Origin: Acidimicrobiia bacterium
GTDB taxonomy: Bacteria; Actinomycetota; Acidimicrobiia; Spongiisociales; ZC4RG35
DNA length: 64,000 nt
Assembly (NCBI GenBank): GCA_013812505.1
Contig: JACCTH010000021.1
Location: 1 to 64,000, forward strand
Reading direction: 5' to 3'
The position numbers and the translations under genes are program-made. The notes under the pieces were generated by a model, which saw nothing but the letters and a program-made list of their open reading frames with translations, did not search any database and was not told the origin of the DNA. This document shows, piece by piece, positions 1 through 64,000 of the stretch (the stretch's first letter is position 1; each line of letters opens with the position of its first letter).

Positions 1-117
1 CACAGCCAAGACGACTTAGACCACATCGCCTCGCTCCTCAACGGACGCCCTCGACAAACCCTCAACTGGATGACACCATCAGAAGCACTAAACCAACTTG
101 TTGCACTCACCCCCTGA
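1..117 (+). mobile_element. C-terminal end of an IS30-family-like transposase, truncated by the window edge
   Basis: Frame 1 is open from base 1 to TGA 115-117: [38 protein letters not shown]. The LN.RPR.TL.W.TPsEAL signature is typical of IS30-type transposase C-termini. Absent from the ORF track because the start is outside the window. Confidence 0.75.
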
Positions 118-154
118 CGGCGCCTTCGTGTGGGGACAAATTTGGGCGAGAGAG

Positions 155-925
155 CTAGTTGGAGAAGGACACCGCAAACGCCGAGGCCCAGCGGTTCATG
201 AGCTCGCCGTAGTAGCGGCCGGCTTCGTCGAGGTTGCCCTCGGAGAGGGCGTTGATCGAAGCCCAAACATCGGCGACCGATTCATCGATTACGAGGACGG
301 ACGGGTCGAACATCTCGGCGACTCCGGCATAGTCGAGCTCGAGCATTGCCTCGGCGGGGAACTCCGCCAACCACAGACCCAGGTTGTTGACCTCCGCCAC
401 CAGGTTCTCCGGCAGGCCGGCGGCGATCATCACCTCGGCGGCGCGATTGACCCGCTCGAGCCCTTTGGCCAGGTTGGTTCGATACTGGATGAGAGCGAAC
501 CGTCCGTTGTCGGTATAGATGCGTTCGTTGGGGGCGAAGGGCACCAGCCAGCGGATGGGGACATGCCAGGCAGACGTGAGAATGTGCGAGCGAATGTCGG
601 GCTCGCTCGCCCGCAGTCGTCGTAGCTCTCGCTCGGCTTGCCGAGCGACATCTTCGGGAATGATCACGGCTTTGCCGAACACTTCCAGATGATGGGACAG
701 AGCCAGCACTCCTTCCAGCATGCGCAGGTGCGGCCGCCGCGGGCACACATAGCGTCTGCCTTTCCAGTCGGTGATCCAGGCGTCCTCGATCATCGACTCG
801 CCGATAAAGCCATACGGTTCCCAGCGACGGGGACGGCGCGGCGAAGTAACGGAGTGAGGCTCCCACGCTCTGATCTGATCCTCAGGCAAATAGACGCGCA
901 GAAAGGACGATTTGATCATCGCCAA
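155..925 (-). CDS. Conserved hypothetical protein (256 aa)
   Basis: Long ORF with coherent composition; its stop lies about 38 bp from the IS30-like end. Family not recognised with certainty. Confidence 0.6.
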   Translation of the reverse strand: MAMIKSSFLRVYLPEDQIRAWEPHSVTSPRRPRRWEPYGFIGESMIEDAWITDWKGRRYVCPRRPHLRMLEGVLALSHHLEVFGKAVIIPEDVARQAERELRRLRASEPDIRSHILTSAWHVPIRWLVPFAPNERIYTDNGRFALIQYRTNLAKGLERVNRAAEVMIAAGLPENLVAEVNNLGLWLAEFPAEAMLELDYAGVAEMFDPSVLVIDESVADVWASINALSEGNLDEAGRYYGELMNRWASAFAVSFSN

Positions 926-1054
926 TTCATCCTAAGGGCAGGTGCTGAACACCCGAGGGGCCGTTAGACTCGCCCTCGAAAGGAGTAGTGCGGCTTCGCT
1001 GGAAACCACGCTTTTGGTGATCTTCTTTCTTTCTAAGTCGAGGGGGGCCCTTCA

Positions 1055-3085
1055 GTGATGGAGTGGATGCGACGCGACCTCCATCATGGCGACCTCGGCT
1101 TGAGCGACGACGACCTCCGCGAGATGTATCGGTTCATGCTCCTCGCCCGCCGCGTCGATGACCGGATGTTTGCTCTCAATCGCCAGGGCCGAGCGCCGTT
1201 TGTCGTGGGTTCGTCGGGACACGAAGCGATCCAGGTGGCTTCGGCGATGGCCCTCGATCGCGATAAGGATTGGGTGCTTCCCTACTACCGGGATATGGGA
1301 GTGGCCCTCGCCTGGGGTCTATCGCTCCTCGACATCTTCCGGGCGGTCTTTGCCCGAGGCAACGATTCGTTCTCCGGAGGCCGACAGCTTCCCAATCACT
1401 GGTCGAGCCGCCCCAAGCGCGTGTTCACCCAGTCATCGTGCATCGGGACGCAATACCCGCACGCCGTCGGGATCGCCAAAGCCCTCCAGATCAAAGGCGA
1501 CAACGCCGTCGTTGCGGTTTATGGCGGGGAGGGTTCCACCTCAGAAGGCGATTGGCACGAGGCTGTCAACTTCGCCGGCATCCATCGGCTGCCGGTGCTC
1601 TTCATCGCCGAGAACAACGGGTATGCGATCTCGGTCCCGAGCAACGACGAGGTTGCCGGATCAATTCATGGCCGCGCGATTGGCTATGGAATGAAGGGTT
1701 ACCTGATCGATGGCAACGACCCTCTGGTCGTTTATCGAACCGTGCGCGAGGCTGCCGAGCGAGCCCGAAATGGCGAAGGCCCGAGCTTGATTGAGGCCGA
1801 GACCTATCGCTACTACGCCCACACCTCAGATGACGACGATCGGCTCTATCGGACCCGGGAGGAGGTCGAAGAGTGGCGTCGGCACGACCCGGTGGTGACG
1901 CTCAAGCAATACCTGATCGAAGAACGGCTGCTTTCCGAATCGGACGAGGAATTGATCGCCAAAGAAGTCGTGGCCGCGGTCGCGGCCGCGGTCGAGGAGG
2001 CCGAAGCAGGGCCGCGGCCCGACGACCCCTACAGCCATGTGTATGCCCGAGTGATCGAGCTCGCGCCCGCGGCCCTCTATCCCGAACCGGCCGTGATTGG
2101 ACCCGAGGTCAATCTGATTACCGGCATCAACCGTGCGATTGGCGACGTCATGGCTTCACATCCGGACACCGTCGTCTTCGGCGAGGATGTGAGCGGCGCC
2201 AAAGGCGGGGTGTTCAAAGCCACCCAGGGCATCTCCGATCGCTTCGGAGAGGCTCGGTGTTTCAACACCCCCATCTCCGAGTCGTTGATCGTTGGGCTCG
2301 CCGTCGGCATGGGCGCCACCGAGGTTCGCCCATTAGCCGAAATCCAGTTCGCCGACTACATCCACCCCGCTTTCGATCAAATCGTGTCCGAGGCATCTCG
2401 GATCTCCTATCGATCCAACGGCACATGGTCGTGTCCGATTGTCATCAGAGTCCCGTTCGGCGCGGGGATCCACGGCGCGCTTTACCACTCGCAGTCGATC
2501 GAGACCTACTACGCGCACGTTCCCGGCCTCAAGGTCTTGGTGCCGTCGAACCCTGCCGACTTCAAAGGGCTCTTGGCCTCCGCGGTTGAGGATCCGGACC
2601 CGGTTCTCATCCTCGAACCCAAGAAGCTGTATCGGCTTGGCAAGGGTCCCTACCCGGAGGGCGACTACAAGGTTCCCATCGGCCGCGCCGCGATTCGCCG
2701 CAATGGAAGCGACATCACCATCCTCACCTATGGGGCGATGGTCCATTTCACGATGGAAGCACTGGGCCCCCTCACCGAGCTCGAAGTTTCTGTTGAAGTG
2801 ATCGACCTCCGCAGCTTGCGGCCGCTCGATTGGCCGACGATCGAGGCGTCTGTGCGCAAGACCGGTCGGGTGCTAATCGTCCACGAGGCCAACGAGTTTC
2901 TCGGTTTCGGAGCGGAGCTTGCGGCCCAGATCGCCGACAAGGCCTTTGAATGGCTCGATGCGCCGATTCGTCGATACGCCCTCGGCGACCTGCCGGCGAT
3001 GCCCTACGCACAGGAATTGGAAGACATGGTTTATCCGAACCCCGAGGGGATCATCCGCCACGCCTTGGAGCTGGCCAAGTACTGA
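1055..3085 (+). CDS. Thiamine-diphosphate-dependent 2-oxoacid (branched-chain type) dehydrogenase, E1 alpha and beta fused
   Basis: N-terminal half carries E1-alpha motifs (GSSGHEAIQVA, GGEGSTSEGDWHEAVNFA); C-terminal half carries E1-beta motifs (VFGEDVSGAKGGVFKATQGI, EIQFADYIHPAFDQI). Confidence 0.93.
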   Translation: MMEWMRRDLHHGDLGLSDDDLREMYRFMLLARRVDDRMFALNRQGRAPFVVGSSGHEAIQVASAMALDRDKDWVLPYYRDMGVALAWGLSLLDIFRAVFARGNDSFSGGRQLPNHWSSRPKRVFTQSSCIGTQYPHAVGIAKALQIKGDNAVVAVYGGEGSTSEGDWHEAVNFAGIHRLPVLFIAENNGYAISVPSNDEVAGSIHGRAIGYGMKGYLIDGNDPLVVYRTVREAAERARNGEGPSLIEAETYRYYAHTSDDDDRLYRTREEVEEWRRHDPVVTLKQYLIEERLLSESDEELIAKEVVAAVAAAVEEAEAGPRPDDPYSHVYARVIELAPAALYPEPAVIGPEVNLITGINRAIGDVMASHPDTVVFGEDVSGAKGGVFKATQGISDRFGEARCFNTPISESLIVGLAVGMGATEVRPLAEIQFADYIHPAFDQIVSEASRISYRSNGTWSCPIVIRVPFGAGIHGALYHSQSIETYYAHVPGLKVLVPSNPADFKGLLASAVEDPDPVLILEPKKLYRLGKGPYPEGDYKVPIGRAAIRRNGSDITILTYGAMVHFTMEALGPLTELEVSVEVIDLRSLRPLDWPTIEASVRKTGRVLIVHEANEFLGFGAELAAQIADKAFEWLDAPIRRYALGDLPAMPYAQELEDMVYPNPEGIIRHALELAKY

Positions 3086-3100
3086 CGGCGAGAACGTCGC

Positions 3101-4300
3101 ATGCCCAAAGACAACTTGCCCGTGAATAAGCCAAGAGGTATTGAACTGCTCGAGCCCGAGATGCGCCCGGAGCAGAGCGACCTTCGAGCTGGTGCGGGCC
3201 GACACGTCATCACGATCGTTGGTCTTGCCGTGGTCGTCGGGCTCGGGCTCATGCTCCTCCCCGACCCGGCTCCTCTCGACACCAACCTCGAAGGCGCCTT
3301 GCCCGCCCCGGTGGTCGCCACCACCTTGCCCCAGCCCGAGCCGGTGGCAATAGGGCTGATCGGGCTCGATTCTTTTCCGTTGCAATTTGAGCCCAGCCTC
3401 GAGGGCTACGTGCGCCTAGCGGGTCCCGCTTTTGGCAACGGATCGTATTGGATGATCGGTACCGGGGAACAGCCCACCCTCCTCACTTCCTCCGATGGCG
3501 TCGCGTGGAGCAGAGCGGGACCATTTCCGGCCGACGACGAGCGTCTAGTCGCCATACATCGGCTCATCGGCCACCAAGGAGTTCTCATCGCCGTCGGCAC
3601 CGAGGGAAGTCAAAGTCTTGATGAGGATCCCCTTCAACGCCTCCAAGTTTGGCGATCGGCCGACGGTGTCACCTGGATTCCGGAAGAGGTCGCCAGCGGA
3701 TCGACCTTCCTAGATTCGAACATGACAGTCGACGGTCAGCAGATTGTCGTCACCGCCTCGGATGCGATCGGCCATGACCACCTCTACCGCTCGTCGTTCT
3801 TCGGCCTCTGGCAAGAGATCGCCATCACCTTTTCGACCGCGAACGGGATCATTCGCGCTCCTGATGGCGGCTTCCTGCTCAGCACAGGCGAGGGCTCGAT
3901 CCTCACCTCGGCGAATGGAGTGAACTGGAGTCCCAACACCTCCTTTGACAACGGCATGTACTCGCAATGGAACGACCAAGTCGTTGGCACCGACAACGAG
4001 AGCGGGCAATTGATGATGCGGGTAATCGGCGAAGAAGGCGCCTCAGTGACCGAGCTCCCCGACTCTCTCGAAGGCTGCCAGGTGCGGGGCGGGCCCGCCG
4101 GACTGCTAGCACTCTGCCCAAGTGAGAGCGGCTCGGCTTTCAACCTGTATCTCAGTGAGAACGGGTTGCTTTGGCAGCGGTCGCAATCAGCCATCCTCAC
4201 GGATGAGCTCATCTACCTGGGCTATACCAACGCGGGCTTTCTCATCGCCACCGAGGGCCTCGATGGAACCTTGCTCGTGGCGAGAGCGGCGCTGCCCTAA
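3101..4300 (+). CDS. Membrane-anchored/secreted protein with BNR-like repeats
   Basis: N-terminal hydrophobic segment (ITIVGLAVVVGLGLMLL) then repeated SSDGVAWS / SADGVTW / SANGVNWS / SENGLLWQ motifs. Confidence 0.65.
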   Translation: MPKDNLPVNKPRGIELLEPEMRPEQSDLRAGAGRHVITIVGLAVVVGLGLMLLPDPAPLDTNLEGALPAPVVATTLPQPEPVAIGLIGLDSFPLQFEPSLEGYVRLAGPAFGNGSYWMIGTGEQPTLLTSSDGVAWSRAGPFPADDERLVAIHRLIGHQGVLIAVGTEGSQSLDEDPLQRLQVWRSADGVTWIPEEVASGSTFLDSNMTVDGQQIVVTASDAIGHDHLYRSSFFGLWQEIAITFSTANGIIRAPDGGFLLSTGEGSILTSANGVNWSPNTSFDNGMYSQWNDQVVGTDNESGQLMMRVIGEEGASVTELPDSLEGCQVRGGPAGLLALCPSESGSAFNLYLSENGLLWQRSQSAILTDELIYLGYTNAGFLIATEGLDGTLLVARAALP

Positions 4301-5784
4301 TAACCGGGCGGCCGGCGGTCGAACCAGGGCCGTGCTCGCTCCAATTGGCCGGCAACCTGAAACAGCAATCGGTCGGCCCCGTACGGAGCCACGAATTGCA
4401 CCCCGACCGGAAGGCCGTCGGCCGAGGTGTGGAGCGGCACCGACATCGCCGGCTGGCCGGTCATATTGAAGAGCGGAGTGTTGGGAATCGTTTCAGTCAC
4501 CGTCTTGCTCAGGTGGCGATAGAGAGCCAAAAGGGCCGGGCCGACCGGTGTACGTCGCAAAGTCTCCATCATCCGCCGCTCGGTCGTGCTCGGAGCGAGG
4601 TCTCCGTGACGCCAGGGCACGCGGGCAAGCGTCGAGGTGACCAGCAGATCGAACTGCTGGTGGAAACGGCCCATGTCGCGACCCGCCATGCGCACCTGGG
4701 TGAGGGCCGCGGCCAGGTTTTCGGCGCTGAGGTGACGACCCACCGCCCCCAGAATCCACGTGAGCAGCTCGTAGTCCTTAGGGTCGGGCTTCGACTTGCC
4801 GCTCATTCGAGTCGTCTCGGTGATCCCTTGAGCGGTGGAAGCCGCCACCAGGGTCAAGAATGCTTCCATCCACGCAGCTCGCTGCACCGGTACTTCGACA
4901 TAGGAAACCCGATGACCCAGCGACTCGAGAAGGCGGCCGGTTTCGTGGACAGCGATCCGGCATTCCTCCTCCATCGTTTCGCCCAAGAGCGGATCGGTCG
5001 ACAAGGCCACCCATAGCGATGGAGGGTCGACGTCGACCTGCGCTCGGAACGTTCCCTCATGAACCGGAGCGGTGTAGGGATCGCCCGGTTCGAAGCCGGC
5101 GATGGCATCGAGGATTCCGGCGGAGTCTCTTACCGAGCGGGTCAGGGCGTGCCCGCTGCTGAGACCGAACCAACTTTCCCCGAGGATGGGCCCGGTCGGC
5201 ACTCGTCCCCGGCTGGGTTTCAACCCGAAGAGCCCGTTGACCGACGCCGGGATTCGAATCGAGCCTCCCCCATCCGAGGCGTGGGCAACGGGCACCATTC
5301 CTGCTGCCACCGCCGCACCGGCGCCACCCGACGAGCCTCCCGCTGTGCGCCCTCGGTTCCAGGGGTTGGCCGTGACCCCATAGAGGTCGGGCTCGGTCAC
5401 CGGGGCAAGGCCGAATTCGGGGGCGGCCGTTCTCCCCAGGACTACAAGGCCGGCCGCCTCGAACCGATCGACAATCGTTGCGTTCCAGTCGGGGATAAAA
5501 CCCGACATCGAGCGCGACCCCATGGTGAGCGGGGCCTGGGCGTATTCCGCGCCGAGGTCCTTGAGCAAGAACGGCACCCCGCCGAACGGTCCGTCATTGG
5601 GCCCGTGCTCGACTCTGGCCAGGGCACGGTCGAAAAGCTTGATGACCACCGCGTTGAGGAGAGGGTTATGGGCTTCGATTCTGGAGATGGCCTCATCGAC
5701 CACCTCGCGCGCTCCCACTTCCCCGCGTCGGATCAAGCCGGCGAGACCGGAGGCGTCGTAGTCGGTGTACTCGGCAAAACCCAC
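4297..5784 (-). CDS. Amidase (amidase-signature/GatA-like family)
   Basis: GGSSGGAGAAVAAGMVPVAHASDGGGSIRIPAS signature and upstream FLLKD. Confidence 0.93.
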   Translation of the reverse strand: MGFAEYTDYDASGLAGLIRRGEVGAREVVDEAISRIEAHNPLLNAVVIKLFDRALARVEHGPNDGPFGGVPFLLKDLGAEYAQAPLTMGSRSMSGFIPDWNATIVDRFEAAGLVVLGRTAAPEFGLAPVTEPDLYGVTANPWNRGRTAGGSSGGAGAAVAAGMVPVAHASDGGGSIRIPASVNGLFGLKPSRGRVPTGPILGESWFGLSSGHALTRSVRDSAGILDAIAGFEPGDPYTAPVHEGTFRAQVDVDPPSLWVALSTDPLLGETMEEECRIAVHETGRLLESLGHRVSYVEVPVQRAAWMEAFLTLVAASTAQGITETTRMSGKSKPDPKDYELLTWILGAVGRHLSAENLAAALTQVRMAGRDMGRFHQQFDLLVTSTLARVPWRHGDLAPSTTERRMMETLRRTPVGPALLALYRHLSKTVTETIPNTPLFNMTGQPAMSVPLHTSADGLPVGVQFVAPYGADRLLFQVAGQLERARPWFDRRPPGY

Positions 5785-5801
5785 AAGAGCCAGGGTATCG
5801 G

Positions 5802-5861
5802 CTCAGGCTGCTGTGCAGATTTTCATTGCCCCCAGCAAAGAGAATCGACACAGAGCCTGAG
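5802..5861. repeat. Imperfect inverted repeat, unit 1 of a tandem pair
   Basis: CTCAGGCT-G-CTGTG-CAGATTTTC ... AGAATCGA-CACAG-AGCCTGAG. Confidence 0.65.
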
Positions 5862-5872
5862 TCCTCCTGGTT

Positions 5873-5914
5873 CTGTGCAGATTTTCTGTGCCCACACCAA
5901 TGAAAACGACACAG
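5873..5914. repeat. Imperfect inverted repeat, unit 2, same arms as unit 1
   Basis: CTGTGCAGATTTTC ... GAAAACGACACAG; arms match unit 1 while the loop differs. Confidence 0.65.
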
Positions 5915-5938
5915 TGGCCTAGTTACCCTTTCCGAGTG

Positions 5939-6490
5939 ATGAGAAGGTTGCTCGTGCTGGTCGTTCTCCTCCTGGTTGTGGCATGCGACACGGCGGATGT
6001 TGCCGGACAAGCGGTCACCGACTTGGCGGACACCGCTCAACTAGCCGAGATCTTCAACTCCGCCGAGCCTGATACCACGCAGTTGATTCTGCTCCTGTCC
6101 CCTACTTGAGGGGTTTGTCAAGCGGGCGCCCGTGCGGTGCAAGAAGACATCCTCAACGAGAATCCGACGGCCACCATCGCCGTCCATGTCATTTGGTTCT
6201 CGGTCCTGGGCGGGGACCAACGCTCCGAGATCAGGACCGAACTGGTCGACGACCCTCGAGCGATGCACAACTGGGATGACGATCGTGAGATCAGTGCCTT
6301 CTTTGGCGACCATGCCGAGGAGCTCGGCCTTCCCTCATCGGGCCAGCTCTGGGACGCGTATTTGCTTTTCGCGCCTGGGGCTACCTGGGAGGACACTCCG
6401 AATCCGCTAGTGGCATGGGGCGCACCAGTGGTCAACGAAAAAGAGCGGCTCCTGACAGAGTTGAACGGTCTGCTTGCGAGCGCTCCCTAG
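5939..6490 (+). CDS. Candidate selenoprotein: thioredoxin-fold lipoprotein with TGA at 6107-6109 read as Sec (UGVC)
   Basis: ORFs 5888-6109 and 6137-6490 are in one frame separated only by TGA 6107-6109. Joint translation MRRLLVLVVLLLVVACDT...LILLLSPT-U-GVCQAGARAVQEDILNENPTATIAVHVIW...; N-terminal lipobox (VVAC) and a beta-strand-SPT-U-x-x-C context. Confidence 0.65.
6116..6149 (+). promoter_or_regulatory. Possible bacterial SECIS-like hairpin downstream of TGA 6107-6109
   Basis: TGTC(6116-6119)/GACA(6146-6149) lower stem; GCGCC(6126-6130)/GGTGC(6136-6140) upper stem with one G-U; loop CGTGC with G about 22 nt after the TGA. Confidence 0.35.
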
Positions 6491-6529
6491 TCGCGTCGGC
6501 AGGTTCGGGCTTACCATCTCCGATTCGTC

Positions 6530-8302
6530 ATGCGATCCCTGCTGAGCCAACTATCTGACCGGGTCGGGGCGGCGTTTGCCGCCGAGGGGCTCGATCCCGG
6601 TCTCGGCCAGGTCCTCGTCTCTTCACGCCCCGAGCTCGCCCAGTTCCAATGCAACGGCGCCATGGCCGCAGCTCGGCAGGCCGGGCGTCCGCCACGCGAG
6701 CTCGCCGAGGCCGTCGCCGAGAAGCTTCGAGCCGACCCGGGGCCGCTCGAACAGATCGAAGTGGCCGGCCCGGGATTTCTCAACCTCCGCATCGATGACC
6801 GGTTCCTCGCCGAGTTAATCCACGAGAGTGGCGCCGACCCCCGGCTCGGGGTGAAAGCCGCTTCACCCTCGCTGACGGTGCTGGTCGACTATGCCGGCCC
6901 CAACGTTGCCAAAGCCATGCACGTCGGCCATCTGCGCGCCACGATCATCGGCGACTCCCTCGCTCGCCTCTTCCGCTTCCTCGGCCACAAAGTGATTCGT
7001 GACCCCCACTTCGGCGACTGGGGATTGCAGATGGGCCAGGTGATCGCCGCCATCGAAGAGCAGCGGCCGGACCTCCCCTTTTTCGACCTCGAGAGCGACG
7101 GCCCATATCCCGATACCTCCCCGGTCACTCTCGATGATCTCCAGGAGATCTATCCCCGTTCTTCGGCAAGGACCGAGTCCGACCCCGAGTGGGGTGAACG
7201 GGTCCGCCAGGTCACGGTCGATCTCCAGCAGGGCCGGCCGGGCTATCTGGCCCTGTGGCGGCACATGAAACGTGTCTCCGAAGAGTCACAGCGCCAGGAC
7301 TTCTCCGCCCTGGGCGTCGAATTCGATCTTTGGTTCGGCGAATCGGACGTAGCCGAATTGGTGTCGCCGTTGATCACCGACCTCCGAGAGCGGGGTCTGG
7401 CCGAGGAGAGCCGCGGGGCATTGGTGATGCGGGTCGAGCTCCCTGATGACAAGCGCGACCTTCCCCCCCTGATCCTGGAAACATCTCGGGGGGCGGTCCT
7501 GTATGGCACCACCGATCTGGCGACGATCCTTCATCGGGTGCGCGACCTCGGAGTCGACCTTGCTCTCTATGTAGTCGACGCTCGGCAGTCAGACCATTTC
7601 GAGCTGCTCTTTCGCGCCGCCCGCAGGTCTGGTTACGCGCCCGATGACGTCGGGCTCGAGCACATCCGCTTCGGAACGATGAACGGGCCTGATGGCCGGC
7701 CTTTCAAGACTCGCGCCGGTGGGGTGGTGTCGCTTGCCGATCTGATCGAGTTGATGACGGCAGCGGCCCGTCGCCGGCTTGACGAAGCCGACCTTGCCCG
7801 CTCTTATCCGCAAGCAGAACGAGAGGCCATCGCCCGTCAAGTCGGAGTGGCGGCTTTGAAGTTCGGCGACCTGATCAACAACCGCGTATCCGATTACAGC
7901 TTTGACCTCGAGCGCTTTTCGTCGTTCGAGGGCAAAACCGGCCCCTACCTCCAATACAGCGCCGTACGGATCCGTTCGATCCAGCGACGGGCAGCCGGCC
8001 TAGGGATGGACCCTGGACTGGTGCTGCCTCCTACAGTCGAACCCGAGCGGAATCTGATGCTCACACTGCTCCAGCTGCCCGAGGTTCTGGAGCGGGCCGG
8101 GGTATTGCGAGCACCCAACCACATTGCCGAGTACGCCTTTGAATTGGCCGCGGCTTGGAATCGCTTCTACGACGCGTGCCACATCATCGACGAAAGGAAC
8201 GCTGAGCGCCGAGGGGCGTGGCTGGCTCTCGCCGATCTCACGCTTCGCACTCTCACCACTGTCCTCGATCTGCTCGGGATCGAGGTGCCGGAGCGAATGT
8301 GA
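6530..8302 (+). CDS. argS: Arginyl-tRNA synthetase
   Basis: DYAGPNVAKAMHVGHLRATIIGDSLARLFRFLGHKV and the C-terminal anticodon-binding region FDLERFSSFEGKTGPYLQYSAVRI. Confidence 0.97.
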   Translation: MRSLLSQLSDRVGAAFAAEGLDPGLGQVLVSSRPELAQFQCNGAMAAARQAGRPPRELAEAVAEKLRADPGPLEQIEVAGPGFLNLRIDDRFLAELIHESGADPRLGVKAASPSLTVLVDYAGPNVAKAMHVGHLRATIIGDSLARLFRFLGHKVIRDPHFGDWGLQMGQVIAAIEEQRPDLPFFDLESDGPYPDTSPVTLDDLQEIYPRSSARTESDPEWGERVRQVTVDLQQGRPGYLALWRHMKRVSEESQRQDFSALGVEFDLWFGESDVAELVSPLITDLRERGLAEESRGALVMRVELPDDKRDLPPLILETSRGAVLYGTTDLATILHRVRDLGVDLALYVVDARQSDHFELLFRAARRSGYAPDDVGLEHIRFGTMNGPDGRPFKTRAGGVVSLADLIELMTAAARRRLDEADLARSYPQAEREAIARQVGVAALKFGDLINNRVSDYSFDLERFSSFEGKTGPYLQYSAVRIRSIQRRAAGLGMDPGLVLPPTVEPERNLMLTLLQLPEVLERAGVLRAPNHIAEYAFELAAAWNRFYDACHIIDERNAERRGAWLALADLTLRTLTTVLDLLGIEVPERM

Positions 8303-9237
8303 TCGAAATCCGCCGGGGCCGTCTCGAAGATCACGAAGCGATAGCGGCAATTGCCACCGACACATTCGAGTGGGGGGATTACGTCGCTTCTGTCTATCCG
8401 GAATGGCTCGAGGAAGCCGACGGCGAGGCGCTCGTCGCGGTCGACGAGAACGACCAGGCAATCGCCGTTGTGCACGTGCGCCTCTTGGCGCCGCAAGAAG
8501 GTTGGATCTCAGGGGCGAGGGTGGCGGGTGATCACCGCCGCCAAGGGGTCGGCTCCTTGCTCAACCAGGCGGCACAAAGCTGGTTGCAGAACCGGGGAGC
8601 GGTGGTCGCCCGTTTGACCACCGAGGAAGACAACAAAGCGGCGCGGTCTCAGGTGGAGAAGCTCGGCTATCGCCCCGTGGCCAATTTCATCCACGGCCAC
8701 CGGTCATTTCCGCCCCTCGGAGTCACGAACGGACGACCGCGGCCGGCGCTCGCGGAGCGTGCGAACGGACGACCGCGGCCGGCGCTCGCGGAGCGTGCGA
8801 ACGGACGACCGCGGCCGGCGCTCGCGGAGCGTTTTGATCTCGCCCCAGCCGCGGAAGCGGAGCCGGCGTTCGTGGTCTTTTCGAGCGGCGGGCTGGCCCG
8901 CTCGGCCCACGGTCTCTTTGCCTCCGACGGCTGGAACTTTCGTCGCCTGCACCACGCCGACCTGGTCAGTGCCGCGCGGCGACGCCAGCTTTGGACCTGC
9001 CCCTCGGGTTGGGTGGCAATTCGCCCGTCCGAGGAGAGGATGTGGGTGAGCCTCTTGGTCACTAGCGCCGAAGATTCCCGAGGAGCGATTCGAGCCTTGG
9101 TTGATCTCGGCGAGGAACACGGTGTGGAGTCGATGGAGCTGATCGTGCCTCGAATCGGGTGGCTAGAAGAAGCCTTAGCAAGCGAGTGGGTAATGCTTGC
9201 CTACCCCAACGTGGTCTACGAGCGACCGCTCCCTTAG
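8299..9237 (+). CDS. GNAT-family N-acetyltransferase with an internal 12-aa tandem repeat
   Basis: GTG start at 8299 overlaps the argS stop; GNAT motif VAGDHRRQGVGSLLNQAA; (NGRPRPALAERA)x3 in the middle. Confidence 0.85.
   Translation: MIEIRRGRLEDHEAIAAIATDTFEWGDYVASVYPEWLEEADGEALVAVDENDQAIAVVHVRLLAPQEGWISGARVAGDHRRQGVGSLLNQAAQSWLQNRGAVVARLTTEEDNKAARSQVEKLGYRPVANFIHGHRSFPPLGVTNGRPRPALAERANGRPRPALAERANGRPRPALAERFDLAPAAEAEPAFVVFSSGGLARSAHGLFASDGWNFRRLHHADLVSAARRRQLWTCPSGWVAIRPSEERMWVSLLVTSAEDSRGAIRALVDLGEEHGVESMELIVPRIGWLEEALASEWVMLAYPNVVYERPLP
8726..8832 (+). repeat. 36-bp tandem repeat, about 3 copies, in frame
   Basis: CGAACGGACGACCGCGGCCGGCGCTCGCGGAGCGTG at 8726, 8762 and 8798, identical until the last bases of copy 3. 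Confidence 0.95.
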
Positions 9238-9824
9238 CTAAGAAGGATCAACGCCATGAGCCACACAACGAACATGGCGGGCAGCTCCACCTCGATCCCC
9301 TCGTCGCCGAGCAAGACCGGATGCCGCAGGATCCAGGCCAGGGGAACCCCGATGAGAGGCACGGGCCAAAGCCCGCCGACTCCCGCCAAGCGCATCAGCT
9401 CGACTCCTTTCGCCAACGGAGCGGGAAAATCCTCCACCAGCGGACGGAGTACACCAGCTGCGTAGATCAGGCCAATCCCCACCACTACCGAGCTCAGCGC
9501 TCTCGTCACGGCTCGTTCCAGTTCGTTGTGGACGAACGCGCGATTGTTACGCCGGGCCGGTCCCTCAGAAGCGATTCCCATGAGAAAGGCGCCGGCCACT
9601 CCGAGGACCATCGCCGTCACCAGCCCGGTTCCCGTCGACAGGTCGGTCTCGCGATCCACCAAGCCGAAACCGGCGAGCACCAATGCGATCCCGAGCCCGC
9701 CAAGCGCGGCGCCCAGCGTGTAGAGACCGAGATCGAGCATCGTGGCGAACGAGTTGGTGATGAGGCGGAGGTAGTAACGCCAATCCTCGCCTCGTGCACG
9801 GCCAACCGCCGAATCAGTCATCAC
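9234..9824 (-). CDS. Hypothetical multi-pass membrane protein
   Basis: Several hydrophobic segments (LYTLGAALGGLGIALVLAGFGLV, LVTAMVLGVAGAFLMGIA). Confidence 0.65.
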   Translation of the reverse strand: MMTDSAVGRARGEDWRYYLRLITNSFATMLDLGLYTLGAALGGLGIALVLAGFGLVDRETDLSTGTGLVTAMVLGVAGAFLMGIASEGPARRNNRAFVHNELERAVTRALSSVVVGIGLIYAAGVLRPLVEDFPAPLAKGVELMRLAGVGGLWPVPLIGVPLAWILRHPVLLGDEGIEVELPAMFVVWLMALILLS

Positions 9825-11050
9825 AGAAGGACATGATCGCTGCTGGAGCGTATCGACTCAAGATAAAGCTCGACGGGATGGGCGACGCGATAGCCTTTCG
9901 GCAGGTGTGAACGCAGTTGCATCTCACAGCCCGGGTTGGCGCTGGCGATGAGTGTGGTCGTGGCTGCGCTCGCGGCCAAAGCAGCGATACGTTCGCCGAG
10001 TTGATGCGAAGCCTCCGGATGGGTAAGGCTGTAAATCCCGGCGGCGCCGCAACAGATTCCGTCGGGGTCGGCATCGACCGTGGCCAGTCCCGCCGCCGCC
10101 AGTATCTCCCGCGGGGCGGAAGTGATGCGCTGGGCATGTCGCAAATGACAGGGATCGTGGACTACGACGGCTTCGCCGGTGACGGGTAGCCGCGGGAGGG
10201 CGCCTTCGGCAATGAGCCTCGCGATGAGCTCGGTGATGTCAAGGGTTTTGGCGGCGAGAGCGGCACCCTCGCTATTGAGTTTGTCGTAACCCTTGAGGTG
10301 GGCGCTGCATCCCGCTGCCGTCGCCACAACCACGTCCGCGGAGGCGAAGGCGGCCACGTTGGCGGCGGCCAAGCGCCTTCCGGACTTGATGTTGCCATCA
10401 TGGACTGCCAGCGCACCGCAGCAGGTCTGGCTCGCAGGGGTCACCACCTGATAGCCGGCGAGGTCCAGGAGCTCGATTGCCGCCTGATTGACATTCCCGA
10501 ACCATTTGTCCATGACGCACCCGACCAGGAGCCCTACCCGCGGGCCGTTCACGATCTGGGCCCGACGGGGACGAGCCTGGAGTCCTCGCAGCCCGCGTAA
10601 TGAGCGCTGGGCGGGTCCCTCCCTCAGCAGCGATGGACCCAGCTTTTGCAAGAGCTTGATGAGGTCGGTCGCGACACCGACGATGCCTCGGTTGGGAATC
10701 ACCCGACCAAGGACGAAGTGGCGAAGCCCGCGGCCGACGGTCGGGTGGGCAGCAGCCACCTCGGCGCGGGCGCCTTCCATCGCCCGGCCGAAGGGCACCA
10801 TGCTCGGGCACACTGCTTCGCAGGCGCGGCAGTTGAGGCAGAAAGACATCGCCTCCTCGAATTCATCGTCGATGGCGATGACTCCCTCCGCCACCCCTCG
10901 CATTGCTGCGAGACGCCCGCGCGGCGACGCAGTTTCGAGGCCGGTTAGCCGGAAGGTCGGGCAGTGCGGGAGGCATAGTCCGCAAGCCACGCAGGCGTTG
11001 AGCTCGGCGGTCGTCGGGGCGAAGTCAGTGCGCCAGACCTGCGCAGTCAT
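9821..11050 (-). CDS. glcF: Glycolate oxidase iron-sulfur subunit
   Basis: Two 4Fe-4S motifs (CVACGLCLPHCPTFRLTG, CLNCRACEAVCPSMVPFG) and CCG domains (DPCHLRHAQ); start MTAQVW overlaps the glcE stop. Confidence 0.92.
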   Translation of the reverse strand: MTAQVWRTDFAPTTAELNACVACGLCLPHCPTFRLTGLETASPRGRLAAMRGVAEGVIAIDDEFEEAMSFCLNCRACEAVCPSMVPFGRAMEGARAEVAAAHPTVGRGLRHFVLGRVIPNRGIVGVATDLIKLLQKLGPSLLREGPAQRSLRGLRGLQARPRRAQIVNGPRVGLLVGCVMDKWFGNVNQAAIELLDLAGYQVVTPASQTCCGALAVHDGNIKSGRRLAAANVAAFASADVVVATAAGCSAHLKGYDKLNSEGAALAAKTLDITELIARLIAEGALPRLPVTGEAVVVHDPCHLRHAQRITSAPREILAAAGLATVDADPDGICCGAAGIYSLTHPEASHQLGERIAALAASAATTTLIASANPGCEMQLRSHLPKGYRVAHPVELYLESIRSSSDHVLL

Positions 11051-12132
11051 CAGATTCGTCCGGGCAGCCGCCCCGGATTGATCACCCTTTGAGGATCGAA
11101 GGCGGCGATCAACTTGCGCTGCAGGTCGAGCGTTGGCGGCGGGGTTCCCCACGGGTCGAAGCCGTCGTCCGCAGCACGGGTGACGATGAGAGCGCCGCCG
11201 ACTGCCTCGGCTTTTGAACGAAGCATCGCCATTCCGTCGCTTGAGGGAGCCGCGATGGTGATCTCGCCGATGCCTACCTGATGGATGAAGTCTGCATCGG
11301 CCGGCATGCCGGCAATGAGACCCGCCGCGGTTTGAGGAGGAACCCTGAGCGAAAAAGCCCAGGTGCGGTAGGGCACGGCTGGCCAGACGAGCTCGTTTTG
11401 GGTTTCGCCTCCGAGCCGCGTCACCTGATTACCAACTTCGGCCTCGGTGCCACCCAGGTAGATCTTCGTCGAGGAGCGGTCACTCAACACCGCCAGCGGA
11501 CGATGAACGTCGACCAGCCGGCCGGGCTCGATCGTCAATGTGGCGGTTGAGCGCGGGGTGGGCCACAACTTGAGACAGCACGAGACGATGACGCCGAGCG
11601 ACCCGAAGGAGCCGACAACCACCCGCGGCAAGTCATAGCCGGTGACGTTTTTCACTACCCGGCCGCCGCCCTTCACGATCCGGCCGTCACCAGTCACGGC
11701 CTGCACCTCGAGGATTCGGTCACGAGTCGGGCCATAGCGAGCGCGGCGGAAGCCGGAGACGCCTGCGGCCATCATGCCGCCCACTGTCCCCCCTCCTGGA
11801 TCCTCAGGGAGCACCGCGGTCTGGCCGCGGGTGGCGAGTAGTGCTTCGAGATCGGCGATTTTCACGCCACCCTCGACGACGACCGTGAGATCGTCAGGTT
11901 CCCAATCGATCACCCGGGCGAGGTGATCGGTGAAGATCACCAGATCGGGATCGACGCGGTATCCGATTCCCTGGTGGGTGCCACCTCCCCAGATCAGCGT
12001 GTGGCGTTTCTTAGCGGTCGCCTCTGCCAGCGTTTCTGCCATCTCGTCGATGGAGCTGGGATGAAGTGTTTCGACTCCTTCGCCCAATAGCGCTCGACTC
12101 GCAACCTCGGTTCGGGCGGCGCGAATGCTCAC
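11050..12132 (-). CDS. glcE: Glycolate oxidase FAD-binding subunit
   Basis: Truncated FAD-binding domain (GGTVGGMMAAGVSGFRRARYGPTRDRIL); GTG start at 12132-12130 overlaps the glcD stop. The longer listed ORF reads antisense into glcD out of frame. Confidence 0.9.
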   Translation of the reverse strand: MSIRAARTEVASRALLGEGVETLHPSSIDEMAETLAEATAKKRHTLIWGGGTHQGIGYRVDPDLVIFTDHLARVIDWEPDDLTVVVEGGVKIADLEALLATRGQTAVLPEDPGGGTVGGMMAAGVSGFRRARYGPTRDRILEVQAVTGDGRIVKGGGRVVKNVTGYDLPRVVVGSFGSLGVIVSCCLKLWPTPRSTATLTIEPGRLVDVHRPLAVLSDRSSTKIYLGGTEAEVGNQVTRLGGETQNELVWPAVPYRTWAFSLRVPPQTAAGLIAGMPADADFIHQVGIGEITIAAPSSDGMAMLRSKAEAVGGALIVTRAADDGFDPWGTPPPTLDLQRKLIAAFDPQRVINPGRLPGRI

Positions 12133-13541
12133 ACCCAGGCTCCGGGCGGGACTGATGCGCCGAGATCGAAGCAGCGAGCGCCGGTTGGCAGCACCTTTCC
12201 GGGGTTGAAGCGATTGTGCGGATCGAAAGTTTCCTTGATCCGCGCCTGCGCATCGAGGTCGGTGGCGCTGAACATCAACGGCATCAGATCGCGTTTCTCC
12301 CTGCCGATCCCGTGCTCGCCGCTCAGCACTCCACCCACTGCAACACAGGCTGCGACCAACTCGTCCGCGGCCTGTTGCACCTTCTCGGTCATCCCCGGAA
12401 CCGAAGCGTCGAAAACCATCAATGGATGCAAGTTGCCGTCGCCGGCATGAAACACATTGAGCATTTGCAACTCGTGACGGGCCCCGATCTCGTAGACCTT
12501 GGCCATCGTCTCGACCAGACGAGTGCGGGGAACGACGGTGTCGTGGAGGTAGTAGTTGGGGGCCGCCTGCGCCACCGCTCCAAACGCGGCTTTGCGACCT
12601 TTCCAAAGCAGCGCTCGCTCGCTGTCATCGGCCGCCATCCGCACGTCGCGGGCATGGTGAGCGTGAGCAACCTCGGCCATGACCTTGGCCTCGGCTTCCA
12701 CCGCCGCCGTGTCGCCGACGACTTCGGCCAACAGGATCGCGGTCGCGTCGGTGGGGAGCCCGGCGTGGAGCCAGTTCTCGACTGCCCGAGTGATCGCTTG
12801 GTCCATCATCTCGAGCGCCGCCGGCACGATCCCGGCGGCGATGATTCCGGACACGGTGGCGGCCGCGTCGGCAATGGAATCGAAGGAGCAAAGCAGCGTG
12901 CGCACATCGGGAGGATTGGGAAGCAGCCTGACCAAGATCTTGGTGACGATGGCGAGCGTTCCCTCGGAGCCGACGAGGAGGCCGCGCAGATCGAGCCCGA
13001 TCGGGTCGGGCGCCGCCGAACCAACCATGGCGACCGACCCGTCGGCAAGGACCACTTCGAGGGCGAGCACATGGTTGACGGTCGATCCCTCGGCAAGGCA
13101 ATGCGGGCCTCCCGAGTTGTTGGCGACGTTGCCGCCGATGGTGCAGGCGGCCTGGGAGGACGGGTCGGGCGCGAAGTGGAGCGCGTAAGGCTCGGCGGCC
13201 TTCGACAAATCGAGGTTGATCACCCCTGGTCCGACCAAGGCGGTTCGGTTGTCGGGGTCGATCTCCTCGATCCGGTTCATCTTGGTCGTGACGAGCACGA
13301 TGCCCCCCTCAGTGGCGACGGCGCCGGCAGCGAGCCCGGTGCCGGCGCCTCGAGCGACCACCGGCACTTCGTGGCGGTTCGCAATCTCAACGACTCTTAC
13401 GACCTCCGCGGTCGTCTCGGGTAGTACGACCACCGCCGGTTGTCCTCGATACACGCCCGCGTCTCGGCCGTACACGTGAAGCGCGAGCGGCGTCTGAAGC
13501 ACGCGCTCGGCGTCTAGGGCGGCGATTAGTTCGTCATACAT
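12129..13541 (-). CDS. glcD: Glycolate oxidase subunit, FAD-linked
   Basis: PVVARGAGTGLAAGAVATEGGIVL, NVANNSGGPHCLAEGSTVNHV, FHAGDGNLHPLMVFD, GEHGIGREKRDLM. Confidence 0.94.
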   Translation of the reverse strand: MYDELIAALDAERVLQTPLALHVYGRDAGVYRGQPAVVVLPETTAEVVRVVEIANRHEVPVVARGAGTGLAAGAVATEGGIVLVTTKMNRIEEIDPDNRTALVGPGVINLDLSKAAEPYALHFAPDPSSQAACTIGGNVANNSGGPHCLAEGSTVNHVLALEVVLADGSVAMVGSAAPDPIGLDLRGLLVGSEGTLAIVTKILVRLLPNPPDVRTLLCSFDSIADAAATVSGIIAAGIVPAALEMMDQAITRAVENWLHAGLPTDATAILLAEVVGDTAAVEAEAKVMAEVAHAHHARDVRMAADDSERALLWKGRKAAFGAVAQAAPNYYLHDTVVPRTRLVETMAKVYEIGARHELQMLNVFHAGDGNLHPLMVFDASVPGMTEKVQQAADELVAACVAVGGVLSGEHGIGREKRDLMPLMFSATDLDAQARIKETFDPHNRFNPGKVLPTGARCFDLGASVPPGAWV

Positions 13542-13545
13542 AGGT

Positions 13546-13572
13546 CGTTTTTATCACCAAATCGGCCCCTCC
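13546..13572. repeat. Left inverted repeat of the AbiEi/DUF559-like gene cassette 1
   Basis: CGTTTTTATCACCAAATCGGCCCCTCC; 24/27 identical to the reverse complement of 14634-14660. Confidence 0.8.
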
Positions 13573-14519
13573 AAGGACCCGATCGGTCGCGAAAACGATT
13601 TCGCCTGCACTGCACCATGGGCTTCAGTCACCTTCCGGGCCACCGTCCACGGCTGTGAGAAGATCTCGAAGTCCCAGACCTCGACTACGACAAAGCCCAT
13701 CCGCTCGTGACGTGCTCGCCGTTCGGCATCGGCGTTTCGATCGGTCAGTGATGTGTGATAGCGCTCGCTCATTGCCTCGACGATCAGCGGGCAGTCGTCG
13801 GCGAGAAAATCGACACGTCCGCTCCAGTTCTCATCGCCGACGTCGACCTGGCGTCGAAACCGGATGCCGTGCGGCGACATGATCTGGTCGAACCTTGACT
13901 CGAGATTCGAGGCTGGCGGCACCCATTCGCCTGGCCTTTGTTTCCGAATCTTTCGCATTAATACAGTGCCGTTGCGTCCCGACCTGCCAAGCCGAAGAAT
14001 CAGCTCATCGAAGAGCCGCCCGTTGATCAGGCGCAATGACCAGGCCGAATCGACTGCGCGAGCCACTCGGTCGGGAGAAATACTGCCAGCCATCTGGAAG
14101 AGCGCGAATCCGGGAGAGACGACGGGAACGAGCCGGTGAACCTTCTGGCACCAGTCCGGGATAACCGTGGAATGGTGAACCTTGATTCCATGGTCGGGCT
14201 GCCGCCAGTGATGTACTCGTTCAATCGACACGTGGATCTTTTCGAGGCGAAACCCGGCTAGACCCCACCAGTATCCGGCCGTCGTATGAGAGATGTGGGC
14301 ACCTTCGCCGACCTCGAGAACTGCTGCGATCAGCTGTTGCGCAGGCGTAGAAACACTGCCCGCGAGTCTCAGCACCTGATCACTCAGTGGCTCTAGGGCG
14401 CCGGTGTCGACACGGTAGCGAATCGCCTTCTGGGTCACGCCCGCAGCGAGAAGCTGACGGCGACTCACCAACATCTCTTGGCGGCGAGCGAACTGGCGAA
14501 TGACTTCGTCGCTCTGCAT
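13554..14519 (-). CDS. AbiEi-like wHTH + DUF559/Vsr-like (PD-(D/E)XK-type) domain protein
   Basis: wHTH N-terminus (RRQLLAAGVTQKAIRYRVDTGALEPLSDQVLRLAG), C-terminal RVDFLADDCPLIVEAMSERYHTS...DAERRARHERMGFVVVEVWDFEIF. Confidence 0.8.
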   Translation of the reverse strand: MQSDEVIRQFARRQEMLVSRRQLLAAGVTQKAIRYRVDTGALEPLSDQVLRLAGSVSTPAQQLIAAVLEVGEGAHISHTTAGYWWGLAGFRLEKIHVSIERVHHWRQPDHGIKVHHSTVIPDWCQKVHRLVPVVSPGFALFQMAGSISPDRVARAVDSAWSLRLINGRLFDELILRLGRSGRNGTVLMRKIRKQRPGEWVPPASNLESRFDQIMSPHGIRFRRQVDVGDENWSGRVDFLADDCPLIVEAMSERYHTSLTDRNADAERRARHERMGFVVVEVWDFEIFSQPWTVARKVTEAHGAVQAKSFSRPIGSLEGPIW

Positions 14520-14582
14520 TTCCCGAGCGTGTCGCGCGACAAGTGCGATTGGAAGAGTGATGTTCTCGCTTGGATTTCGCGA

Positions 14583-14608
14583 GAATCGGCCGGCATGCTG
14601 GCCGATTC
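14583..14608. repeat. 26-bp near-perfect palindrome
   Basis: GAATCGGCC-G-GCATGC-T-GGCCGATTC; one mispaired position pair. Confidence 0.75.
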
Positions 14609-14633
14609 GGTTTTCGCTACCAAATCGGCCCCA

Positions 14634-14660
14634 GCAGGGGGCGGTTTGGTGATAAAAACG
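14634..14660. repeat. Right inverted repeat of the AbiEi/DUF559-like gene cassette 1
   Basis: GCAGGGGGCGGTTTGGTGATAAAAACG, reverse complement of the left repeat with 3 mismatches. Confidence 0.8.
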
Positions 14661-14663
14661 CTG

Positions 14664-16199
14664 CTAGGACCTCCCGTAGCCGCCGCCACCTGGGGTGCGG
14701 ACGAGGAGGCGGGTGCCGGGCGACACGGTGAGGGTGGTCTTGGCCGGCAACCGTTCCGGGGAGGCGCCAGGTCGGAGGAGCCAGTCCTCTCCGCAAGCGC
14801 CGGGTCCGCCCCCGGACAGGCCCCAGGGCTGGTGACGACGGCGTTCTCCGATCAAGGAGAGCTCGCACTCCTCCAGGAACTCGATCTCGCGCTCGAGCCC
14901 TTCCCCGCCACGAAAGCGGCCCTCGCCGCCGGAGTCGCGCCGGAGCGTGTACCGAGTCACCCGAAACGGATAGTGCTGGTGTAGCGACTCGACGGGCGTG
15001 TTGGCGGTGTTGGTCATCCCGGTGTGGATCCCCGATTGTCCCGCTTTGGTGGGACGTCCACCTTGACCTCCGCCCAGCGTCTCGTAGTAGGCGAAGCGCT
15101 CGTTCCCGATCAAGACGTTGTTCATGGTGCCCTGGCTCGCCGCGGGGACCCGTTCCGGTGCCGCCCCCGCCAACGCGCCCAGCAGAACATCGGCGATCCG
15201 TTGGCTGGTCTCCACGTTTCCAGCCGCCACTGCCACTCCATCGATCGCGTTCACCAATGAACCCGGCGGCGCGGTGAGACGCAGCGGCCGATAACAGCCT
15301 CCGTTGGCCGGGATCGTCGGGTCAGTCGCCACCCGCACGGCGTAATAGAGACACGATCGAGTGACTGCCTCAACCGCGTTCAGGTTCCCCTTGATTTGGG
15401 AATCAGTGCCCGTGAAGTCGGCAACGAGCTCGCCGTCGCCCACCGTCACCGCCACTCGGATCGCGAGGTCGACTTCGCCCCATTCGATCCAATCCTCGAA
15501 GGCAAAGGTGCCTTCGTTCAGATTCGCCAGCGCGGATCGCATTCGCCGCTCGCCATAGTCGAGCAACGCCCTGGCCAAGTCGAGATATCCAGAAACGTCG
15601 TCGCCGGCCACCTCGGTGAGGCGCAGCGCCCCGAGCTCATTGGCCCCGAGTTGAGCCGCCAGATCTCCCGCTCTCTCGCGTGGGGTTCTGGTTGCCCGGA
15701 GGAACGGTTCATGGAACTCCTCGAGCCAGCTCCCATCTCGGACCGCGGCCATCGGGGAGACAACATGGCCTTCCTGCACGAGCCGGGTGGCGAAAGTCGG
15801 CATCGAGCCCGGCGCTTCGCCGCCGACGTCTGCGTGATGGGCCCGATTGGCAACCCAGCCGATGAGAGCCGAGCGGACAAAAACCGGACGGACCAGGGTT
15901 AGGTCATTGAGATGAGTGCCGCCTGCGAACGGATCGTTCACCGCATACTGCAGCCCGGGCACCGGGTTGAAGCGCTCGATGACCGCCGACACCGAGGCGG
16001 GCATCGAGCCAAGATGTACCGGGATGTGCTCGGCTTGCGCGACCATCTCTCCGGCCGGATCGAAGATCGCGACCGAGCAGTCGGCCCGCTCTTTGATGTT
16101 CGGTGAGTGGGCGGTTCTTCGCAGCACATCCCCCATCTCGCTGGCCACCGCCGCTATGCGGTTACGAAACACCTCAAGGGAGATCGGATCGATCACCAA
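14664..16199 (-). CDS. Hydantoinase B / N-methylhydantoinase (HyuB) family
   Basis: DPISLEVFRNRIAAVASEMGDVLRRTAHSPNIKERADCSVAIFD and RYTLRRDSGGEGRFRGGEGLEREI. Confidence 0.93.
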   Translation of the reverse strand: MVIDPISLEVFRNRIAAVASEMGDVLRRTAHSPNIKERADCSVAIFDPAGEMVAQAEHIPVHLGSMPASVSAVIERFNPVPGLQYAVNDPFAGGTHLNDLTLVRPVFVRSALIGWVANRAHHADVGGEAPGSMPTFATRLVQEGHVVSPMAAVRDGSWLEEFHEPFLRATRTPRERAGDLAAQLGANELGALRLTEVAGDDVSGYLDLARALLDYGERRMRSALANLNEGTFAFEDWIEWGEVDLAIRVAVTVGDGELVADFTGTDSQIKGNLNAVEAVTRSCLYYAVRVATDPTIPANGGCYRPLRLTAPPGSLVNAIDGVAVAAGNVETSQRIADVLLGALAGAAPERVPAASQGTMNNVLIGNERFAYYETLGGGQGGRPTKAGQSGIHTGMTNTANTPVESLHQHYPFRVTRYTLRRDSGGEGRFRGGEGLEREIEFLEECELSLIGERRRHQPWGLSGGGPGACGEDWLLRPGASPERLPAKTTLTVSPGTRLLVRTPGGGGYGRS

Positions 16200-18025
16200 G
16201 TGATCTCCATCGTGCCATCAGCGAGGACGATCAGTCGCTCGCCTTCGTCTAGATAGATCGTCGCATTCGGGCCTTCGATGAGCCTTGGGCCCTCGAGCTC
16301 TGATCCCGGATCGAGCGTTCCCCGGACTTGGCTCCAACTGAGCACTGCGGGCGCAGTGGCGGCCAACCGCACGGTCACGACTTCGAGCTCCACGTCGCTC
16401 GTGACAAAGCCGTTCCGGGCCCGATGGGCGGTTTCAAAATCGACGCGCAAACGACCGCTGCCGCGGACGTATTCCACGGGCGTCTCATGTGATTGCCCGC
16501 GGTAGCGAACATCGATGGAGACGCTCACCTCGTTGGTCTCCACCCCCAACACTGCGGCCATCTCTTCGCGCGCTCGATCTTCGAGGCGTGCAATGGTGTC
16601 ATCGAGGACCTCGGTCTCGACGCCAATCACCGAGTGCGTGACGTCATGTCGCATAGGACTGAGGAGAAGGCCCAACGCCGAGAACACGCCCGGATGCGGT
16701 GGGACCAGGACGGCGGCCATGCCGAGCGCCCGGGCGACGGCCGTGGCGTGGAGCCCCCCCGCTCCCCCGAAGGCCAGCAGCGCCGCTTGGCGAGGATCGG
16801 CGCCTTCCTCAACCGACACCCGCCGGATCGCTCCTTCCATGTGCGCATTGACGATGTTGATCATTCCTCGCGCCACCGCTTCTGGCCTAATCCCCAGCTT
16901 GACGCCTAGCGCCGCCAATGCCCGGTGCGCCAGATCCGCTTCGAGCTCAGTATCTCCCGCGAGCGACGAACCCAACCTGCCCAGCACGAGGTTGGCATCG
17001 GTGACGGTGGGCTCGGTGCCGCCCCGCCCGTAGGCGGCCGGGCCCGGCCAGGCGCCTGCGCTCTGAGGACCGACCCGCAGCGCCCCCCCATCATCGATCC
17101 AGCCAATCGATCCTCCGCCGGCCCCAATAGTGTGAACGGCAACGCTGGGAAAGCGGCAAACGTAGCCGCGAATCGATCGACCACCTCCAAGCTGAGGCTG
17201 ACCGTTCTCGATCCGGCACACGTCGGTGGAGGTTCCGCCCATGTCAAAGGAGATGACTCGCGTCCAGCCATGCCTTGCCCCACACGCGGCGGCAGCAACG
17301 ACTCCGCCCGCGGGACCCGACAGCAAGATCGAGGCGGCGAGCTCGGCGGCGCCGGTGGTCGAGGTGAGACCGCCGGAAGAGCGCATGACCAGCGTCCTGC
17401 GCCCGAGACGATCCTCGAGGGAGTGCAGATAGCTACTGACTACTGGGCGCAGATACGCGTTCAGCACTGTGGTAGCGATCCTCTCGTACTCCCGAAACTC
17501 GGGGTTGACGAACGAGGATCGGCTGACCGGAGTGGACGGGTTCCAGGCTTCGACGGCTTGGGCGACGGCGATCTCGGCGGAGCTGTCCTGATGGGAATCG
17601 AGCAGCCCGATCGCGACTGATTCGGGACGAGCTTCGTCGAGAAAGCGGTGCAGATCCACAACCGAGTCCAAGCCATGCCGTCGGGATCGATCAACCAGGC
17701 TGGGGGGGCGATCGCGGTTGCTGTCATAGAGGGACGGCCGGTCCTGGCGACCGATCTCGAGCACATCCTCGAAGCCGCGGGTCGTGATGAGCGCGGTCCG
17801 CGCTCCCTTGCCTTCGAGGAGGGCATTGGTGGCGACTGTCGTCCCATGCAAGAGCAGCGTGGCGGGCAACCCGGCGATGCCGGCTGCCACTCCTTCGCTT
17901 TGCTCAGGGGAAGTCGGCACCTTGTTCACCCGGAGCGACTGGCCATCCCAGGCAACGACATCGGTAAAGGTTCCCCCGACGTCCACTCCCACCGCACCTG
18001 TGATAAAAAGTGGCGCATGATCCAA
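16193..18025 (-). CDS. Hydantoinase A / N-methylhydantoinase (HyuA) family
   Basis: GVDVGGTFTDVVAWDG, HGTTVATNALLEGKGARTALITTRGFEDVLEIGRQDRPSLYD, FDMGGTSTDVCRIENG. The true start is probably GTG near 17992. Confidence 0.93.
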   Translation of the reverse strand: MDHAPLFITGAVGVDVGGTFTDVVAWDGQSLRVNKVPTSPEQSEGVAAGIAGLPATLLLHGTTVATNALLEGKGARTALITTRGFEDVLEIGRQDRPSLYDSNRDRPPSLVDRSRRHGLDSVVDLHRFLDEARPESVAIGLLDSHQDSSAEIAVAQAVEAWNPSTPVSRSSFVNPEFREYERIATTVLNAYLRPVVSSYLHSLEDRLGRRTLVMRSSGGLTSTTGAAELAASILLSGPAGGVVAAAACGARHGWTRVISFDMGGTSTDVCRIENGQPQLGGGRSIRGYVCRFPSVAVHTIGAGGGSIGWIDDGGALRVGPQSAGAWPGPAAYGRGGTEPTVTDANLVLGRLGSSLAGDTELEADLAHRALAALGVKLGIRPEAVARGMINIVNAHMEGAIRRVSVEEGADPRQAALLAFGGAGGLHATAVARALGMAAVLVPPHPGVFSALGLLLSPMRHDVTHSVIGVETEVLDDTIARLEDRAREEMAAVLGVETNEVSVSIDVRYRGQSHETPVEYVRGSGRLRVDFETAHRARNGFVTSDVELEVVTVRLAATAPAVLSWSQVRGTLDPGSELEGPRLIEGPNATIYLDEGERLIVLADGTMEITW

Positions 18026-18268
18026 GTCGAGTCAACCCCCAATCCCAACGCGGTCAAGTTCTCGGTCGGCCGGTCGGTAGGTGGACCTGCGACCTTCGTC
18101 GCCGGGCAAGCAACGGATAATGAGATGGCGAAGGAGTTGCTCGACCTGCCGGGGGTCACCAGCATTTTCCTGACAGCCGACTTCGTCACTGTCTCGAAGA
18201 CGCCCGACTCCGATTGGGGAGAGATCGTGCCACGAGCCACTGACATACTGACCGAACATTTCGCTTGA
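18017..18268 (+). CDS. NifU N-terminal domain (Nfu-like scaffold) protein, 83 aa
   Basis: MIQVESTPNPNAVKFSVGRSVGGPATF...MAKELLDLPGVTSIFLTADFVTVSKTPDSDW. Confidence 0.88.
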   Translation: MIQVESTPNPNAVKFSVGRSVGGPATFVAGQATDNEMAKELLDLPGVTSIFLTADFVTVSKTPDSDWGEIVPRATDILTEHFA

Positions 18269-18802
18269 GCATTCTGCCTGCCGAGCCGTCGCCCGGTTAC
18301 TCGTCGGTCAGCAAGTACCTCCACTGGGGAATCTTTTTCTTGATGGCCGCCCAATTCTTCGTGGGCTACTCGATTGAGCGCCTCGATGACGATTCGGGGT
18401 TGTCGGAAGATCGCCTCTTCGCCGTCCACGTTTTTTTCGGGTTGCTGATCCTCCTGCTCTCGGTCTTCAGGATTTGGTGGCGGCGAGCGGCCGCTGCCGC
18501 CGTGGGCGCCGACGCTGTCGAGTTTCGAGCGGCGCTACGCCCATCAAGTCGAGCGCGCCCTCTACGTGCTGATGGTGGGAATTCCCCTCACCGGCCTCGG
18601 CTACGCGTTCACCGACGAGAGACGCCTGCCGCTCATCGGCCGAGTTGACTTCTCGGAGCTATTCGAAGATGCCAAAGACTTCTTTGAGGTGGCCCACATC
18701 GGCAGTCACGTGCTCTTCTTCTTGTTCTTCGCTCTCCACGTTGGCCTGATCCTCAAGCATCAACTTGTGGATCGCGACCGTCTCCTCAACCGGATGTTGT
18801 AA
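18265..18802 (+). pseudogene. Cytochrome b561-like protein interrupted by one frameshift
   Basis: ORF 18265-18648 (KYLHWGIFFLMAAQFFVGY...VHVFFGLLILLLSVFRIWW) continues in frame 2 from about 18482 (RPLPPWAPTLSSFERRYAHQVERALYVLMVGIPLTGLGYAFTDE...IGSHVLFFLFFALHVGLILKHQLVDRD). Confidence 0.8.
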
Positions 18803-19607
18803 CCACCGGGCTTCCGTCCGGAGAGAACCAAATCACCACGGGCCAGGTGCCTCCCAGCGAGTCTTTGACGCTGACGACCACCCGCCAGAGATCGCCCACC
18901 TGGCCCCCGCCGATCACCAAGCCCTCCTCAGAGGCGACGGTAAGGATCGGTTCCGGCACCTCGTTGGTGACGAAGGCGTCTCCCGATTGCAGCCGTGGGG
19001 TCGGAATCTCCTCGGGGAGATCAACCACGACCCAACCGGCGGGGTCCCAACGCAGGGTCCATGCCAAACCGCGATCGGGAAGCCGCCCGTAGCCTTCCTC
19101 GCCAAGAGCTCCGAGGATTCGCGCCAGGACCACGGCTCGATAGTTGGCACCCACCTCTGTGACTGAGATCGTTCGGGCGGACTCGACGAAGACCCGCTGT
19201 CCTGGAGCCGGCGTCGGCAGGGCCGTTCCGGGTGGGAAAAGGCTCGCCAACTCGGTTGCGTCCGATCCGTCCATCGTCAGATAGGCCTCCGTGATCCATT
19301 CGGCCCAGGCGCCGGCTTCGTCGGCCGCGCCGGGGATCGCCATTAGCGCCGCCTCGCTGAGCAGGGAGATGGAGGTTGTCGTGCTGAGGGTGGTCGGGAC
19401 CGTTGTCACCGTCAGCGTTGTGCCCGGTGGCACCGCCTCACCCCGCGAGACGAGGGTTGCCGTGAGGCCGGCCACGACTAACGCGGCCGCGGCGAGGTAG
19501 GCAATCGTCCGCGGAGGAACCGGACTCCGACTTGGCTTCGACCCGCTCAACTGCTCCCAAGGAATGCGTTCGAAGGTCTCGTCGTCCATCGGCCCAACGT
19601 ACGGCAA
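18786..19607 (-). CDS. Hypothetical single-pass membrane protein
   Basis: Hydrophobic helix TIAYLAAAALVVAGLTATLV, then Thr-rich linker and soluble domain. Confidence 0.6.
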   Translation of the reverse strand: MPYVGPMDDETFERIPWEQLSGSKPSRSPVPPRTIAYLAAAALVVAGLTATLVSRGEAVPPGTTLTVTTVPTTLSTTTSISLLSEAALMAIPGAADEAGAWAEWITEAYLTMDGSDATELASLFPPGTALPTPAPGQRVFVESARTISVTEVGANYRAVVLARILGALGEEGYGRLPDRGLAWTLRWDPAGWVVVDLPEEIPTPRLQSGDAFVTNEVPEPILTVASEEGLVIGGGQVGDLWRVVVSVKDSLGGTWPVVIWFSPDGSPVVTTSG

Positions 19608-19673
19608 CTAGGCGACTCGATCAATCCCCTTGTCCAATCCAATCCGAGCCTTTGACTACCCTGCCTCGGGTCC

Positions 19674-20276
19674 ATGACAACTAACTACGATCCCAAACCG
19701 GGCCGCTGGATGCTGCCGCTGGTAGTGCTCGCCATGGTTGCCTTCACCTATCTATTTGTCCGCGAGCTGCCCGCTGCGGCTGGTGGGGAAACTGACGGAT
19801 CGACTACCACCACCGTGTTCGGAGCAACAACGACCACCGCTCTCGACGCGACGACATCAACCTTTCCGGTGGTAGTCGACCCAGAAACTCAGGCCTATCT
19901 CGACACCCTTGCCAGCTATCAGAACCGGATGACCGATTTTCAGACCCAGCTGGCGGCGGCCAACAGCGGCTGGGATGCCAATCCTCGAACTATCACCTTT
20001 GACCAGGCCGAAGCCGCCTTTATTGCCGTGGTGGAAGGGGTATCGGCGCTGGCAAGTGAGGCCGCCGAGCTGGTTCCGCCCGGGCCGCTCGCCGAGGGCC
20101 ATGCGGCGGTGGCCACCGCCGCGCAACAGGCCGCCGACGCCGCCATTGCAGCTCTGGACGGGTTGCGGGCCCCTTCGCCTGACACCGGCGAGACTCGCCG
20201 AAATGCCGTCGCGGCGTTTGACACCGCGGTTGCCGCATTCGGACAAGCGATCGCTGACATCATCCCGGGAGGCTAA
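19674..20276 (+). CDS. Hypothetical membrane-anchored protein
   Basis: N-terminal TM segment (MLPLVVLAMVAFTYLFV), Thr-rich linker, helical C-terminal domain. Confidence 0.6.
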   Translation: MTTNYDPKPGRWMLPLVVLAMVAFTYLFVRELPAAAGGETDGSTTTTVFGATTTTALDATTSTFPVVVDPETQAYLDTLASYQNRMTDFQTQLAAANSGWDANPRTITFDQAEAAFIAVVEGVSALASEAAELVPPGPLAEGHAAVATAAQQAADAAIAALDGLRAPSPDTGETRRNAVAAFDTAVAAFGQAIADIIPGG

Positions 20277-20282
20277 GACCGG

Positions 20283-21491
20283 GTGGCGATCGTGATCCGA
20301 CCCGCCGATCCGGCGGAATATTCCGACTTCGCTCAGACGATGGGTCGGGTCTTCGCCTGGGACCCGGAACCGGCAGGCGTGGAACGGTTCCAAACCACGT
20401 GGGAACCCGAACGATCACACTGTGCTTACGACGACGGAAAGATGGTCGCCACGCTGGGAACGTTCAGCTTGACATTGACCGTTCCCGGCGGCTCGATCCC
20501 TGCCGCCGGAACTACCCAGGTTTCGGTCCTTCCCAGCCATCGCCGCCAAGGTTTGCTTCGCAAGTTGATGACCGCTCATCTCGGCGAGGTGGCCGACCGG
20601 GGCGAACCGGTGGTAGCGCTTTGGGCGTCGGAGTCCTCGATTTATGGACGCTTCGGATTCGGGGCGGCCAGTGTGTCCGTCGAGCTGAAGGTTCCGACTC
20701 AGTACCGAGCGTTCCATCGCCTCGCTCCCGAACCGAGTCCGGTCCAACTGATTTCACTCGAGGAAGCAAAAGAGGTAGTGCCGCCGATTCATGCCCGGAT
20801 CGCGGCCGCCTGGTCCGGCATGCCCGTACGACGCCCGAATTGGTGGAATGCTCGTTGGTTCTCGGATCTGCCTTCCGACCGTCGAGGCTCGTCTGCGTTA
20901 CGGGTGGCCGTCTCAAAAGCCGGCGACGGATTCGTCTTCTATCGACAGAAGTCCCAATGGAGCGGGGGTAATCCGGGAGGCGAGCTGATCGTCACCGATC
21001 TCATGGCACAAAGCCCCGAGTCCTGGGCCGGGTTGTGGTCATTCGTGCTGAGTCACGACCTGGTAGGGAGCGTCGAAGCCGATCTGCGTCCCGCCGAGGA
21101 TCCACTGCTCCCAATGCTGGCCGCACCTCGTCGGGCCGCCGCAGTTGCTTCCGATGGCATCTGGACTCGACTCAACGACACCGCCGGAGCGCTCGCCGCC
21201 CGCAAGTATGCCGTCGACGGGGAGCTGGTGATCGAAAGCCATGACCCTTTCGACGGATCGACGAAGACCGTCCACTTGGAAGGTGGACCCGAGGGGGCGA
21301 CTTGCTTGGCCACCGACCGCGCCCCGGACCTGGTTATTGACGCCGAAGACCTCGGCTCGGCCTATCTCGGCTGGTCGCGCTTTCGCAGCCTGGCGCGGAC
21401 GGGAAGGGTCGGCGGTGACCAGGCCGCCCTCACCTTGGCCGACGCCATGTTCGGCTGGAACCCTCTCCCCTGGTGCCCAGAGGTCTTCTAA
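20283..21491 (+). CDS. Eis-like GNAT acetyltransferase
   Basis: VSVLPSHRRQGLLRKLMTAHLGEVADRGEPVVALWASESSIYGRFGFGAAS and C-terminal SCP2-like domain. Confidence 0.88.
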   Translation: MAIVIRPADPAEYSDFAQTMGRVFAWDPEPAGVERFQTTWEPERSHCAYDDGKMVATLGTFSLTLTVPGGSIPAAGTTQVSVLPSHRRQGLLRKLMTAHLGEVADRGEPVVALWASESSIYGRFGFGAASVSVELKVPTQYRAFHRLAPEPSPVQLISLEEAKEVVPPIHARIAAAWSGMPVRRPNWWNARWFSDLPSDRRGSSALRVAVSKAGDGFVFYRQKSQWSGGNPGGELIVTDLMAQSPESWAGLWSFVLSHDLVGSVEADLRPAEDPLLPMLAAPRRAAAVASDGIWTRLNDTAGALAARKYAVDGELVIESHDPFDGSTKTVHLEGGPEGATCLATDRAPDLVIDAEDLGSAYLGWSRFRSLARTGRVGGDQAALTLADAMFGWNPLPWCPEVF

Positions 21492-21524
21492 ACCTCACGC
21501 GTCTGAGAATACGCCCCCCTCCCC

Positions 21525-21557
21525 GGCGCAAAGCGCCTCCATCCCCCCTCCGGGGGA
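21525..21557. terminator. Two hairpins between convergent Eis-like and glnA genes
   Basis: GGCGC-AAA-GCGCC (21525-21537) and TCCCCC-CTCC-GGGGGA (21542-21557) in the 70-bp gap between stop codons. Confidence 0.5.
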
Positions 21558-21561
21558 CCGT

Positions 21562-22985
21562 TTAGACGTCGTAGAAGAGGTAGAACTCGTATGGGTGGGG
21601 CCGGAGACGGATCGCATCTACCTCCCGGGTCGTTTTGTACTCGATCCACGTCGAGATCAGCCCTTCTGAGAACACCCCGCCGGCGAGCATGAACTCGTGG
21701 TCGGCTTCGAGGGCGGCGAGGGCTTCGTCGAGGCTGCCGGGCACCGATGGCAAGTTCTTCAACTCTTCGGGCGGCAGGTCGTAGATGTCTTTGTCGACGG
21801 GGTCCATCGGCTCGATCCGGTTCTGGATGCCGTCGAGTCCGGCCATCAGCATCGCCGAAAACGCCAAGTAGGGGTTGCAGCTCGGGTCCGGGCAGCGGAA
21901 CTCAAGCCGCTTCGCCGCCGGCTTCTGGCTGTACTGCGGGATCCGGATCGCCGCCGAGCGGTTGCGTGACGAGTAAACCAGGTTGACCGGCGCTTCGTAT
22001 CCAGGGACCAACCGCCGATAGGAGTTCGTGGTGGGCGCGGCAAAGGCGAGGATCGAGGGCGCGTGCTTGAGAAGGCCGCCGATGTACCACCGGGCCATGT
22101 CCGATAGCCCGGCGTACCCGGCTTCGTCGTAGAACAAGGGTTTGTCGCCATTCCACAACGACTGGTGGGTGTGCATCCCCGAGCCGTTGTCTTCGAAGAT
22201 CGGCTTGGGCATGAAGGTCACCGACTTGCCGTGCTGCCAGGCGACGCTTTTGCAGATGTATTTGTAAAGGGTCACCTTGTCAGCCATGCGCAGCAGGGTG
22301 TCGTAGCGCATGTCGATCTCGGCTTGACCCGCCGTGCCGACTTCGTGATGTTGAACCTCGATCTCGATCCCGGCCGCCTCCAGGGCGGCGGTCATCTCCG
22401 ATCGGAGGTCCTGAAAGTGATCGGTCGGCGGGACCGGGAAGTAGCCCTCCTTATAACGGGGCTTGTAACCGAGGTTGCCGCCGGGCTCTTCGCGGCCCGA
22501 GTTCCACGCCCCTTCCTCGGAATCGACGAAGTAGTAGGCCGAGTGCTGGTTCTGCCCGAACCGGGCAGAGTCGAAGATGTAGAACTCGGCCTCGGGGCCC
22601 CAATAGGACGTGTCAGCGAGGCCGGTCGACTGCAAATACGCCTCCGCCTTTTTGGCGACATAACGCGGGTCGCGGTCGTAGGGCTCCCCGGTCAGAGGGT
22701 CATGAACGAAGCAGTAGAGCAGCAATGTCTTCCGGCTTCGGAAAGGATCATCGACAGCCGAGGTCGGGTCCGGGATCAGCAACATGTCGGATTCTTGGAT
22801 GGCCTGGAAGCCGCGGATCGACGAACCGTCGAAGCCAAAGCCGTCTTCGAAAGAATCGGCGGTCAACTGCTTGACCGGCACAGTGAAATGTTGCACTTGT
22901 CCGGGAAGGTCACAAAAGCGGAGGTCGATGAACTCGTAGTCTCCGTCCTTCGTCATCTTCAGGACGTCGGCTGGCGTTTGGGCCA
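21562..22985 (-). CDS. glnA: Glutamine synthetase type I
   Basis: [61 protein letters not shown]; start MAQTPADVL at 22985 with an AAGGAG Shine-Dalgarno. Confidence 0.97.
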
Positions 22986-23046
22986 TGCGAAGCACTCCTT
23001 TGTCGACTGGAACCCTCAGATTTCAACCCATCGGGGTTTCTGAGTG

Positions 23047-23073
23047 GTTGCGCCATTGTTACGGATTTGTTAC
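23047..23073. promoter_or_regulatory. Possible GlnR-like box (three 5-mers at 11-bp period) between glnA and purA
   Basis: GTTGC-N6-GTTAC-N6-GTTAC. Confidence 0.35.
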
Positions 23074-23099
23074 AGCGAAGCCGTCTACCGTTCGCGCAG

Positions 23100-24371
23100 A
23101 TGCCAGCGACGATCGTCCTCGGGGCGCAATGGGGAGACGAGGGCAAGGGACGCGTCACCGATTTCTTCGCCGAGGATTCGGACTTCGTCGTCCGTTACCA
23201 GGGCGGCAACAACGCCGGGCACACGATCATCGTGGGCGACCAGAGGATCGCCCTATCGCTGATCCCCTCCGGGGTCCTCTACCCCGACTGCACCCCGGTG
23301 ATCGGCTCGGGTTGCGTGATCGATCCAAAAGTTCTGCTTGAGGAGATGGACATGCTCGCCGGGCGCGGGATCGATCCTTCTCGTTTGCGGATCTCCGCCA
23401 ACGCCCATCTGATCATGCCCTACCACCGCAAGCTCGACCTGATGCTGGAACGCCATCTCGGTAGCAATCGGATCGGTACTACCAAGCGGGGAATCGGCCC
23501 CGCCTACACCGACAAGTTCGCCCGCACCGGGATCAGGGTCCAAGACCTTTTCGACCCCGACATCTTCCGAGCGAAGGTCGAGGTCGCGTTGGATGAGAAG
23601 AATCGCGTGCTGACCCGGATCTACAACCAGATCGGGTTGAAGGCTGCGGAGATCGCCGATGAGTATCTCGCCTACGCCGAGCGCCTCCTCCCCTATGTCG
23701 CCGACACCGCGTTGCTGCTTTGGGAGGGTTTGGAGGAAGGCAAGAAGGTTTTGCTCGAGGGCGCCCAAGGCACGCTGCTCGACGTCGACCATGGCACCTA
23801 TCCCTTCGTCACCTCGTCAAATCCGACGGCGGGCGGGGCCTTGATCGGTGCCGGCATCGGCCCGGGCGCAATCGAAGAGGTGGTCGGGGTCACCAAGGCC
23901 TACATCTCGCGCGTCGGCACCGGGCCCTTCCCGACCGAGCTCGACGACGAAACCGGGGACCGCTTGATCGAGCTCGGGGGTGAGTACGGAACGGTGACCG
24001 GTCGCCGACGACGATGCGGCTGGCTCGACCTGGTGGCCCTCCGCTATGCGGTCAGAGTGAACGGCCTCACCAAACTCTTCATAACCAAGCTCGACATCCT
24101 CTCAAATTTCCAGACGATCAAAGTGGCGGTGTCTTACGAGAGCGACGACGGCGCCCACGTGGAATTTCCCCGCCAGCATCGGGTGCTGTACAACTGCCGT
24201 CCGGTGTATGCGACGTTCGAAGGCTGGGGCGCGGACATCTCAGCTGCTCGCTCTTACGACGACCTCCCTGCCTCAGTCCAGAATTATCTGGGCTTCATCG
24301 CCGATGAGGCCAAGACTCCAATCGGCTGGGTGTCGGTCGGGCCCGAGCGCAGCCAGCTCGTCACGGTATGA
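23100..24371 (+). CDS. purA: Adenylosuccinate synthetase
   Basis: VLGAQWGDEGKGRVTDFFAEDSDFVVRYQGGNNAGHTI. Confidence 0.97.
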   Translation: MPATIVLGAQWGDEGKGRVTDFFAEDSDFVVRYQGGNNAGHTIIVGDQRIALSLIPSGVLYPDCTPVIGSGCVIDPKVLLEEMDMLAGRGIDPSRLRISANAHLIMPYHRKLDLMLERHLGSNRIGTTKRGIGPAYTDKFARTGIRVQDLFDPDIFRAKVEVALDEKNRVLTRIYNQIGLKAAEIADEYLAYAERLLPYVADTALLLWEGLEEGKKVLLEGAQGTLLDVDHGTYPFVTSSNPTAGGALIGAGIGPGAIEEVVGVTKAYISRVGTGPFPTELDDETGDRLIELGGEYGTVTGRRRRCGWLDLVALRYAVRVNGLTKLFITKLDILSNFQTIKVAVSYESDDGAHVEFPRQHRVLYNCRPVYATFEGWGADISAARSYDDLPASVQNYLGFIADEAKTPIGWVSVGPERSQLVTV

Positions 24372-25597
24372 AGGTGCTGTTGTTGGGCGGAGGCGGTCGC
24401 GAGCACGCCCTGGGCTGGAAGCTGAGCCAGAGCGACCGGCTGTCCCAGCTCATCTCCGCTCCCGGCAACCCGGGTCTCGGCCAGCTGGGCGAGACGTTGC
24501 CTAGTGTTGATCCCACCGACGTCGCTGCGGTTACTCGTCTCGCCGTCGAGCGCGGGGTCGATCTGGTCGTGGTCGGGCCCGAGGCCCCCCTAGCCGCGGG
24601 AGTCGTCGATTCGATCACGGCGGCCGGTGTGCCCGTTTGGGGACCGTCGCAACGGGCGGCGGCTCTCGAAACGTCGAAGGCTTTCGCCAAACAGGTCATG
24701 GATGAGGCCGGCGTACCGACCGCCTGCTGGCAGACATTCGACCAGGTCGATCCCGCCCTCGCCTACCTGCGCGCGCAGCAACCTCCATACGTGATCAAAG
24801 CCAACGGGCTGGCCGCAGGCAAAGGCGTGCTGGTGACAACGGATCAAGCGAAGGCTGAGGCGTGGGTATCGCGCTGCCTAGGCGGCGGCTTCGGCGAGCG
24901 ACGGATCGTCATCGAGGAGTTTCTCCGGGGTCCGGAATTGAGTGTCTTCGCCCTTTGTAGTGGCGACGAGGCCGTCGCCCTCGAACCGGCGCGCGATTTC
25001 AAACGACTGATGGATGGCGATAAGGGTCCCAACACTGGTGGCATGGGGTCCTACTCGCCGGTCACCGGCCTTCCCGGCGGGATCGCCGCGGGAGTGCTCG
25101 CCGACGTGATCAAACCGGTGCTGAAGACCATGATGAACGACGAGCGGCCATACAACGGCTTTCTTTACGTCGGTCTGGTTCTCACCGAATCGGGGCCGGT
25201 AGTTCTCGAGTTCAACTGCCGGCTCGGAGATCCCGAGACACAGGTGCTGATGCCCCGCTTGGCAAGCGATTTGATCGATCTGATCGAGGCATCATTGGGA
25301 GGTCGCGTTGCTGCCCCGGAGTGGAACGACCTTGCCTGCCTCAACGTGGTTCTCGCCGCCCCCGGCTACCCCGAAGCGTCGATCGCCGGGGTGCGTATCC
25401 GGATCGGTGATCTTCCGGATCGCTCTCTCGTTTTTCATGCCGGGACGGGCGAGGACCACAACGGTATCTTCGCTCGCGGTGGACGAGTGCTCAACGTCGT
25501 TGGAACCGGGTCCGGGCTGGCCGAGGCCCGCGCGAATGCCTATGCCGCGGTGAAGGCGATCGAGTTCCCCGGCGCGCTGTTTCGGAGGGATATCTAG
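24368..25597 (+). CDS. purD: Phosphoribosylamine-glycine ligase
   Basis: MKVLLLGGGGREHALGWKLSQS; KANGLAAGKGVLV; GDKGPNTGGMGSYSP. Confidence 0.97.
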   Translation: MKVLLLGGGGREHALGWKLSQSDRLSQLISAPGNPGLGQLGETLPSVDPTDVAAVTRLAVERGVDLVVVGPEAPLAAGVVDSITAAGVPVWGPSQRAAALETSKAFAKQVMDEAGVPTACWQTFDQVDPALAYLRAQQPPYVIKANGLAAGKGVLVTTDQAKAEAWVSRCLGGGFGERRIVIEEFLRGPELSVFALCSGDEAVALEPARDFKRLMDGDKGPNTGGMGSYSPVTGLPGGIAAGVLADVIKPVLKTMMNDERPYNGFLYVGLVLTESGPVVLEFNCRLGDPETQVLMPRLASDLIDLIEASLGGRVAAPEWNDLACLNVVLAAPGYPEASIAGVRIRIGDLPDRSLVFHAGTGEDHNGIFARGGRVLNVVGTGSGLAEARANAYAAVKAIEFPGALFRRDI

Positions 25598-25606
25598 GTT
25601 GGGCAG

Positions 25607-26065
25607 GTGAAAGTTGCCATCGTCATGGGTTCGGGGTCTGACCGTCCGATCATGGAGAAGGCCGGCCAGATGCTCGACCGGTTCGGGATCGAATCCTCAA
25701 CCCAGGTGCTCTCGGCCCACAAGACTCCCGATGAGGCGATTGCCTTCGCTGAAGGCGCCGCGGCCGAAGGTGTCCAAGTGATCATCGCCGGCGCCGGCAA
25801 GGCCGCTCATCTGGCCGGAGTCATGGCGGCCAAGTCGCTCCTCCCCGTGATCGGGGTTCCGCTCAGCGCCTCGCTCAACGGTCTCGACGCGTTGCTGTCG
25901 ACGGTGCAAATGCCGACGGGCATCCCCGTCGCCACGGTGGCGGTTGATGGATCCACCAACGCGGCCCTATTGGCGGTAGCGATCTTGGCGGTTGGGAACG
26001 CAGAGTTGACGGAGAAACTGGCGAGCTACCGGTCCCAGCTCGCGGCCGACACCCTGGCCGGCTAA
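25607..26065 (+). CDS. purE: N5-carboxyaminoimidazole ribonucleotide mutase / AIR carboxylase
   Basis: [61 protein letters not shown]. Confidence 0.93.
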
Positions 26066-27243
26066 GCCTTCGCGAGAGCTCCGGCCAATCCGCCGTTGTG
26101 CTCGATGACGACATCGTCGAGCTGCAACCACTCAGCCATCGTCTCTAGTTCCTCATTGATTCGAGGCGCCAGTCGCTCTGGATCCTGTCCTTTCTCGATG
26201 TGGGCGCCGCGCACTAACAATGCGGACGCCGCTCGATCGGCCTTGAGGTCAATCCGGCCAACGAGCTCCCCGTCGAAGAGGATGGGAAACACGTAATAGC
26301 CGAAGACCCGCTTCGGTTGGGGGGTGTAGATCTCGATCCGATAGTGAAAGTCGAAGAGCCGCTCGGTGCGCGGGCGGAACCAGACCACCGGATCGAACGG
26401 GCAAAGAAATGCCACGCCTTTGATGCTTCGTGGTATCGACGCGGACGGATCGAGGTAGACGTTGTCCTTCCAGCCCTCGACCCTGACTTCGATCGCCTCG
26501 CCATCGGCCACCATCTCTTCGACGATCGTCCGGCACGGCGCGTTGGCCTGGCGGTAATAGTCGGTGAGATCGGCGAAGGTAGCTACTCCCAAGTGGCGCA
26601 GGGACTTTCGCAAGAGCTCCCGGCGCTGTTCGGGCTCGGCAAGCGAACGGTTGAGAATCTCGGCTGGGAGAATCCGCTCAGTGAGGTCGTAAGTGCGTGC
26701 GAAGTTGATCCGGTTAGGAATTGTCACTTCGCCCTTGAAGAAGAGGTACTCCAACGCCGACTTGGCAAACGACCATTCCCACCATGGACCGAGCCCGGTT
26801 GCATGATGCTTTTCGATGGCAGCCGGGCGAATCGCACCCTCGCTACGGATCCGGTTGCGAATCTCGTCCATGGCCCCAGGATGAACCTCCAGGTATCCGG
26901 TGAGCGAGCGGAACACCTCCCATGTCTCCATGCGATGTCGGAAGAGGGGCCAATCCTCAATCGGGATCAGGGCAGCCACGTGCGCCCAGTACTCGATCAG
27001 CTCCCGCTTCTCGCCCCACGCCAGCTGATCGAGCAGCTTCATCGGATAATTGCCGAGGCGCGCGAAGAACGGGAGATAGTGAGCGCGGGCCACGATGTTG
27101 ACCGAGTCGATCTGTACTACGCCGACTCGGTCGATAACCCGTCTCATGTGGCGCAGCATGACCTTGCCAGTTGGGCGGGGGTCGGCGAATCCCTGGGCGG
27201 CGAGAGCGACACGACGCGCTTGTGAGATCGAAAGCGTGCGCAT
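26062..27243 (-). CDS. Winged-helix protein, YcaQ-like DNA glycosylase family
   Basis: VQIDSVNIVARAHYLPFFARLGNY, EYWAHVAALIP, LCPFDPVVWFRPRTERLFDFHYRIEIYTPQPKRVFGYYVFPILFDGELVGRIDLKADR. Confidence 0.88.
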   Translation of the reverse strand: MRTLSISQARRVALAAQGFADPRPTGKVMLRHMRRVIDRVGVVQIDSVNIVARAHYLPFFARLGNYPMKLLDQLAWGEKRELIEYWAHVAALIPIEDWPLFRHRMETWEVFRSLTGYLEVHPGAMDEIRNRIRSEGAIRPAAIEKHHATGLGPWWEWSFAKSALEYLFFKGEVTIPNRINFARTYDLTERILPAEILNRSLAEPEQRRELLRKSLRHLGVATFADLTDYYRQANAPCRTIVEEMVADGEAIEVRVEGWKDNVYLDPSASIPRSIKGVAFLCPFDPVVWFRPRTERLFDFHYRIEIYTPQPKRVFGYYVFPILFDGELVGRIDLKADRAASALLVRGAHIEKGQDPERLAPRINEELETMAEWLQLDDVVIEHNGGLAGALAKA

Positions 27244-27273
27244 GGAACCGGCGAGGGTAGGTCGTGGGAAAGA

Positions 27274-29022
27274 TCAGAAGTTCGAGTTGGCGAAATCCTC
27301 ACGGGTCAAGGGAAAGCAGAATTCAGACTCGAGGATCTGCAAAGGACAGCTAGCGCCTCCAACAGAAAGGACAAACGAGTCGACGCTCGGATCAGAGAAC
27401 ACGGTTCCAAAGAGCGAGGTAAAGAAGACCCCGGAACCATGCGATGTGGAGAGGTTGTTCACGTGCTCGAGGCCACCGATTTCCATGTCCAAGGTCCCGC
27501 CGTCGCGCGAGAGTGTGATGGATTCCATCACGCCGGGATATGGACGGAAGTCCCAGCCTTCGAACCCACTGAGCGCCTCTTCGTCGGTCGGTCCAGATGC
27601 CCATTCTCGAAGAGCGTCCTCGGCTGTCAGCACACCTTCTCGAGGAAAGACCCAGCCGCCGAAGAACCCTGAACCAGCGCTCGTCAGCTGGCAAACAAAG
27701 AGCGGCCCTGGCGCGGAGTGAACTGCCAGCGCTGTGCGCAGGTCGACGCAAGCAGGGATCTCCCGTACTTCCTCGTCTGAAGTGCCCTGATCGAGCCCAA
27801 CTTCGGCCCACAAAGGATGCCATGAGAGACCGCTATCCCAGGTAGCCCAGAGGCCATCGGTGGTGCGAAGCCAAGCGTCGGTGGTGTCGAATGCCAACAA
27901 GTCGAGAACGTCGGAATCCGGCCGCCCAGCGGTCCTGACCGATACAGTCGAGCCCTCGGTGAGGGTGGTGACGACGCCCGAGGTTGGCTGCCCGACAACC
28001 CACCACCGAGCTTCGTCCAGGAAATCAGCCGACCAGGTGGTGGCATTGGTTTCTGGGTTTGCCGACGTATCAATCGCAGTTGCGAACTGCCAACTGGCAG
28101 CCCCGTCGGCTGACGTATAGACAACGACCGCATCCATAATCCCGTCGTTCAGGCCTACCGCAACGCGACCCTGATCTCCAAACATCTCGGGGAGTTGAAA
28201 CTCGACCTTTGCGGAACCGGTCCATGGTGGCAGGGAGATCGCGATATCGCTCCAAGTCAATCCACCATCATTGGTCTGACTCACGCCCTGGGATTGGCTC
28301 AGCGGATCGGGAAAAACACCACCGCCCAACCAACCTCTGCCATCGGCGAGAAAGGAAATCTCGCCTGGGCGAGGCAACGAGTCATTCACGACCGCCCATG
28401 ACTTTCCAGAGTCCGACGTCGAATGAAGCGAAGCGAACCCGGAGGCCGGCGGCACAAACACGGACAACCAGCCAACTTGTTCCTCGACGAAGTCGAGTTC
28501 AATCGTGCTGCCGGCATGGTGAAGAGTGGAGAGATCCTCTGCCATCGTCATCCAGTTATCGCCGCCATCAGCTGACTTCAGGATCGCCGATCCCATTGCG
28601 GGGTTGTTCACCACGACAAAGATCGTTAGCTCACCCACAAGCTCAATATCTACAATGTTGTCCCAGGACACCGGGCCTAGCGGAGGGGTTATGTTTTGCC
28701 AGGTTTGCCCTCGGTCGTCGGTTCGAAACAGAGCAGGATGAAATTCCGCCATGAACCCGTCGACGGGCTCCTCCAGCAATGCTGCCGCTACGCCTATGCC
28801 GGATGATCCAATTTCTGCGATTTCAAGCCGGACGTGAGCCGTTCTCACCGTGGATGGCGCAGGGAGGGTTGTGGATGTCGATGCATCGTGGGGTGTGGAT
28901 GTCGATACGTCGATCGCTTGATCGACACTCCCGTCGGTGCTGCCCGCCGAGCACGACCCAAGCGCAACCACGAGGCCGAGAGTCGAGAACCGACGACCCC
29001 GGATTGTGCTTCGAGGCAACAT
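27274..29022 (-). CDS. Lipoprotein with BNR/YCF48-like repeats
   Basis: Lipobox LGSCSAG; repeated T.DGGLTWSDI / SADGGDNWMTM / SADGAASWQFA motifs. Confidence 0.7.
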   Translation of the reverse strand: MLPRSTIRGRRFSTLGLVVALGSCSAGSTDGSVDQAIDVSTSTPHDASTSTTLPAPSTVRTAHVRLEIAEIGSSGIGVAAALLEEPVDGFMAEFHPALFRTDDRGQTWQNITPPLGPVSWDNIVDIELVGELTIFVVVNNPAMGSAILKSADGGDNWMTMAEDLSTLHHAGSTIELDFVEEQVGWLSVFVPPASGFASLHSTSDSGKSWAVVNDSLPRPGEISFLADGRGWLGGGVFPDPLSQSQGVSQTNDGGLTWSDIAISLPPWTGSAKVEFQLPEMFGDQGRVAVGLNDGIMDAVVVYTSADGAASWQFATAIDTSANPETNATTWSADFLDEARWWVVGQPTSGVVTTLTEGSTVSVRTAGRPDSDVLDLLAFDTTDAWLRTTDGLWATWDSGLSWHPLWAEVGLDQGTSDEEVREIPACVDLRTALAVHSAPGPLFVCQLTSAGSGFFGGWVFPREGVLTAEDALREWASGPTDEEALSGFEGWDFRPYPGVMESITLSRDGGTLDMEIGGLEHVNNLSTSHGSGVFFTSLFGTVFSDPSVDSFVLSVGGASCPLQILESEFCFPLTREDFANSNF

Positions 29023-29077
29023 TGTCCCTAAGACGCAACTGCGGCCGCCCGAGTTCCCCTGGTTAGCCTGCCGCCCA

Positions 29078-30376
29078 GTGATAGGGCGCTACTCATTGCC
29101 GGAGATGGCTCGCCTATGGACCGACGAGCACAAGCTCGAGGTTTGGAAAGAGGTAGAGAGTGCCGCCCTGGAGGCATGGGTGAAGGCTGGAACCGTGCCC
29201 TCCGAGGCGCTTTTGGCGGTCCGTCGCGCCCCTACCCCGACGCCGGCCGAGGTCCTCGCCAGGGAAAAGATCACCGATCACGACCTGGCGGCGTTCGTCG
29301 ATCTCCTGGCGGGGGCGAGTGGGGAGATGGGCCGCTGGGTCCATTTCGGGCTGACATCATCGGACGTCCTCGACACCGCGCTAGGCGTCGTCCTCGCGGA
29401 GGCCGGCGACTTACTGGCGGCCTCGGTAGCCGCAGTTTTCGAAACGGTACGGCGCCGGGCCCTGGAGGAAAAAGACACCGTCATCCTTGGCCGGACCCAT
29501 GGCGTCTGGGCCGAACCGACGTCGTTGGGTCTCAAGCTGGCGAGCTGGGCATTTGAACTAAGCCGCGCCCACGAACGAATGGTGCGCGCGACCGCGGTCG
29601 CCGCGGTCGGCAAGATCTCCGGCGCCGTTGGCAGCTACGCGCATTCGCCTCCGGAGATCGAAGCCTTTGTCTGCCAACAGCTCGGTCTCGGGATTGAACC
29701 CGCCTCTACGCAAGTGACAGCTCGGGATCGACACGCGGAATTCCTTTTAGCTATCGCCCTGGTCGGCGCGAGCCTGGAACGGATGGCAACCGAGATCCGT
29801 CACTTGCAGCGGTCCGAGGTAAGAGAGATGCGTGAACCCTTCAGCATGGGCCAAAAAGGGTCGTCGGCTATGCCCCATAAGCGCAATCCGATCGTGTCGG
29901 AGCGGATCGTTGGTATGTCTCGCTTGCTGCGCGGCTATGCCCAGGCTGGTTTGGAGAACGTCGCTCTCTGGCATGAGCGAGACATCAGCCACTCCTCCGC
30001 TGAGCGGGTGGCTTTGCCGGACGCGTGCCTTTTAGCCCACTACATGCTGGTGAAAATGGAACGTCTGGTCGACGGGCTCGTGATCGATCGTGAACGGATG
30101 CGACGCAATCTCGAAAGCACCGGGGGGTTGGTCTATAGCCAAGCTGTCTTGCTGGCTCTGATCGAGGACGGACTGTCGCGCGATATCGCCTACCGGATCG
30201 TGCAGGAGAACGCCATGCGGACGTGGGAGGACAAAACGCCGCTGCTCGAATTGCTCTTGGTGGATCCCAGGGTCCAACTCGCCCCCGAAAGGTTGCGAGC
30301 TTGTTTCGACCCTGCCCTGCAGCACACCTCGATCATTTTTGATCGACTAGCCGACACCGTTCTTCGGGCTCGATGA
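29078..30376 (+). CDS. purB: Adenylosuccinate lyase
   Basis: GTG start giving VIGRYSLPEMARLWTDEHK; signature GSSAMPHKRNPI. Confidence 0.95.
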   Translation: MIGRYSLPEMARLWTDEHKLEVWKEVESAALEAWVKAGTVPSEALLAVRRAPTPTPAEVLAREKITDHDLAAFVDLLAGASGEMGRWVHFGLTSSDVLDTALGVVLAEAGDLLAASVAAVFETVRRRALEEKDTVILGRTHGVWAEPTSLGLKLASWAFELSRAHERMVRATAVAAVGKISGAVGSYAHSPPEIEAFVCQQLGLGIEPASTQVTARDRHAEFLLAIALVGASLERMATEIRHLQRSEVREMREPFSMGQKGSSAMPHKRNPIVSERIVGMSRLLRGYAQAGLENVALWHERDISHSSAERVALPDACLLAHYMLVKMERLVDGLVIDRERMRRNLESTGGLVYSQAVLLALIEDGLSRDIAYRIVQENAMRTWEDKTPLLELLLVDPRVQLAPERLRACFDPALQHTSIIFDRLADTVLRAR

Positions 30377-32523
30377 CCGAAACCTTCGGCGCCGCCAGCC
30401 ATAACGATCTCCTTCACCTCCTGGTGATGGTGGCTGTCCTCCTGGCCAGTGCCCGGCTGCTGGGGGAGGTGTTTTCCCGATTGAGACAGCCGACCGTGAT
30501 CGGCGAGATCATGGCCGGAGTGATCCTCGGTCCGTCTGTGCTCGGTGCGCTCGCCCCCGGCTTGGCCGCCTGGACGCTTCCGCAAAACGCAACCCAAGGA
30601 CATTTGCTCGAGCTGGTGGGCTTGATCGGAGTCATGCTGTTGCTAGTGGTAATTGGGATCGAAACCGATCTCGTCCTGATCCGACGGAAGGCTCGCACCG
30701 CGATCGGAGTCTCGGTCGGAGGGTTGATCCTCCCGCTGATCATGGGCCTTTTGTTGGGGCTCGTGTTCCCCGCCGATCTCCTGGCCGATCCCAATCAGCG
30801 GACGGTCTTCGCTCTCTTCCTCGCCGCCGCCATGTCGATCACCGCCATTCCGGTCTTGGCCAAAGTTTTGATCGACCTGGGGATGATGCGCCGTGACATT
30901 GGCCAGACGATGCTGGCCGCGGCGATGGTCGACGACCTCGCCGGATGGACATTGTTAGGGATCATCACCTCGCTGGCGTCAGTCGGGCGTCTCGAAGCCG
31001 GTGCCGTGGCGATCTCGCTTTTGACTGTGGCTGGGTTTGTGGCTGTCACTGCTCTGGCCGGCCGGGTGCTCGTCACCCGGACGCTGGCGGTTGTGCAGGA
31101 CCGGCTGACCAGCCGCGACCGCTTGCTCACAGTTGTGATCGTCTTGGCCTTTGCGTGGGCGGCGTTCTCACAATGGCTCGGGCTCGAGCCGGTGATCGGC
31201 GCCTTTGCCATCGGGATTCTGTTCGGTCAGATGCGACGCCTGCCGGCCAATGTCCCTCAGCGATTGGAATCGGTGGCGTTGGGAGTCTTCGGCCCCATCT
31301 TCTTCGCAATCGCGGGCCTCAAGGTAAACGTGCCGAATCTTGCGCAACCACGGCTGCTCGGGTTTACAGCCATCGTCATCTTGGTCGCGACGGTTTCGAA
31401 GGTGGTGGGCGCTTATGTAGGTGCTCGCTACCTCTCCGGGCAGAAGCCGTTGATCGCGCTGGCATACGGCGTTGGCATGAATGCTCGCGGCGCGGTCGGG
31501 TTCATTATCGGCGCGGTTGGTCTCGCACTCGGATTGATCTCCCAAGACGTCTACTCGATGATCGTGGTGATGGCAGTGGTCACCTCGATCATGGCCCCCT
31601 TCGGCTTGCGGGCGATATTCCGCCGTATCGCGCCCGAGGGCCAGGAGCTTGTCCGCTTAGCGCGGGAGAGCGCTTCCGAAGGGACGTTGATCGCCGGAAT
31701 CCGGCGGGTGCTGCTGCCGGTTCGTCCACGCCCGGGCACCTTTGGCGGCGCCACGGCGTTTGGAGGCGCGCAGGCGATTGAGGCCATCCTGCTCGGAAAG
31801 CTCGCTCGCCGGCACGGGCTGGCAGTGACGCTGTTCTCGGTGGGCTCCCGCCAGGCCTACGAATTCTTGGGAAGCATCGAGCATCTCTTTACCAGGGCGG
31901 AAGTGACCAAACGGGTGGTCGAGAGCGACAACGCCGTAACGGCTGTGATCAACGAGGCGCAACGCGACTACGACCTCGTAGTGTTGGGAGCGACCGAGAT
32001 CGACAGCACCGCCGAAGCCCTATTCGGCGGCATAGTGGACGAGGTTGTGCGACTGGCCCCGGTGCCGACGATGGTGGTGCGCGGCGGGAACATCACTGAG
32101 AGCTGGCGCCCGCGGCGGATTGTGGTTCCCACCGACGGAACCCCCAATTCGCGGAGAGCAGCCGAGTTGGCGTTCGCCGTCGCCGACCGCGATTCGGTCG
32201 TGACGATCGTCCACGTGGTCACCCGCCATTCGTCGATCACGGGCAGCTTTCGAGATCGCGCCGCGGCGCGACACGAGATCGGCCACCAACTCACCGCCGA
32301 CTTGCGCCAGCTGGGGGAATCGATCGGCATCGCTACCGAGACCGAGGTGAGGATGGGCCCCGAGCCAGAGGACGCCATCCTCGAAACGGCCCGCCGGACC
32401 CAAGCCGACCTCGTCATCCTGGGAACAGGCGTACGCGCCGCTTCCAGCCGCCTCTTCCTGGGCCCCCGCGTCGAGCGCATCCTCACCGCCTGCCCCTGCC
32501 CGGTCGTGGTATTGAACACCTAA
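30373..32523 (+). CDS. CPA2-type cation:proton antiporter with C-terminal UspA domain
   Basis: RLRQPTVIGEIMAGVILGPSVLG, multi-TM; C-terminal IVVPTDGTPNSRRAAELAFAVA...LVILGTGVRAASSRLFLGPRVERILTACPCPVVVL. Confidence 0.93.
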   Translation: MTETFGAASHNDLLHLLVMVAVLLASARLLGEVFSRLRQPTVIGEIMAGVILGPSVLGALAPGLAAWTLPQNATQGHLLELVGLIGVMLLLVVIGIETDLVLIRRKARTAIGVSVGGLILPLIMGLLLGLVFPADLLADPNQRTVFALFLAAAMSITAIPVLAKVLIDLGMMRRDIGQTMLAAAMVDDLAGWTLLGIITSLASVGRLEAGAVAISLLTVAGFVAVTALAGRVLVTRTLAVVQDRLTSRDRLLTVVIVLAFAWAAFSQWLGLEPVIGAFAIGILFGQMRRLPANVPQRLESVALGVFGPIFFAIAGLKVNVPNLAQPRLLGFTAIVILVATVSKVVGAYVGARYLSGQKPLIALAYGVGMNARGAVGFIIGAVGLALGLISQDVYSMIVVMAVVTSIMAPFGLRAIFRRIAPEGQELVRLARESASEGTLIAGIRRVLLPVRPRPGTFGGATAFGGAQAIEAILLGKLARRHGLAVTLFSVGSRQAYEFLGSIEHLFTRAEVTKRVVESDNAVTAVINEAQRDYDLVVLGATEIDSTAEALFGGIVDEVVRLAPVPTMVVRGGNITESWRPRRIVVPTDGTPNSRRAAELAFAVADRDSVVTIVHVVTRHSSITGSFRDRAAARHEIGHQLTADLRQLGESIGIATETEVRMGPEPEDAILETARRTQADLVILGTGVRAASSRLFLGPRVERILTACPCPVVVLNT

Positions 32524-32573
32524 CTGCGAACCCTGGGTTCGCAGCGTTGTTGTACAACGACCCCAGCCCACAG
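32524..32573. repeat. Left inverted repeat of the AbiEi/DUF559-like gene cassette 2; begins with a perfect hairpin (32524-32544)
   Basis: CTGCGAACCC-T-GGGTTCGCAG then CGTTGTTGTACAACGACCCCAGCCCACAG. The 50-bp stretch starting at GCGAACCC aligns 41/50 by eye to the reverse complement of 33531-33580. Confidence 0.85.
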
Positions 32574-32619
32574 AATCGAACCCCTTCCAACGCGTCTCGA
32601 TCTCTGGCACGGTTGCTCG

Positions 32620-33522
32620 ATGAAGATCGACTACGAGTTGGGTGAGCTCGCGACATCACAGGCGGGCTATCTCGGTCACGACCAGGCCGTGAGCCGTGGG
32701 CTTAGCGAAGGTGCCATCCGTTGGCGGGTGGAACAGAACATCTGGGCGCCGGCCGGACGCGGCCTCTATCGCGTCAACGGCATAACCGGCGATTATCGGG
32801 GCGTACTTCGGGGAGCCATGGCAATCCTGCCCGATCCGACCGTGTCACACGAGTCGGCGGCGGAAGCACATGACATGAAGTTCGTGCGAAGAGAACTGGC
32901 CGTCGTTACGGTTCATGCCGGCACCACCCACGAGTTCCCCGGCGTGAAGATCCATCGTTCGATCGATCTCTTTCCCGACCACCGGTCACTTGTCTCCGGC
33001 CTCAACACCACCACGCCAGCTCGAACACTTAATGACCTGGCAGCCGTGCTTCGTCCCGAGCACATGGCACGGGTCCTGGACGAAGAACTGGCCGCCAGTC
33101 CCGGCCTCATCGACGAAGTTCAGACGGTATTCGGAGAAGTGGCAAGGCGCGGACGGAACGGCTCGGGCCTCATGCGATCGCTGCTTGACGAACGGGTTGG
33201 TTCGAGTCTGATCAGTGCGACGAAACTGGAACGTGTCGGGATGAACGTCTTCGACGTTGGCGGACTCCCGCGGCCGGTGTTTCAGTACCCGGCGCCGTGG
33301 GACCCATCTCGGCGGATCGACTTCGCGTGGCCGTTTTGTCGGGTCGGCTGCGAATGCGATAGCCGTCGTTGGCATACCCGAGTCAACGATTTTCAGAACG
33401 ATCGCGCCCGCGACAATCTCGCCCTGAATCACAACTGGCGCATCTACCGGTTCACCTGGGAGGACTTTCGCTTACGCCCTGCGATGGTCGTTGCCCAACT
33501 GCAAGCGGCGCTCGCGGCATAA
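32620..33522 (+). CDS. AbiEi-like wHTH + DUF559/Vsr-like domain protein
   Basis: wHTH (GHDQAVSRGLSEGAIRWRVEQNIWAPAGRGLYRVNG), C-terminal RIDFAWPFCRVGCECDSRRWHTRVNDFQNDRARDNLALNHNWRIYRFTWEDF; shares GR(N)G(S/T)xLMR with the 13554-14519 protein. Confidence 0.8.
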   Translation: MKIDYELGELATSQAGYLGHDQAVSRGLSEGAIRWRVEQNIWAPAGRGLYRVNGITGDYRGVLRGAMAILPDPTVSHESAAEAHDMKFVRRELAVVTVHAGTTHEFPGVKIHRSIDLFPDHRSLVSGLNTTTPARTLNDLAAVLRPEHMARVLDEELAASPGLIDEVQTVFGEVARRGRNGSGLMRSLLDERVGSSLISATKLERVGMNVFDVGGLPRPVFQYPAPWDPSRRIDFAWPFCRVGCECDSRRWHTRVNDFQNDRARDNLALNHNWRIYRFTWEDFRLRPAMVVAQLQAALAA

Positions 33523-33530
33523 TTTCGTCG

Positions 33531-33580
33531 TTCTGTGGGCTGGAGTCGTTGTTGTACAACGACCCGAACCCTGGGTTTGC
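33531..33580. repeat. Right inverted repeat of the AbiEi/DUF559-like gene cassette 2
   Basis: TTCTGTGGGCTGGAGTCGTTGTTGTACAACGACCCGAACCCTGGGTTTGC. Confidence 0.85.
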
Positions 33581-34461
33581 TAAATACCCACCAACCACGC
33601 CGCTCCGCGGACCCCAGACGAGTCGCCGTGGCGGTTCTTCAACAGCGGCGTTTGAACCCTCTCCGAGAACACATAACGGTCCCAGCGGGAGGGGGTTTGG
33701 GTGTAGATCTCGTCGACGTTGCTCATCCCGCCTCCGAGGACGATGGCGTCGGGGTCGAGCACGTTGATGATTGTCGCCAGCCCCCGGGCCAGGCGGTCGC
33801 AGTAATCGGCGAGGTGCGCTGACGCCTCGGGATCATCCCGGCGCGATGCTTCGACCACTTCTTTCGCCGACGCCGCTCCGGAGAGCGAGGCGAAGCCGGT
33901 CCCAGAAAGAAACGTTTCGATGCAGCCGTGAAGACCGCAGTAACACGACGGGCCGGGCAACTCATCTGGGCGCGGCCAAGGCAGGGGATTGTGGCCCCAT
34001 TCACCTGCCACCCCGTTGGGACCGTCAAGCGCTCGACGATCCACCACGACTCCGCCCCCAACCCCGGTGCCAATGATGACCCCGAAGATGACCCGATAGG
34101 ACGCCCCCGCTCCGTCAGCCGCCTCCGACAAGGCAAAACAATCGGCGTCATTCCGCAAGACCACCTCGCGGCCCAGTGCGCGCTCGAGGTCGGCGTGGAG
34201 AGGCTTGCCGTTGAGGTAGACGGCGTTGGAGTTCCGCAGAGTTCCACCTGAGATCGACCCGGGAGTTCCGATCCCGATCGCCGCCGCGACCGGTCCGGCC
34301 TTTCCTTCCAGGTCCGTGACCAGTTTCCCGATTGCCCGCAACGTGGCTTCGTAGTCGCCTCGTGGAGTCTCGATCCGCAAACGAGCCGGCTCCGCGCCCA
34401 GAGGATCGAGCACCACCCCTTCGATCTTCGTTCCGCCGAGGTCGATTCCGATTCGATTCAT
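33580..34461 (-). CDS. ROK-family kinase (glucokinase-like)
   Basis: MNRIGIDLGGTKIEGVVLDP; GAVNDADCFAL-type region, GEWGHNPLPWP, CYCGLHGCIETFLSGTG. Confidence 0.93.
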   Translation of the reverse strand: MNRIGIDLGGTKIEGVVLDPLGAEPARLRIETPRGDYEATLRAIGKLVTDLEGKAGPVAAAIGIGTPGSISGGTLRNSNAVYLNGKPLHADLERALGREVVLRNDADCFALSEAADGAGASYRVIFGVIIGTGVGGGVVVDRRALDGPNGVAGEWGHNPLPWPRPDELPGPSCYCGLHGCIETFLSGTGFASLSGAASAKEVVEASRRDDPEASAHLADYCDRLARGLATIINVLDPDAIVLGGGMSNVDEIYTQTPSRWDRYVFSERVQTPLLKNRHGDSSGVRGAAWLVGI

Positions 34462-34471
34462 TTTGGCCGGT

Positions 34472-35626
34472 TCACCGGGCGGCCGCCGGATGAACCTCGG
34501 CCAGTAGTTGGTTGAAGTTGGTCGTCGGAGCAAGAACCAGTTCGCCCGCTCCTGTGCGAAAGTCGGTGACATTGATCGAAAACCGATTGACCTGGTCTCG
34601 ACTGATCCCGCGATATGCCCAGGCGGTGGCGATCGCGTCGCCAAAAGACCAGCCACTGTCGACCCGCACCGCCCCGGCGACCGCTTCGAGCCGTGAAGAA
34701 AGCGACCCCAACGAACCAAAGTTGGCCAGGGCTTTGGCGAGTTGGAAAAGGATGTCCTGCTGGTGCCGCATCCGATTGAAGTCCGATGACGCCACGAGTT
34801 GCCATTCACCGTTGATCAGCTCCTCGGTGTTTCTAGATCTCGCCCAAGCCAGTGTGGTGGCACCGTCTGCCCAGATACACCCTCCCGGGAGATCGAGCCC
34901 GGCGTTGATGTCACGGGCAGGATGTTCGGTGCAAATGCCGGTGCCGCCGAGAGCGTTTACCACCCCCGCAAAACCATCGAAACTGAGCCGGGCAACGTGG
35001 TCGATCGGGATACCAGTGAAACCTTCGACCATCAGCGCGATGAGCTCGGTCCCCGAGGCAAAGTCCGTGCAGCCACCCAGTCCGGCGTTGATTCGACTCC
35101 AGCCCCCGGTGCAGGGATTCGCGACATAGAGGTCGCGAGGTAACGAAACGAGAATCGGGGCCGCTCCGTCGTTGGGTGCCAGCGCCAGAATGATCGTGTC
35201 CGCGCGGACGCCCGACTCGTCGCTGCCAACCCCGAGATAAGCATCGAACATCTCGTCGGGTAGCGGCCGGCCAGCCGCCGCCGGGTTGCTGTATCCCTGC
35301 TCGCGTACGACCACGTCGGCAGCGGTCAGCTCGTCGTCGATTGCCGAGTTGGCGAGCTCACTGGCCGCAAACTTCTCCAGGAGAATCCGCTCGGCCTCAG
35401 CCAGATCCGCAGCGGCATCGGCCACCTCGGCCGCATCCCGCTCAAGCATCGCGGTCGAGGCACGTTGGAGGTTGAACTCTTCTGTTGCCACTGCCTCGAA
35501 TGTCAGCCAGATCTGGCTGAAGAAGTATCCGGTGGTTCCGAGGATGACCCCGCCGATCAGGATGACGGTGGCACGAATCGGATGTCGCAACACATAGCCA
35601 AGCATCAGGCCTCCGGGGGTGATCAC
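34472..35626 (-). CDS. LytR-CpsA-Psr (LCP) family protein
   Basis: GVRADTIILALAPNDGAAPILVSLPRDLYV, RLSFDGFAGVVNALGG, TLAWARSRN, NRMRHQQDIL. Confidence 0.92.
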   Translation of the reverse strand: MITPGGLMLGYVLRHPIRATVILIGGVILGTTGYFFSQIWLTFEAVATEEFNLQRASTAMLERDAAEVADAAADLAEAERILLEKFAASELANSAIDDELTAADVVVREQGYSNPAAAGRPLPDEMFDAYLGVGSDESGVRADTIILALAPNDGAAPILVSLPRDLYVANPCTGGWSRINAGLGGCTDFASGTELIALMVEGFTGIPIDHVARLSFDGFAGVVNALGGTGICTEHPARDINAGLDLPGGCIWADGATTLAWARSRNTEELINGEWQLVASSDFNRMRHQQDILFQLAKALANFGSLGSLSSRLEAVAGAVRVDSGWSFGDAIATAWAYRGISRDQVNRFSINVTDFRTGAGELVLAPTTNFNQLLAEVHPAAAR

Positions 35627-35665
35627 GATGCTATTGCGCGAGCGCCGGCGAACGATGGCAGTCGA

Positions 35666-36061
35666 TTACTGAGCGATGAAGACGGTGCCCGTGAAATTGC
35701 CCACGACTCGACCATCGTCACGTTCCACCAGCACTCGATAGGTGGCCAGCGTCCGGCCACGGTGGATCTCGGTTGCGGTAGCGGTCAACTCGTCACCTGG
35801 TTTGGAACCGGCCGTGAAGACCATGTGGGTGTCGATCGCAGAGGCGTCAGCCTCGTATGAATTCGAGTACAGTGAGAAAGCGCAATCGGCCACGATGAAC
35901 ACCGCGCCGCCATGCGTCGCCCCATGAAAATTGGTGTGGGTTTCGGTGACGGTCATCGCTACTTTCACGAAGTCATCGCCAACTTCGACCAGTCGAATCC
36001 CAAGGCTGTTCGCGAGCGGATCGGCTTGGAGACGAGCCGATACGCGATCGGCATCGATCAT
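35666..36061 (-). CDS. PaaI-like hotdog thioesterase
   Basis: ETHTNFHGATHGGAVFIVADCAFSLYSNSY. Confidence 0.88.
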   Translation of the reverse strand: MIDADRVSARLQADPLANSLGIRLVEVGDDFVKVAMTVTETHTNFHGATHGGAVFIVADCAFSLYSNSYEADASAIDTHMVFTAGSKPGDELTATATEIHRGRTLATYRVLVERDDGRVVGNFTGTVFIAQ

Positions 36062-36735
36062 CCCCGTTCGAGCCAGGCTCGGAAGAACGCCCGGGAGTTG
36101 GCATCCAGGGCCGGATCGGCTTCTTCGAGCCGCGAGCTGTAGTCGTCGTAGTCGATCCCAGCCTGGCCGAGCACCGACCAGTCTTCTTTCCCCCAGCGCT
36201 TGGCCAAATCGGAGTCGGCATCGGGATGGAACTGCACCGCCAACGCCGAGCCGGCGCGGAACGCCTGCGGGTAGAGCTCGCTGTAAGCAAGCAACATCGA
36301 ACCGGGTGGGTGGTCGAATGTGTCCTGATGCAGGCTGAAAACTCGGCTGCCAAGGGTCTTCATCACCGGGTCGGCGTCGCCATCCGCGGTCAGCTCCAGA
36401 TCGATCACATTGGCCTCCGGGCGCTCTGCCCGAAATGCCGACCCACCGAGGGCGGCGGCGAGGAGCTGGCTTCCGAGGCAGATGCCGAGGACCGGCACGT
36501 CCTTTTCGACCAATCCGGCCAGCCAGGTTTTCTCCGCCGCCATCCAGGCGTGGCGATCATCCTCGTACGCCCCCATCTCGCCCCCCAACGTCACGACCCG
36601 ATCGAACGATTCGGCACCCGGGACTGGGTCGCCCCGATGAAGGTGAAACCTGACGGTTTCCGCGCCGACGCGATGGAGCTCGTCGTCGAGCCGTCCAGTG
36701 GTCTGCTCACAGTGATAGATCACACCTACCCGCAC
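36058..36735 (-). CDS. Class I glutamine amidotransferase (GMP-synthase-like)
   Basis: VLGICLGSQLLAAALGG; SLHQDTFDHPPG; AVQFHPD. Confidence 0.88.
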   Translation of the reverse strand: MRVGVIYHCEQTTGRLDDELHRVGAETVRFHLHRGDPVPGAESFDRVVTLGGEMGAYEDDRHAWMAAEKTWLAGLVEKDVPVLGICLGSQLLAAALGGSAFRAERPEANVIDLELTADGDADPVMKTLGSRVFSLHQDTFDHPPGSMLLAYSELYPQAFRAGSALAVQFHPDADSDLAKRWGKEDWSVLGQAGIDYDDYSSRLEEADPALDANSRAFFRAWLERG

Positions 36736-36769
36736 GAAGGCAACGGTAACGGCCTTTAGGATCGCGACA

Positions 36770-37651
36770 GTGAGAAGGATCGGAGCCGGCAAGGTACGCG
36801 ACATCTATGACCTCGGCGACGACCGCCTCCTCCTCGTCGCCAGCGATCGGATCAGCGCCTACGACATTGTCCTCCCTGACCAGATCCCGGACAAGGGGCG
36901 AGTGCTCACGGCTATCTCCCGGTACTTCTTCGATCTGCTTGACACCCCCCATCACTATCTGAGCACCGACGTCTCGGAGTTTGGTCTCCCGGAATCTGAC
37001 TGGCCCGCCGATCCCTCGTTCTTTGCCGGGCGATCGATGGTGGTGCGCAAAGCAGAAGTGGTTCCGGTCGAATGCGTCGTCAGGGGCTATCTCTATGGCT
37101 CTTCGTGGCGTGAGTATCAAGCCGGTGGGGGGCCGTCGACCGAGCAGCTTCCACCTGGCTTGCAACTGGCCGATCGCCTCGCGGAGCCAATCTTCACCCC
37201 GTCCACCAAGGCGACCGAGGGACACGACGAGAACCTCGACGAAGCCGGCGCTCGCAAATTGATCGGCGATGACCTGTACGAAGAGCTCAAAGCGCGTTCG
37301 CTCGAGATCTACCACAAGGCTGCCGAGCACTCTGCCGACCGTGGCGTGATCCTGGCCGACACCAAGTTCGAATTCGGCCACTTCGGCGGCGAGCTCATCC
37401 TCATCGACGAAGTGCTCACTCCCGATTCCTCCCGCTATTGGCCACGCGACGAATGGAAGCCGGGCAGCGACGTTCCTTCGTTCGACAAGCAGTACGTCCG
37501 CGATTGGCTCGATCAGGCCCAGTGGGACCATCATCCACCCGCCCCCCATCTCCCGCCGGAGGTGATCGAAGGCACCCGGGACCGATATATCGAAGCGCAC
37601 GATCGCATCACCGATTCGAAGTTCTCCGACTATCTCGCGGAGCATTCGTGA
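36770..37651 (+). CDS. purC: SAICAR synthase
   Basis: GKVRDIYDLGDDRLLLVASDRISAYD; FEFGHFGGELILIDEVLTPDSSRYW. Confidence 0.96.
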   Translation: MRRIGAGKVRDIYDLGDDRLLLVASDRISAYDIVLPDQIPDKGRVLTAISRYFFDLLDTPHHYLSTDVSEFGLPESDWPADPSFFAGRSMVVRKAEVVPVECVVRGYLYGSSWREYQAGGGPSTEQLPPGLQLADRLAEPIFTPSTKATEGHDENLDEAGARKLIGDDLYEELKARSLEIYHKAAEHSADRGVILADTKFEFGHFGGELILIDEVLTPDSSRYWPRDEWKPGSDVPSFDKQYVRDWLDQAQWDHHPPAPHLPPEVIEGTRDRYIEAHDRITDSKFSDYLAEHS

Positions 37652-37890
37652 AGGTGACCGTCGCCATCACCAGGCGCCCGGAGATTGCTGATCCGCAGGG
37701 CACCACGGTGCGGCGCGCCTTGCATGACCTCGGCTTTGCGGAGGTTGACACGGTCCGCTTCGATCGGCTGCTGACGCTTGAGGTTGACGGTTCCGATAGC
37801 GAGACGATCCGCCAACGGGTGGAGGAGATGTGCGAGAGGCTGCTGGCTAATCCCGTTCTCGAAGACTTCGTGGTGGAGGTCGACCGCTGA
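37648..37890 (+). CDS. purS: FGAM synthase PurS subunit
   Basis: VKVTVAITRRPEIADPQGTTVRRALHDLGFAEVDTVRFDRLLTLEV...CERLLANPVLEDFVVEV. Confidence 0.93.
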   Translation: MKVTVAITRRPEIADPQGTTVRRALHDLGFAEVDTVRFDRLLTLEVDGSDSETIRQRVEEMCERLLANPVLEDFVVEVDR

Positions 37891-38531
37891 CCCGTGTCGC
37901 CATCGCGGTCTTTCCGGGGACCAATTGCGAGCAGGACGTCGCCGAAGCCCTGACCAATTTGGGCGCCGCAACCGATCTCGTCTGGCACGCCGAATCGTCG
38001 CTTGCAGCCTTCGACGCGGTAGTGCTGCCCGGCGGTTTTGCCCATGGCGACTATCTCCGAACCGGTGCGATCGCGGCGCTGTCGCCGATCATGGCCGCGG
38101 TCGCCGGGATGGCACAGGCGGGGCGGCCAGTCCTGGGGATTTGCAATGGCTTTCAAGTCTTGTGCGAGGCCGGCCTGCTCCCCGGCGCCCTGATCGCCAA
38201 TCGTGACCTTGCCTTCATCTGCCGTTCGATTGAGGTAGCGGTCGTTGACTCGGGTTCCATGTTGACGGCCGGGCTCGAACCCGGTGAGGTGCTGCGGTTG
38301 CCGCTCAATTCCTATGAGGGCAATTACGTCGACCCGAGCGAGATTGGCCGAGTGGTCCTCAGCTATCGCGAAGACCCCAACGGGTCACAGAACGCCGCCG
38401 CCGCGATCGCCAACGCCGCGGGCAACGTCGTTGGGATCATGCCCCACCCCGAGCGGGCCAGTGCCGAATGGCTGGGATCGGTCGACGGCAATCGCCTGCT
38501 CGACTCATTCCTCAAAGCCGCCGCGGCATGA
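37887..38531 (+). CDS. purQ: FGAM synthase PurQ subunit (probable CTG start)
   Basis: Needs CTG 37887 to include [56 protein letters not shown]. Confidence 0.93.
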
Positions 38532-40717
38532 CGCTCGACCAGGAGGAGCTTTCGGAGGAGACGGCTCCAACTCTCCACGGCCAGCTCGGCCTCACCAATG
38601 ATGAATATCAACGCATCGTCGGCATGCTCGACCGCGAGCCCCGGCCGGCGGAGCTGGCGATGTTCTCGGTTATGTGGTCCGAGCACTGTTCCTACAAGTC
38701 GTCGCGAGCGCATCTGGGTCGCTTTCCGACGGAAGCTCCTTGGGTGGTGGTCGGACCCGGCGAGAATGCCGGCGTCGTCGACATCGGCGACGGATGGCTT
38801 GTGGCCATACGGATCGAGAGTCACAACCATCCCTCCTTTGTGGAGCCCTTTCAGGGCGCCGCCACCGGGGTAGGGGGGATAATCCGGGACATCTTCACGA
38901 TGGGGGCGCGGCCCATCGCCCTTTGGGACTCGCTCCGCTTTGGTCCCCAGGATCAACCCCACAATCGCTACCTGTTCCGGGGCGTGGTCAGTGGCATCGC
39001 CTCCTATGGGAACGCGGTTGGCGTTCCGACGGTGGGCGGCGAGGTGGCCTTCGCCGAGCACTACTCCTCCAATCCCCTCGTCAATGTCATGTGCCTGGGT
39101 CTCCTCCGCGCCGAGGATTTGGTGCTGGCTACGACCGGTCGTCCCGGCAACAGGGCGGTCTTGCTCGGAGCGGCTACCGGCCGCGATGGAATTGGCGGGG
39201 CTTCGGTGCTGGCCTCGGCTTCCTTTGACGAGGTCGCGGCCCGAAAGCGGCCCTCGGTGCAGGTGGGAGATCCCTTTCTCGAGAAGAAGCTGATCGAGGC
39301 ATGCCTCGAGCTTTATGAGCGCGACCTCGTGATCGGGATCCAGGATCTCGGCGCCGGCGGGCTCTCCTGTGCGATCTCGGAGCCGACCTCGCGGGCTGGG
39401 ACGGGGATCGACGTCGATCTCGATCGGGTGCACACCCGTGAATCCGGCATGACCGCTCCCGAGCTTTTGATGTCCGAATCGCAAGAACGCATGCTGGCGT
39501 TCGTCGAGCCTGCGCTGGTCGACGACGTGTTGGCGGTCGCAGCGAGATGGGAGATCGACGCGTCGGAGATCGGCACCGTTACCGAGAGCTCGGAAGTTCG
39601 GGTCGTCGCCGGCGGTGAACCCGTCGCCCAATTGCCCGCGACTGCGCTGACGCTCGACGCTCCCCGCTACGACCGGCCTCTCGGCGCGCCATCGTGGATG
39701 GAGGACCTCTGGTCGAACACCGTCCATTTCGTGCAGCCGCCCGACATCGCCGGCTCAGTCCTCCAGCTCCTGGCTGAGCCGGAGCTGGGCTCGAAAGCAA
39801 GGATCTTTGAGCAATACGACCACATGCTTTTCCTCAACACCGTCGTCGGGCCGGGTCATGACGCCACGTTGCTCAGGGTCAAAGGCACTCAAAAGGGCCT
39901 CGCGGTGTCGACTGACGGGGACGGCCGGTTGTGCTACCTCGATCCGCTTCGAGGAGGTTCCCGCCTGGTTTGGGAAGCCGCGCTCAATGTGGCGTTGCTG
40001 GGGGCCGAGCCCATGGCCGTGGTCGACAATTTGAACTTTGGCAATCCGGAGAAGCCCGACGTCATGTGGCAGTTCCGAGAGGTGGTGGAAGGAATCGCCC
40101 AGGCTTGCGAATTCCTGGGCATTCCCGTTGTCGGGGGGAATGTCTCCTTCTACAACGAGACCTCGGGCCTCGACATCTACCCGACACCGGTGATCGGCAT
40201 GCTGGGTTTGATCGAGGAACTGCTATTGCCGCCACCAAGGCTCGATCGAGCCGAAGAAGGGATGGCGATCTGGATCGTCGGCACTGACTGGGCCGTCAAC
40301 CTGGCTGGATCAGTGTTTGAGAAGGTCACCTTCGGCCATGTCGGAGGGCGGCCATCGGCACCGGACCCGACCATGGGTCGGGCAGTGCTGGGTACGGCCC
40401 GACGTCTCGCGGCCGCCGGAGCCCCCGTGTTGCACGACATCTCCTCGGGAGGGTTGGCCATCGCCCTCGCCGAGATCTGCATTGCCTCGGGAGTCGGTGC
40501 TGACATCAGCTACAACGATTGGCGCCACCTCTTCTCGGAGGACCCCCATCGTTTCCTGGTGGTGGCGCCAGAGTCGGTGGAGGCGAACGACCTCGCTCAA
40601 GACGAAGGTGCTCCGATCCAGCGACTGGGATCGATGGGGGGAGCTGAGCTCCGCCTCGGGCGCTTTACGCTCGACGTCGATGCGATGAGCGACGTCTTCA
40701 ACTCGAACTTCGCATGA
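38528..40717 (+). CDS. purL: FGAM synthase PurL subunit
   Basis: [50 protein letters not shown]. Confidence 0.97.
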
Positions 40718-42474
40718 AGGGCCCGCTCGCCCGGCTTTGGCAATACGCGGGCCCGTATCGCTCGCGAGTGGTGAAGGCGACGACCTTCAGCGTTTTCAAC
40801 AAGCTGGCCGACGTTCTCCCTGAGCTGGTGATTGGCGCCGCGGTCGACGTCGTGGTGCGTGGCGCCGATTCGCTGGTTGGTCGCGCCTTCGGGATTGCCG
40901 ACCGGTTCGGTCAGTTGATGGTCCTGGCGGGGATCAACTTCGCGATTTGGCTGATCGAATCGATCACCGAGTACATCGCCTCGCTCGAATGGCGGAACCT
41001 GGCCCAAACCATCGAGCACGAGGTGCGCATGGATGCCTACCGCCATGTGCAAGAGCTCGAGCAGGCTTGGTTCGAGGACCGCTCGACCGGCGGCCTTCTC
41101 TCAATCCTCAACGACGACGTCAACCAGTTGGAGCGATTCCTCGACATCGGCGCCTCGGATCTGATCCGAACCTTTGTCAATGTGGTGTTCGTCGGATTGG
41201 TCTTCTTCATCTCAGCTCCGCTCGTTGGGGTTGTCGCGTTCCTCCCGATCCCGCTGATCGTGTGGGGATCGATCCTCTACCAATCCCGGCTCTCGCCGCG
41301 CTATCAAGCAGTCCGCGAGGCGGCCGGCGACCTGGGGGCGCTCTTGGCGAACAACCTCTCCGGCATCACCACGGTGCGCGCCTTCTCGGCCGAGGAACAC
41401 GAGTCGGAGCGAGTGGCAGAAGCGTCGAACCGCTATCGATTTGCCAATCGTGACGCCATCCGCCTGTCGTCAGCCTTCGTCCCCATCATCCGGCTGGCCA
41501 TCCTGGCGGGTTTCACTTTGACCTTGATCCTCGGTGGCCGGGCCACTCTCAACGGGACGATGGAAGTGGGCATCTTCTCGGTACTCGTCTATATGACCCA
41601 AAGGCTCCTATGGCCGTTGACCCGGCTGGGAGAGACGCTCGATCTCTACCAGCGGGCTATGGCCTCGACCCGCCGGCTGCTCGATCTTCTGGCGGTCAAG
41701 CCCACGATCCTCGCCGGATCGAGGAGGCTTCCCGACGACACTCCGGGAGCGATCCGCTTCGAGGGCGTCTCCTTCGCCTATGCCGATTCCCGGCCTGTGC
41801 TCGAGGATCTTGAGCTCGACGTCCCGGCCGGGGAGACGCACGCGATCGTCGGCGCTACCGGGGCGGGTAAATCAACGTTGGTCAAACTGCTTCTCCGCCT
41901 CTATGAGCCCATCCAGGGCCGAATCACTTTCGACGACGTCGATCTGCGCGACCTCACCTTCGAGTCACTTCGGGGAGCGATCGGTTACGTCGGCCAGGAC
42001 GTGTTCCTATTTCAGGGCACGGTCTACGAGAACCTGGCCTATGGGAAACCGGGCGCTGCCGAAAGCGAGATCACCCTGGCAGCCGACCTCGCCGAAGCCA
42101 GTGAGTTCATCGACGACCTGCCCCACCGTTATGACACTGTGGTTGGCGAGCGCGGGCAGAAGCTCTCTGGCGGCCAGCGCCAGCGCTTGTCAATTGCTCG
42201 CGCCATCCTGAGGGAGCCGGCGGTGCTGGTGCTCGACGAAGCCACCTCGTCGGTCGACAACGAGACCGAGGCCGCGATCCAGCATTCGCTCGACATCGTC
42301 GGCAAAGACCGCACCGTCATCGTTATCGCCCACCGCCTTTCGACGGTGCGAAATGCCGACCGCATCCATGTCATCTCCAACGGACGGGTGACCGAGTCCG
42401 GCACCCACGACGAGCTCGTCGCCCGCGACGGCCTTTATGCCGCGCTTTGGCGGGTCCAAACCGGCGAGCGTTAA
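40714..42474 (+). CDS. ABC transporter, fused permease/ATP-binding protein
   Basis: Walker [10 protein letters not shown], signature LSGGQRQR, Walker [13 protein letters not shown]. Confidence 0.95.
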
Positions 42475-42538
42475 TCGTGGGTCGGGGCGCCCAAATGCAC
42501 ATGGCCGCAAACTTTCATGGGCCGGTAGATTGAGGCCG

Positions 42539-43345
42539 GTGAAGGGGTGGCAAGCGGGACTGATCCATTGGCGCGAGCCGAGGGCAATAAGAGCTCTGGC
42601 GGTCTTGGTTGCGGCGTCAATGGCATTCTTTGGCTCGACGGTTACTGCCGCGGCAACGGTCAACCCCTATGAATCTTCACGTATCGGCGTCGTGGGTTGC
42701 TCCAACACCGCCGACATTCTCAGCCGTTACGCAGGCAGCAGCGCCGTCGACAATGTTTGGTTTGACAACATCAATTACGGAGGCGGTCACCTCGCCGTCT
42801 GGGCCGACATCGAGGGCCAGGGGGCCTCGTATTGGACGAGTTTCCAAGACAATTTGGAAACCTACGGCGCCTCCTCGGTTTGGGTGCAAGTTTGTATCCG
42901 TGACAACTGGACCTCAGCCAGCGGCATGACCGAAGAACAGCAGGCTTTGCTCACCACCGTGGTGGACCATATTCGGGAACTGACTTCGCCGACTATTGAC
43001 ATATACGTTTCACCACTTAACAGCTACCTGATTCACAGTTGCGATCTCATCGGCCCCTACAGCGTGGACAACTCCATCGAGCTGGCCGATTGGGCGGCCA
43101 GCACCGGCCTGGGGCTGCGCGGTCCCGATATCGGGCCGCTGACTCCCCAAATGTTGGCGCCCGACGGTTGTCATCCACGAGGAGAGGGAAGGACCCTGGG
43201 CGGCCAACAGATCGCCGCCTTCTTTGATCAGGTCGACACCGCGTCGGCACCTGGCTCTCCGGATGCCTACCTGTTGTGGCTACAGGGCGAGCTGGGGAAC
43301 CGCTGGCTTTGCTCATCGACGTTGCGCGCCGCTGGCTTGCCTTAA
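42539..43345 (+). CDS. Secreted SGNH-hydrolase-like protein
   Basis: Signal-like N-terminus (RALAVLVAASMAFFGSTVTAAAT), GVVGCSNTADI block, late DGCHPRGEG block. Confidence 0.6.
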   Translation: MKGWQAGLIHWREPRAIRALAVLVAASMAFFGSTVTAAATVNPYESSRIGVVGCSNTADILSRYAGSSAVDNVWFDNINYGGGHLAVWADIEGQGASYWTSFQDNLETYGASSVWVQVCIRDNWTSASGMTEEQQALLTTVVDHIRELTSPTIDIYVSPLNSYLIHSCDLIGPYSVDNSIELADWAASTGLGLRGPDIGPLTPQMLAPDGCHPRGEGRTLGGQQIAAFFDQVDTASAPGSPDAYLLWLQGELGNRWLCSSTLRAAGLP

Positions 43346-43365
43346 CGCTTCCGTAGCATGGGGAA

Positions 43366-44817
43366 GTGAAAGTCGGCGAGGCGTGCGGGGTGTTCGGGGT
43401 ATACGCCCCGGGTCAGAATGCAGCTCAGCTTTGCTACTTCGGCCTCTTCGCCCTGCAGCATCGCGGCCAGGAGTCGGCGGGGATCGCCACCTCCGATGGC
43501 CAAACCCTCACCGTTTACAAGGACCTCGGGCTTGTCGCGCAGGTGTTCTCGGATGCCTCGCTCCATGCTCTCGAGGGGCACGTCGGCATCGGTCATACCC
43601 GCTACTCGACGACCGGTTCCAACCGTTGGGAGAATTCCCAGCCCGCCAACCGCCAGGTTGGTCAGATCTCGATCGCCCTCGGGCACAACGGCAACCTGAC
43701 GAACACGGCCGGTCTCAGTCAGCGGTATCCGGTGGAATCCGCCCACGGGACCTCCGACTCGGCGGTGATGCTCGCCGCCATTGCCGAAGGCGTCGATGAG
43801 CACCGCAGCGATGACCGCGGCTTGGAAATAGCCCTGGCGTCGACATTGCCCAGCTTTGAAGGCGCGTTCTCCCTGGTCGTGATGGATCAGGGCCGCCTCT
43901 TCGGCGTCCGCGATCCGCATGGATTTCGGCCGCTGTGTCTTGGCCGTCTGCCAGAAACCGTCTCGGGCAAGTCCGGCTGGGTCCTTGCATCGGAGACGGC
44001 CGCGCTCGACATCATCGAGGCGTCGTTCGTGCGCGAGGTGTCTCCGGGAGAGATGGTGATCATTGACGCGACTGGCCTTCGGTCCCGCTTTCCGTTCCCT
44101 CTCACCGATCCCAAGTTGTGTGTGTTCGAGTTCGTCTACTTCGCTCGTCCGGATTCAATCCTCAACGGACGCAACGTCCATGGGGCTCGCACCGAGATGG
44201 GACGGACCTTGGCTCGGGAGCATCCGGTCGAGGCCGATGTCGTCGTGCCGGTGCCCGAGTCAGGCATACCGGCAGCGCAGGGATTTGCCTCGGTGTCGGC
44301 AATTCCCTACGCCGACGGTTTGGTGAAGAACCGCTACATCGGCCGCACCTTCATCGAGCCCAACCAACTTCTCCGTGACCGCGGGGTGAAACTGAAACTC
44401 AACCCCATAGCGGCGACTCTGGCCGGAAAGCGCGTCGTCTTGATCGACGATTCGATTGTGCGGGGATCTACTACGAGACAACTCGTGGCCCTGGTCCGCG
44501 AGGCCGGTGCCCGCGAGGTTCACCTCCGGATCAGCTCGCCGCCCTACCGCTGGCCCTGCTACTACGGGATGGATACCTCTGATCGGAGCACGCTAATTGC
44601 GGCCCGGCTCGACATCGACGAGGTCTGCCGGCACGTCGGCGCCGACTCCCTCGGATACCTGTCGCTCGAAGGGTTGCTGGCCGCCACCGGTTCTGACCCG
44701 CGCAGCTTCTGTCACGCCTGTCTGTCGGCCGAGTATCCAACGGACGTCGAAGGAGCCCAGGGGAAGTTCTGGTTGGAGGAGCCGATCATTCAACCCCTCA
44801 GCAGGCAGCCTGATTGA
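43366..44817 (+). CDS. purF: Amidophosphoribosyltransferase
   Basis: ACGVFGVYAPGQNAAQLCYFGLFALQHRGQESAGIA; VVLIDDSIVRGSTTRQLV. Confidence 0.97.
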   Translation: MKVGEACGVFGVYAPGQNAAQLCYFGLFALQHRGQESAGIATSDGQTLTVYKDLGLVAQVFSDASLHALEGHVGIGHTRYSTTGSNRWENSQPANRQVGQISIALGHNGNLTNTAGLSQRYPVESAHGTSDSAVMLAAIAEGVDEHRSDDRGLEIALASTLPSFEGAFSLVVMDQGRLFGVRDPHGFRPLCLGRLPETVSGKSGWVLASETAALDIIEASFVREVSPGEMVIIDATGLRSRFPFPLTDPKLCVFEFVYFARPDSILNGRNVHGARTEMGRTLAREHPVEADVVVPVPESGIPAAQGFASVSAIPYADGLVKNRYIGRTFIEPNQLLRDRGVKLKLNPIAATLAGKRVVLIDDSIVRGSTTRQLVALVREAGAREVHLRISSPPYRWPCYYGMDTSDRSTLIAARLDIDEVCRHVGADSLGYLSLEGLLAATGSDPRSFCHACLSAEYPTDVEGAQGKFWLEEPIIQPLSRQPD

Positions 44818-45782
44818 CCGACTATCGGCGAGCCGGAGTGGACCTCGCGGGCGCAGAACGTCATGTCAAGGCAATCGGCGCGGCCGTCACCTCTACCTGG
44901 GGGGCAGAAGTGGTCGGCGGCTTCGGGGGATTCGCGGCCGGAATCAGGATTCCGCCGGCATACCGTGATCCGATCCTTATGCTGACCACCGACGGCGTTG
45001 GGACCAAGCTCGAATTAGCGCGCCAGGCAAATCGATGGGACGGCGTGGGATCCGACTTGGTGGCGATGGTGGTAGACGACCTCGCTGCCGTTGGGGCCCG
45101 ACCCGTCGCGGTTGTCGATTACATGGCGGTGGGGCGACTCCATCCCGAGCGGGACACGGCCATCGTCGAGTCGATCGCCGCCGCTTGTCAAGAGGCGGAG
45201 GCGGCTCTGCTCGGAGGCGAAACCGCCGAACACCCGGGAGTTATGGAACCGGATCAGGTCGATCTTGCCGCCACTGCGCTGGGGGTCGTCGAGGACGGTG
45301 CTGCCCTCAGCGCTGACCGCGTCCGGATCGGGGACGTCATCGTCGGTTTGCGCTCCCCCAACTTGCGTTCGAACGGCTTTTCCCTCGTCCGTTCGATCGT
45401 CGCCGGTCGAAATCTCGACGACGACATTGACGGTCAATCTCTGGCCGACGCGTTGTTGAGCCCGTCGGTGATCTACTCGCCAGCCGTCCAGAATGTGCTG
45501 GCCAAATGTGAAATTCATGCCGCGGTCCACGTCACCGGGGGCGGGATCCCGGGCAACCTTCCCCGGAGCCTGCCGGCTGGCTCGAGCTACGAGCTTTCGC
45601 GATGGGAGGTTCCGCCCATCTTCGGGCTCTTGGCGCAATGGGGCGAGATCAGCGACGACGTGATGGCCGCCGCTTTCAACCTCGGGATCGGCTTTTGCCT
45701 GATTTGCCCGCCGAGTGAGGCCGACACCGTCGTCGACCTTGCCGGCCACGAGGCCCAGGTGATCGGCAAGGTCACCGGGTAG
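44814..45782 (+). CDS. purM: AIR synthetase
   Basis: YRRAGVDLAGAERHVKAI; LMLTTDGVGTKLELA; LLGGETAEHPGVM; TTG start overlapping the purF stop. Confidence 0.96.
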   Translation: MTDYRRAGVDLAGAERHVKAIGAAVTSTWGAEVVGGFGGFAAGIRIPPAYRDPILMLTTDGVGTKLELARQANRWDGVGSDLVAMVVDDLAAVGARPVAVVDYMAVGRLHPERDTAIVESIAAACQEAEAALLGGETAEHPGVMEPDQVDLAATALGVVEDGAALSADRVRIGDVIVGLRSPNLRSNGFSLVRSIVAGRNLDDDIDGQSLADALLSPSVIYSPAVQNVLAKCEIHAAVHVTGGGIPGNLPRSLPAGSSYELSRWEVPPIFGLLAQWGEISDDVMAAAFNLGIGFCLICPPSEADTVVDLAGHEAQVIGKVTG

Positions 45783-45806
45783 CATCGGGCGACCAAAGGA
45801 GCCCCC

Positions 45807-47084
45807 CTGAGCGATCTCGTTTCCCGTCATCAATCACTCATCGCCCCGGTCCTCGGATTCGACACCGAAGTCGTCGCCGAACGGGCTGAGGGCATCTGGA
45901 TTTACACCGCTGACGGTCGGCGCTACGCCGACTTTGCATGCGGCACCGCGGTCGTGAACCTCGGTCACAATCATCCGGCGGTGGTGGCGGCGGCGCATCG
46001 TCAGATCGACCGCTTTCTGCACTCTGGCTGCATCTTCCGCTATGACACCATTGTCGAAGCGGCTTCGCGTCTCGCTCAGATCACTCCGCCGGCTATCGAA
46101 AAGTTTGGCTTTGCCAACTCGGGGGCCGAAGCCGTTGAGGCGGCGGTCAAGCTCACGAAGAAAGTGGTTGGCCGCCAGGGCTTGGTGGTTTTCCGCGGCG
46201 CCTTCCACGGCCGCACGATGGGATCGGTTACCTACACGACCTCCAACGCCAAATATCGCGATGGCTACCACCCGGTCCTTGGCTCGGTTTTTGTCGCTCC
46301 TTTTCCTCACCCGTTCCGCTGGGGGATGAGCGAGGAGCAGGCGGTCGAGTACTGCCTCTGGGAACTAAATCTGATGTTCAAGCACGAAGTCAGTCCTCAG
46401 AACATTGCCGCTTTTCTCATCGAGCCGGTGCAGGGTGAGGGCGGTTACTACCCGGCACCAGCCGCGTTTCTCGGCGAGCTGCGGCAGCTCGCCGACCAGT
46501 ACGGAATCAAAGTCATCTATGACGAGGTCCAGTCCGGATTCGGCCGGACCGCCGAATGGTTCGCTTCCGACCACTACTCCGCCAAGCCCGACGTCATCGC
46601 CCTGGGCAAGGGAATTGCCAACGGCTTCCCGCTCTCGGCCTATGGCGCCTCAACCGAGATGGTCGACGCCTGGCCACGCGGGTCGCACGGCACCACTTTC
46701 GGCGGCAACCCGGTGGCGTGCGCGGCGGCGATCGCGGTCATGGACACGATGGGTGACTTGCTCCCGCACGCCCGCGAGCTCTCGGCCCGAGCGTTCGAAC
46801 GATGGGCCAAGATGGCCACCGAGCATCCCACCATCGGCGACGTGCGCGGGCTGGGCTTGATGATCGGAGTCGAGCTGGTCAGTGACCAGGAAACTCGCAC
46901 TCCTGATCCGGAGGCGTTCAACCACCTGCAAAGGTTCTGTCTCGCCCACGACTTGATCATCATCGACTGTGGGCCCGACGGGAACGTGATTCGTTTCATC
47001 CCGTCGCTCGTCACAACTATTGAGGAGCTCGATTGGTCCCTTGACCTGATCGACGCCGGGCTCAGCGATTACGAGAGTCTTTGA
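45807..47084 (+). CDS. Class III aminotransferase (4-aminobutyrate/acetylornithine type), CTG start
   Basis: FANSGAEAVEAAVKLTKK, GRQGLVVFRGAFHGRTMGSV, VIYDEVQSGFGRTAEWFASDHYSAKPDVIALGKGIANGFPLSA. Full N-terminus needs CTG 45807 (AAAGGAG-N5-CTG). Confidence 0.93.
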   Translation: MSDLVSRHQSLIAPVLGFDTEVVAERAEGIWIYTADGRRYADFACGTAVVNLGHNHPAVVAAAHRQIDRFLHSGCIFRYDTIVEAASRLAQITPPAIEKFGFANSGAEAVEAAVKLTKKVVGRQGLVVFRGAFHGRTMGSVTYTTSNAKYRDGYHPVLGSVFVAPFPHPFRWGMSEEQAVEYCLWELNLMFKHEVSPQNIAAFLIEPVQGEGGYYPAPAAFLGELRQLADQYGIKVIYDEVQSGFGRTAEWFASDHYSAKPDVIALGKGIANGFPLSAYGASTEMVDAWPRGSHGTTFGGNPVACAAAIAVMDTMGDLLPHARELSARAFERWAKMATEHPTIGDVRGLGLMIGVELVSDQETRTPDPEAFNHLQRFCLAHDLIIIDCGPDGNVIRFIPSLVTTIEELDWSLDLIDAGLSDYESL

Positions 47085-47121
47085 GCCGGAACTGTCGCCA
47101 GCCGGTCAACGTCGAATCCGC

Positions 47122-47967
47122 ATGACAACTAAACATTCGCGATCGCTGTGGGCGCTCGCGATGATTTTTATGACCGCAGCTTGTGGCGGCGGAGGATCCG
47201 ATGACCTCAACCAAACTCTCAACCTCAACGAGGACCCCGAGTCGACGCTGCTGGTGGTCGAGAGCTCCGGCGGTTTCGTTCCCGTCGAATTCATCGTCGG
47301 CCAGGGACCGACCCTGGTCCTGCAGCGCGATGGCACCGTTATCGGACAGGGTCCGCAGATCGAGATCTACCCGGGACCGCTGCTCGCCAACTGGCAGGAG
47401 TCCCAACTCGACGACGAGACGATGCTCTTCGTGCTCGAGGAGCTCGACGCCATCGGCTTCGCCGAGATCGATCGGGTCGAGAACAACGACATCGTCAACG
47501 TCGCCGACGCACCGACCACCACGGTCACCTTTTACAACCAGGAAGGCGCTCACGAGTTCTCGGTCTATGCGCTCGGAATGGAGACCGAGGTGTCTGACGC
47601 CCGGGTGCCAATCCTCGCCAACCTGGTGCAAGAGCTTTATGACGCCACCTCGACCGGAAGCGGCCAGAGCTACGAGCCAGAAGCCATCCAGGTGGTGGCC
47701 ACCGCGGGCGATGACCTCTTCGACGCCAACGATCCCACCGTCAATTTTGTCGACTGGCCGCTTCCCCAAGGTTTCGCCGACATGGCCGAGCTCGGGATCG
47801 AAGGCTGGCGTTGCGCCGCTTACGAAGGGGCCGAGGGCCAGGACCTCCTCGCCATCTTTGGCGAGGCGAACCAAAACACGTTCTTTACCGATGGCGACGT
47901 CAACTATCGGCTGTTGGTCCGCCCGCTCTTCTCGGGCGAGGAGCCCTGCGCTCCCGTCAATTCTTAA
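47122..47967 (+). CDS. Hypothetical lipoprotein
   Basis: Lipobox FMTAACGGGGSDD. Confidence 0.7.
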   Translation: MTTKHSRSLWALAMIFMTAACGGGGSDDLNQTLNLNEDPESTLLVVESSGGFVPVEFIVGQGPTLVLQRDGTVIGQGPQIEIYPGPLLANWQESQLDDETMLFVLEELDAIGFAEIDRVENNDIVNVADAPTTTVTFYNQEGAHEFSVYALGMETEVSDARVPILANLVQELYDATSTGSGQSYEPEAIQVVATAGDDLFDANDPTVNFVDWPLPQGFADMAELGIEGWRCAAYEGAEGQDLLAIFGEANQNTFFTDGDVNYRLLVRPLFSGEEPCAPVNS

Positions 47968-47975
47968 GGCGATTT

Positions 47976-48059
47976 TGGTGGCTATACCACCACGCGAACC
48001 TAAGGTTTGCATGGTGGCTATACCACCACGCGAACCTAAGGTTCGTGTGGCGGTATAGC
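47976..48059. repeat. Palindromic repeat array between convergent stop codons
   Basis: 36-bp direct repeat TGGTGGCTATACCACCACGCGAACCTAAGGTT(TGCA/CGTG) at 47976 and 48012; second copy closes as GCTATACCACCACGCGAACCT-A-AGGTTCGTGTGGCGGTATAGC (19/21 paired). Confidence 0.9.
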
Positions 48060-48060
48060 T

Positions 48061-48315
48061 CTAGACGCGGCCTCTGACCTGTCGGTAGATGAGGAGAGCG
48101 ACGATCGCGCCAATGATCGAGCCAATGAGGCCCGCCGCCGAGAACTCGTTGAACTCCCTGTCGGTGAATACGACCGCTAGCAAACCTCCGACGAAGCTGC
48201 CGACGATCCCCAGAAGGATGGTCGGGAGGATGCCCATGGCATCCTTGCCCGGCACGAGCGCGCGGGCAAGAAACCCGGCGATCAGACCTACGACGATGAA
48301 CGTGATGATTCCCAT
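48061..48315 (-). CDS. GlsB/YeaQ/YmgE-family membrane protein
   Basis: MGIITFIVVGLIAGFLARALVPGKDAMGILPTILLGIVGSFVGGLL. Confidence 0.92.
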   Translation of the reverse strand: MGIITFIVVGLIAGFLARALVPGKDAMGILPTILLGIVGSFVGGLLAVVFTDREFNEFSAAGLIGSIIGAIVALLIYRQVRGRV

Positions 48316-48345
48316 AATCCTCCTCGACGGAACCCGTGGACCGAA

Positions 48346-49440
48346 TCAAGATAGCGAATCGGCTCCTTCGATGACGTATGACTCGTCGTTCCAATAGATC
48401 TCGTCGTACTTCTCCATGACTTCCCGGGTGGCGTCGAGATACGTACCTGCTGCCATCGCCTCCGCCAAACGCTTCTCATCGATCTGCGCCACGTAGGTCG
48501 CGGCGTTCCACGCCGCTAGCACTGATGAAGTGCCGATGTTCTCGGCTTCAGCCGACGGCATGGTGTGGAGCGAGAAGCGAAAAATCGATTCCTCGTCAGA
48601 GAGCTCGGAAAACCGGAGATCCTCACCGGCCAATTGCCGGCGGGCCTCGGCGAGCACATCCCAGCGGCGATGAGGAAACGGGTTTTCGTCCGGCCAGACC
48701 GCCCGGATGATCTCGAGGCCGGGGTCATCTCCAGCGGCCTGGACTCCGATCAAACGGCCACCCGGTGCGAGGGCACGAGCTATCGGAGCGATAACGAGGC
48801 CGACCTTGCGCTCGAGATCGGTCGCGGCGCGGTAAGCCTGAGAGGCGATCGCCAGATCGAACTCGATCGCCTTGCCCGGATCCGGTAGCAACGGTTCGAG
48901 CAGGAACTCGTGGTCAGCGCGAAAGAGAACGACGGCTGCGGGGTGGACATAGACGGGATTACCGGTTCGGGCATTGGTCCGGACCTCCCAGTCGTCGGCG
49001 AGGTCCGTGTAGAGCCCTTCGATCTGCTCGGCGAATTCGGCGCTGGTGTCCCCCGCCAGGGCAACCTGCCGCCACCTTCCTTCCGACCCGACCCGAAGAC
49101 GGGTGGCATCGGGAAAACGCAGATTGGTAACCACGACGACCAACTCGGGATGCTCGAGAAATCGGTCCGGCAGACGCGCCAGCCCCTGGCGGACGTCTTC
49201 GATCGAGATCTCCTTCGCCACCACGAGCCAGGGGATATAGATGAAGCGGCGATGCAAGCGTCGCATCACGTTGGTCAGCAAAGCCCCGTCCCCCATTCCG
49301 GCATCGAAGATGCGCAGACCCGGCTGACCGATCTGGAGCGACTCCCCTACGGAGGCGACCCGATCCGCGACGACAGTCTTCTCGTCTGTGGCGTTGACAA
49401 ACATGTTGTAGGCGGCCCTGGTGTCGAAGAAGCGAGCCAT
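48346..49440 (-). CDS. Probable SAM-dependent methyltransferase-like protein
   Basis: LRIFDAGMGDGALLTNVMRRL; later ARALAPGGRLIGVQ motif. Confidence 0.6.
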   Translation of the reverse strand: MARFFDTRAAYNMFVNATDEKTVVADRVASVGESLQIGQPGLRIFDAGMGDGALLTNVMRRLHRRFIYIPWLVVAKEISIEDVRQGLARLPDRFLEHPELVVVVTNLRFPDATRLRVGSEGRWRQVALAGDTSAEFAEQIEGLYTDLADDWEVRTNARTGNPVYVHPAAVVLFRADHEFLLEPLLPDPGKAIEFDLAIASQAYRAATDLERKVGLVIAPIARALAPGGRLIGVQAAGDDPGLEIIRAVWPDENPFPHRRWDVLAEARRQLAGEDLRFSELSDEESIFRFSLHTMPSAEAENIGTSSVLAAWNAATYVAQIDEKRLAEAMAAGTYLDATREVMEKYDEIYWNDESYVIEGADSLS

Positions 49441-51089
49441 CAGACGAGGGGAATTACGGTAAAACCGTCGGCGTTGACGGTCACCAAAACGGCGCGGCCG
49501 TCGGTGGCGTTGATCGCCGCCACGATCTCGGGAGCAACCTCAGGGCTCACGATCCCCACTCCGTCGGCACGGCGCAAGAACCTCATGCCCTCGATCATCG
49601 AAGGCAGAGGGCCCGGGTCGCTGGCGGCCACAGTCACGACTCTGTTGGAGGGATCACCCGATCGCGGCGCCGCCACCGAGGCGACCACATCCGGGGTCTT
49701 GGGGAGTTGCCGTCTCAGGTTGACAATGTGCCAGCAAACCGCGCCTGCCACCACGGTGATCGGAACCGCCCCCGACAGGGGCTCGGCCAGTTCCTCACCG
49801 CCCCCCGCCAGAACCGACCGCAGGAGCGTGAACAGCACAAAGATCAGGGCAACGGCGCCGGTGAACGCCGAACTGAAGAAGAGAACTAGCAAAGCCGCCC
49901 GGCGCGACGGGGATTGCGGCTCTCCGAGGCGGAGGGCCCGACCCCAATAGCGAACGGTCGTAGCTCCGGAAATGCCGAGGGCTACCAATGTCCCCAGCAA
50001 GGCGTTGCTGTAGTCGGACAGCACCTGCCCGGTCTCGAAGGTTCTCTGCAAGAGCAACGTGAGTAGAAAGGAGAAGCTGCCGGCAAGAATGGCGAGCGAG
50101 TAGGTGCCGAACACGTACTCGACGGCCCGAACTGTCTCGGTCCGTTCGGTGCCAAGAACAGCTCGATGATGCCAGTAGACGATCGCCCCGACGATGGCAG
50201 TAGACGTTGCGGCTGGTAACGAGCGGAACTGACTGGCAGTTTCGCGGGCGCCAATGCCGACCACCCACTCCAGCACCCGGTAGACGACAACCCCGAATGC
50301 GTGGAGCGTCGTGAACCAGGCGACCACGGCCACGACCGCGGCATAGCCATTGCGAAATGAAGTCCTGCTGCCGGCAAATCCTCGAATCCAGAAGTGGGTG
50401 AAATACACCACCCCGACCAGGAGCACCGAGAACCCCCAACGGAGGCCCTCGGAGAAATCACTCTCGCCGATCAGGATCGGTTGTTGTCCGATTGCCGTCT
50501 GGAAACTGATGGTGAGCAGGATTCCGACCCCAGACGCAGCCAATCCCAGGCCGGTGACCGAGCCCCAGAACTGTCGAATCTCGTCGAGCTCGAGGTCCGC
50601 GCCCCGCCACCGGACCATCAGCAACCACAACGCGGCGAAACAGATCAGATCCGCCAGCCACGACGGCTCGTACTGGTCAACCCCCAGCAACGAGGCGATC
50701 AGTCTGACCGCGCCGTAGGCAACCACCGACATCGCGACTGCGCCTGTCAGCGCGATATAGAGATTGCGGCCGGTGCTGGAACCAGTTCGCCGCTTTTCGA
50801 GCGCGATCCACACCGCGCCCCAGACCAAACCTGAAACAATGAGAGTTGACAGAGTCAACGCGATTTCGTTGACGTCGTCGAAGATCGCCGTGCCCCCTCG
50901 AGGAAGAATCGACTCCACGATCGAGGAGAAGGCCGAGGTGGCGACGATCGAGGCGACCACCAGGATCAGATAGGTGACGACCAACGCTGGGGAGTTAGTG
51001 CCCGGTTCGGTACGCCGCCGGGCAATCGCCACCATGGGAAGCGCGATCACCGCGGCGAGAACCGCGAGAAGGACTAGCACCAGCGACAT
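49440..51089 (-). CDS. Multi-pass membrane protein (DUF5671-like)
   Basis: Many hydrophobic helices; repeated AVWWRGADLELDE / AIVYWHHRAVLG-type segments. Family assignment tentative. Confidence 0.6.
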   Translation of the reverse strand: MSLVLVLLAVLAAVIALPMVAIARRRTEPGTNSPALVVTYLILVVASIVATSAFSSIVESILPRGGTAIFDDVNEIALTLSTLIVSGLVWGAVWIALEKRRTGSSTGRNLYIALTGAVAMSVVAYGAVRLIASLLGVDQYEPSWLADLICFAALWLLMVRWRGADLELDEIRQFWGSVTGLGLAASGVGILLTISFQTAIGQQPILIGESDFSEGLRWGFSVLLVGVVYFTHFWIRGFAGSRTSFRNGYAAVVAVVAWFTTLHAFGVVVYRVLEWVVGIGARETASQFRSLPAATSTAIVGAIVYWHHRAVLGTERTETVRAVEYVFGTYSLAILAGSFSFLLTLLLQRTFETGQVLSDYSNALLGTLVALGISGATTVRYWGRALRLGEPQSPSRRAALLVLFFSSAFTGAVALIFVLFTLLRSVLAGGGEELAEPLSGAVPITVVAGAVCWHIVNLRRQLPKTPDVVASVAAPRSGDPSNRVVTVAASDPGPLPSMIEGMRFLRRADGVGIVSPEVAPEIVAAINATDGRAVLVTVNADGFTVIPLV

Positions 51090-51547
51090 CAGTTGAACCC
51101 GCAGAAGTAGGGATAGGACAGCCGATCGATTCTCAACGCCCCGCCCTCGTCGATCAGCGTGAACTCGAGCGTGGTTTCATACGTGGAGGGGTCGATCGGA
51201 TCGACATCCATCACCGTCGCCTCAAGTCGGACGAGGGTCTCGTCATCGAACTCGGTGACGTCGTCGACCACGACCCGACTCATCGCAGGCTGATCAATTG
51301 CCAGATCCGACGCGCTGCAGTCAGCCTGCGCACCGGAGGAAAGCAGCTGATGCGCGCTCTCAAATTGCTCCTCGTCAATCGCCACCAGGAAAGACTGAAC
51401 GACGCCTTCGGGACTGTCGGGGTCCAATTGTTGGATCGGCCGGAGGCTGTTCACGATCGCCGCCGCCACCACCGCGACAACCAGGATGCCGCCAACGATC
51501 AGCCCAAGACGCCTGCCGCCGGCGTTGGGAGAAGAGGTCTGGCTCAG
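51089..51547 (-). CDS. Hypothetical membrane-anchored protein (possible CTG start overlapping the upstream stop)
   Basis: TM segment LGLIVGGILVVAVVAAAIV, then SPEGVVQSFLVAIDEEQFESAHQLLSS domain. Confidence 0.55.
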   Translation of the reverse strand: MSQTSSPNAGGRRLGLIVGGILVVAVVAAAIVNSLRPIQQLDPDSPEGVVQSFLVAIDEEQFESAHQLLSSGAQADCSASDLAIDQPAMSRVVVDDVTEFDDETLVRLEATVMDVDPIDPSTYETTLEFTLIDEGGALRIDRLSYPYFCGFN

Positions 51548-52542
51548 GGCCGTGGACCTGTTCGGCTGAACGCGGCGAGCAGCTCGGCCTCCTCCGGGCG
51601 GCTCATCCCGGTCACCTTGGCGTCCGGGTGCTCCCGCAGCCAGGCGAGGGTGTCCCGGGCCGTGTCCTCGACCGGGCGACAGCGCAGCCCCGCGTCTGCG
51701 GGCAGCGTGGCGTCGTGGACCATCAGCCCGGCGTACTCCGGCAGCGGCAGCCACAACGGCGCCGACCGGTCGCCCGCCCACGGCTCCACCTTCTGGTCGG
51801 TGAGGAACTCCTGGTTTACCCAGACGAAGGTGGGTTCGGCGCCGATCCCCGTGGCGACGGCAGCCAGGAGCTCAGCACGGGTCTGCACCGGGCCGATCCC
51901 GTCGAAGACGCCGGTGGTGCGGGCCTCGGCGCAGTCGACGAGCCAGGTGGCAAGGTCACGGACGTCGACGACCTGGACCGCGTCGTTGGGCTCGCCGGGA
52001 GCCAGCACCTCTCCGCCGTCCGCGATCCGCGCTGCCCAGTAGGTAAACCGCCCGGTCGGGTCGCCGGGTCCCACGATCAGCCCCGGCCGGACCACGATCG
52101 ACGACGCTGCCCCCTCGGTCACAGCCTGTTCGCAGCCGACCTTCATCGCCCCGTAGACCTCCGACGCGGAGGCGGGATCCTCGTCCGTGACGATCGGGTC
52201 GTGCAAAGACAGGGTCTCCGGATTGCCGTTGGGCGTGGAGGTGTCCGCGTAGACGTTGATAGTCGATACGAACACCCAATGGGCCTCCGGAAACGCCGCC
52301 ACCGCCGCCCGGACCCGCGACGGGTGCCTGGCCACGTCGACGACCGCATCGTACGATGCTCGGGCGAGCTCGACTGGCGGCTCGGCGCCATCGGACCGGT
52401 CCCACGCGACAAACGCGGCGCCGGCAGGCACCGATCCGGACTCGCCACGACTGGCGCAGGTCACGTCGTGGCCGCGGCCTATCGCCTCCACGGCCACTGC
52501 CCGCGAGAGGAAGACAGTTCCGCCGAGCACGAGCAGTCGCAT
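51544..52542 (-). CDS. NAD-dependent epimerase/reductase family protein
   Basis: MRLLVLGGTVFLSRAVAVEAIGRGHDVTCASRG; FVSTINVYAD. Confidence 0.88.
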   Translation of the reverse strand: MRLLVLGGTVFLSRAVAVEAIGRGHDVTCASRGESGSVPAGAAFVAWDRSDGAEPPVELARASYDAVVDVARHPSRVRAAVAAFPEAHWVFVSTINVYADTSTPNGNPETLSLHDPIVTDEDPASASEVYGAMKVGCEQAVTEGAASSIVVRPGLIVGPGDPTGRFTYWAARIADGGEVLAPGEPNDAVQVVDVRDLATWLVDCAEARTTGVFDGIGPVQTRAELLAAVATGIGAEPTFVWVNQEFLTDQKVEPWAGDRSAPLWLPLPEYAGLMVHDATLPADAGLRCRPVEDTARDTLAWLREHPDAKVTGMSRPEEAELLAAFSRTGPRP

Positions 52543-52575
52543 GCCCTGATCCTATGTCGAGGTACCTTGCCCCCC

Positions 52576-53235
52576 GTGCTGCCGGTTCTCGTGATCTTCG
52601 ACTGCGACGGTGTGCTCGTCGACAGCGAACGCCTGAGCGTTGAATTGGAGGCTCGGCTTTTGAGTGAGCTCGGGTGGCCGATGACCGCCGAAGAGCTCGT
52701 TCTCCGCTGGATGGGAAGGACGGCGGCGTTCCAGCGCGAGGAAATCGCCGACAGGCTCGGCGCCTCTGCAGCCGCCTTGTTTGAGGAGCGCTCCTCGAAC
52801 GAGGTCCGCGCCGCGTTCGAGACCAGCCTTCAGGCGGTGCCTGGGGTCATCGCCGTTCTCGATTATCTCGAAAGTCGCGGGGTCAAGACCTGTGTCGCCT
52901 CGAGCGGCACCCATCAGCGAATCCGGCTCACGCTTGGCCTCACCAACCTTGCTCATCGTTTCGAGGGTCGTATCTTCAGTGCAGCGGATGTCGCCGTGGG
53001 CAAACCCGCCCCCGACTTGTTCTTGCATGCCGCCGAGAGCCTCGGAGTGGCGCCATCTCAGTGTGCGGTGGTCGAAGACAGCGTCTTCGGGGTCCAGGCC
53101 GGAGTCGCGGCGGGCATGACGGTTTACGGCTTCGGCGGTGGCCTCATCGACCGAACGCTCCTGGAGCAAGCCGGCGCGATTGGCTTTGACCAGATCACCG
53201 ACTTGGTGCCCTGGCCGACTGGGTCAGATTCTTGA
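52576..53235 (+). CDS. HAD-superfamily hydrolase (beta-phosphoglucomutase-like)
   Basis: VIFDCDGVLVDSERLSVEL; VASSGTHQRI; VGKPAPDLFLHAAESLGVAPSQCAVVEDSVFGVQAGVAAGM. Confidence 0.93.
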   Translation: MLPVLVIFDCDGVLVDSERLSVELEARLLSELGWPMTAEELVLRWMGRTAAFQREEIADRLGASAAALFEERSSNEVRAAFETSLQAVPGVIAVLDYLESRGVKTCVASSGTHQRIRLTLGLTNLAHRFEGRIFSAADVAVGKPAPDLFLHAAESLGVAPSQCAVVEDSVFGVQAGVAAGMTVYGFGGGLIDRTLLEQAGAIGFDQITDLVPWPTGSDS

Positions 53236-53811
53236 ACCAATGCCACGGGTGGCGAATTCGACCACCGCGTCCGCCAGCGCCGAGCGGCTGAGCGAACCCC
53301 CAGGTCGATACCAACGCTCGACGGCGTTGAGCATCGAGAGAATGAGGATGGCCGCGAGCTTGGGGTCGATTCCGGCTCGGAAGGAGCCATCCTTTCTTCC
53401 CGTCTCGAGCGCCGCTCGAAAGACTGTTTCGTAGTCATTCCGAGCCGCGACCACGCGTTGTCGGTGCGGTTCGTCGAGCGCGTCAGCTTCGAAGAGAAAC
53501 GTCCGCGCTTCGTCGAGATGGTCGAGCACTACATCGTTGTGCCCGCGGACCAGGGATCTGAGCAGTTCGGCTCCATCCCCTCCGCGTGCCACCGCTTTGG
53601 CAGCACTCGCTTGGAAGAGTGCCGCTCCGATTTCAACGACTTCGACAAGCAGGTCTTCCTTGGACTCGATGTGGCTATAAAGCGAGGAGCCCAGCACCCC
53701 AACCTCGCGGGCGAGATCGCGCATCGAGGTGCCGTGATAGCCCTGGGCCGCGAACAGCCGGCTGGCCGCCTTGACCACGTCTTCCCGAGTCCGCGAACGG
53801 GAGGCGGTCAT
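53224..53811 (-). CDS. TetR-family regulator, candidate PaaR-like repressor
   Basis: TREDVVKAASRLFAAQGYHGTSMRDLAREVGVLGSSLYSHIESKEDLL; last gene of the paa operon. Confidence 0.9.
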   Translation of the reverse strand: MTASRSRTREDVVKAASRLFAAQGYHGTSMRDLAREVGVLGSSLYSHIESKEDLLVEVVEIGAALFQASAAKAVARGGDGAELLRSLVRGHNDVVLDHLDEARTFLFEADALDEPHRQRVVAARNDYETVFRAALETGRKDGSFRAGIDPKLAAILILSMLNAVERWYRPGGSLSRSALADAVVEFATRGIGSRI

Positions 53812-54878
53812 ACGTCGAAGTCAACCTCGACGGCATCAGACAGCGGATGTGCCTGGCAGGTCAGGACATAGCCAGCCTGGACTTCGGCATCGACCAATGC
53901 CCAGTTCTTGTCCATCCGCACCTGCCCCTCGACGATGCGGGCCTTGCAGCTGGCGCACATCCCGCCCTTGCACGAGTAGGGCAACTCTGGACGCACCCGG
54001 AGCGCGGCGTCTAGAATCGAAGTTTCCGGACGCATGCGAGCTGAGGTTTCCCGTCCGTCGAGGGTGAAAGTAAGCCGCACGGTTCCTTTCTCATCATCCG
54101 GCTCAGGTGGAAGCGTGTTGAGGTCGAGCGGCCCGGCAAAGAAGAGCTCGTCATGGATCAGTTCCGTCGGGATTCCGCGGTCCTCCAACAGTCGCCGAGC
54201 TGCCACGACCACATCGAAGGGGCCGCAGAGAAACCATTCCTCGGGGCGGGCGGGGGCGATGACTCTTTCGAGTAGTTCGACCAGGCGTTCCTCGTCCAAC
54301 CGTCCCGACAAGAGCGGAGTGATCGCTTGCTCACGGGTCAGCACATGGATGATTTGAAGGCGGTCCGGATATCGGTCCTTTAGCCCTTCGAGCTCATCGA
54401 GGAACATGACGCTGTCGGCGCCGCGGTTGCCGAAGATCACCGAAAACCGGCAACCGGGCTCGGATTCGAGGAAGGTTGCCAACAAGGAAAGCACCGGGGT
54501 GATACCGCTCCCGACCGCGATGGCTCCGTAGTGCACGGGCCGGGGAATCGTGGTGAACTCTCCTACCGGTGCCATCACCTCCAGCTCGTCCCCGGTCGCC
54601 AGGCGGGAGGTGGCAAAGGTGGAGAAGGCGCCGCCCGGTAGCTGTTTGATCCCAATCCGCAACCGGCCCTGGTTGGCGTTGGAGCAGATCGAATAGCTCC
54701 GCCTCACGTCAACTCCATCGAGGTCGGTCTTGACCGTCACATGCTGGCCAGGCAGGTAAGAGAATTCCTCGGCGAGGTCCGCGGGAACGTCGAAGGTGAC
54801 TGCCACCGCGTCGTCGGTCAGCCTCGCGATGGCAGCCACCCGCAAGCGGCGGAAATCGCGCGGTCGGGTCGTCGTCAA
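53808..54878 (-). CDS. paaE: Phenylacetyl-CoA epoxidase reductase subunit
   Basis: FNR-like domain plus C-terminal 2Fe-2S ferredoxin (LPYSCKGGMCASCKARIVEGQVRMDKNWAL); TTG start overlapping the paaD stop. Confidence 0.93.
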   Translation of the reverse strand: MTTTRPRDFRRLRVAAIARLTDDAVAVTFDVPADLAEEFSYLPGQHVTVKTDLDGVDVRRSYSICSNANQGRLRIGIKQLPGGAFSTFATSRLATGDELEVMAPVGEFTTIPRPVHYGAIAVGSGITPVLSLLATFLESEPGCRFSVIFGNRGADSVMFLDELEGLKDRYPDRLQIIHVLTREQAITPLLSGRLDEERLVELLERVIAPARPEEWFLCGPFDVVVAARRLLEDRGIPTELIHDELFFAGPLDLNTLPPEPDDEKGTVRLTFTLDGRETSARMRPETSILDAALRVRPELPYSCKGGMCASCKARIVEGQVRMDKNWALVDAEVQAGYVLTCQAHPLSDAVEVDFDV

Positions 54879-55336
54879 CGCAGCTCTTTGAAAAGATCGA
54901 AGGGCTCGCCACACGAACCGCAAACCATCAGCGCTTTGCAGGCCGTGGAACCGAACCGGCTCACCACGCGAGCCGGGCCGTCCGCGCAGCGAGGACACCC
55001 GACGGAGTGGTCGGGTTGGGGAGGGGCGAAGCCGTGTTGCTGGAGAAGGTCTCGCGCTCGGGGGCTGAGATCGTCAGTGGTCCAGGCCGGCGCCCGGCTC
55101 AGCACCACCTCGGGCTGATACCCATGGCTGTCGAGCATCGACTCGATGTCTTTCCTGATCGCGTCCATCGCCGGGCAACCGGAGTAGGTCGGCGTAATCG
55201 TCACGCGGACCCGAGTACCCACGGTCTCGACTCCTCGCAGGATCCCCAGGTCGGCGATAGAAAGAAACGGCAGCTCTGGGTCCATCACCTGATCGAGGAG
55301 CTGGTGGGGTGACAGGGTGGTCGCGGTTGTCACCAT
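54875..55336 (-). CDS. paaD: Phenylacetyl-CoA epoxidase subunit PaaD
   Basis: DPELPFLSIADLGILRGVE; YSGCPAMDAI; CPRCADGPARVVSRFGSTACKALMVCGSCGEPFDLFK. Confidence 0.93.
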   Translation of the reverse strand: MVTTATTLSPHQLLDQVMDPELPFLSIADLGILRGVETVGTRVRVTITPTYSGCPAMDAIRKDIESMLDSHGYQPEVVLSRAPAWTTDDLSPRARDLLQQHGFAPPQPDHSVGCPRCADGPARVVSRFGSTACKALMVCGSCGEPFDLFKELR

Positions 55337-56022
55337 TGCACTCCCGGATAAGCCCGCGCCAGTGATTGCATCTTGGCCAGCAGATGGCCGAGGTGCTCGG
55401 TGTGCATACCGCGGCGACCGCCGCGACGAGGGAATGGGTCCTTCGGTAGCACCAGCCGAGATTCGTCGAGGACCGGAGTGAGCCGCTCGTCGAATCCGCG
55501 CCGGAGGTCCTGATGCTCGTCGAACATCTCATCCACATAGCGAGCCAGGGCGACGAGCCCCGATTGCATCCGCCGATTGCTCTCCTCGGTTCCCCGGCCG
55601 AGCCGCTCGGTCCAGGTGGCCGAGTGTTGCCAGTGGTAACGAGCCTCGAGCAATGCCTTGCTCGCCACGGCGGCGAGGACCTCGTCGGGCGAGCCGGCCA
55701 ATTTCTCCCACAAGCCCACCTGGTAGGAGTCGAACAGGAGCTGGCGGGCAATCGTCTGTCCAAAATCGCCATTGGGTTGTTCGCAGATCAGGAGATTGGT
55801 GAGCTCCCGCTCGCTCCGAAACATGGCCAGGTCGTCCTCCGTTCGACCCTTTCCCTCCAGGTCGCCGAAATGGGTCAGAAGCGCGCGAGCTACTCCGAGA
55901 TGATCGAGGGCAATGTTGGCCACTGCGATATCGAGCTCAAGGTCCGGCGCCGCCGCCACCCATTCCGAGAGTCGCTGAGCAAGGATGAGGTTGTCGTCGG
56001 CGAAGCCGAGAACGTTCATCAC
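55330..56022 (-). CDS. paaC: Phenylacetyl-CoA epoxidase subunit PaaC
   Basis: DDNLILAQRLSEWVAAAPDLELDIAVANIALDHLGVARALL; EARYHWQHSATWTERLGRGTEES. Confidence 0.93.
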   Translation of the reverse strand: MMNVLGFADDNLILAQRLSEWVAAAPDLELDIAVANIALDHLGVARALLTHFGDLEGKGRTEDDLAMFRSERELTNLLICEQPNGDFGQTIARQLLFDSYQVGLWEKLAGSPDEVLAAVASKALLEARYHWQHSATWTERLGRGTEESNRRMQSGLVALARYVDEMFDEHQDLRRGFDERLTPVLDESRLVLPKDPFPRRGGRRGMHTEHLGHLLAKMQSLARAYPGVQW

Positions 56023-56360
56023 ATTTGGCCAACTTCGTCAGGGATGTCGTAGTGCGTCGCGTGGCGGTAGGGCTTCTCGATCGCTTCAAAGAACGCCGGG
56101 GCCTCGTCGGGATCGGACGCGACGATCTCGGTCGAGGCCACCACCCAGATGCTGACGCCTTCGACCCGGCGGGTGTAGACGTCGCGGGCAGCCAGCAAGG
56201 CCGAATCGGCGTCGGGGGCGTGGAGGCTTCCGGCGTGGACGTGAGCCAAGCCCCGCTTCTGACGGATGAACACTTCCCACAGCGGCCAGACTCCGTCGGT
56301 TTCGGTGCCGGTGACTTTGCTTTCCGCTTCGCCCGCAACTTGGGGAACCGAATAGGTCAC
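56019..56360 (-). CDS. paaB: Phenylacetyl-CoA epoxidase subunit PaaB
   Basis: [50 protein letters not shown]. Confidence 0.93.
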
Positions 56361-57274
56361 GCCGAACCCGCCACGGCTGAGCTGACCGCGGCCGCTTGGC
56401 GGACCCAGGCGCCGTCATCCCAAGCCTTCCGTTTGTGCTCGATCCGGTCGCGGTTCATGGGGCCATGACCCTTCACCACTGCCCAGAACTCATCCCAGTC
56501 GATAGGGCCGAAGTCGTAATGTCCCCGCTCCTCGTTCCAGGCCAGATCGGGATCAGGGATCTGGAGACCCAAGTAGTCCGCTTGGGGAACCGTCATGTCG
56601 ACGAACTGCTGACGAAGTTCGTCATTGGAGACCCGCTTGATCTTCCACTCCATCGACTGTTCGGTGTGAGTCGACTCGGAATCGTGCGGACCGAACATCA
56701 TGAGCGACGGCCACCACCAACGGTCGAGAGAGTCTTGGGCCATTGCCTTTTGCTCAGCCGAGCCGTTGCAGAGGGTGAGCATGATCTCGTATCCCTGGCG
56801 CTGGTGGAAGGACTCCTCGAGGCAGATCTTCACCATTGCCCGGGCATAGGGGCCATATGAGCATCGCTTGAGCATCACCTGGTTGGTGATCGCGGCGCCG
56901 TCGACCAGCCACCCGATGGCGCCCATGTCGGCCCACGACAGGGTTGGATAGTTGAAGATCGACGAGTACTTCTGCTTCCCCGAATGGAGCAGCTCCATCA
57001 GCTGATCACGGTTCACACCCAGGGTTTCCGCCGCCGAATAGAGGTAGAGACCATGGCCGGCCTCGTCCTGGACCTTGGCGATCAGAATCGCCTTCCGCCG
57101 GAGTGACGGCGCTCGGCTGATCCAATTGCCTTCCGGCTGCATCCCGATGATCTCGGAGTGGGCGTGTTGGGCAATCTGGCGGATCAGTGTTTGGCGGTAC
57201 TCCTCCGGCATCCAGTCGGTCGACTCCACCTTCTCTTCTGCCTCAAGCAGGGCACGGAATTTCGCTTCACGCAT
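56357..57274 (-). CDS. paaA: Phenylacetyl-CoA epoxidase subunit PaaA
   Basis: [62 protein letters not shown]. Confidence 0.96.
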
Positions 57275-57285
57275 CGCCGCATCCT

Positions 57286-57317
57286 ACCACCTAACGAACG
57301 ATCGTTCGTTAGGTGGT
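57286..57317. promoter_or_regulatory. Perfect 32-bp palindrome upstream of paaA, candidate TetR/PaaR-type operator
   Basis: ACCACCTAACGAACGATCGTTCGTTAGGTGGT, 12 bp upstream of the paaA ATG. Confidence 0.8.
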
Positions 57318-57323
57318 TGGATG

Positions 57324-57343
57324 CCGGTTTGGTGATAAAAACG
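57324..57343 (+). repeat. Solo copy of the CGGTTTGGTGATAAAAACG motif found in the cassette 1 inverted repeats
   Basis: CCGGTTTGGTGATAAAAACG; compare 14642-14660 and the reverse complement of 13546-13561. Confidence 0.75.
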
Positions 57344-57345
57344 AT

Positions 57346-58149
57346 CTATGTCCGGTGGTCGAGGAGTTGAGCCTGGTTGATGCGGCCCAGCGGGCCGTGT
57401 TCGTCGAAGACCAGGGTGTCGGCCATACCGATCCCGGTTTGATGCTGCCGGGCTACCGATCGCATCCCCACCCATTCGCCTACCGGCAAACGGTGGGCGT
57501 AAAGCGTGATGTCGGGATTGACAAAGATCCACTCGCGGGGGTTGATGCTTTGCGAGTTGCCGTTTGACAGATCGGCCAGCGTGGCCAGTAGTACGAACGG
57601 GCTCGGCTCCTCGCCGGCGATTACCGGCACTAAAAGCCGCATCCAGGAGAGACCGGGGCCCGGAATGGCGAAGCTTTGGTCGACGCTCCGAATCTCGACC
57701 GCGTCGTGATGAAAGCGTGCCACCCGTCCGCGGTCGCCGAAGCTCTCATTCCAGTCGAGGAGCGGCACTTCGTCCGGCGGTGGTGGTGCATTCCACTCGA
57801 GCGCCAGCGGCTGGAACGGCAATTCCGCGGTCCTGATCTTCAAGGCCGACACTCGTCCGACTTCAAGCCCCTCGGCATGGAGGAACGCGTCGACGACTTG
57901 GATTCGCTTGCCATCCCGCCTCACCACGGTTTCCACCGTGAGCGGTGTGAGGGGCACGGCGCGAAACAAATCGACCGTGAAGCGAACAACCTGCATGGGA
58001 ACCGCCGTCGGCACAGAATCGACGGCCCGCGCCAAGAGCCCTGACGGCGGGCTTCCGTGCTGGTGCTCGTCATCCCAACCACCGCGAGTTAGCTCCGTGG
58101 GCCGGAAGCGGTCGCCCTCAATCACGAACAGGGCGGAGCGTTCCTTCAT
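57346..58149 (-). CDS. TesB-like acyl-CoA thioesterase family protein
   Basis: GGWDDEHQHGSPPSGLLARAVD; VRFTVDLFRAVPLTPLTVETVVRRDGKRIQVVDAFL; ITLYAHRLPVGEWVGM. Confidence 0.85.
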   Translation of the reverse strand: MKERSALFVIEGDRFRPTELTRGGWDDEHQHGSPPSGLLARAVDSVPTAVPMQVVRFTVDLFRAVPLTPLTVETVVRRDGKRIQVVDAFLHAEGLEVGRVSALKIRTAELPFQPLALEWNAPPPPDEVPLLDWNESFGDRGRVARFHHDAVEIRSVDQSFAIPGPGLSWMRLLVPVIAGEEPSPFVLLATLADLSNGNSQSINPREWIFVNPDITLYAHRLPVGEWVGMRSVARQHQTGIGMADTLVFDEHGPLGRINQAQLLDHRT

Positions 58150-58194
58150 GAGCCGGCGGACGGTAGCTCAACCCGGTACACCTAACCTGCTCGG

Positions 58195-59079
58195 GTGTTA
58201 AGCATCAAGGGGCTGCGCAAGACCTACGGCGACGTCGTCGCGCTGGACGATTGCACCTTCCGCGCCGAGCCGGGGCGCATGCTGGGCTTTCTGGGACCGA
58301 ACGGAGCCGGGAAAACCACTGCCATGCGAGCGGTCTTCGGACTCGTCGAGCAAGACGCCGGAACCATCACCTGGCGCGACGCGCCGATCGGGTTCGAGCA
58401 GCGACAGCGCTTTGGCTACATGCCCGAAACCAGAGGTCTCTACCCGAAGATGCGAATTCACGACCAGCTTGTCTACCTCGGCCGGCTGCATGGCATGTCT
58501 GCGCGAGCTGCCGGTGACGAGGCCGAGGCCCTGTTGGCGACCTTCGGCCTCAGCGAGCGGACCCGTGACCCGCTCGAGAAGCTTTCGCACGGGAACCAAC
58601 AACGCGTTCAGCTCGCTGCAGCTTTGATCAACCGACCCGAGCTGCTGGTGCTCGACGAACCCTTCAGCGGTCTCGACCCCATCGGAGTTGAGACGATGGG
58701 CCAGGTGCTGCGCGAACGCGCCCGAGATGGCGCGGCAGTCGTTTTCTCCTCTCATCAACTCGACCTGGTCGAAGATCTCTGCGAGGACGTGGCGATCATC
58801 CGCCAGGGTTACATCGTTCGCCAGGGCGAGGTTGATCAGATCAAGGACGCGTCCCCGGTGCGCCATCTGGAACTAGAGCTCGCCGACGGCGACGTCCGCC
58901 AGCTCGGCGAGCTCAGCGACCGGGTAGTCGAACAAGTCGGCAATCGCTATCGGCTGATGGTTCCCGCTGACTTGGATATCCGACCGCTGATGAGTGGCGC
59001 CTTGGCGACTGGGCAGGTGCGTCGGTTCATCTATACGACGCCGTCACTCTCGGAGATCTTCCTAGAGGCGGTTGCGTGA
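58195..59079 (+). CDS. ABC transporter ATP-binding protein
   Basis: Walker A GPNGAGKTT; LSHGNQQRVQLAAALINRPELLVLDEPFSGLDP. Confidence 0.95.
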   Translation: MLSIKGLRKTYGDVVALDDCTFRAEPGRMLGFLGPNGAGKTTAMRAVFGLVEQDAGTITWRDAPIGFEQRQRFGYMPETRGLYPKMRIHDQLVYLGRLHGMSARAAGDEAEALLATFGLSERTRDPLEKLSHGNQQRVQLAAALINRPELLVLDEPFSGLDPIGVETMGQVLRERARDGAAVVFSSHQLDLVEDLCEDVAIIRQGYIVRQGEVDQIKDASPVRHLELELADGDVRQLGELSDRVVEQVGNRYRLMVPADLDIRPLMSGALATGQVRRFIYTTPSLSEIFLEAVA

Positions 59080-60281
59080 CCGGTTGGAATGGCATGTGGC
59101 TCGTCACGAAACGCGAGATCCGCGAACGGGCCCGCACCAAAGGATTCTTGATCTCGTCAATCCTCACGGTGGTGTTGATCACCGCCGCGATTGTGCTCCC
59201 AACCGTCGCTGGCGATGCTGCCGAGACTCATCGGATCGGAAGCCTCGGCGCGGGCAACGAGGCAATCGTCACCGCTGCCGCCGAGGTGGCCGCGGCAGAA
59301 GTCGCTGACCAGCCGGCGGAAGAGGCTGACGGCTTCGAAATATTCAACTTCTCGTCGCGAGAAGAGGCAGCGTTGGCTTTGCAGGCTGGCGAGGTGGAAG
59401 TGGTCCTTATCGATGGCGAAAGCGTCCTCGTCGCCACCGAGGGATTTGGCGGCACCCCGCTGGTCGGCACTCTGCAGCAAGCCGCCGGGGCTGTCCGTCT
59501 CCAAGAGCTGGTCGCCTCGAACGAGGAAGCGGCCTCGGTGATTGACGTCCTCTCAAGAGATCCGCTGGCCGTGACGACACTGGCTGGTGAGGACTCGGCG
59601 GCAGCCGAACGCGGCACCATCGCCTATGGCGGCCTCATCCTCATGTACATCGCCGTCCTCTCTTATGGGAACGCCGCTCTCACCGGCGTCACCGAAGAGA
59701 AGAACAATCGAGTGGTCGAAGTCCTCCTTGCCACCTTGAAACCCTGGCAGCTGCTCGGTGGCAAGGTCCTCGGCATCGGGCTGCTCGGCCTGGCGCAGTT
59801 CGCCGCCACCGTCATCGTCGCCTTCGTCGCGTTGAGAGCCACCAACGCTCTCGAGCTACCTGACCTCGACGCTTCCATCGTCGGGGTTCTCGTGCTTTGG
59901 TTCGTGCTCGGGTTCTCGATCTTCTCGGTTCTTTATGCCGCGGCAGGCGCGCTGGCGAGCCGTCCCGAAGAGGCTCAGTCGGCCAGCCTGCCCATGACCA
60001 TGATCGCCGTGTTGGCCTTCTTCCTCAGCTTCGGGGTGTTGAGCAATCCCGATTCGACTCTCTCGCGTATTGTCACGTTCATCCCGTTCACGGCGCCGTT
60101 CGTCGTCCCGGTTCGCAACGCCCTTGGGGCTCTGACGCTGGTCGAGCATGTGCTGGCCGTGATAGTGACCGTGCTCGCGATCATCCTTCTTATCCGGGTC
60201 GCGGCCCGTATCTACTCGGGCGGATTGCTCAGCATCGGCCGGCGGGTGAAGCTGCGCGAAGCCTGGCGGGGGACGAATTGA
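59076..60281 (+). CDS. ABC-2 type permease (NatB-like)
   Basis: Multi-TM C-terminus; LILMYIAVLSYGNAALTGVTEEKNNRVVEVLLATLKPWQLLGGKVLGIGLLGLAQF. Confidence 0.92.
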   Translation: MTGWNGMWLVTKREIRERARTKGFLISSILTVVLITAAIVLPTVAGDAAETHRIGSLGAGNEAIVTAAAEVAAAEVADQPAEEADGFEIFNFSSREEAALALQAGEVEVVLIDGESVLVATEGFGGTPLVGTLQQAAGAVRLQELVASNEEAASVIDVLSRDPLAVTTLAGEDSAAAERGTIAYGGLILMYIAVLSYGNAALTGVTEEKNNRVVEVLLATLKPWQLLGGKVLGIGLLGLAQFAATVIVAFVALRATNALELPDLDASIVGVLVLWFVLGFSIFSVLYAAAGALASRPEEAQSASLPMTMIAVLAFFLSFGVLSNPDSTLSRIVTFIPFTAPFVVPVRNALGALTLVEHVLAVIVTVLAIILLIRVAARIYSGGLLSIGRRVKLREAWRGTN

Positions 60282-61033
60282 TGGCGATCACCGTTGAGAA
60301 GAAGGATGGCGTCGCCAACCTTTGGCTGGACCGCCCGGAAAAGCTGAACGCGTTGTCGATCGACATGTGGACCGACCTTCCCCGCGCGGCCGCGGAACTG
60401 GCTAGCGACACTGAGGTGCGAGTCATCGTGGTGGCGGGACGTGGGCCCTGTCTAACGGCAGGAATCGACCTGGACATGCTTGCGGACCTCGCACCGGCGG
60501 GAGAGTCGGAAGCGGCGCGGCGGCTGGCGGTCATGCACCGGATCAAGGAACTTCAACACACCTTCACCTCGCTGGCTGACTGCCCCCAGCCGGTGATCGC
60601 GGCCATCCACGGCTACTGCCTGGGCGCCGGCATCGACCTGATCACCGCCTGCGACATCCGGTGGGCGAGCGCCGATGCGATCTTCTCGGTGCAGGAAACG
60701 CGGATGGGTTTGGTCGCCGACGTCGGCACCATGCAGCGGCTGCCGCGCATCGTCAACCCCGGTGATGTCGCCGAGCTGGTTTACACCGGCGCCGATATCA
60801 ACTCGACGCGGGCCCTCGAGATGCGCTTGGTGACCCGAGTGCTGCCCGATCAGCCCACTCTCTGGTCCGAGGTGATGGGCTTGGCCGGGATGATCGCCGA
60901 CAACTCGCCTCTGGTGGTGCAGGGAGCCAAGCGGGTGTTGCAAGCGGGCGAGGGCCGGTCGGTCGCCGAAGGGCTCGACTATATCGCGGTGTGGAACGCC
61001 GCCTTCGGAGAGTTTTCGCGCAGCAACCGATAG
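60281..61033 (+). CDS. Enoyl-CoA hydratase/isomerase family protein
   Basis: LWLDRPEKLNALS; HGYCLGAGIDLITACDIRWASADAIFSVQETRMGLVADVGTMQRLPRIV. Confidence 0.93.
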   Translation: MAITVEKKDGVANLWLDRPEKLNALSIDMWTDLPRAAAELASDTEVRVIVVAGRGPCLTAGIDLDMLADLAPAGESEAARRLAVMHRIKELQHTFTSLADCPQPVIAAIHGYCLGAGIDLITACDIRWASADAIFSVQETRMGLVADVGTMQRLPRIVNPGDVAELVYTGADINSTRALEMRLVTRVLPDQPTLWSEVMGLAGMIADNSPLVVQGAKRVLQAGEGRSVAEGLDYIAVWNAAFGEFSRSNR

Positions 61034-61065
61034 GTTGCGTTTGCTGCGCGAGAACGGTGGGGTGG

Positions 61066-61842
61066 TTACTCCTCGGGGCGCGGCGCCGGCTGGAGGATGT
61101 AGAAGAAAGCGCCGGTCGGATCCTGGAGATAGTGCATGATCCCGGCCATCGGCACGTCGATGACGCCGCTCATATCGGTCGCACCCAGCTCCACCGCCTT
61201 CTTGGCGGCCGCTTCGTGTTCGTCGACGGCGAAATAGACGTCCCAGTGCGCGGGCACTTCGGCCGGCCACATCTCTCCCATGTCCAAGCCACCGGCGCGC
61301 TTGTCCTGTCCAATGCCGCCCAGGTGGTACATGTTGCCCTCGCCCATGTCCATCGACTCCCACTCCCAACCAAAGACCTTCTCGTAGAAAGGACGAGCGG
61401 CGTCGAGGTCGCGCGTGGCGAGCTCGTTCCAGGCGAGCGACCCGTGGTCGCCATACATCTCCGCACCCTTGTGGGTCTTCGGCTCCCATAAACCGAACGC
61501 AGCACCCGAGGGGTCGGCGAGAAAAGCCATCCTTCCGAACTCCATCACGTCCATCGGTTCCATGAACACCTGGCCGCCCGCTTCTTTGGCCGCCTTGGTC
61601 TTCTCGTCGGCGCTATCGACGAGCACGTACGAGCTCCACATGCTGGGCATGCCCTCGGCCATGGTCGCCCCGAGCCCGGCGACGGCTTTGCCGTCCTTGG
61701 TGAAGTTGGTGTAGTAGCCCCCATCCGGCAAAGGTCCGTCCTGGGCCTCCCATTCAAAGAGCTCGGAGTAAAACTTCTTGGCAGCTTCCTGGTCGGTCGA
61801 AGCCAGATCGACCCAGCCAAATGTGTCGCGAGGAATCGTCAT
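61066..61842 (-). CDS. VOC-family protein with two glyoxalase-like domains
   Basis: FGWVDLASTDQEAAKKFYSELFEWE and second half WNELATRDLDAARPFYEKVFGWE. Confidence 0.92.
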   Translation of the reverse strand: MTIPRDTFGWVDLASTDQEAAKKFYSELFEWEAQDGPLPDGGYYTNFTKDGKAVAGLGATMAEGMPSMWSSYVLVDSADEKTKAAKEAGGQVFMEPMDVMEFGRMAFLADPSGAAFGLWEPKTHKGAEMYGDHGSLAWNELATRDLDAARPFYEKVFGWEWESMDMGEGNMYHLGGIGQDKRAGGLDMGEMWPAEVPAHWDVYFAVDEHEAAAKKAVELGATDMSGVIDVPMAGIMHYLQDPTGAFFYILQPAPRPEE

Positions 61843-61956
61843 CCTCTCTCCTTTCGTCGCGGTTCCCGCCCTCTGGCGAGAGTACCGCGATTCGGCTCCA
61901 TACCGACCTGCCAGGCGCCCGAAATTGAGGAAAAGTGAGGCCAGTCGATTTCTAAC

Positions 61957-62502
61957 GTGCCCTGCGTGGAAAGGATCTCTGGTCTCGAACGGGCACGGGC
62001 GGACCGCGCGGCCGATCGGTCGTGGGTCGCACGCGACCGACTCCACGGTGTGTTCGCCGCCAACCCAACTAGCCAGGAGGTGCTCGAACTCCTCGGCAGG
62101 GTCTCCTTCGAAATGGGAGACCTTCCTGAGGCGGGGCGCTATTGGTACTTGACCGAGACCGACAACGAGGAAGCGAGGCTTGCGAACGCGGCCTTCGAAA
62201 AACGATTCGGATCCAACCCGCATGCCGTGGTGCATTCCATTCCGCTAAAGGCCCCGATTTCGGTCTATCCGCCTCTTGTTCAGGATCGTCTAGCAGCGCT
62301 TCGCGACGCCGTGTCGAGGGACAAAGCCGCCTCCGGATTTCTGTCATGGAGTGACAAGGGCGAGTGGTTGACAAGTGAAGCGAAACCGCGTCCCAAACCG
62401 CCGAAACCGCACGGAAAGGTCCCAAACGTTGTGGTTGGTGTGTTGGTCTCGTTTACAGTCGGGGTCTGGGTCATTGGAGTGGTAACCATCGTCCGCCTGT
62501 GA
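61957..62502 (+). CDS. DUF6584-like protein
   Basis: ARDRLHGVFAANPTSQEVLELLGRVSFEMGDLPEAGRYWYLTE with C-terminal TM helix. Family name from memory. Confidence 0.6.
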   Translation: MPCVERISGLERARADRAADRSWVARDRLHGVFAANPTSQEVLELLGRVSFEMGDLPEAGRYWYLTETDNEEARLANAAFEKRFGSNPHAVVHSIPLKAPISVYPPLVQDRLAALRDAVSRDKAASGFLSWSDKGEWLTSEAKPRPKPPKPHGKVPNVVVGVLVSFTVGVWVIGVVTIVRL

Positions 62503-62508
62503 CGAGCC

Positions 62509-64000
62509 TCACCCCTTGAGCGCCTCGCTCACCAATCCGGGCAGCGACTGCCAGCGGGGTTTAGCGATGAAGCGAGTAAAACGCCGGGCTACTGCCGCGC
62601 CATTCTTGGCGGTGATCCCCCACGGGGGCGGCGGGGAAAGATGGACCTCGCCCTGGCGCCAAGCCCGCAGCATCGGGAAGAATGGGCCGCGCGCTACGGA
62701 CTTCTCGGGTCGGTCGAAGAAGAGCGCGTTATGGACGACCCCGACTCCGCTTCCCACTGCTCCCACCGAATGGCCGGGGAATGCGCCCCACGACGCCCGC
62801 GGCAAAAGGAAGTTCAACGCGGTCCAAGTGTTCACTGCCACCGCCCCATAACGCAGGTTGGCGATGGCGCCTTCGAAATGCGGGCCGTAGTCGTCTGCTG
62901 TCTGCGGGTGGATGATCAGGTTCGCACCCAACGACCCTTCCAACTGGTGGTTCGCCAGCTGCACCGCTGATTGGAGGAAATAGGCAGGGTCGTTGAAAGG
63001 GAGCCGCACCACCCCGAGAGCGGGGGTAAACCATTCAGTCTTGAAGGCGGACTCATCAGTGCCCGAGGTCAGGTTGGGCAGGATCGTCGTCGGCATCCCG
63101 CCCACTGTCACTGCCCCCGGCCGATCGGCGACCTTACGTCGCCGTTCCTCCCCTCCTGGGTAATAGGGAAAGCGCGGTTCGAGTTCGTCGATGACTTCCC
63201 CGATCGTTTCCACCAACTTGCCCGAACCGTCCCACCCCTCGGGGAGGACCAGGATCTGGGGAGCGATGCAGTTGTAACCGACGTTGATCAACTTGGCGGT
63301 GACGATCTGTTCGGCTTGATACTTGAAATCCGCCGCGGTCCACGGCCCAGGCACAACGATGATCGGGCTGACGCCACCCAGCTCGCTAGTCACCGGCTTC
63401 TCGAGCCGAGGTTCGCCATTTGCTCGCCGGCGTTCCGATTCGTCGCCCGTTCCCCAGACGATCGCGTCGTGCGTGGCGCGGCTGCCGGTGAGATGGACCG
63501 TGTCGACCAGCTCGTGTTCGATGAGAGACGCGCCGATGTCCGAAGTGCCGTAGACGATGCGGAGACAACCAAGGTCGACGAACTCGACCAGGATCTCTTC
63601 GATTAAAGGGCCGAGATAGTCGTTGATTGGGCTCAACTTCAGGATCACGACCTGGCTCTCGGCGATGAGCTTGTAGAGCGCGTCGAGGGCCGGGATCGAG
63701 CCGACGTTGCCGGCGCCCATAACTGCGCAAACTCTTGGATTGGGCCTGATTCGATAGGCGGCAGCAGTATTCTGCGCCAGCGTGGCCGGGGTCACTTGGG
63801 GCTGCATCCAAACGTCGATCGAGTAACCGGAGAGAAGGATTGCGTCGTACCAGTCGAAGGGCAGGACCCGCACGATCGCCCGTCCGTCCCTGCCCGAGCG
63901 CACCGAGCGTCTTGAGTAGGTGGCCCTACCGCCCGCCAGGCGGCGGAGAGATTCTGCGTAGGCCTGGGCGCCGGCGATGATCGAAAACGGACCCGAGAAC
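62509..64000 (-). CDS. Aldehyde dehydrogenase family protein, 5' end beyond window
   Basis: ELGGVSPIIVVPGPW, GYNCIAPQILVLPEG; frame stays open through base 64000. Confidence 0.85.
   Translation of the reverse strand, partial: FSGPFSIIAGAQAYAESLRRLAGGRATYSRRSVRSGRDGRAIVRVLPFDWYDAILLSGYSIDVWMQPQVTPATLAQNTAAAYRIRPNPRVCAVMGAGNVGSIPALDALYKLIAESQVVILKLSPINDYLGPLIEEILVEFVDLGCLRIVYGTSDIGASLIEHELVDTVHLTGSRATHDAIVWGTGDESERRRANGEPRLEKPVTSELGGVSPIIVVPGPWTAADFKYQAEQIVTAKLINVGYNCIAPQILVLPEGWDGSGKLVETIGEVIDELEPRFPYYPGGEERRRKVADRPGAVTVGGMPTTILPNLTSGTDESAFKTEWFTPALGVVRLPFNDPAYFLQSAVQLANHQLEGSLGANLIIHPQTADDYGPHFEGAIANLRYGAVAVNTWTALNFLLPRASWGAFPGHSVGAVGSGVGVVHNALFFDRPEKSVARGPFFPMLRAWRQGEVHLSPPPPWGITAKNGAAVARRFTRFIAKPRWQSLPGLVSEALKG

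Follow-up and report, generated by a model that had tools for sequence, protein, structure and literature searches.

At positions 13546-14660 of the window, the whole 64,000-nucleotide stretch of DNA that was analysed, a gene for a putative nuclease is enclosed by inverted repeats at the junction of a glcD-like gene and a hydantoinase gene. The question raised by this locus is whether the repeats and the nuclease belong together, and if so, what the nuclease might do to the repeats. The window is contig C84 of the assembly G000, which comprises 2.8 Mb in 115 contigs; G001 denotes a congener. The features of the locus, together with one related fragment, are as follows.

12129..13541, minus strand: glcD-like gene for an FAD-linked oxidase, junction flank; adjoins hyuB without the DUF559 gene in most relatives keeping both
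13546..13597, plus strand: left type A palindrome of 52 bp with its TATCACC end outward; includes the nuclease gene's stop codon; covariance model R1, 63.6 bits, E 1.4e-12
13554..14519, minus strand: predicted AbiEi-like/Vsr-type nuclease fusion gene (DUF559), 321 aa; Pfam DUF559 and AbiEi_4; PADLOC AbiEi 1.3e-24; PDB profile matches to I-Bth0305I and Vsr
14609..14660, minus strand: right type A palindrome of 52 bp, inverted relative to the left one and likewise with its TATCACC end outward; the hydantoinase B gene ends 3 bp away; model R1, 67.1 bits, E 1.7e-13
14664..16199, minus strand: hydantoinase B gene (hyuB), junction flank
57322..57343, minus strand: type A outer-arm fragment, second arm missing

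Palindromes flanking the nuclease gene

A preliminary description of this DNA had placed 27-bp repeats at 13546-13572 and 14634-14660, identical at 24 of 27 positions, with the stop codon of the gene inside the left repeat and with glcD-like and hydantoinase genes as neighbours. These statements are all borne out: the last residues of the gene, SFSRPIGSLEGPIW and the stop, are encoded by the left palindrome, and the neighbours are the FAD-linked oxidase and hydantoinase B genes listed above. Each 27-bp repeat forms the outer half of a full, imperfect palindrome of 52 bp, and the two palindromes are inverted relative to each other. The repeats are therefore longer than had been described, with arms of 51 nt (13546-13596 and 14610-14660) and 78% complementarity. 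Each type A palindrome reads CGTTTTTATCACC-core-loop-core′-GGTMGCGAAAACS, and the TATCACC end faces away from the gene in both flanking copies.

In the window, TTTTTATCACCAAATCGGCC with up to three mismatches is found at three sites, compared with 0.00 expected. Among the 53 window ORFs tested, two have flanking inverted repeats of at least 30 bits, both of them DUF559 genes, and the next best value is 23.7 bits. The inverted palindromes around the gene at 13554-14519 are not there by chance. An Rfam scan of the window matched no family, and a reading of the type A hairpin as a terminator was dropped, as a U-run follows the hairpin on neither strand. At 57275-57343, a type A outer arm continues into an unrelated perfect 30-bp palindrome (CCACCTAACGAACGATCGTTCGTTAGGTGG); this segment is a truncated type A copy beside a possible regulator operator.

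The other DUF559 gene in the window is flanked by palindromes of a different type, termed type B.

32526..32575, plus strand: left palindromic repeat, type B, with the GCGAACCCTGGGTTCG end outward; inverted repeat of 50 nt, 82% complementary; type B pattern
32620..33522, plus strand: second predicted gene for an AbiEi-like/Vsr-type nuclease of 300 aa, paired with a palindrome family of its own; orthologue in congener G001 at the same junction, 65% identical
33531..33580, minus strand: right palindromic repeat, type B

That the two DUF559 genes carry differing repeat sequences had been noticed in the preliminary description and is confirmed here; it turned out to be the key clue, because the palindrome cores are gene-specific.

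Pairing of nucleases and palindromes in Actinomycetota

Profile matches indicate that the 321-aa product is a fusion of an AbiEi-like DNA-binding protein and a Vsr-type nuclease, the latter probably active. Pfam DUF559 scores 26.9 bits (cut-off 20.6), the AbiEi_4 helix-turn-helix falls slightly below its Pfam cut-off, and the PADLOC AbiEi profile covers residues 5-181. A profile built from seven sequences and compared with the PDB matches NGO0050 (3hrl, 4.6e-5), I-Bth0305I (3r3p, 8e-4), and Vsr (1cw0, 0.001). Residues D237, E248, H255, and D264 are 93-99% conserved in 71 flanked relatives. An AlphaFold model calculated from three sequences has a pLDDT of 53 and is weak except at its two ends; with this weak model, no Foldseek match reaches E 0.001, I-Bth0305I and 3hrl are matched with probability 1.00 (E 0.05 and 0.1), and AbiEi with 0.85. 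An NCBIfam search of the protein gave no match, and domain searches found no transposase domain, including no Y1 domain, in the gene. In-frame stops are present in several related AbiEi-Vsr genes.

An inverted repeat of at least 30 bits surrounds 50 of the 60 AbiEi-Vsr loci with full flanks in the family, and inverted flanking palindromes are found at 29 of 63 such loci across the phylum Actinomycetota; at this threshold, 10 family loci and 34 phylum loci have none. As controls, 1 of 300 similar-sized genes of G001 has such flanks, and 13 of 400 mispaired flanks reach the threshold. Of eight relatives in the same genome, five are flanked by long inverted palindromes that differ in sequence. 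The left arms are more self-palindromic than their shuffled versions in 69 of 72 cases, the palindromes span a median of 49 bp, and in most AbiEi-Vsr genes an arm lies directly upstream. The sequences of the flanking palindromes are largely gene-specific. The sampled Actinomycetota genomes repeatedly contain DUF559/AbiEi-like genes, often several per genome, and no known function was found for them; the pairing with private palindromes gives these genes a testable role.

Two further features were observed in the flanks. At four loci from other families or genera (L197, L181, L130, and L209), long palindromes are near-identical on both sides of the nuclease gene, which suggests recent activity or ongoing gene conversion. 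By inspection, the palindrome tips at many loci often read CGTTYTG.../...CAGAACG despite unrelated cores, and these tips are possibly a shared cut or recognition signal.

Dispersed copies, empty sites, and co-divergence

Counting the genomic copies, as the preliminary description had suggested, gave 10 occurrences of the type A 16-mer in G000 and type A palindromes at no fewer than 23 places (covariance model R1, E ≤ 0.001, 150 of 1098 candidates scored). With the same model and threshold, type A has no match in the congener G001. At least 20 of the type A places in G000 are other than the gene unit, nearly all without a DUF559 gene, and the copies are mostly solitary and near the 3′ ends of genes. 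The majority of these solo copies lie within ~15 bp of a stop codon, and intergenic solos are found between 18 convergent and 4 divergent gene pairs, according to heuristic gene calls in which 11 sites are placed inside ORFs that are probably mostly spurious. The assemblies are mostly drafts with contig edges, so that solo counts are lower bounds. These dispersed type A copies led us to abandon an initial view of the two flanking copies as terminal repeats private to a single element.

Dispersal is likewise seen for other palindrome families. The type B pattern, AACCCWGGGTT-core-GCCCACAGAA, has at least 30 copies in G000 and at least 34 in G001, compared with none for a reversed control. When sorted by eye, type B cores include GTTGTACAAC, which belongs to the window gene at 32620, ACACAGTGT, which belongs to a gene on contig C96, and further classes in G001. 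Sampling 1.15 Mb of G001 (44% of the genome) turned up cognate solos for each of its six nuclease genes, and no such cognates are present in a 0.4-Mb sample from a control genome. In 400 kb of a closed genome that represents a different family of the class, three solo copies of that genome's own 49-bp palindrome are present. G005, from another genus, matches its own core five times, and two of these matches flank the G005 gene. An outward-facing doublet (C51, ~10 bp apart) and tandem copies (G005, C445) also occur. One type B core class, CCGTGT...ACACGG, is present as solos in G000, and its cognate nuclease gene was not found in the assembly; that gene is either lost or in an assembly gap.

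The preliminary description had regarded the repeats as suspect if they were chance neighbours in a genome with many such motifs unrelated to DUF559 genes. This holds for single copies and fails at the level of the system, since individual DUF559 genes each have a palindrome family as partner. Despite the solos, the pairing is not accidental, given the frequencies of 50/60 and 29/63 against 1/300 in controls and the gene-specific sequences.

At the hyuB-glcD junction, which the preliminary description had pointed out as the place for an empty site, the nuclease gene is absent in G001 and in other family members with adjacent hyuB and glcD. In G005, a nuclease gene with a different core occupies the same junction. 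The unit at 32526-33580 shows a comparable distribution, its junction containing a nuclease gene in G000 and G001 and none in G005. For two type B solos, G001 shows a clean empty site (CCTAG/AGAG and CTAGC/CTACTT), with no clear target duplication at either; this empty-site count excludes the junctions L061, L064, and L077, which lack base-level resolution against G001. Both gene units and solo units are thus present or absent between relatives, a pattern that by itself fits gain or loss. The preliminary description implied a mobile unit with inverted repeats at its boundaries; of this, the repeats themselves, the empty hyuB-glcD junction, and the association with DUF559 genes stand. The repeats differ from ordinary terminal inverted repeats in that both ends consist of a whole palindrome, copies of which are also found alone at 20 or more places. 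The G001 hyuB-glcD junction itself contains a different long inverted repeat of ~115 bp without a gene (L079, 1367-1480), within a 134-nt stretch with a predicted folding energy of -51 kcal/mol.

Comparison of orthologous units shows that cores change at both ends together while the pairing is kept. The nuclease at the G005 hyuB-glcD junction is 52% identical to that of the window, and its palindromes have the same ends and a different core on both sides. Similarly, at the 32620 junction, the nucleases of G000 and G001 are 65% identical and the palindrome cores differ at both ends. Nuclease identity is correlated with palindrome similarity (Mantel r 0.44, reached in 0 of 2000 permutations), a correlation to which shared ancestry contributes. 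In 19 type A copies with differing cores, 93.4% of stem cells pair and double changes are found in 11 of 20 pairs; stem covariation is 0.413, compared with 0.144 for shuffled and at most 0.116 for slid alignments. The palindromic form is conserved while the sequence changes. With about one core per nuclease, the paired cores amount to a natural data set on the specificity of a compact nuclease, and they allow nuclease-target co-evolution and the spread of extragenic palindromes to be addressed directly.

Proposed mechanism, known systems, and alternative explanations

The unit at 13546-14660 is probably a selfish palindromic element reminiscent of a REPtron, with an AbiEi-Vsr nuclease in the place of the HUH transposase. 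The pairing of the palindromes with nuclease genes, their dispersal, their co-divergence, and their presence or absence between relatives are results, from which docking, cleavage, and mobilisation have to be distinguished as inferred steps. Two nuclease monomers would dock on the palindrome through their AbiEi parts, and the bound pair would cut at or near it, in the form of double-stranded DNA, a cruciform, or a hairpin. Repair or copying would then spread palindromes into sites adjoining stop codons and homogenise their copies; the whole gene unit would spread too, if rarely. On balance, we favour the view that such units form a new and, in Actinomycetota, widespread class of mobile palindromes: a dimeric operator binder of the AbiEi type, fused to a Vsr-fold nuclease, would cut and spread its own ~49-bp palindrome, and nuclease specificity and palindrome sequence would co-evolve as one-to-one pairs.

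REPtrons and TIRtrons, which are REP/REPIN elements with RAYT (TnpA-REP) transposases (PMC3733652, PMC8266576, PMC8049555), are the nearest known kind. REPs are reported to lie near 3′ ends, often between convergent genes (PMC3733652), and the solos described here agree with this in behaving as extragenic palindromes. Similar to REPtrons, the unit has an enzyme gene between inverted palindromes with cognates that are dispersed intergenically near 3′ ends, often of convergent genes, and its palindromes have conserved ends and variable stems and occur as singles, doublets, and tandems. The main differences are that the enzyme is an AbiEi-Vsr nuclease in place of an HUH Y1 (RAYT) transposase, for which G000 has no PF01797 match, that the palindromes are ~49 bp rather than 20-40 bp, and that the ends are CGTTTTTATCACC and GGTMGCGAAAACS rather than a GTAG (or CGTC) tag. 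By architecture alone, the unit is a possible REPtron variant; its enzyme places it in none of the families tested. The partnership of enzyme and palindrome appears to be undescribed, as the HUH enzyme and GTAG tag are absent and no paper on DUF559 together with an inverted repeat was found in the open-access literature searched. The pairing with private palindromes suggests that palindromes of the REP kind have more than one origin, with unrelated enzymes.

The two parts of the protein have relatives elsewhere. As in AbiE systems, ~180 N-terminal residues match AbiEi profiles, and the palindrome geometry matches that of the AbiEi operator, which spans 49 bp and comprises two inverted repeats of 23 bp separated by 3 bp (PMC7319586). 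In contrast to AbiE, a nuclease domain is fused at the C terminus, the adjacent gene is not an AbiEii nucleotidyltransferase toxin (the neighbours are the glcD-like oxidase and hydantoinase B), and the palindromes flank the gene at either end and also occur genome-wide. The C-terminal domain matches the Vsr fold (EDxHD) in profile and fold, with its catalytic residues conserved. Unlike homing endonucleases of the I-Bth0305I type, the gene is not seen within an intron or intein and has its own palindromes, which also exist without it. The product shares Pfam DUF559 with the DUF559/MTES_1575 proteins, which have a restriction endonuclease (REase) domain, and among open-access papers mentioning DUF559 none concerns a palindrome link by title or abstract. 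Insertion sequences are characterised by a transposase domain in the gene, terminal inverted repeats, and target duplication; here the gene has no transposase domain, and no clear target duplication accompanies the two solo empty sites.

The AbiEi part allows for a regulatory role of the palindromes. In the strict form of this explanation, the palindromes are only sites for an AbiEi-like regulator, the upstream copy autoregulates, the solos are a regulon or transcription roadblocks, and the nuclease acts elsewhere, for example, on phage DNA. AbiEi-family antitoxins do bind inverted repeats of such geometry in their own promoters (PMC7319586), and an arm is immediately upstream of most AbiEi-Vsr genes. 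We consider this unlikely as a full account, as it is at odds with the matched inverted arms of fixed polarity on both sides of the gene, with solos at the 3′ ends of genes (18 convergent, 4 divergent) rather than at promoters, and with solos that differ between congeners and have precise empty sites; the palindromes may still have a regulatory role. Less probable again is a restriction-like antiphage nuclease whose palindromes serve self-marking, regulation, or cassette exchange, palindrome spread being a by-product. The PADLOC AbiEi matches and the related Vsr restriction enzymes of conflict systems (PMC3710099) agree with a defence function, against which stand the isolated position of the gene between two metabolic operons in the window, with neither an AbiEii toxin nor a methyltransferase adjacent, and the dispersed palindrome family that every nuclease has of its own.

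In a homing explanation, the palindromes would owe their spread to a different process, and the nuclease gene would enter them as targets. This would be consistent with the existence of Vsr-fold homing endonucleases (I-Bth0305I) and with a gene flanked by palindromes. Insertion into one palindrome is expected to leave half-sites; both flanking palindromes are complete, and the genome, searched for Y1-type enzymes, contains no alternative spreading enzyme of that kind, so that this explanation appears improbable. A DUF559 gene lying by chance between two ordinary dispersed palindromes or terminators is the least credible reading. The many type A places without a DUF559 gene would agree with it, but the controls (1/300 and 2/53 against 50/60) refute it, and the gene-specific cores with cognate solos and the hairpin without a U-run also argue against it.

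Separate from the units with nuclease genes, one arrangement in G000 (L189, contig C42, 40432-40927) has an unrelated small ORF between outward-facing palindromes, the cores of which are those of the C85 nuclease and of the window nuclease. The inverted match extends 10 bp beyond the two palindromes, and the arrangement is a possible passenger unit.
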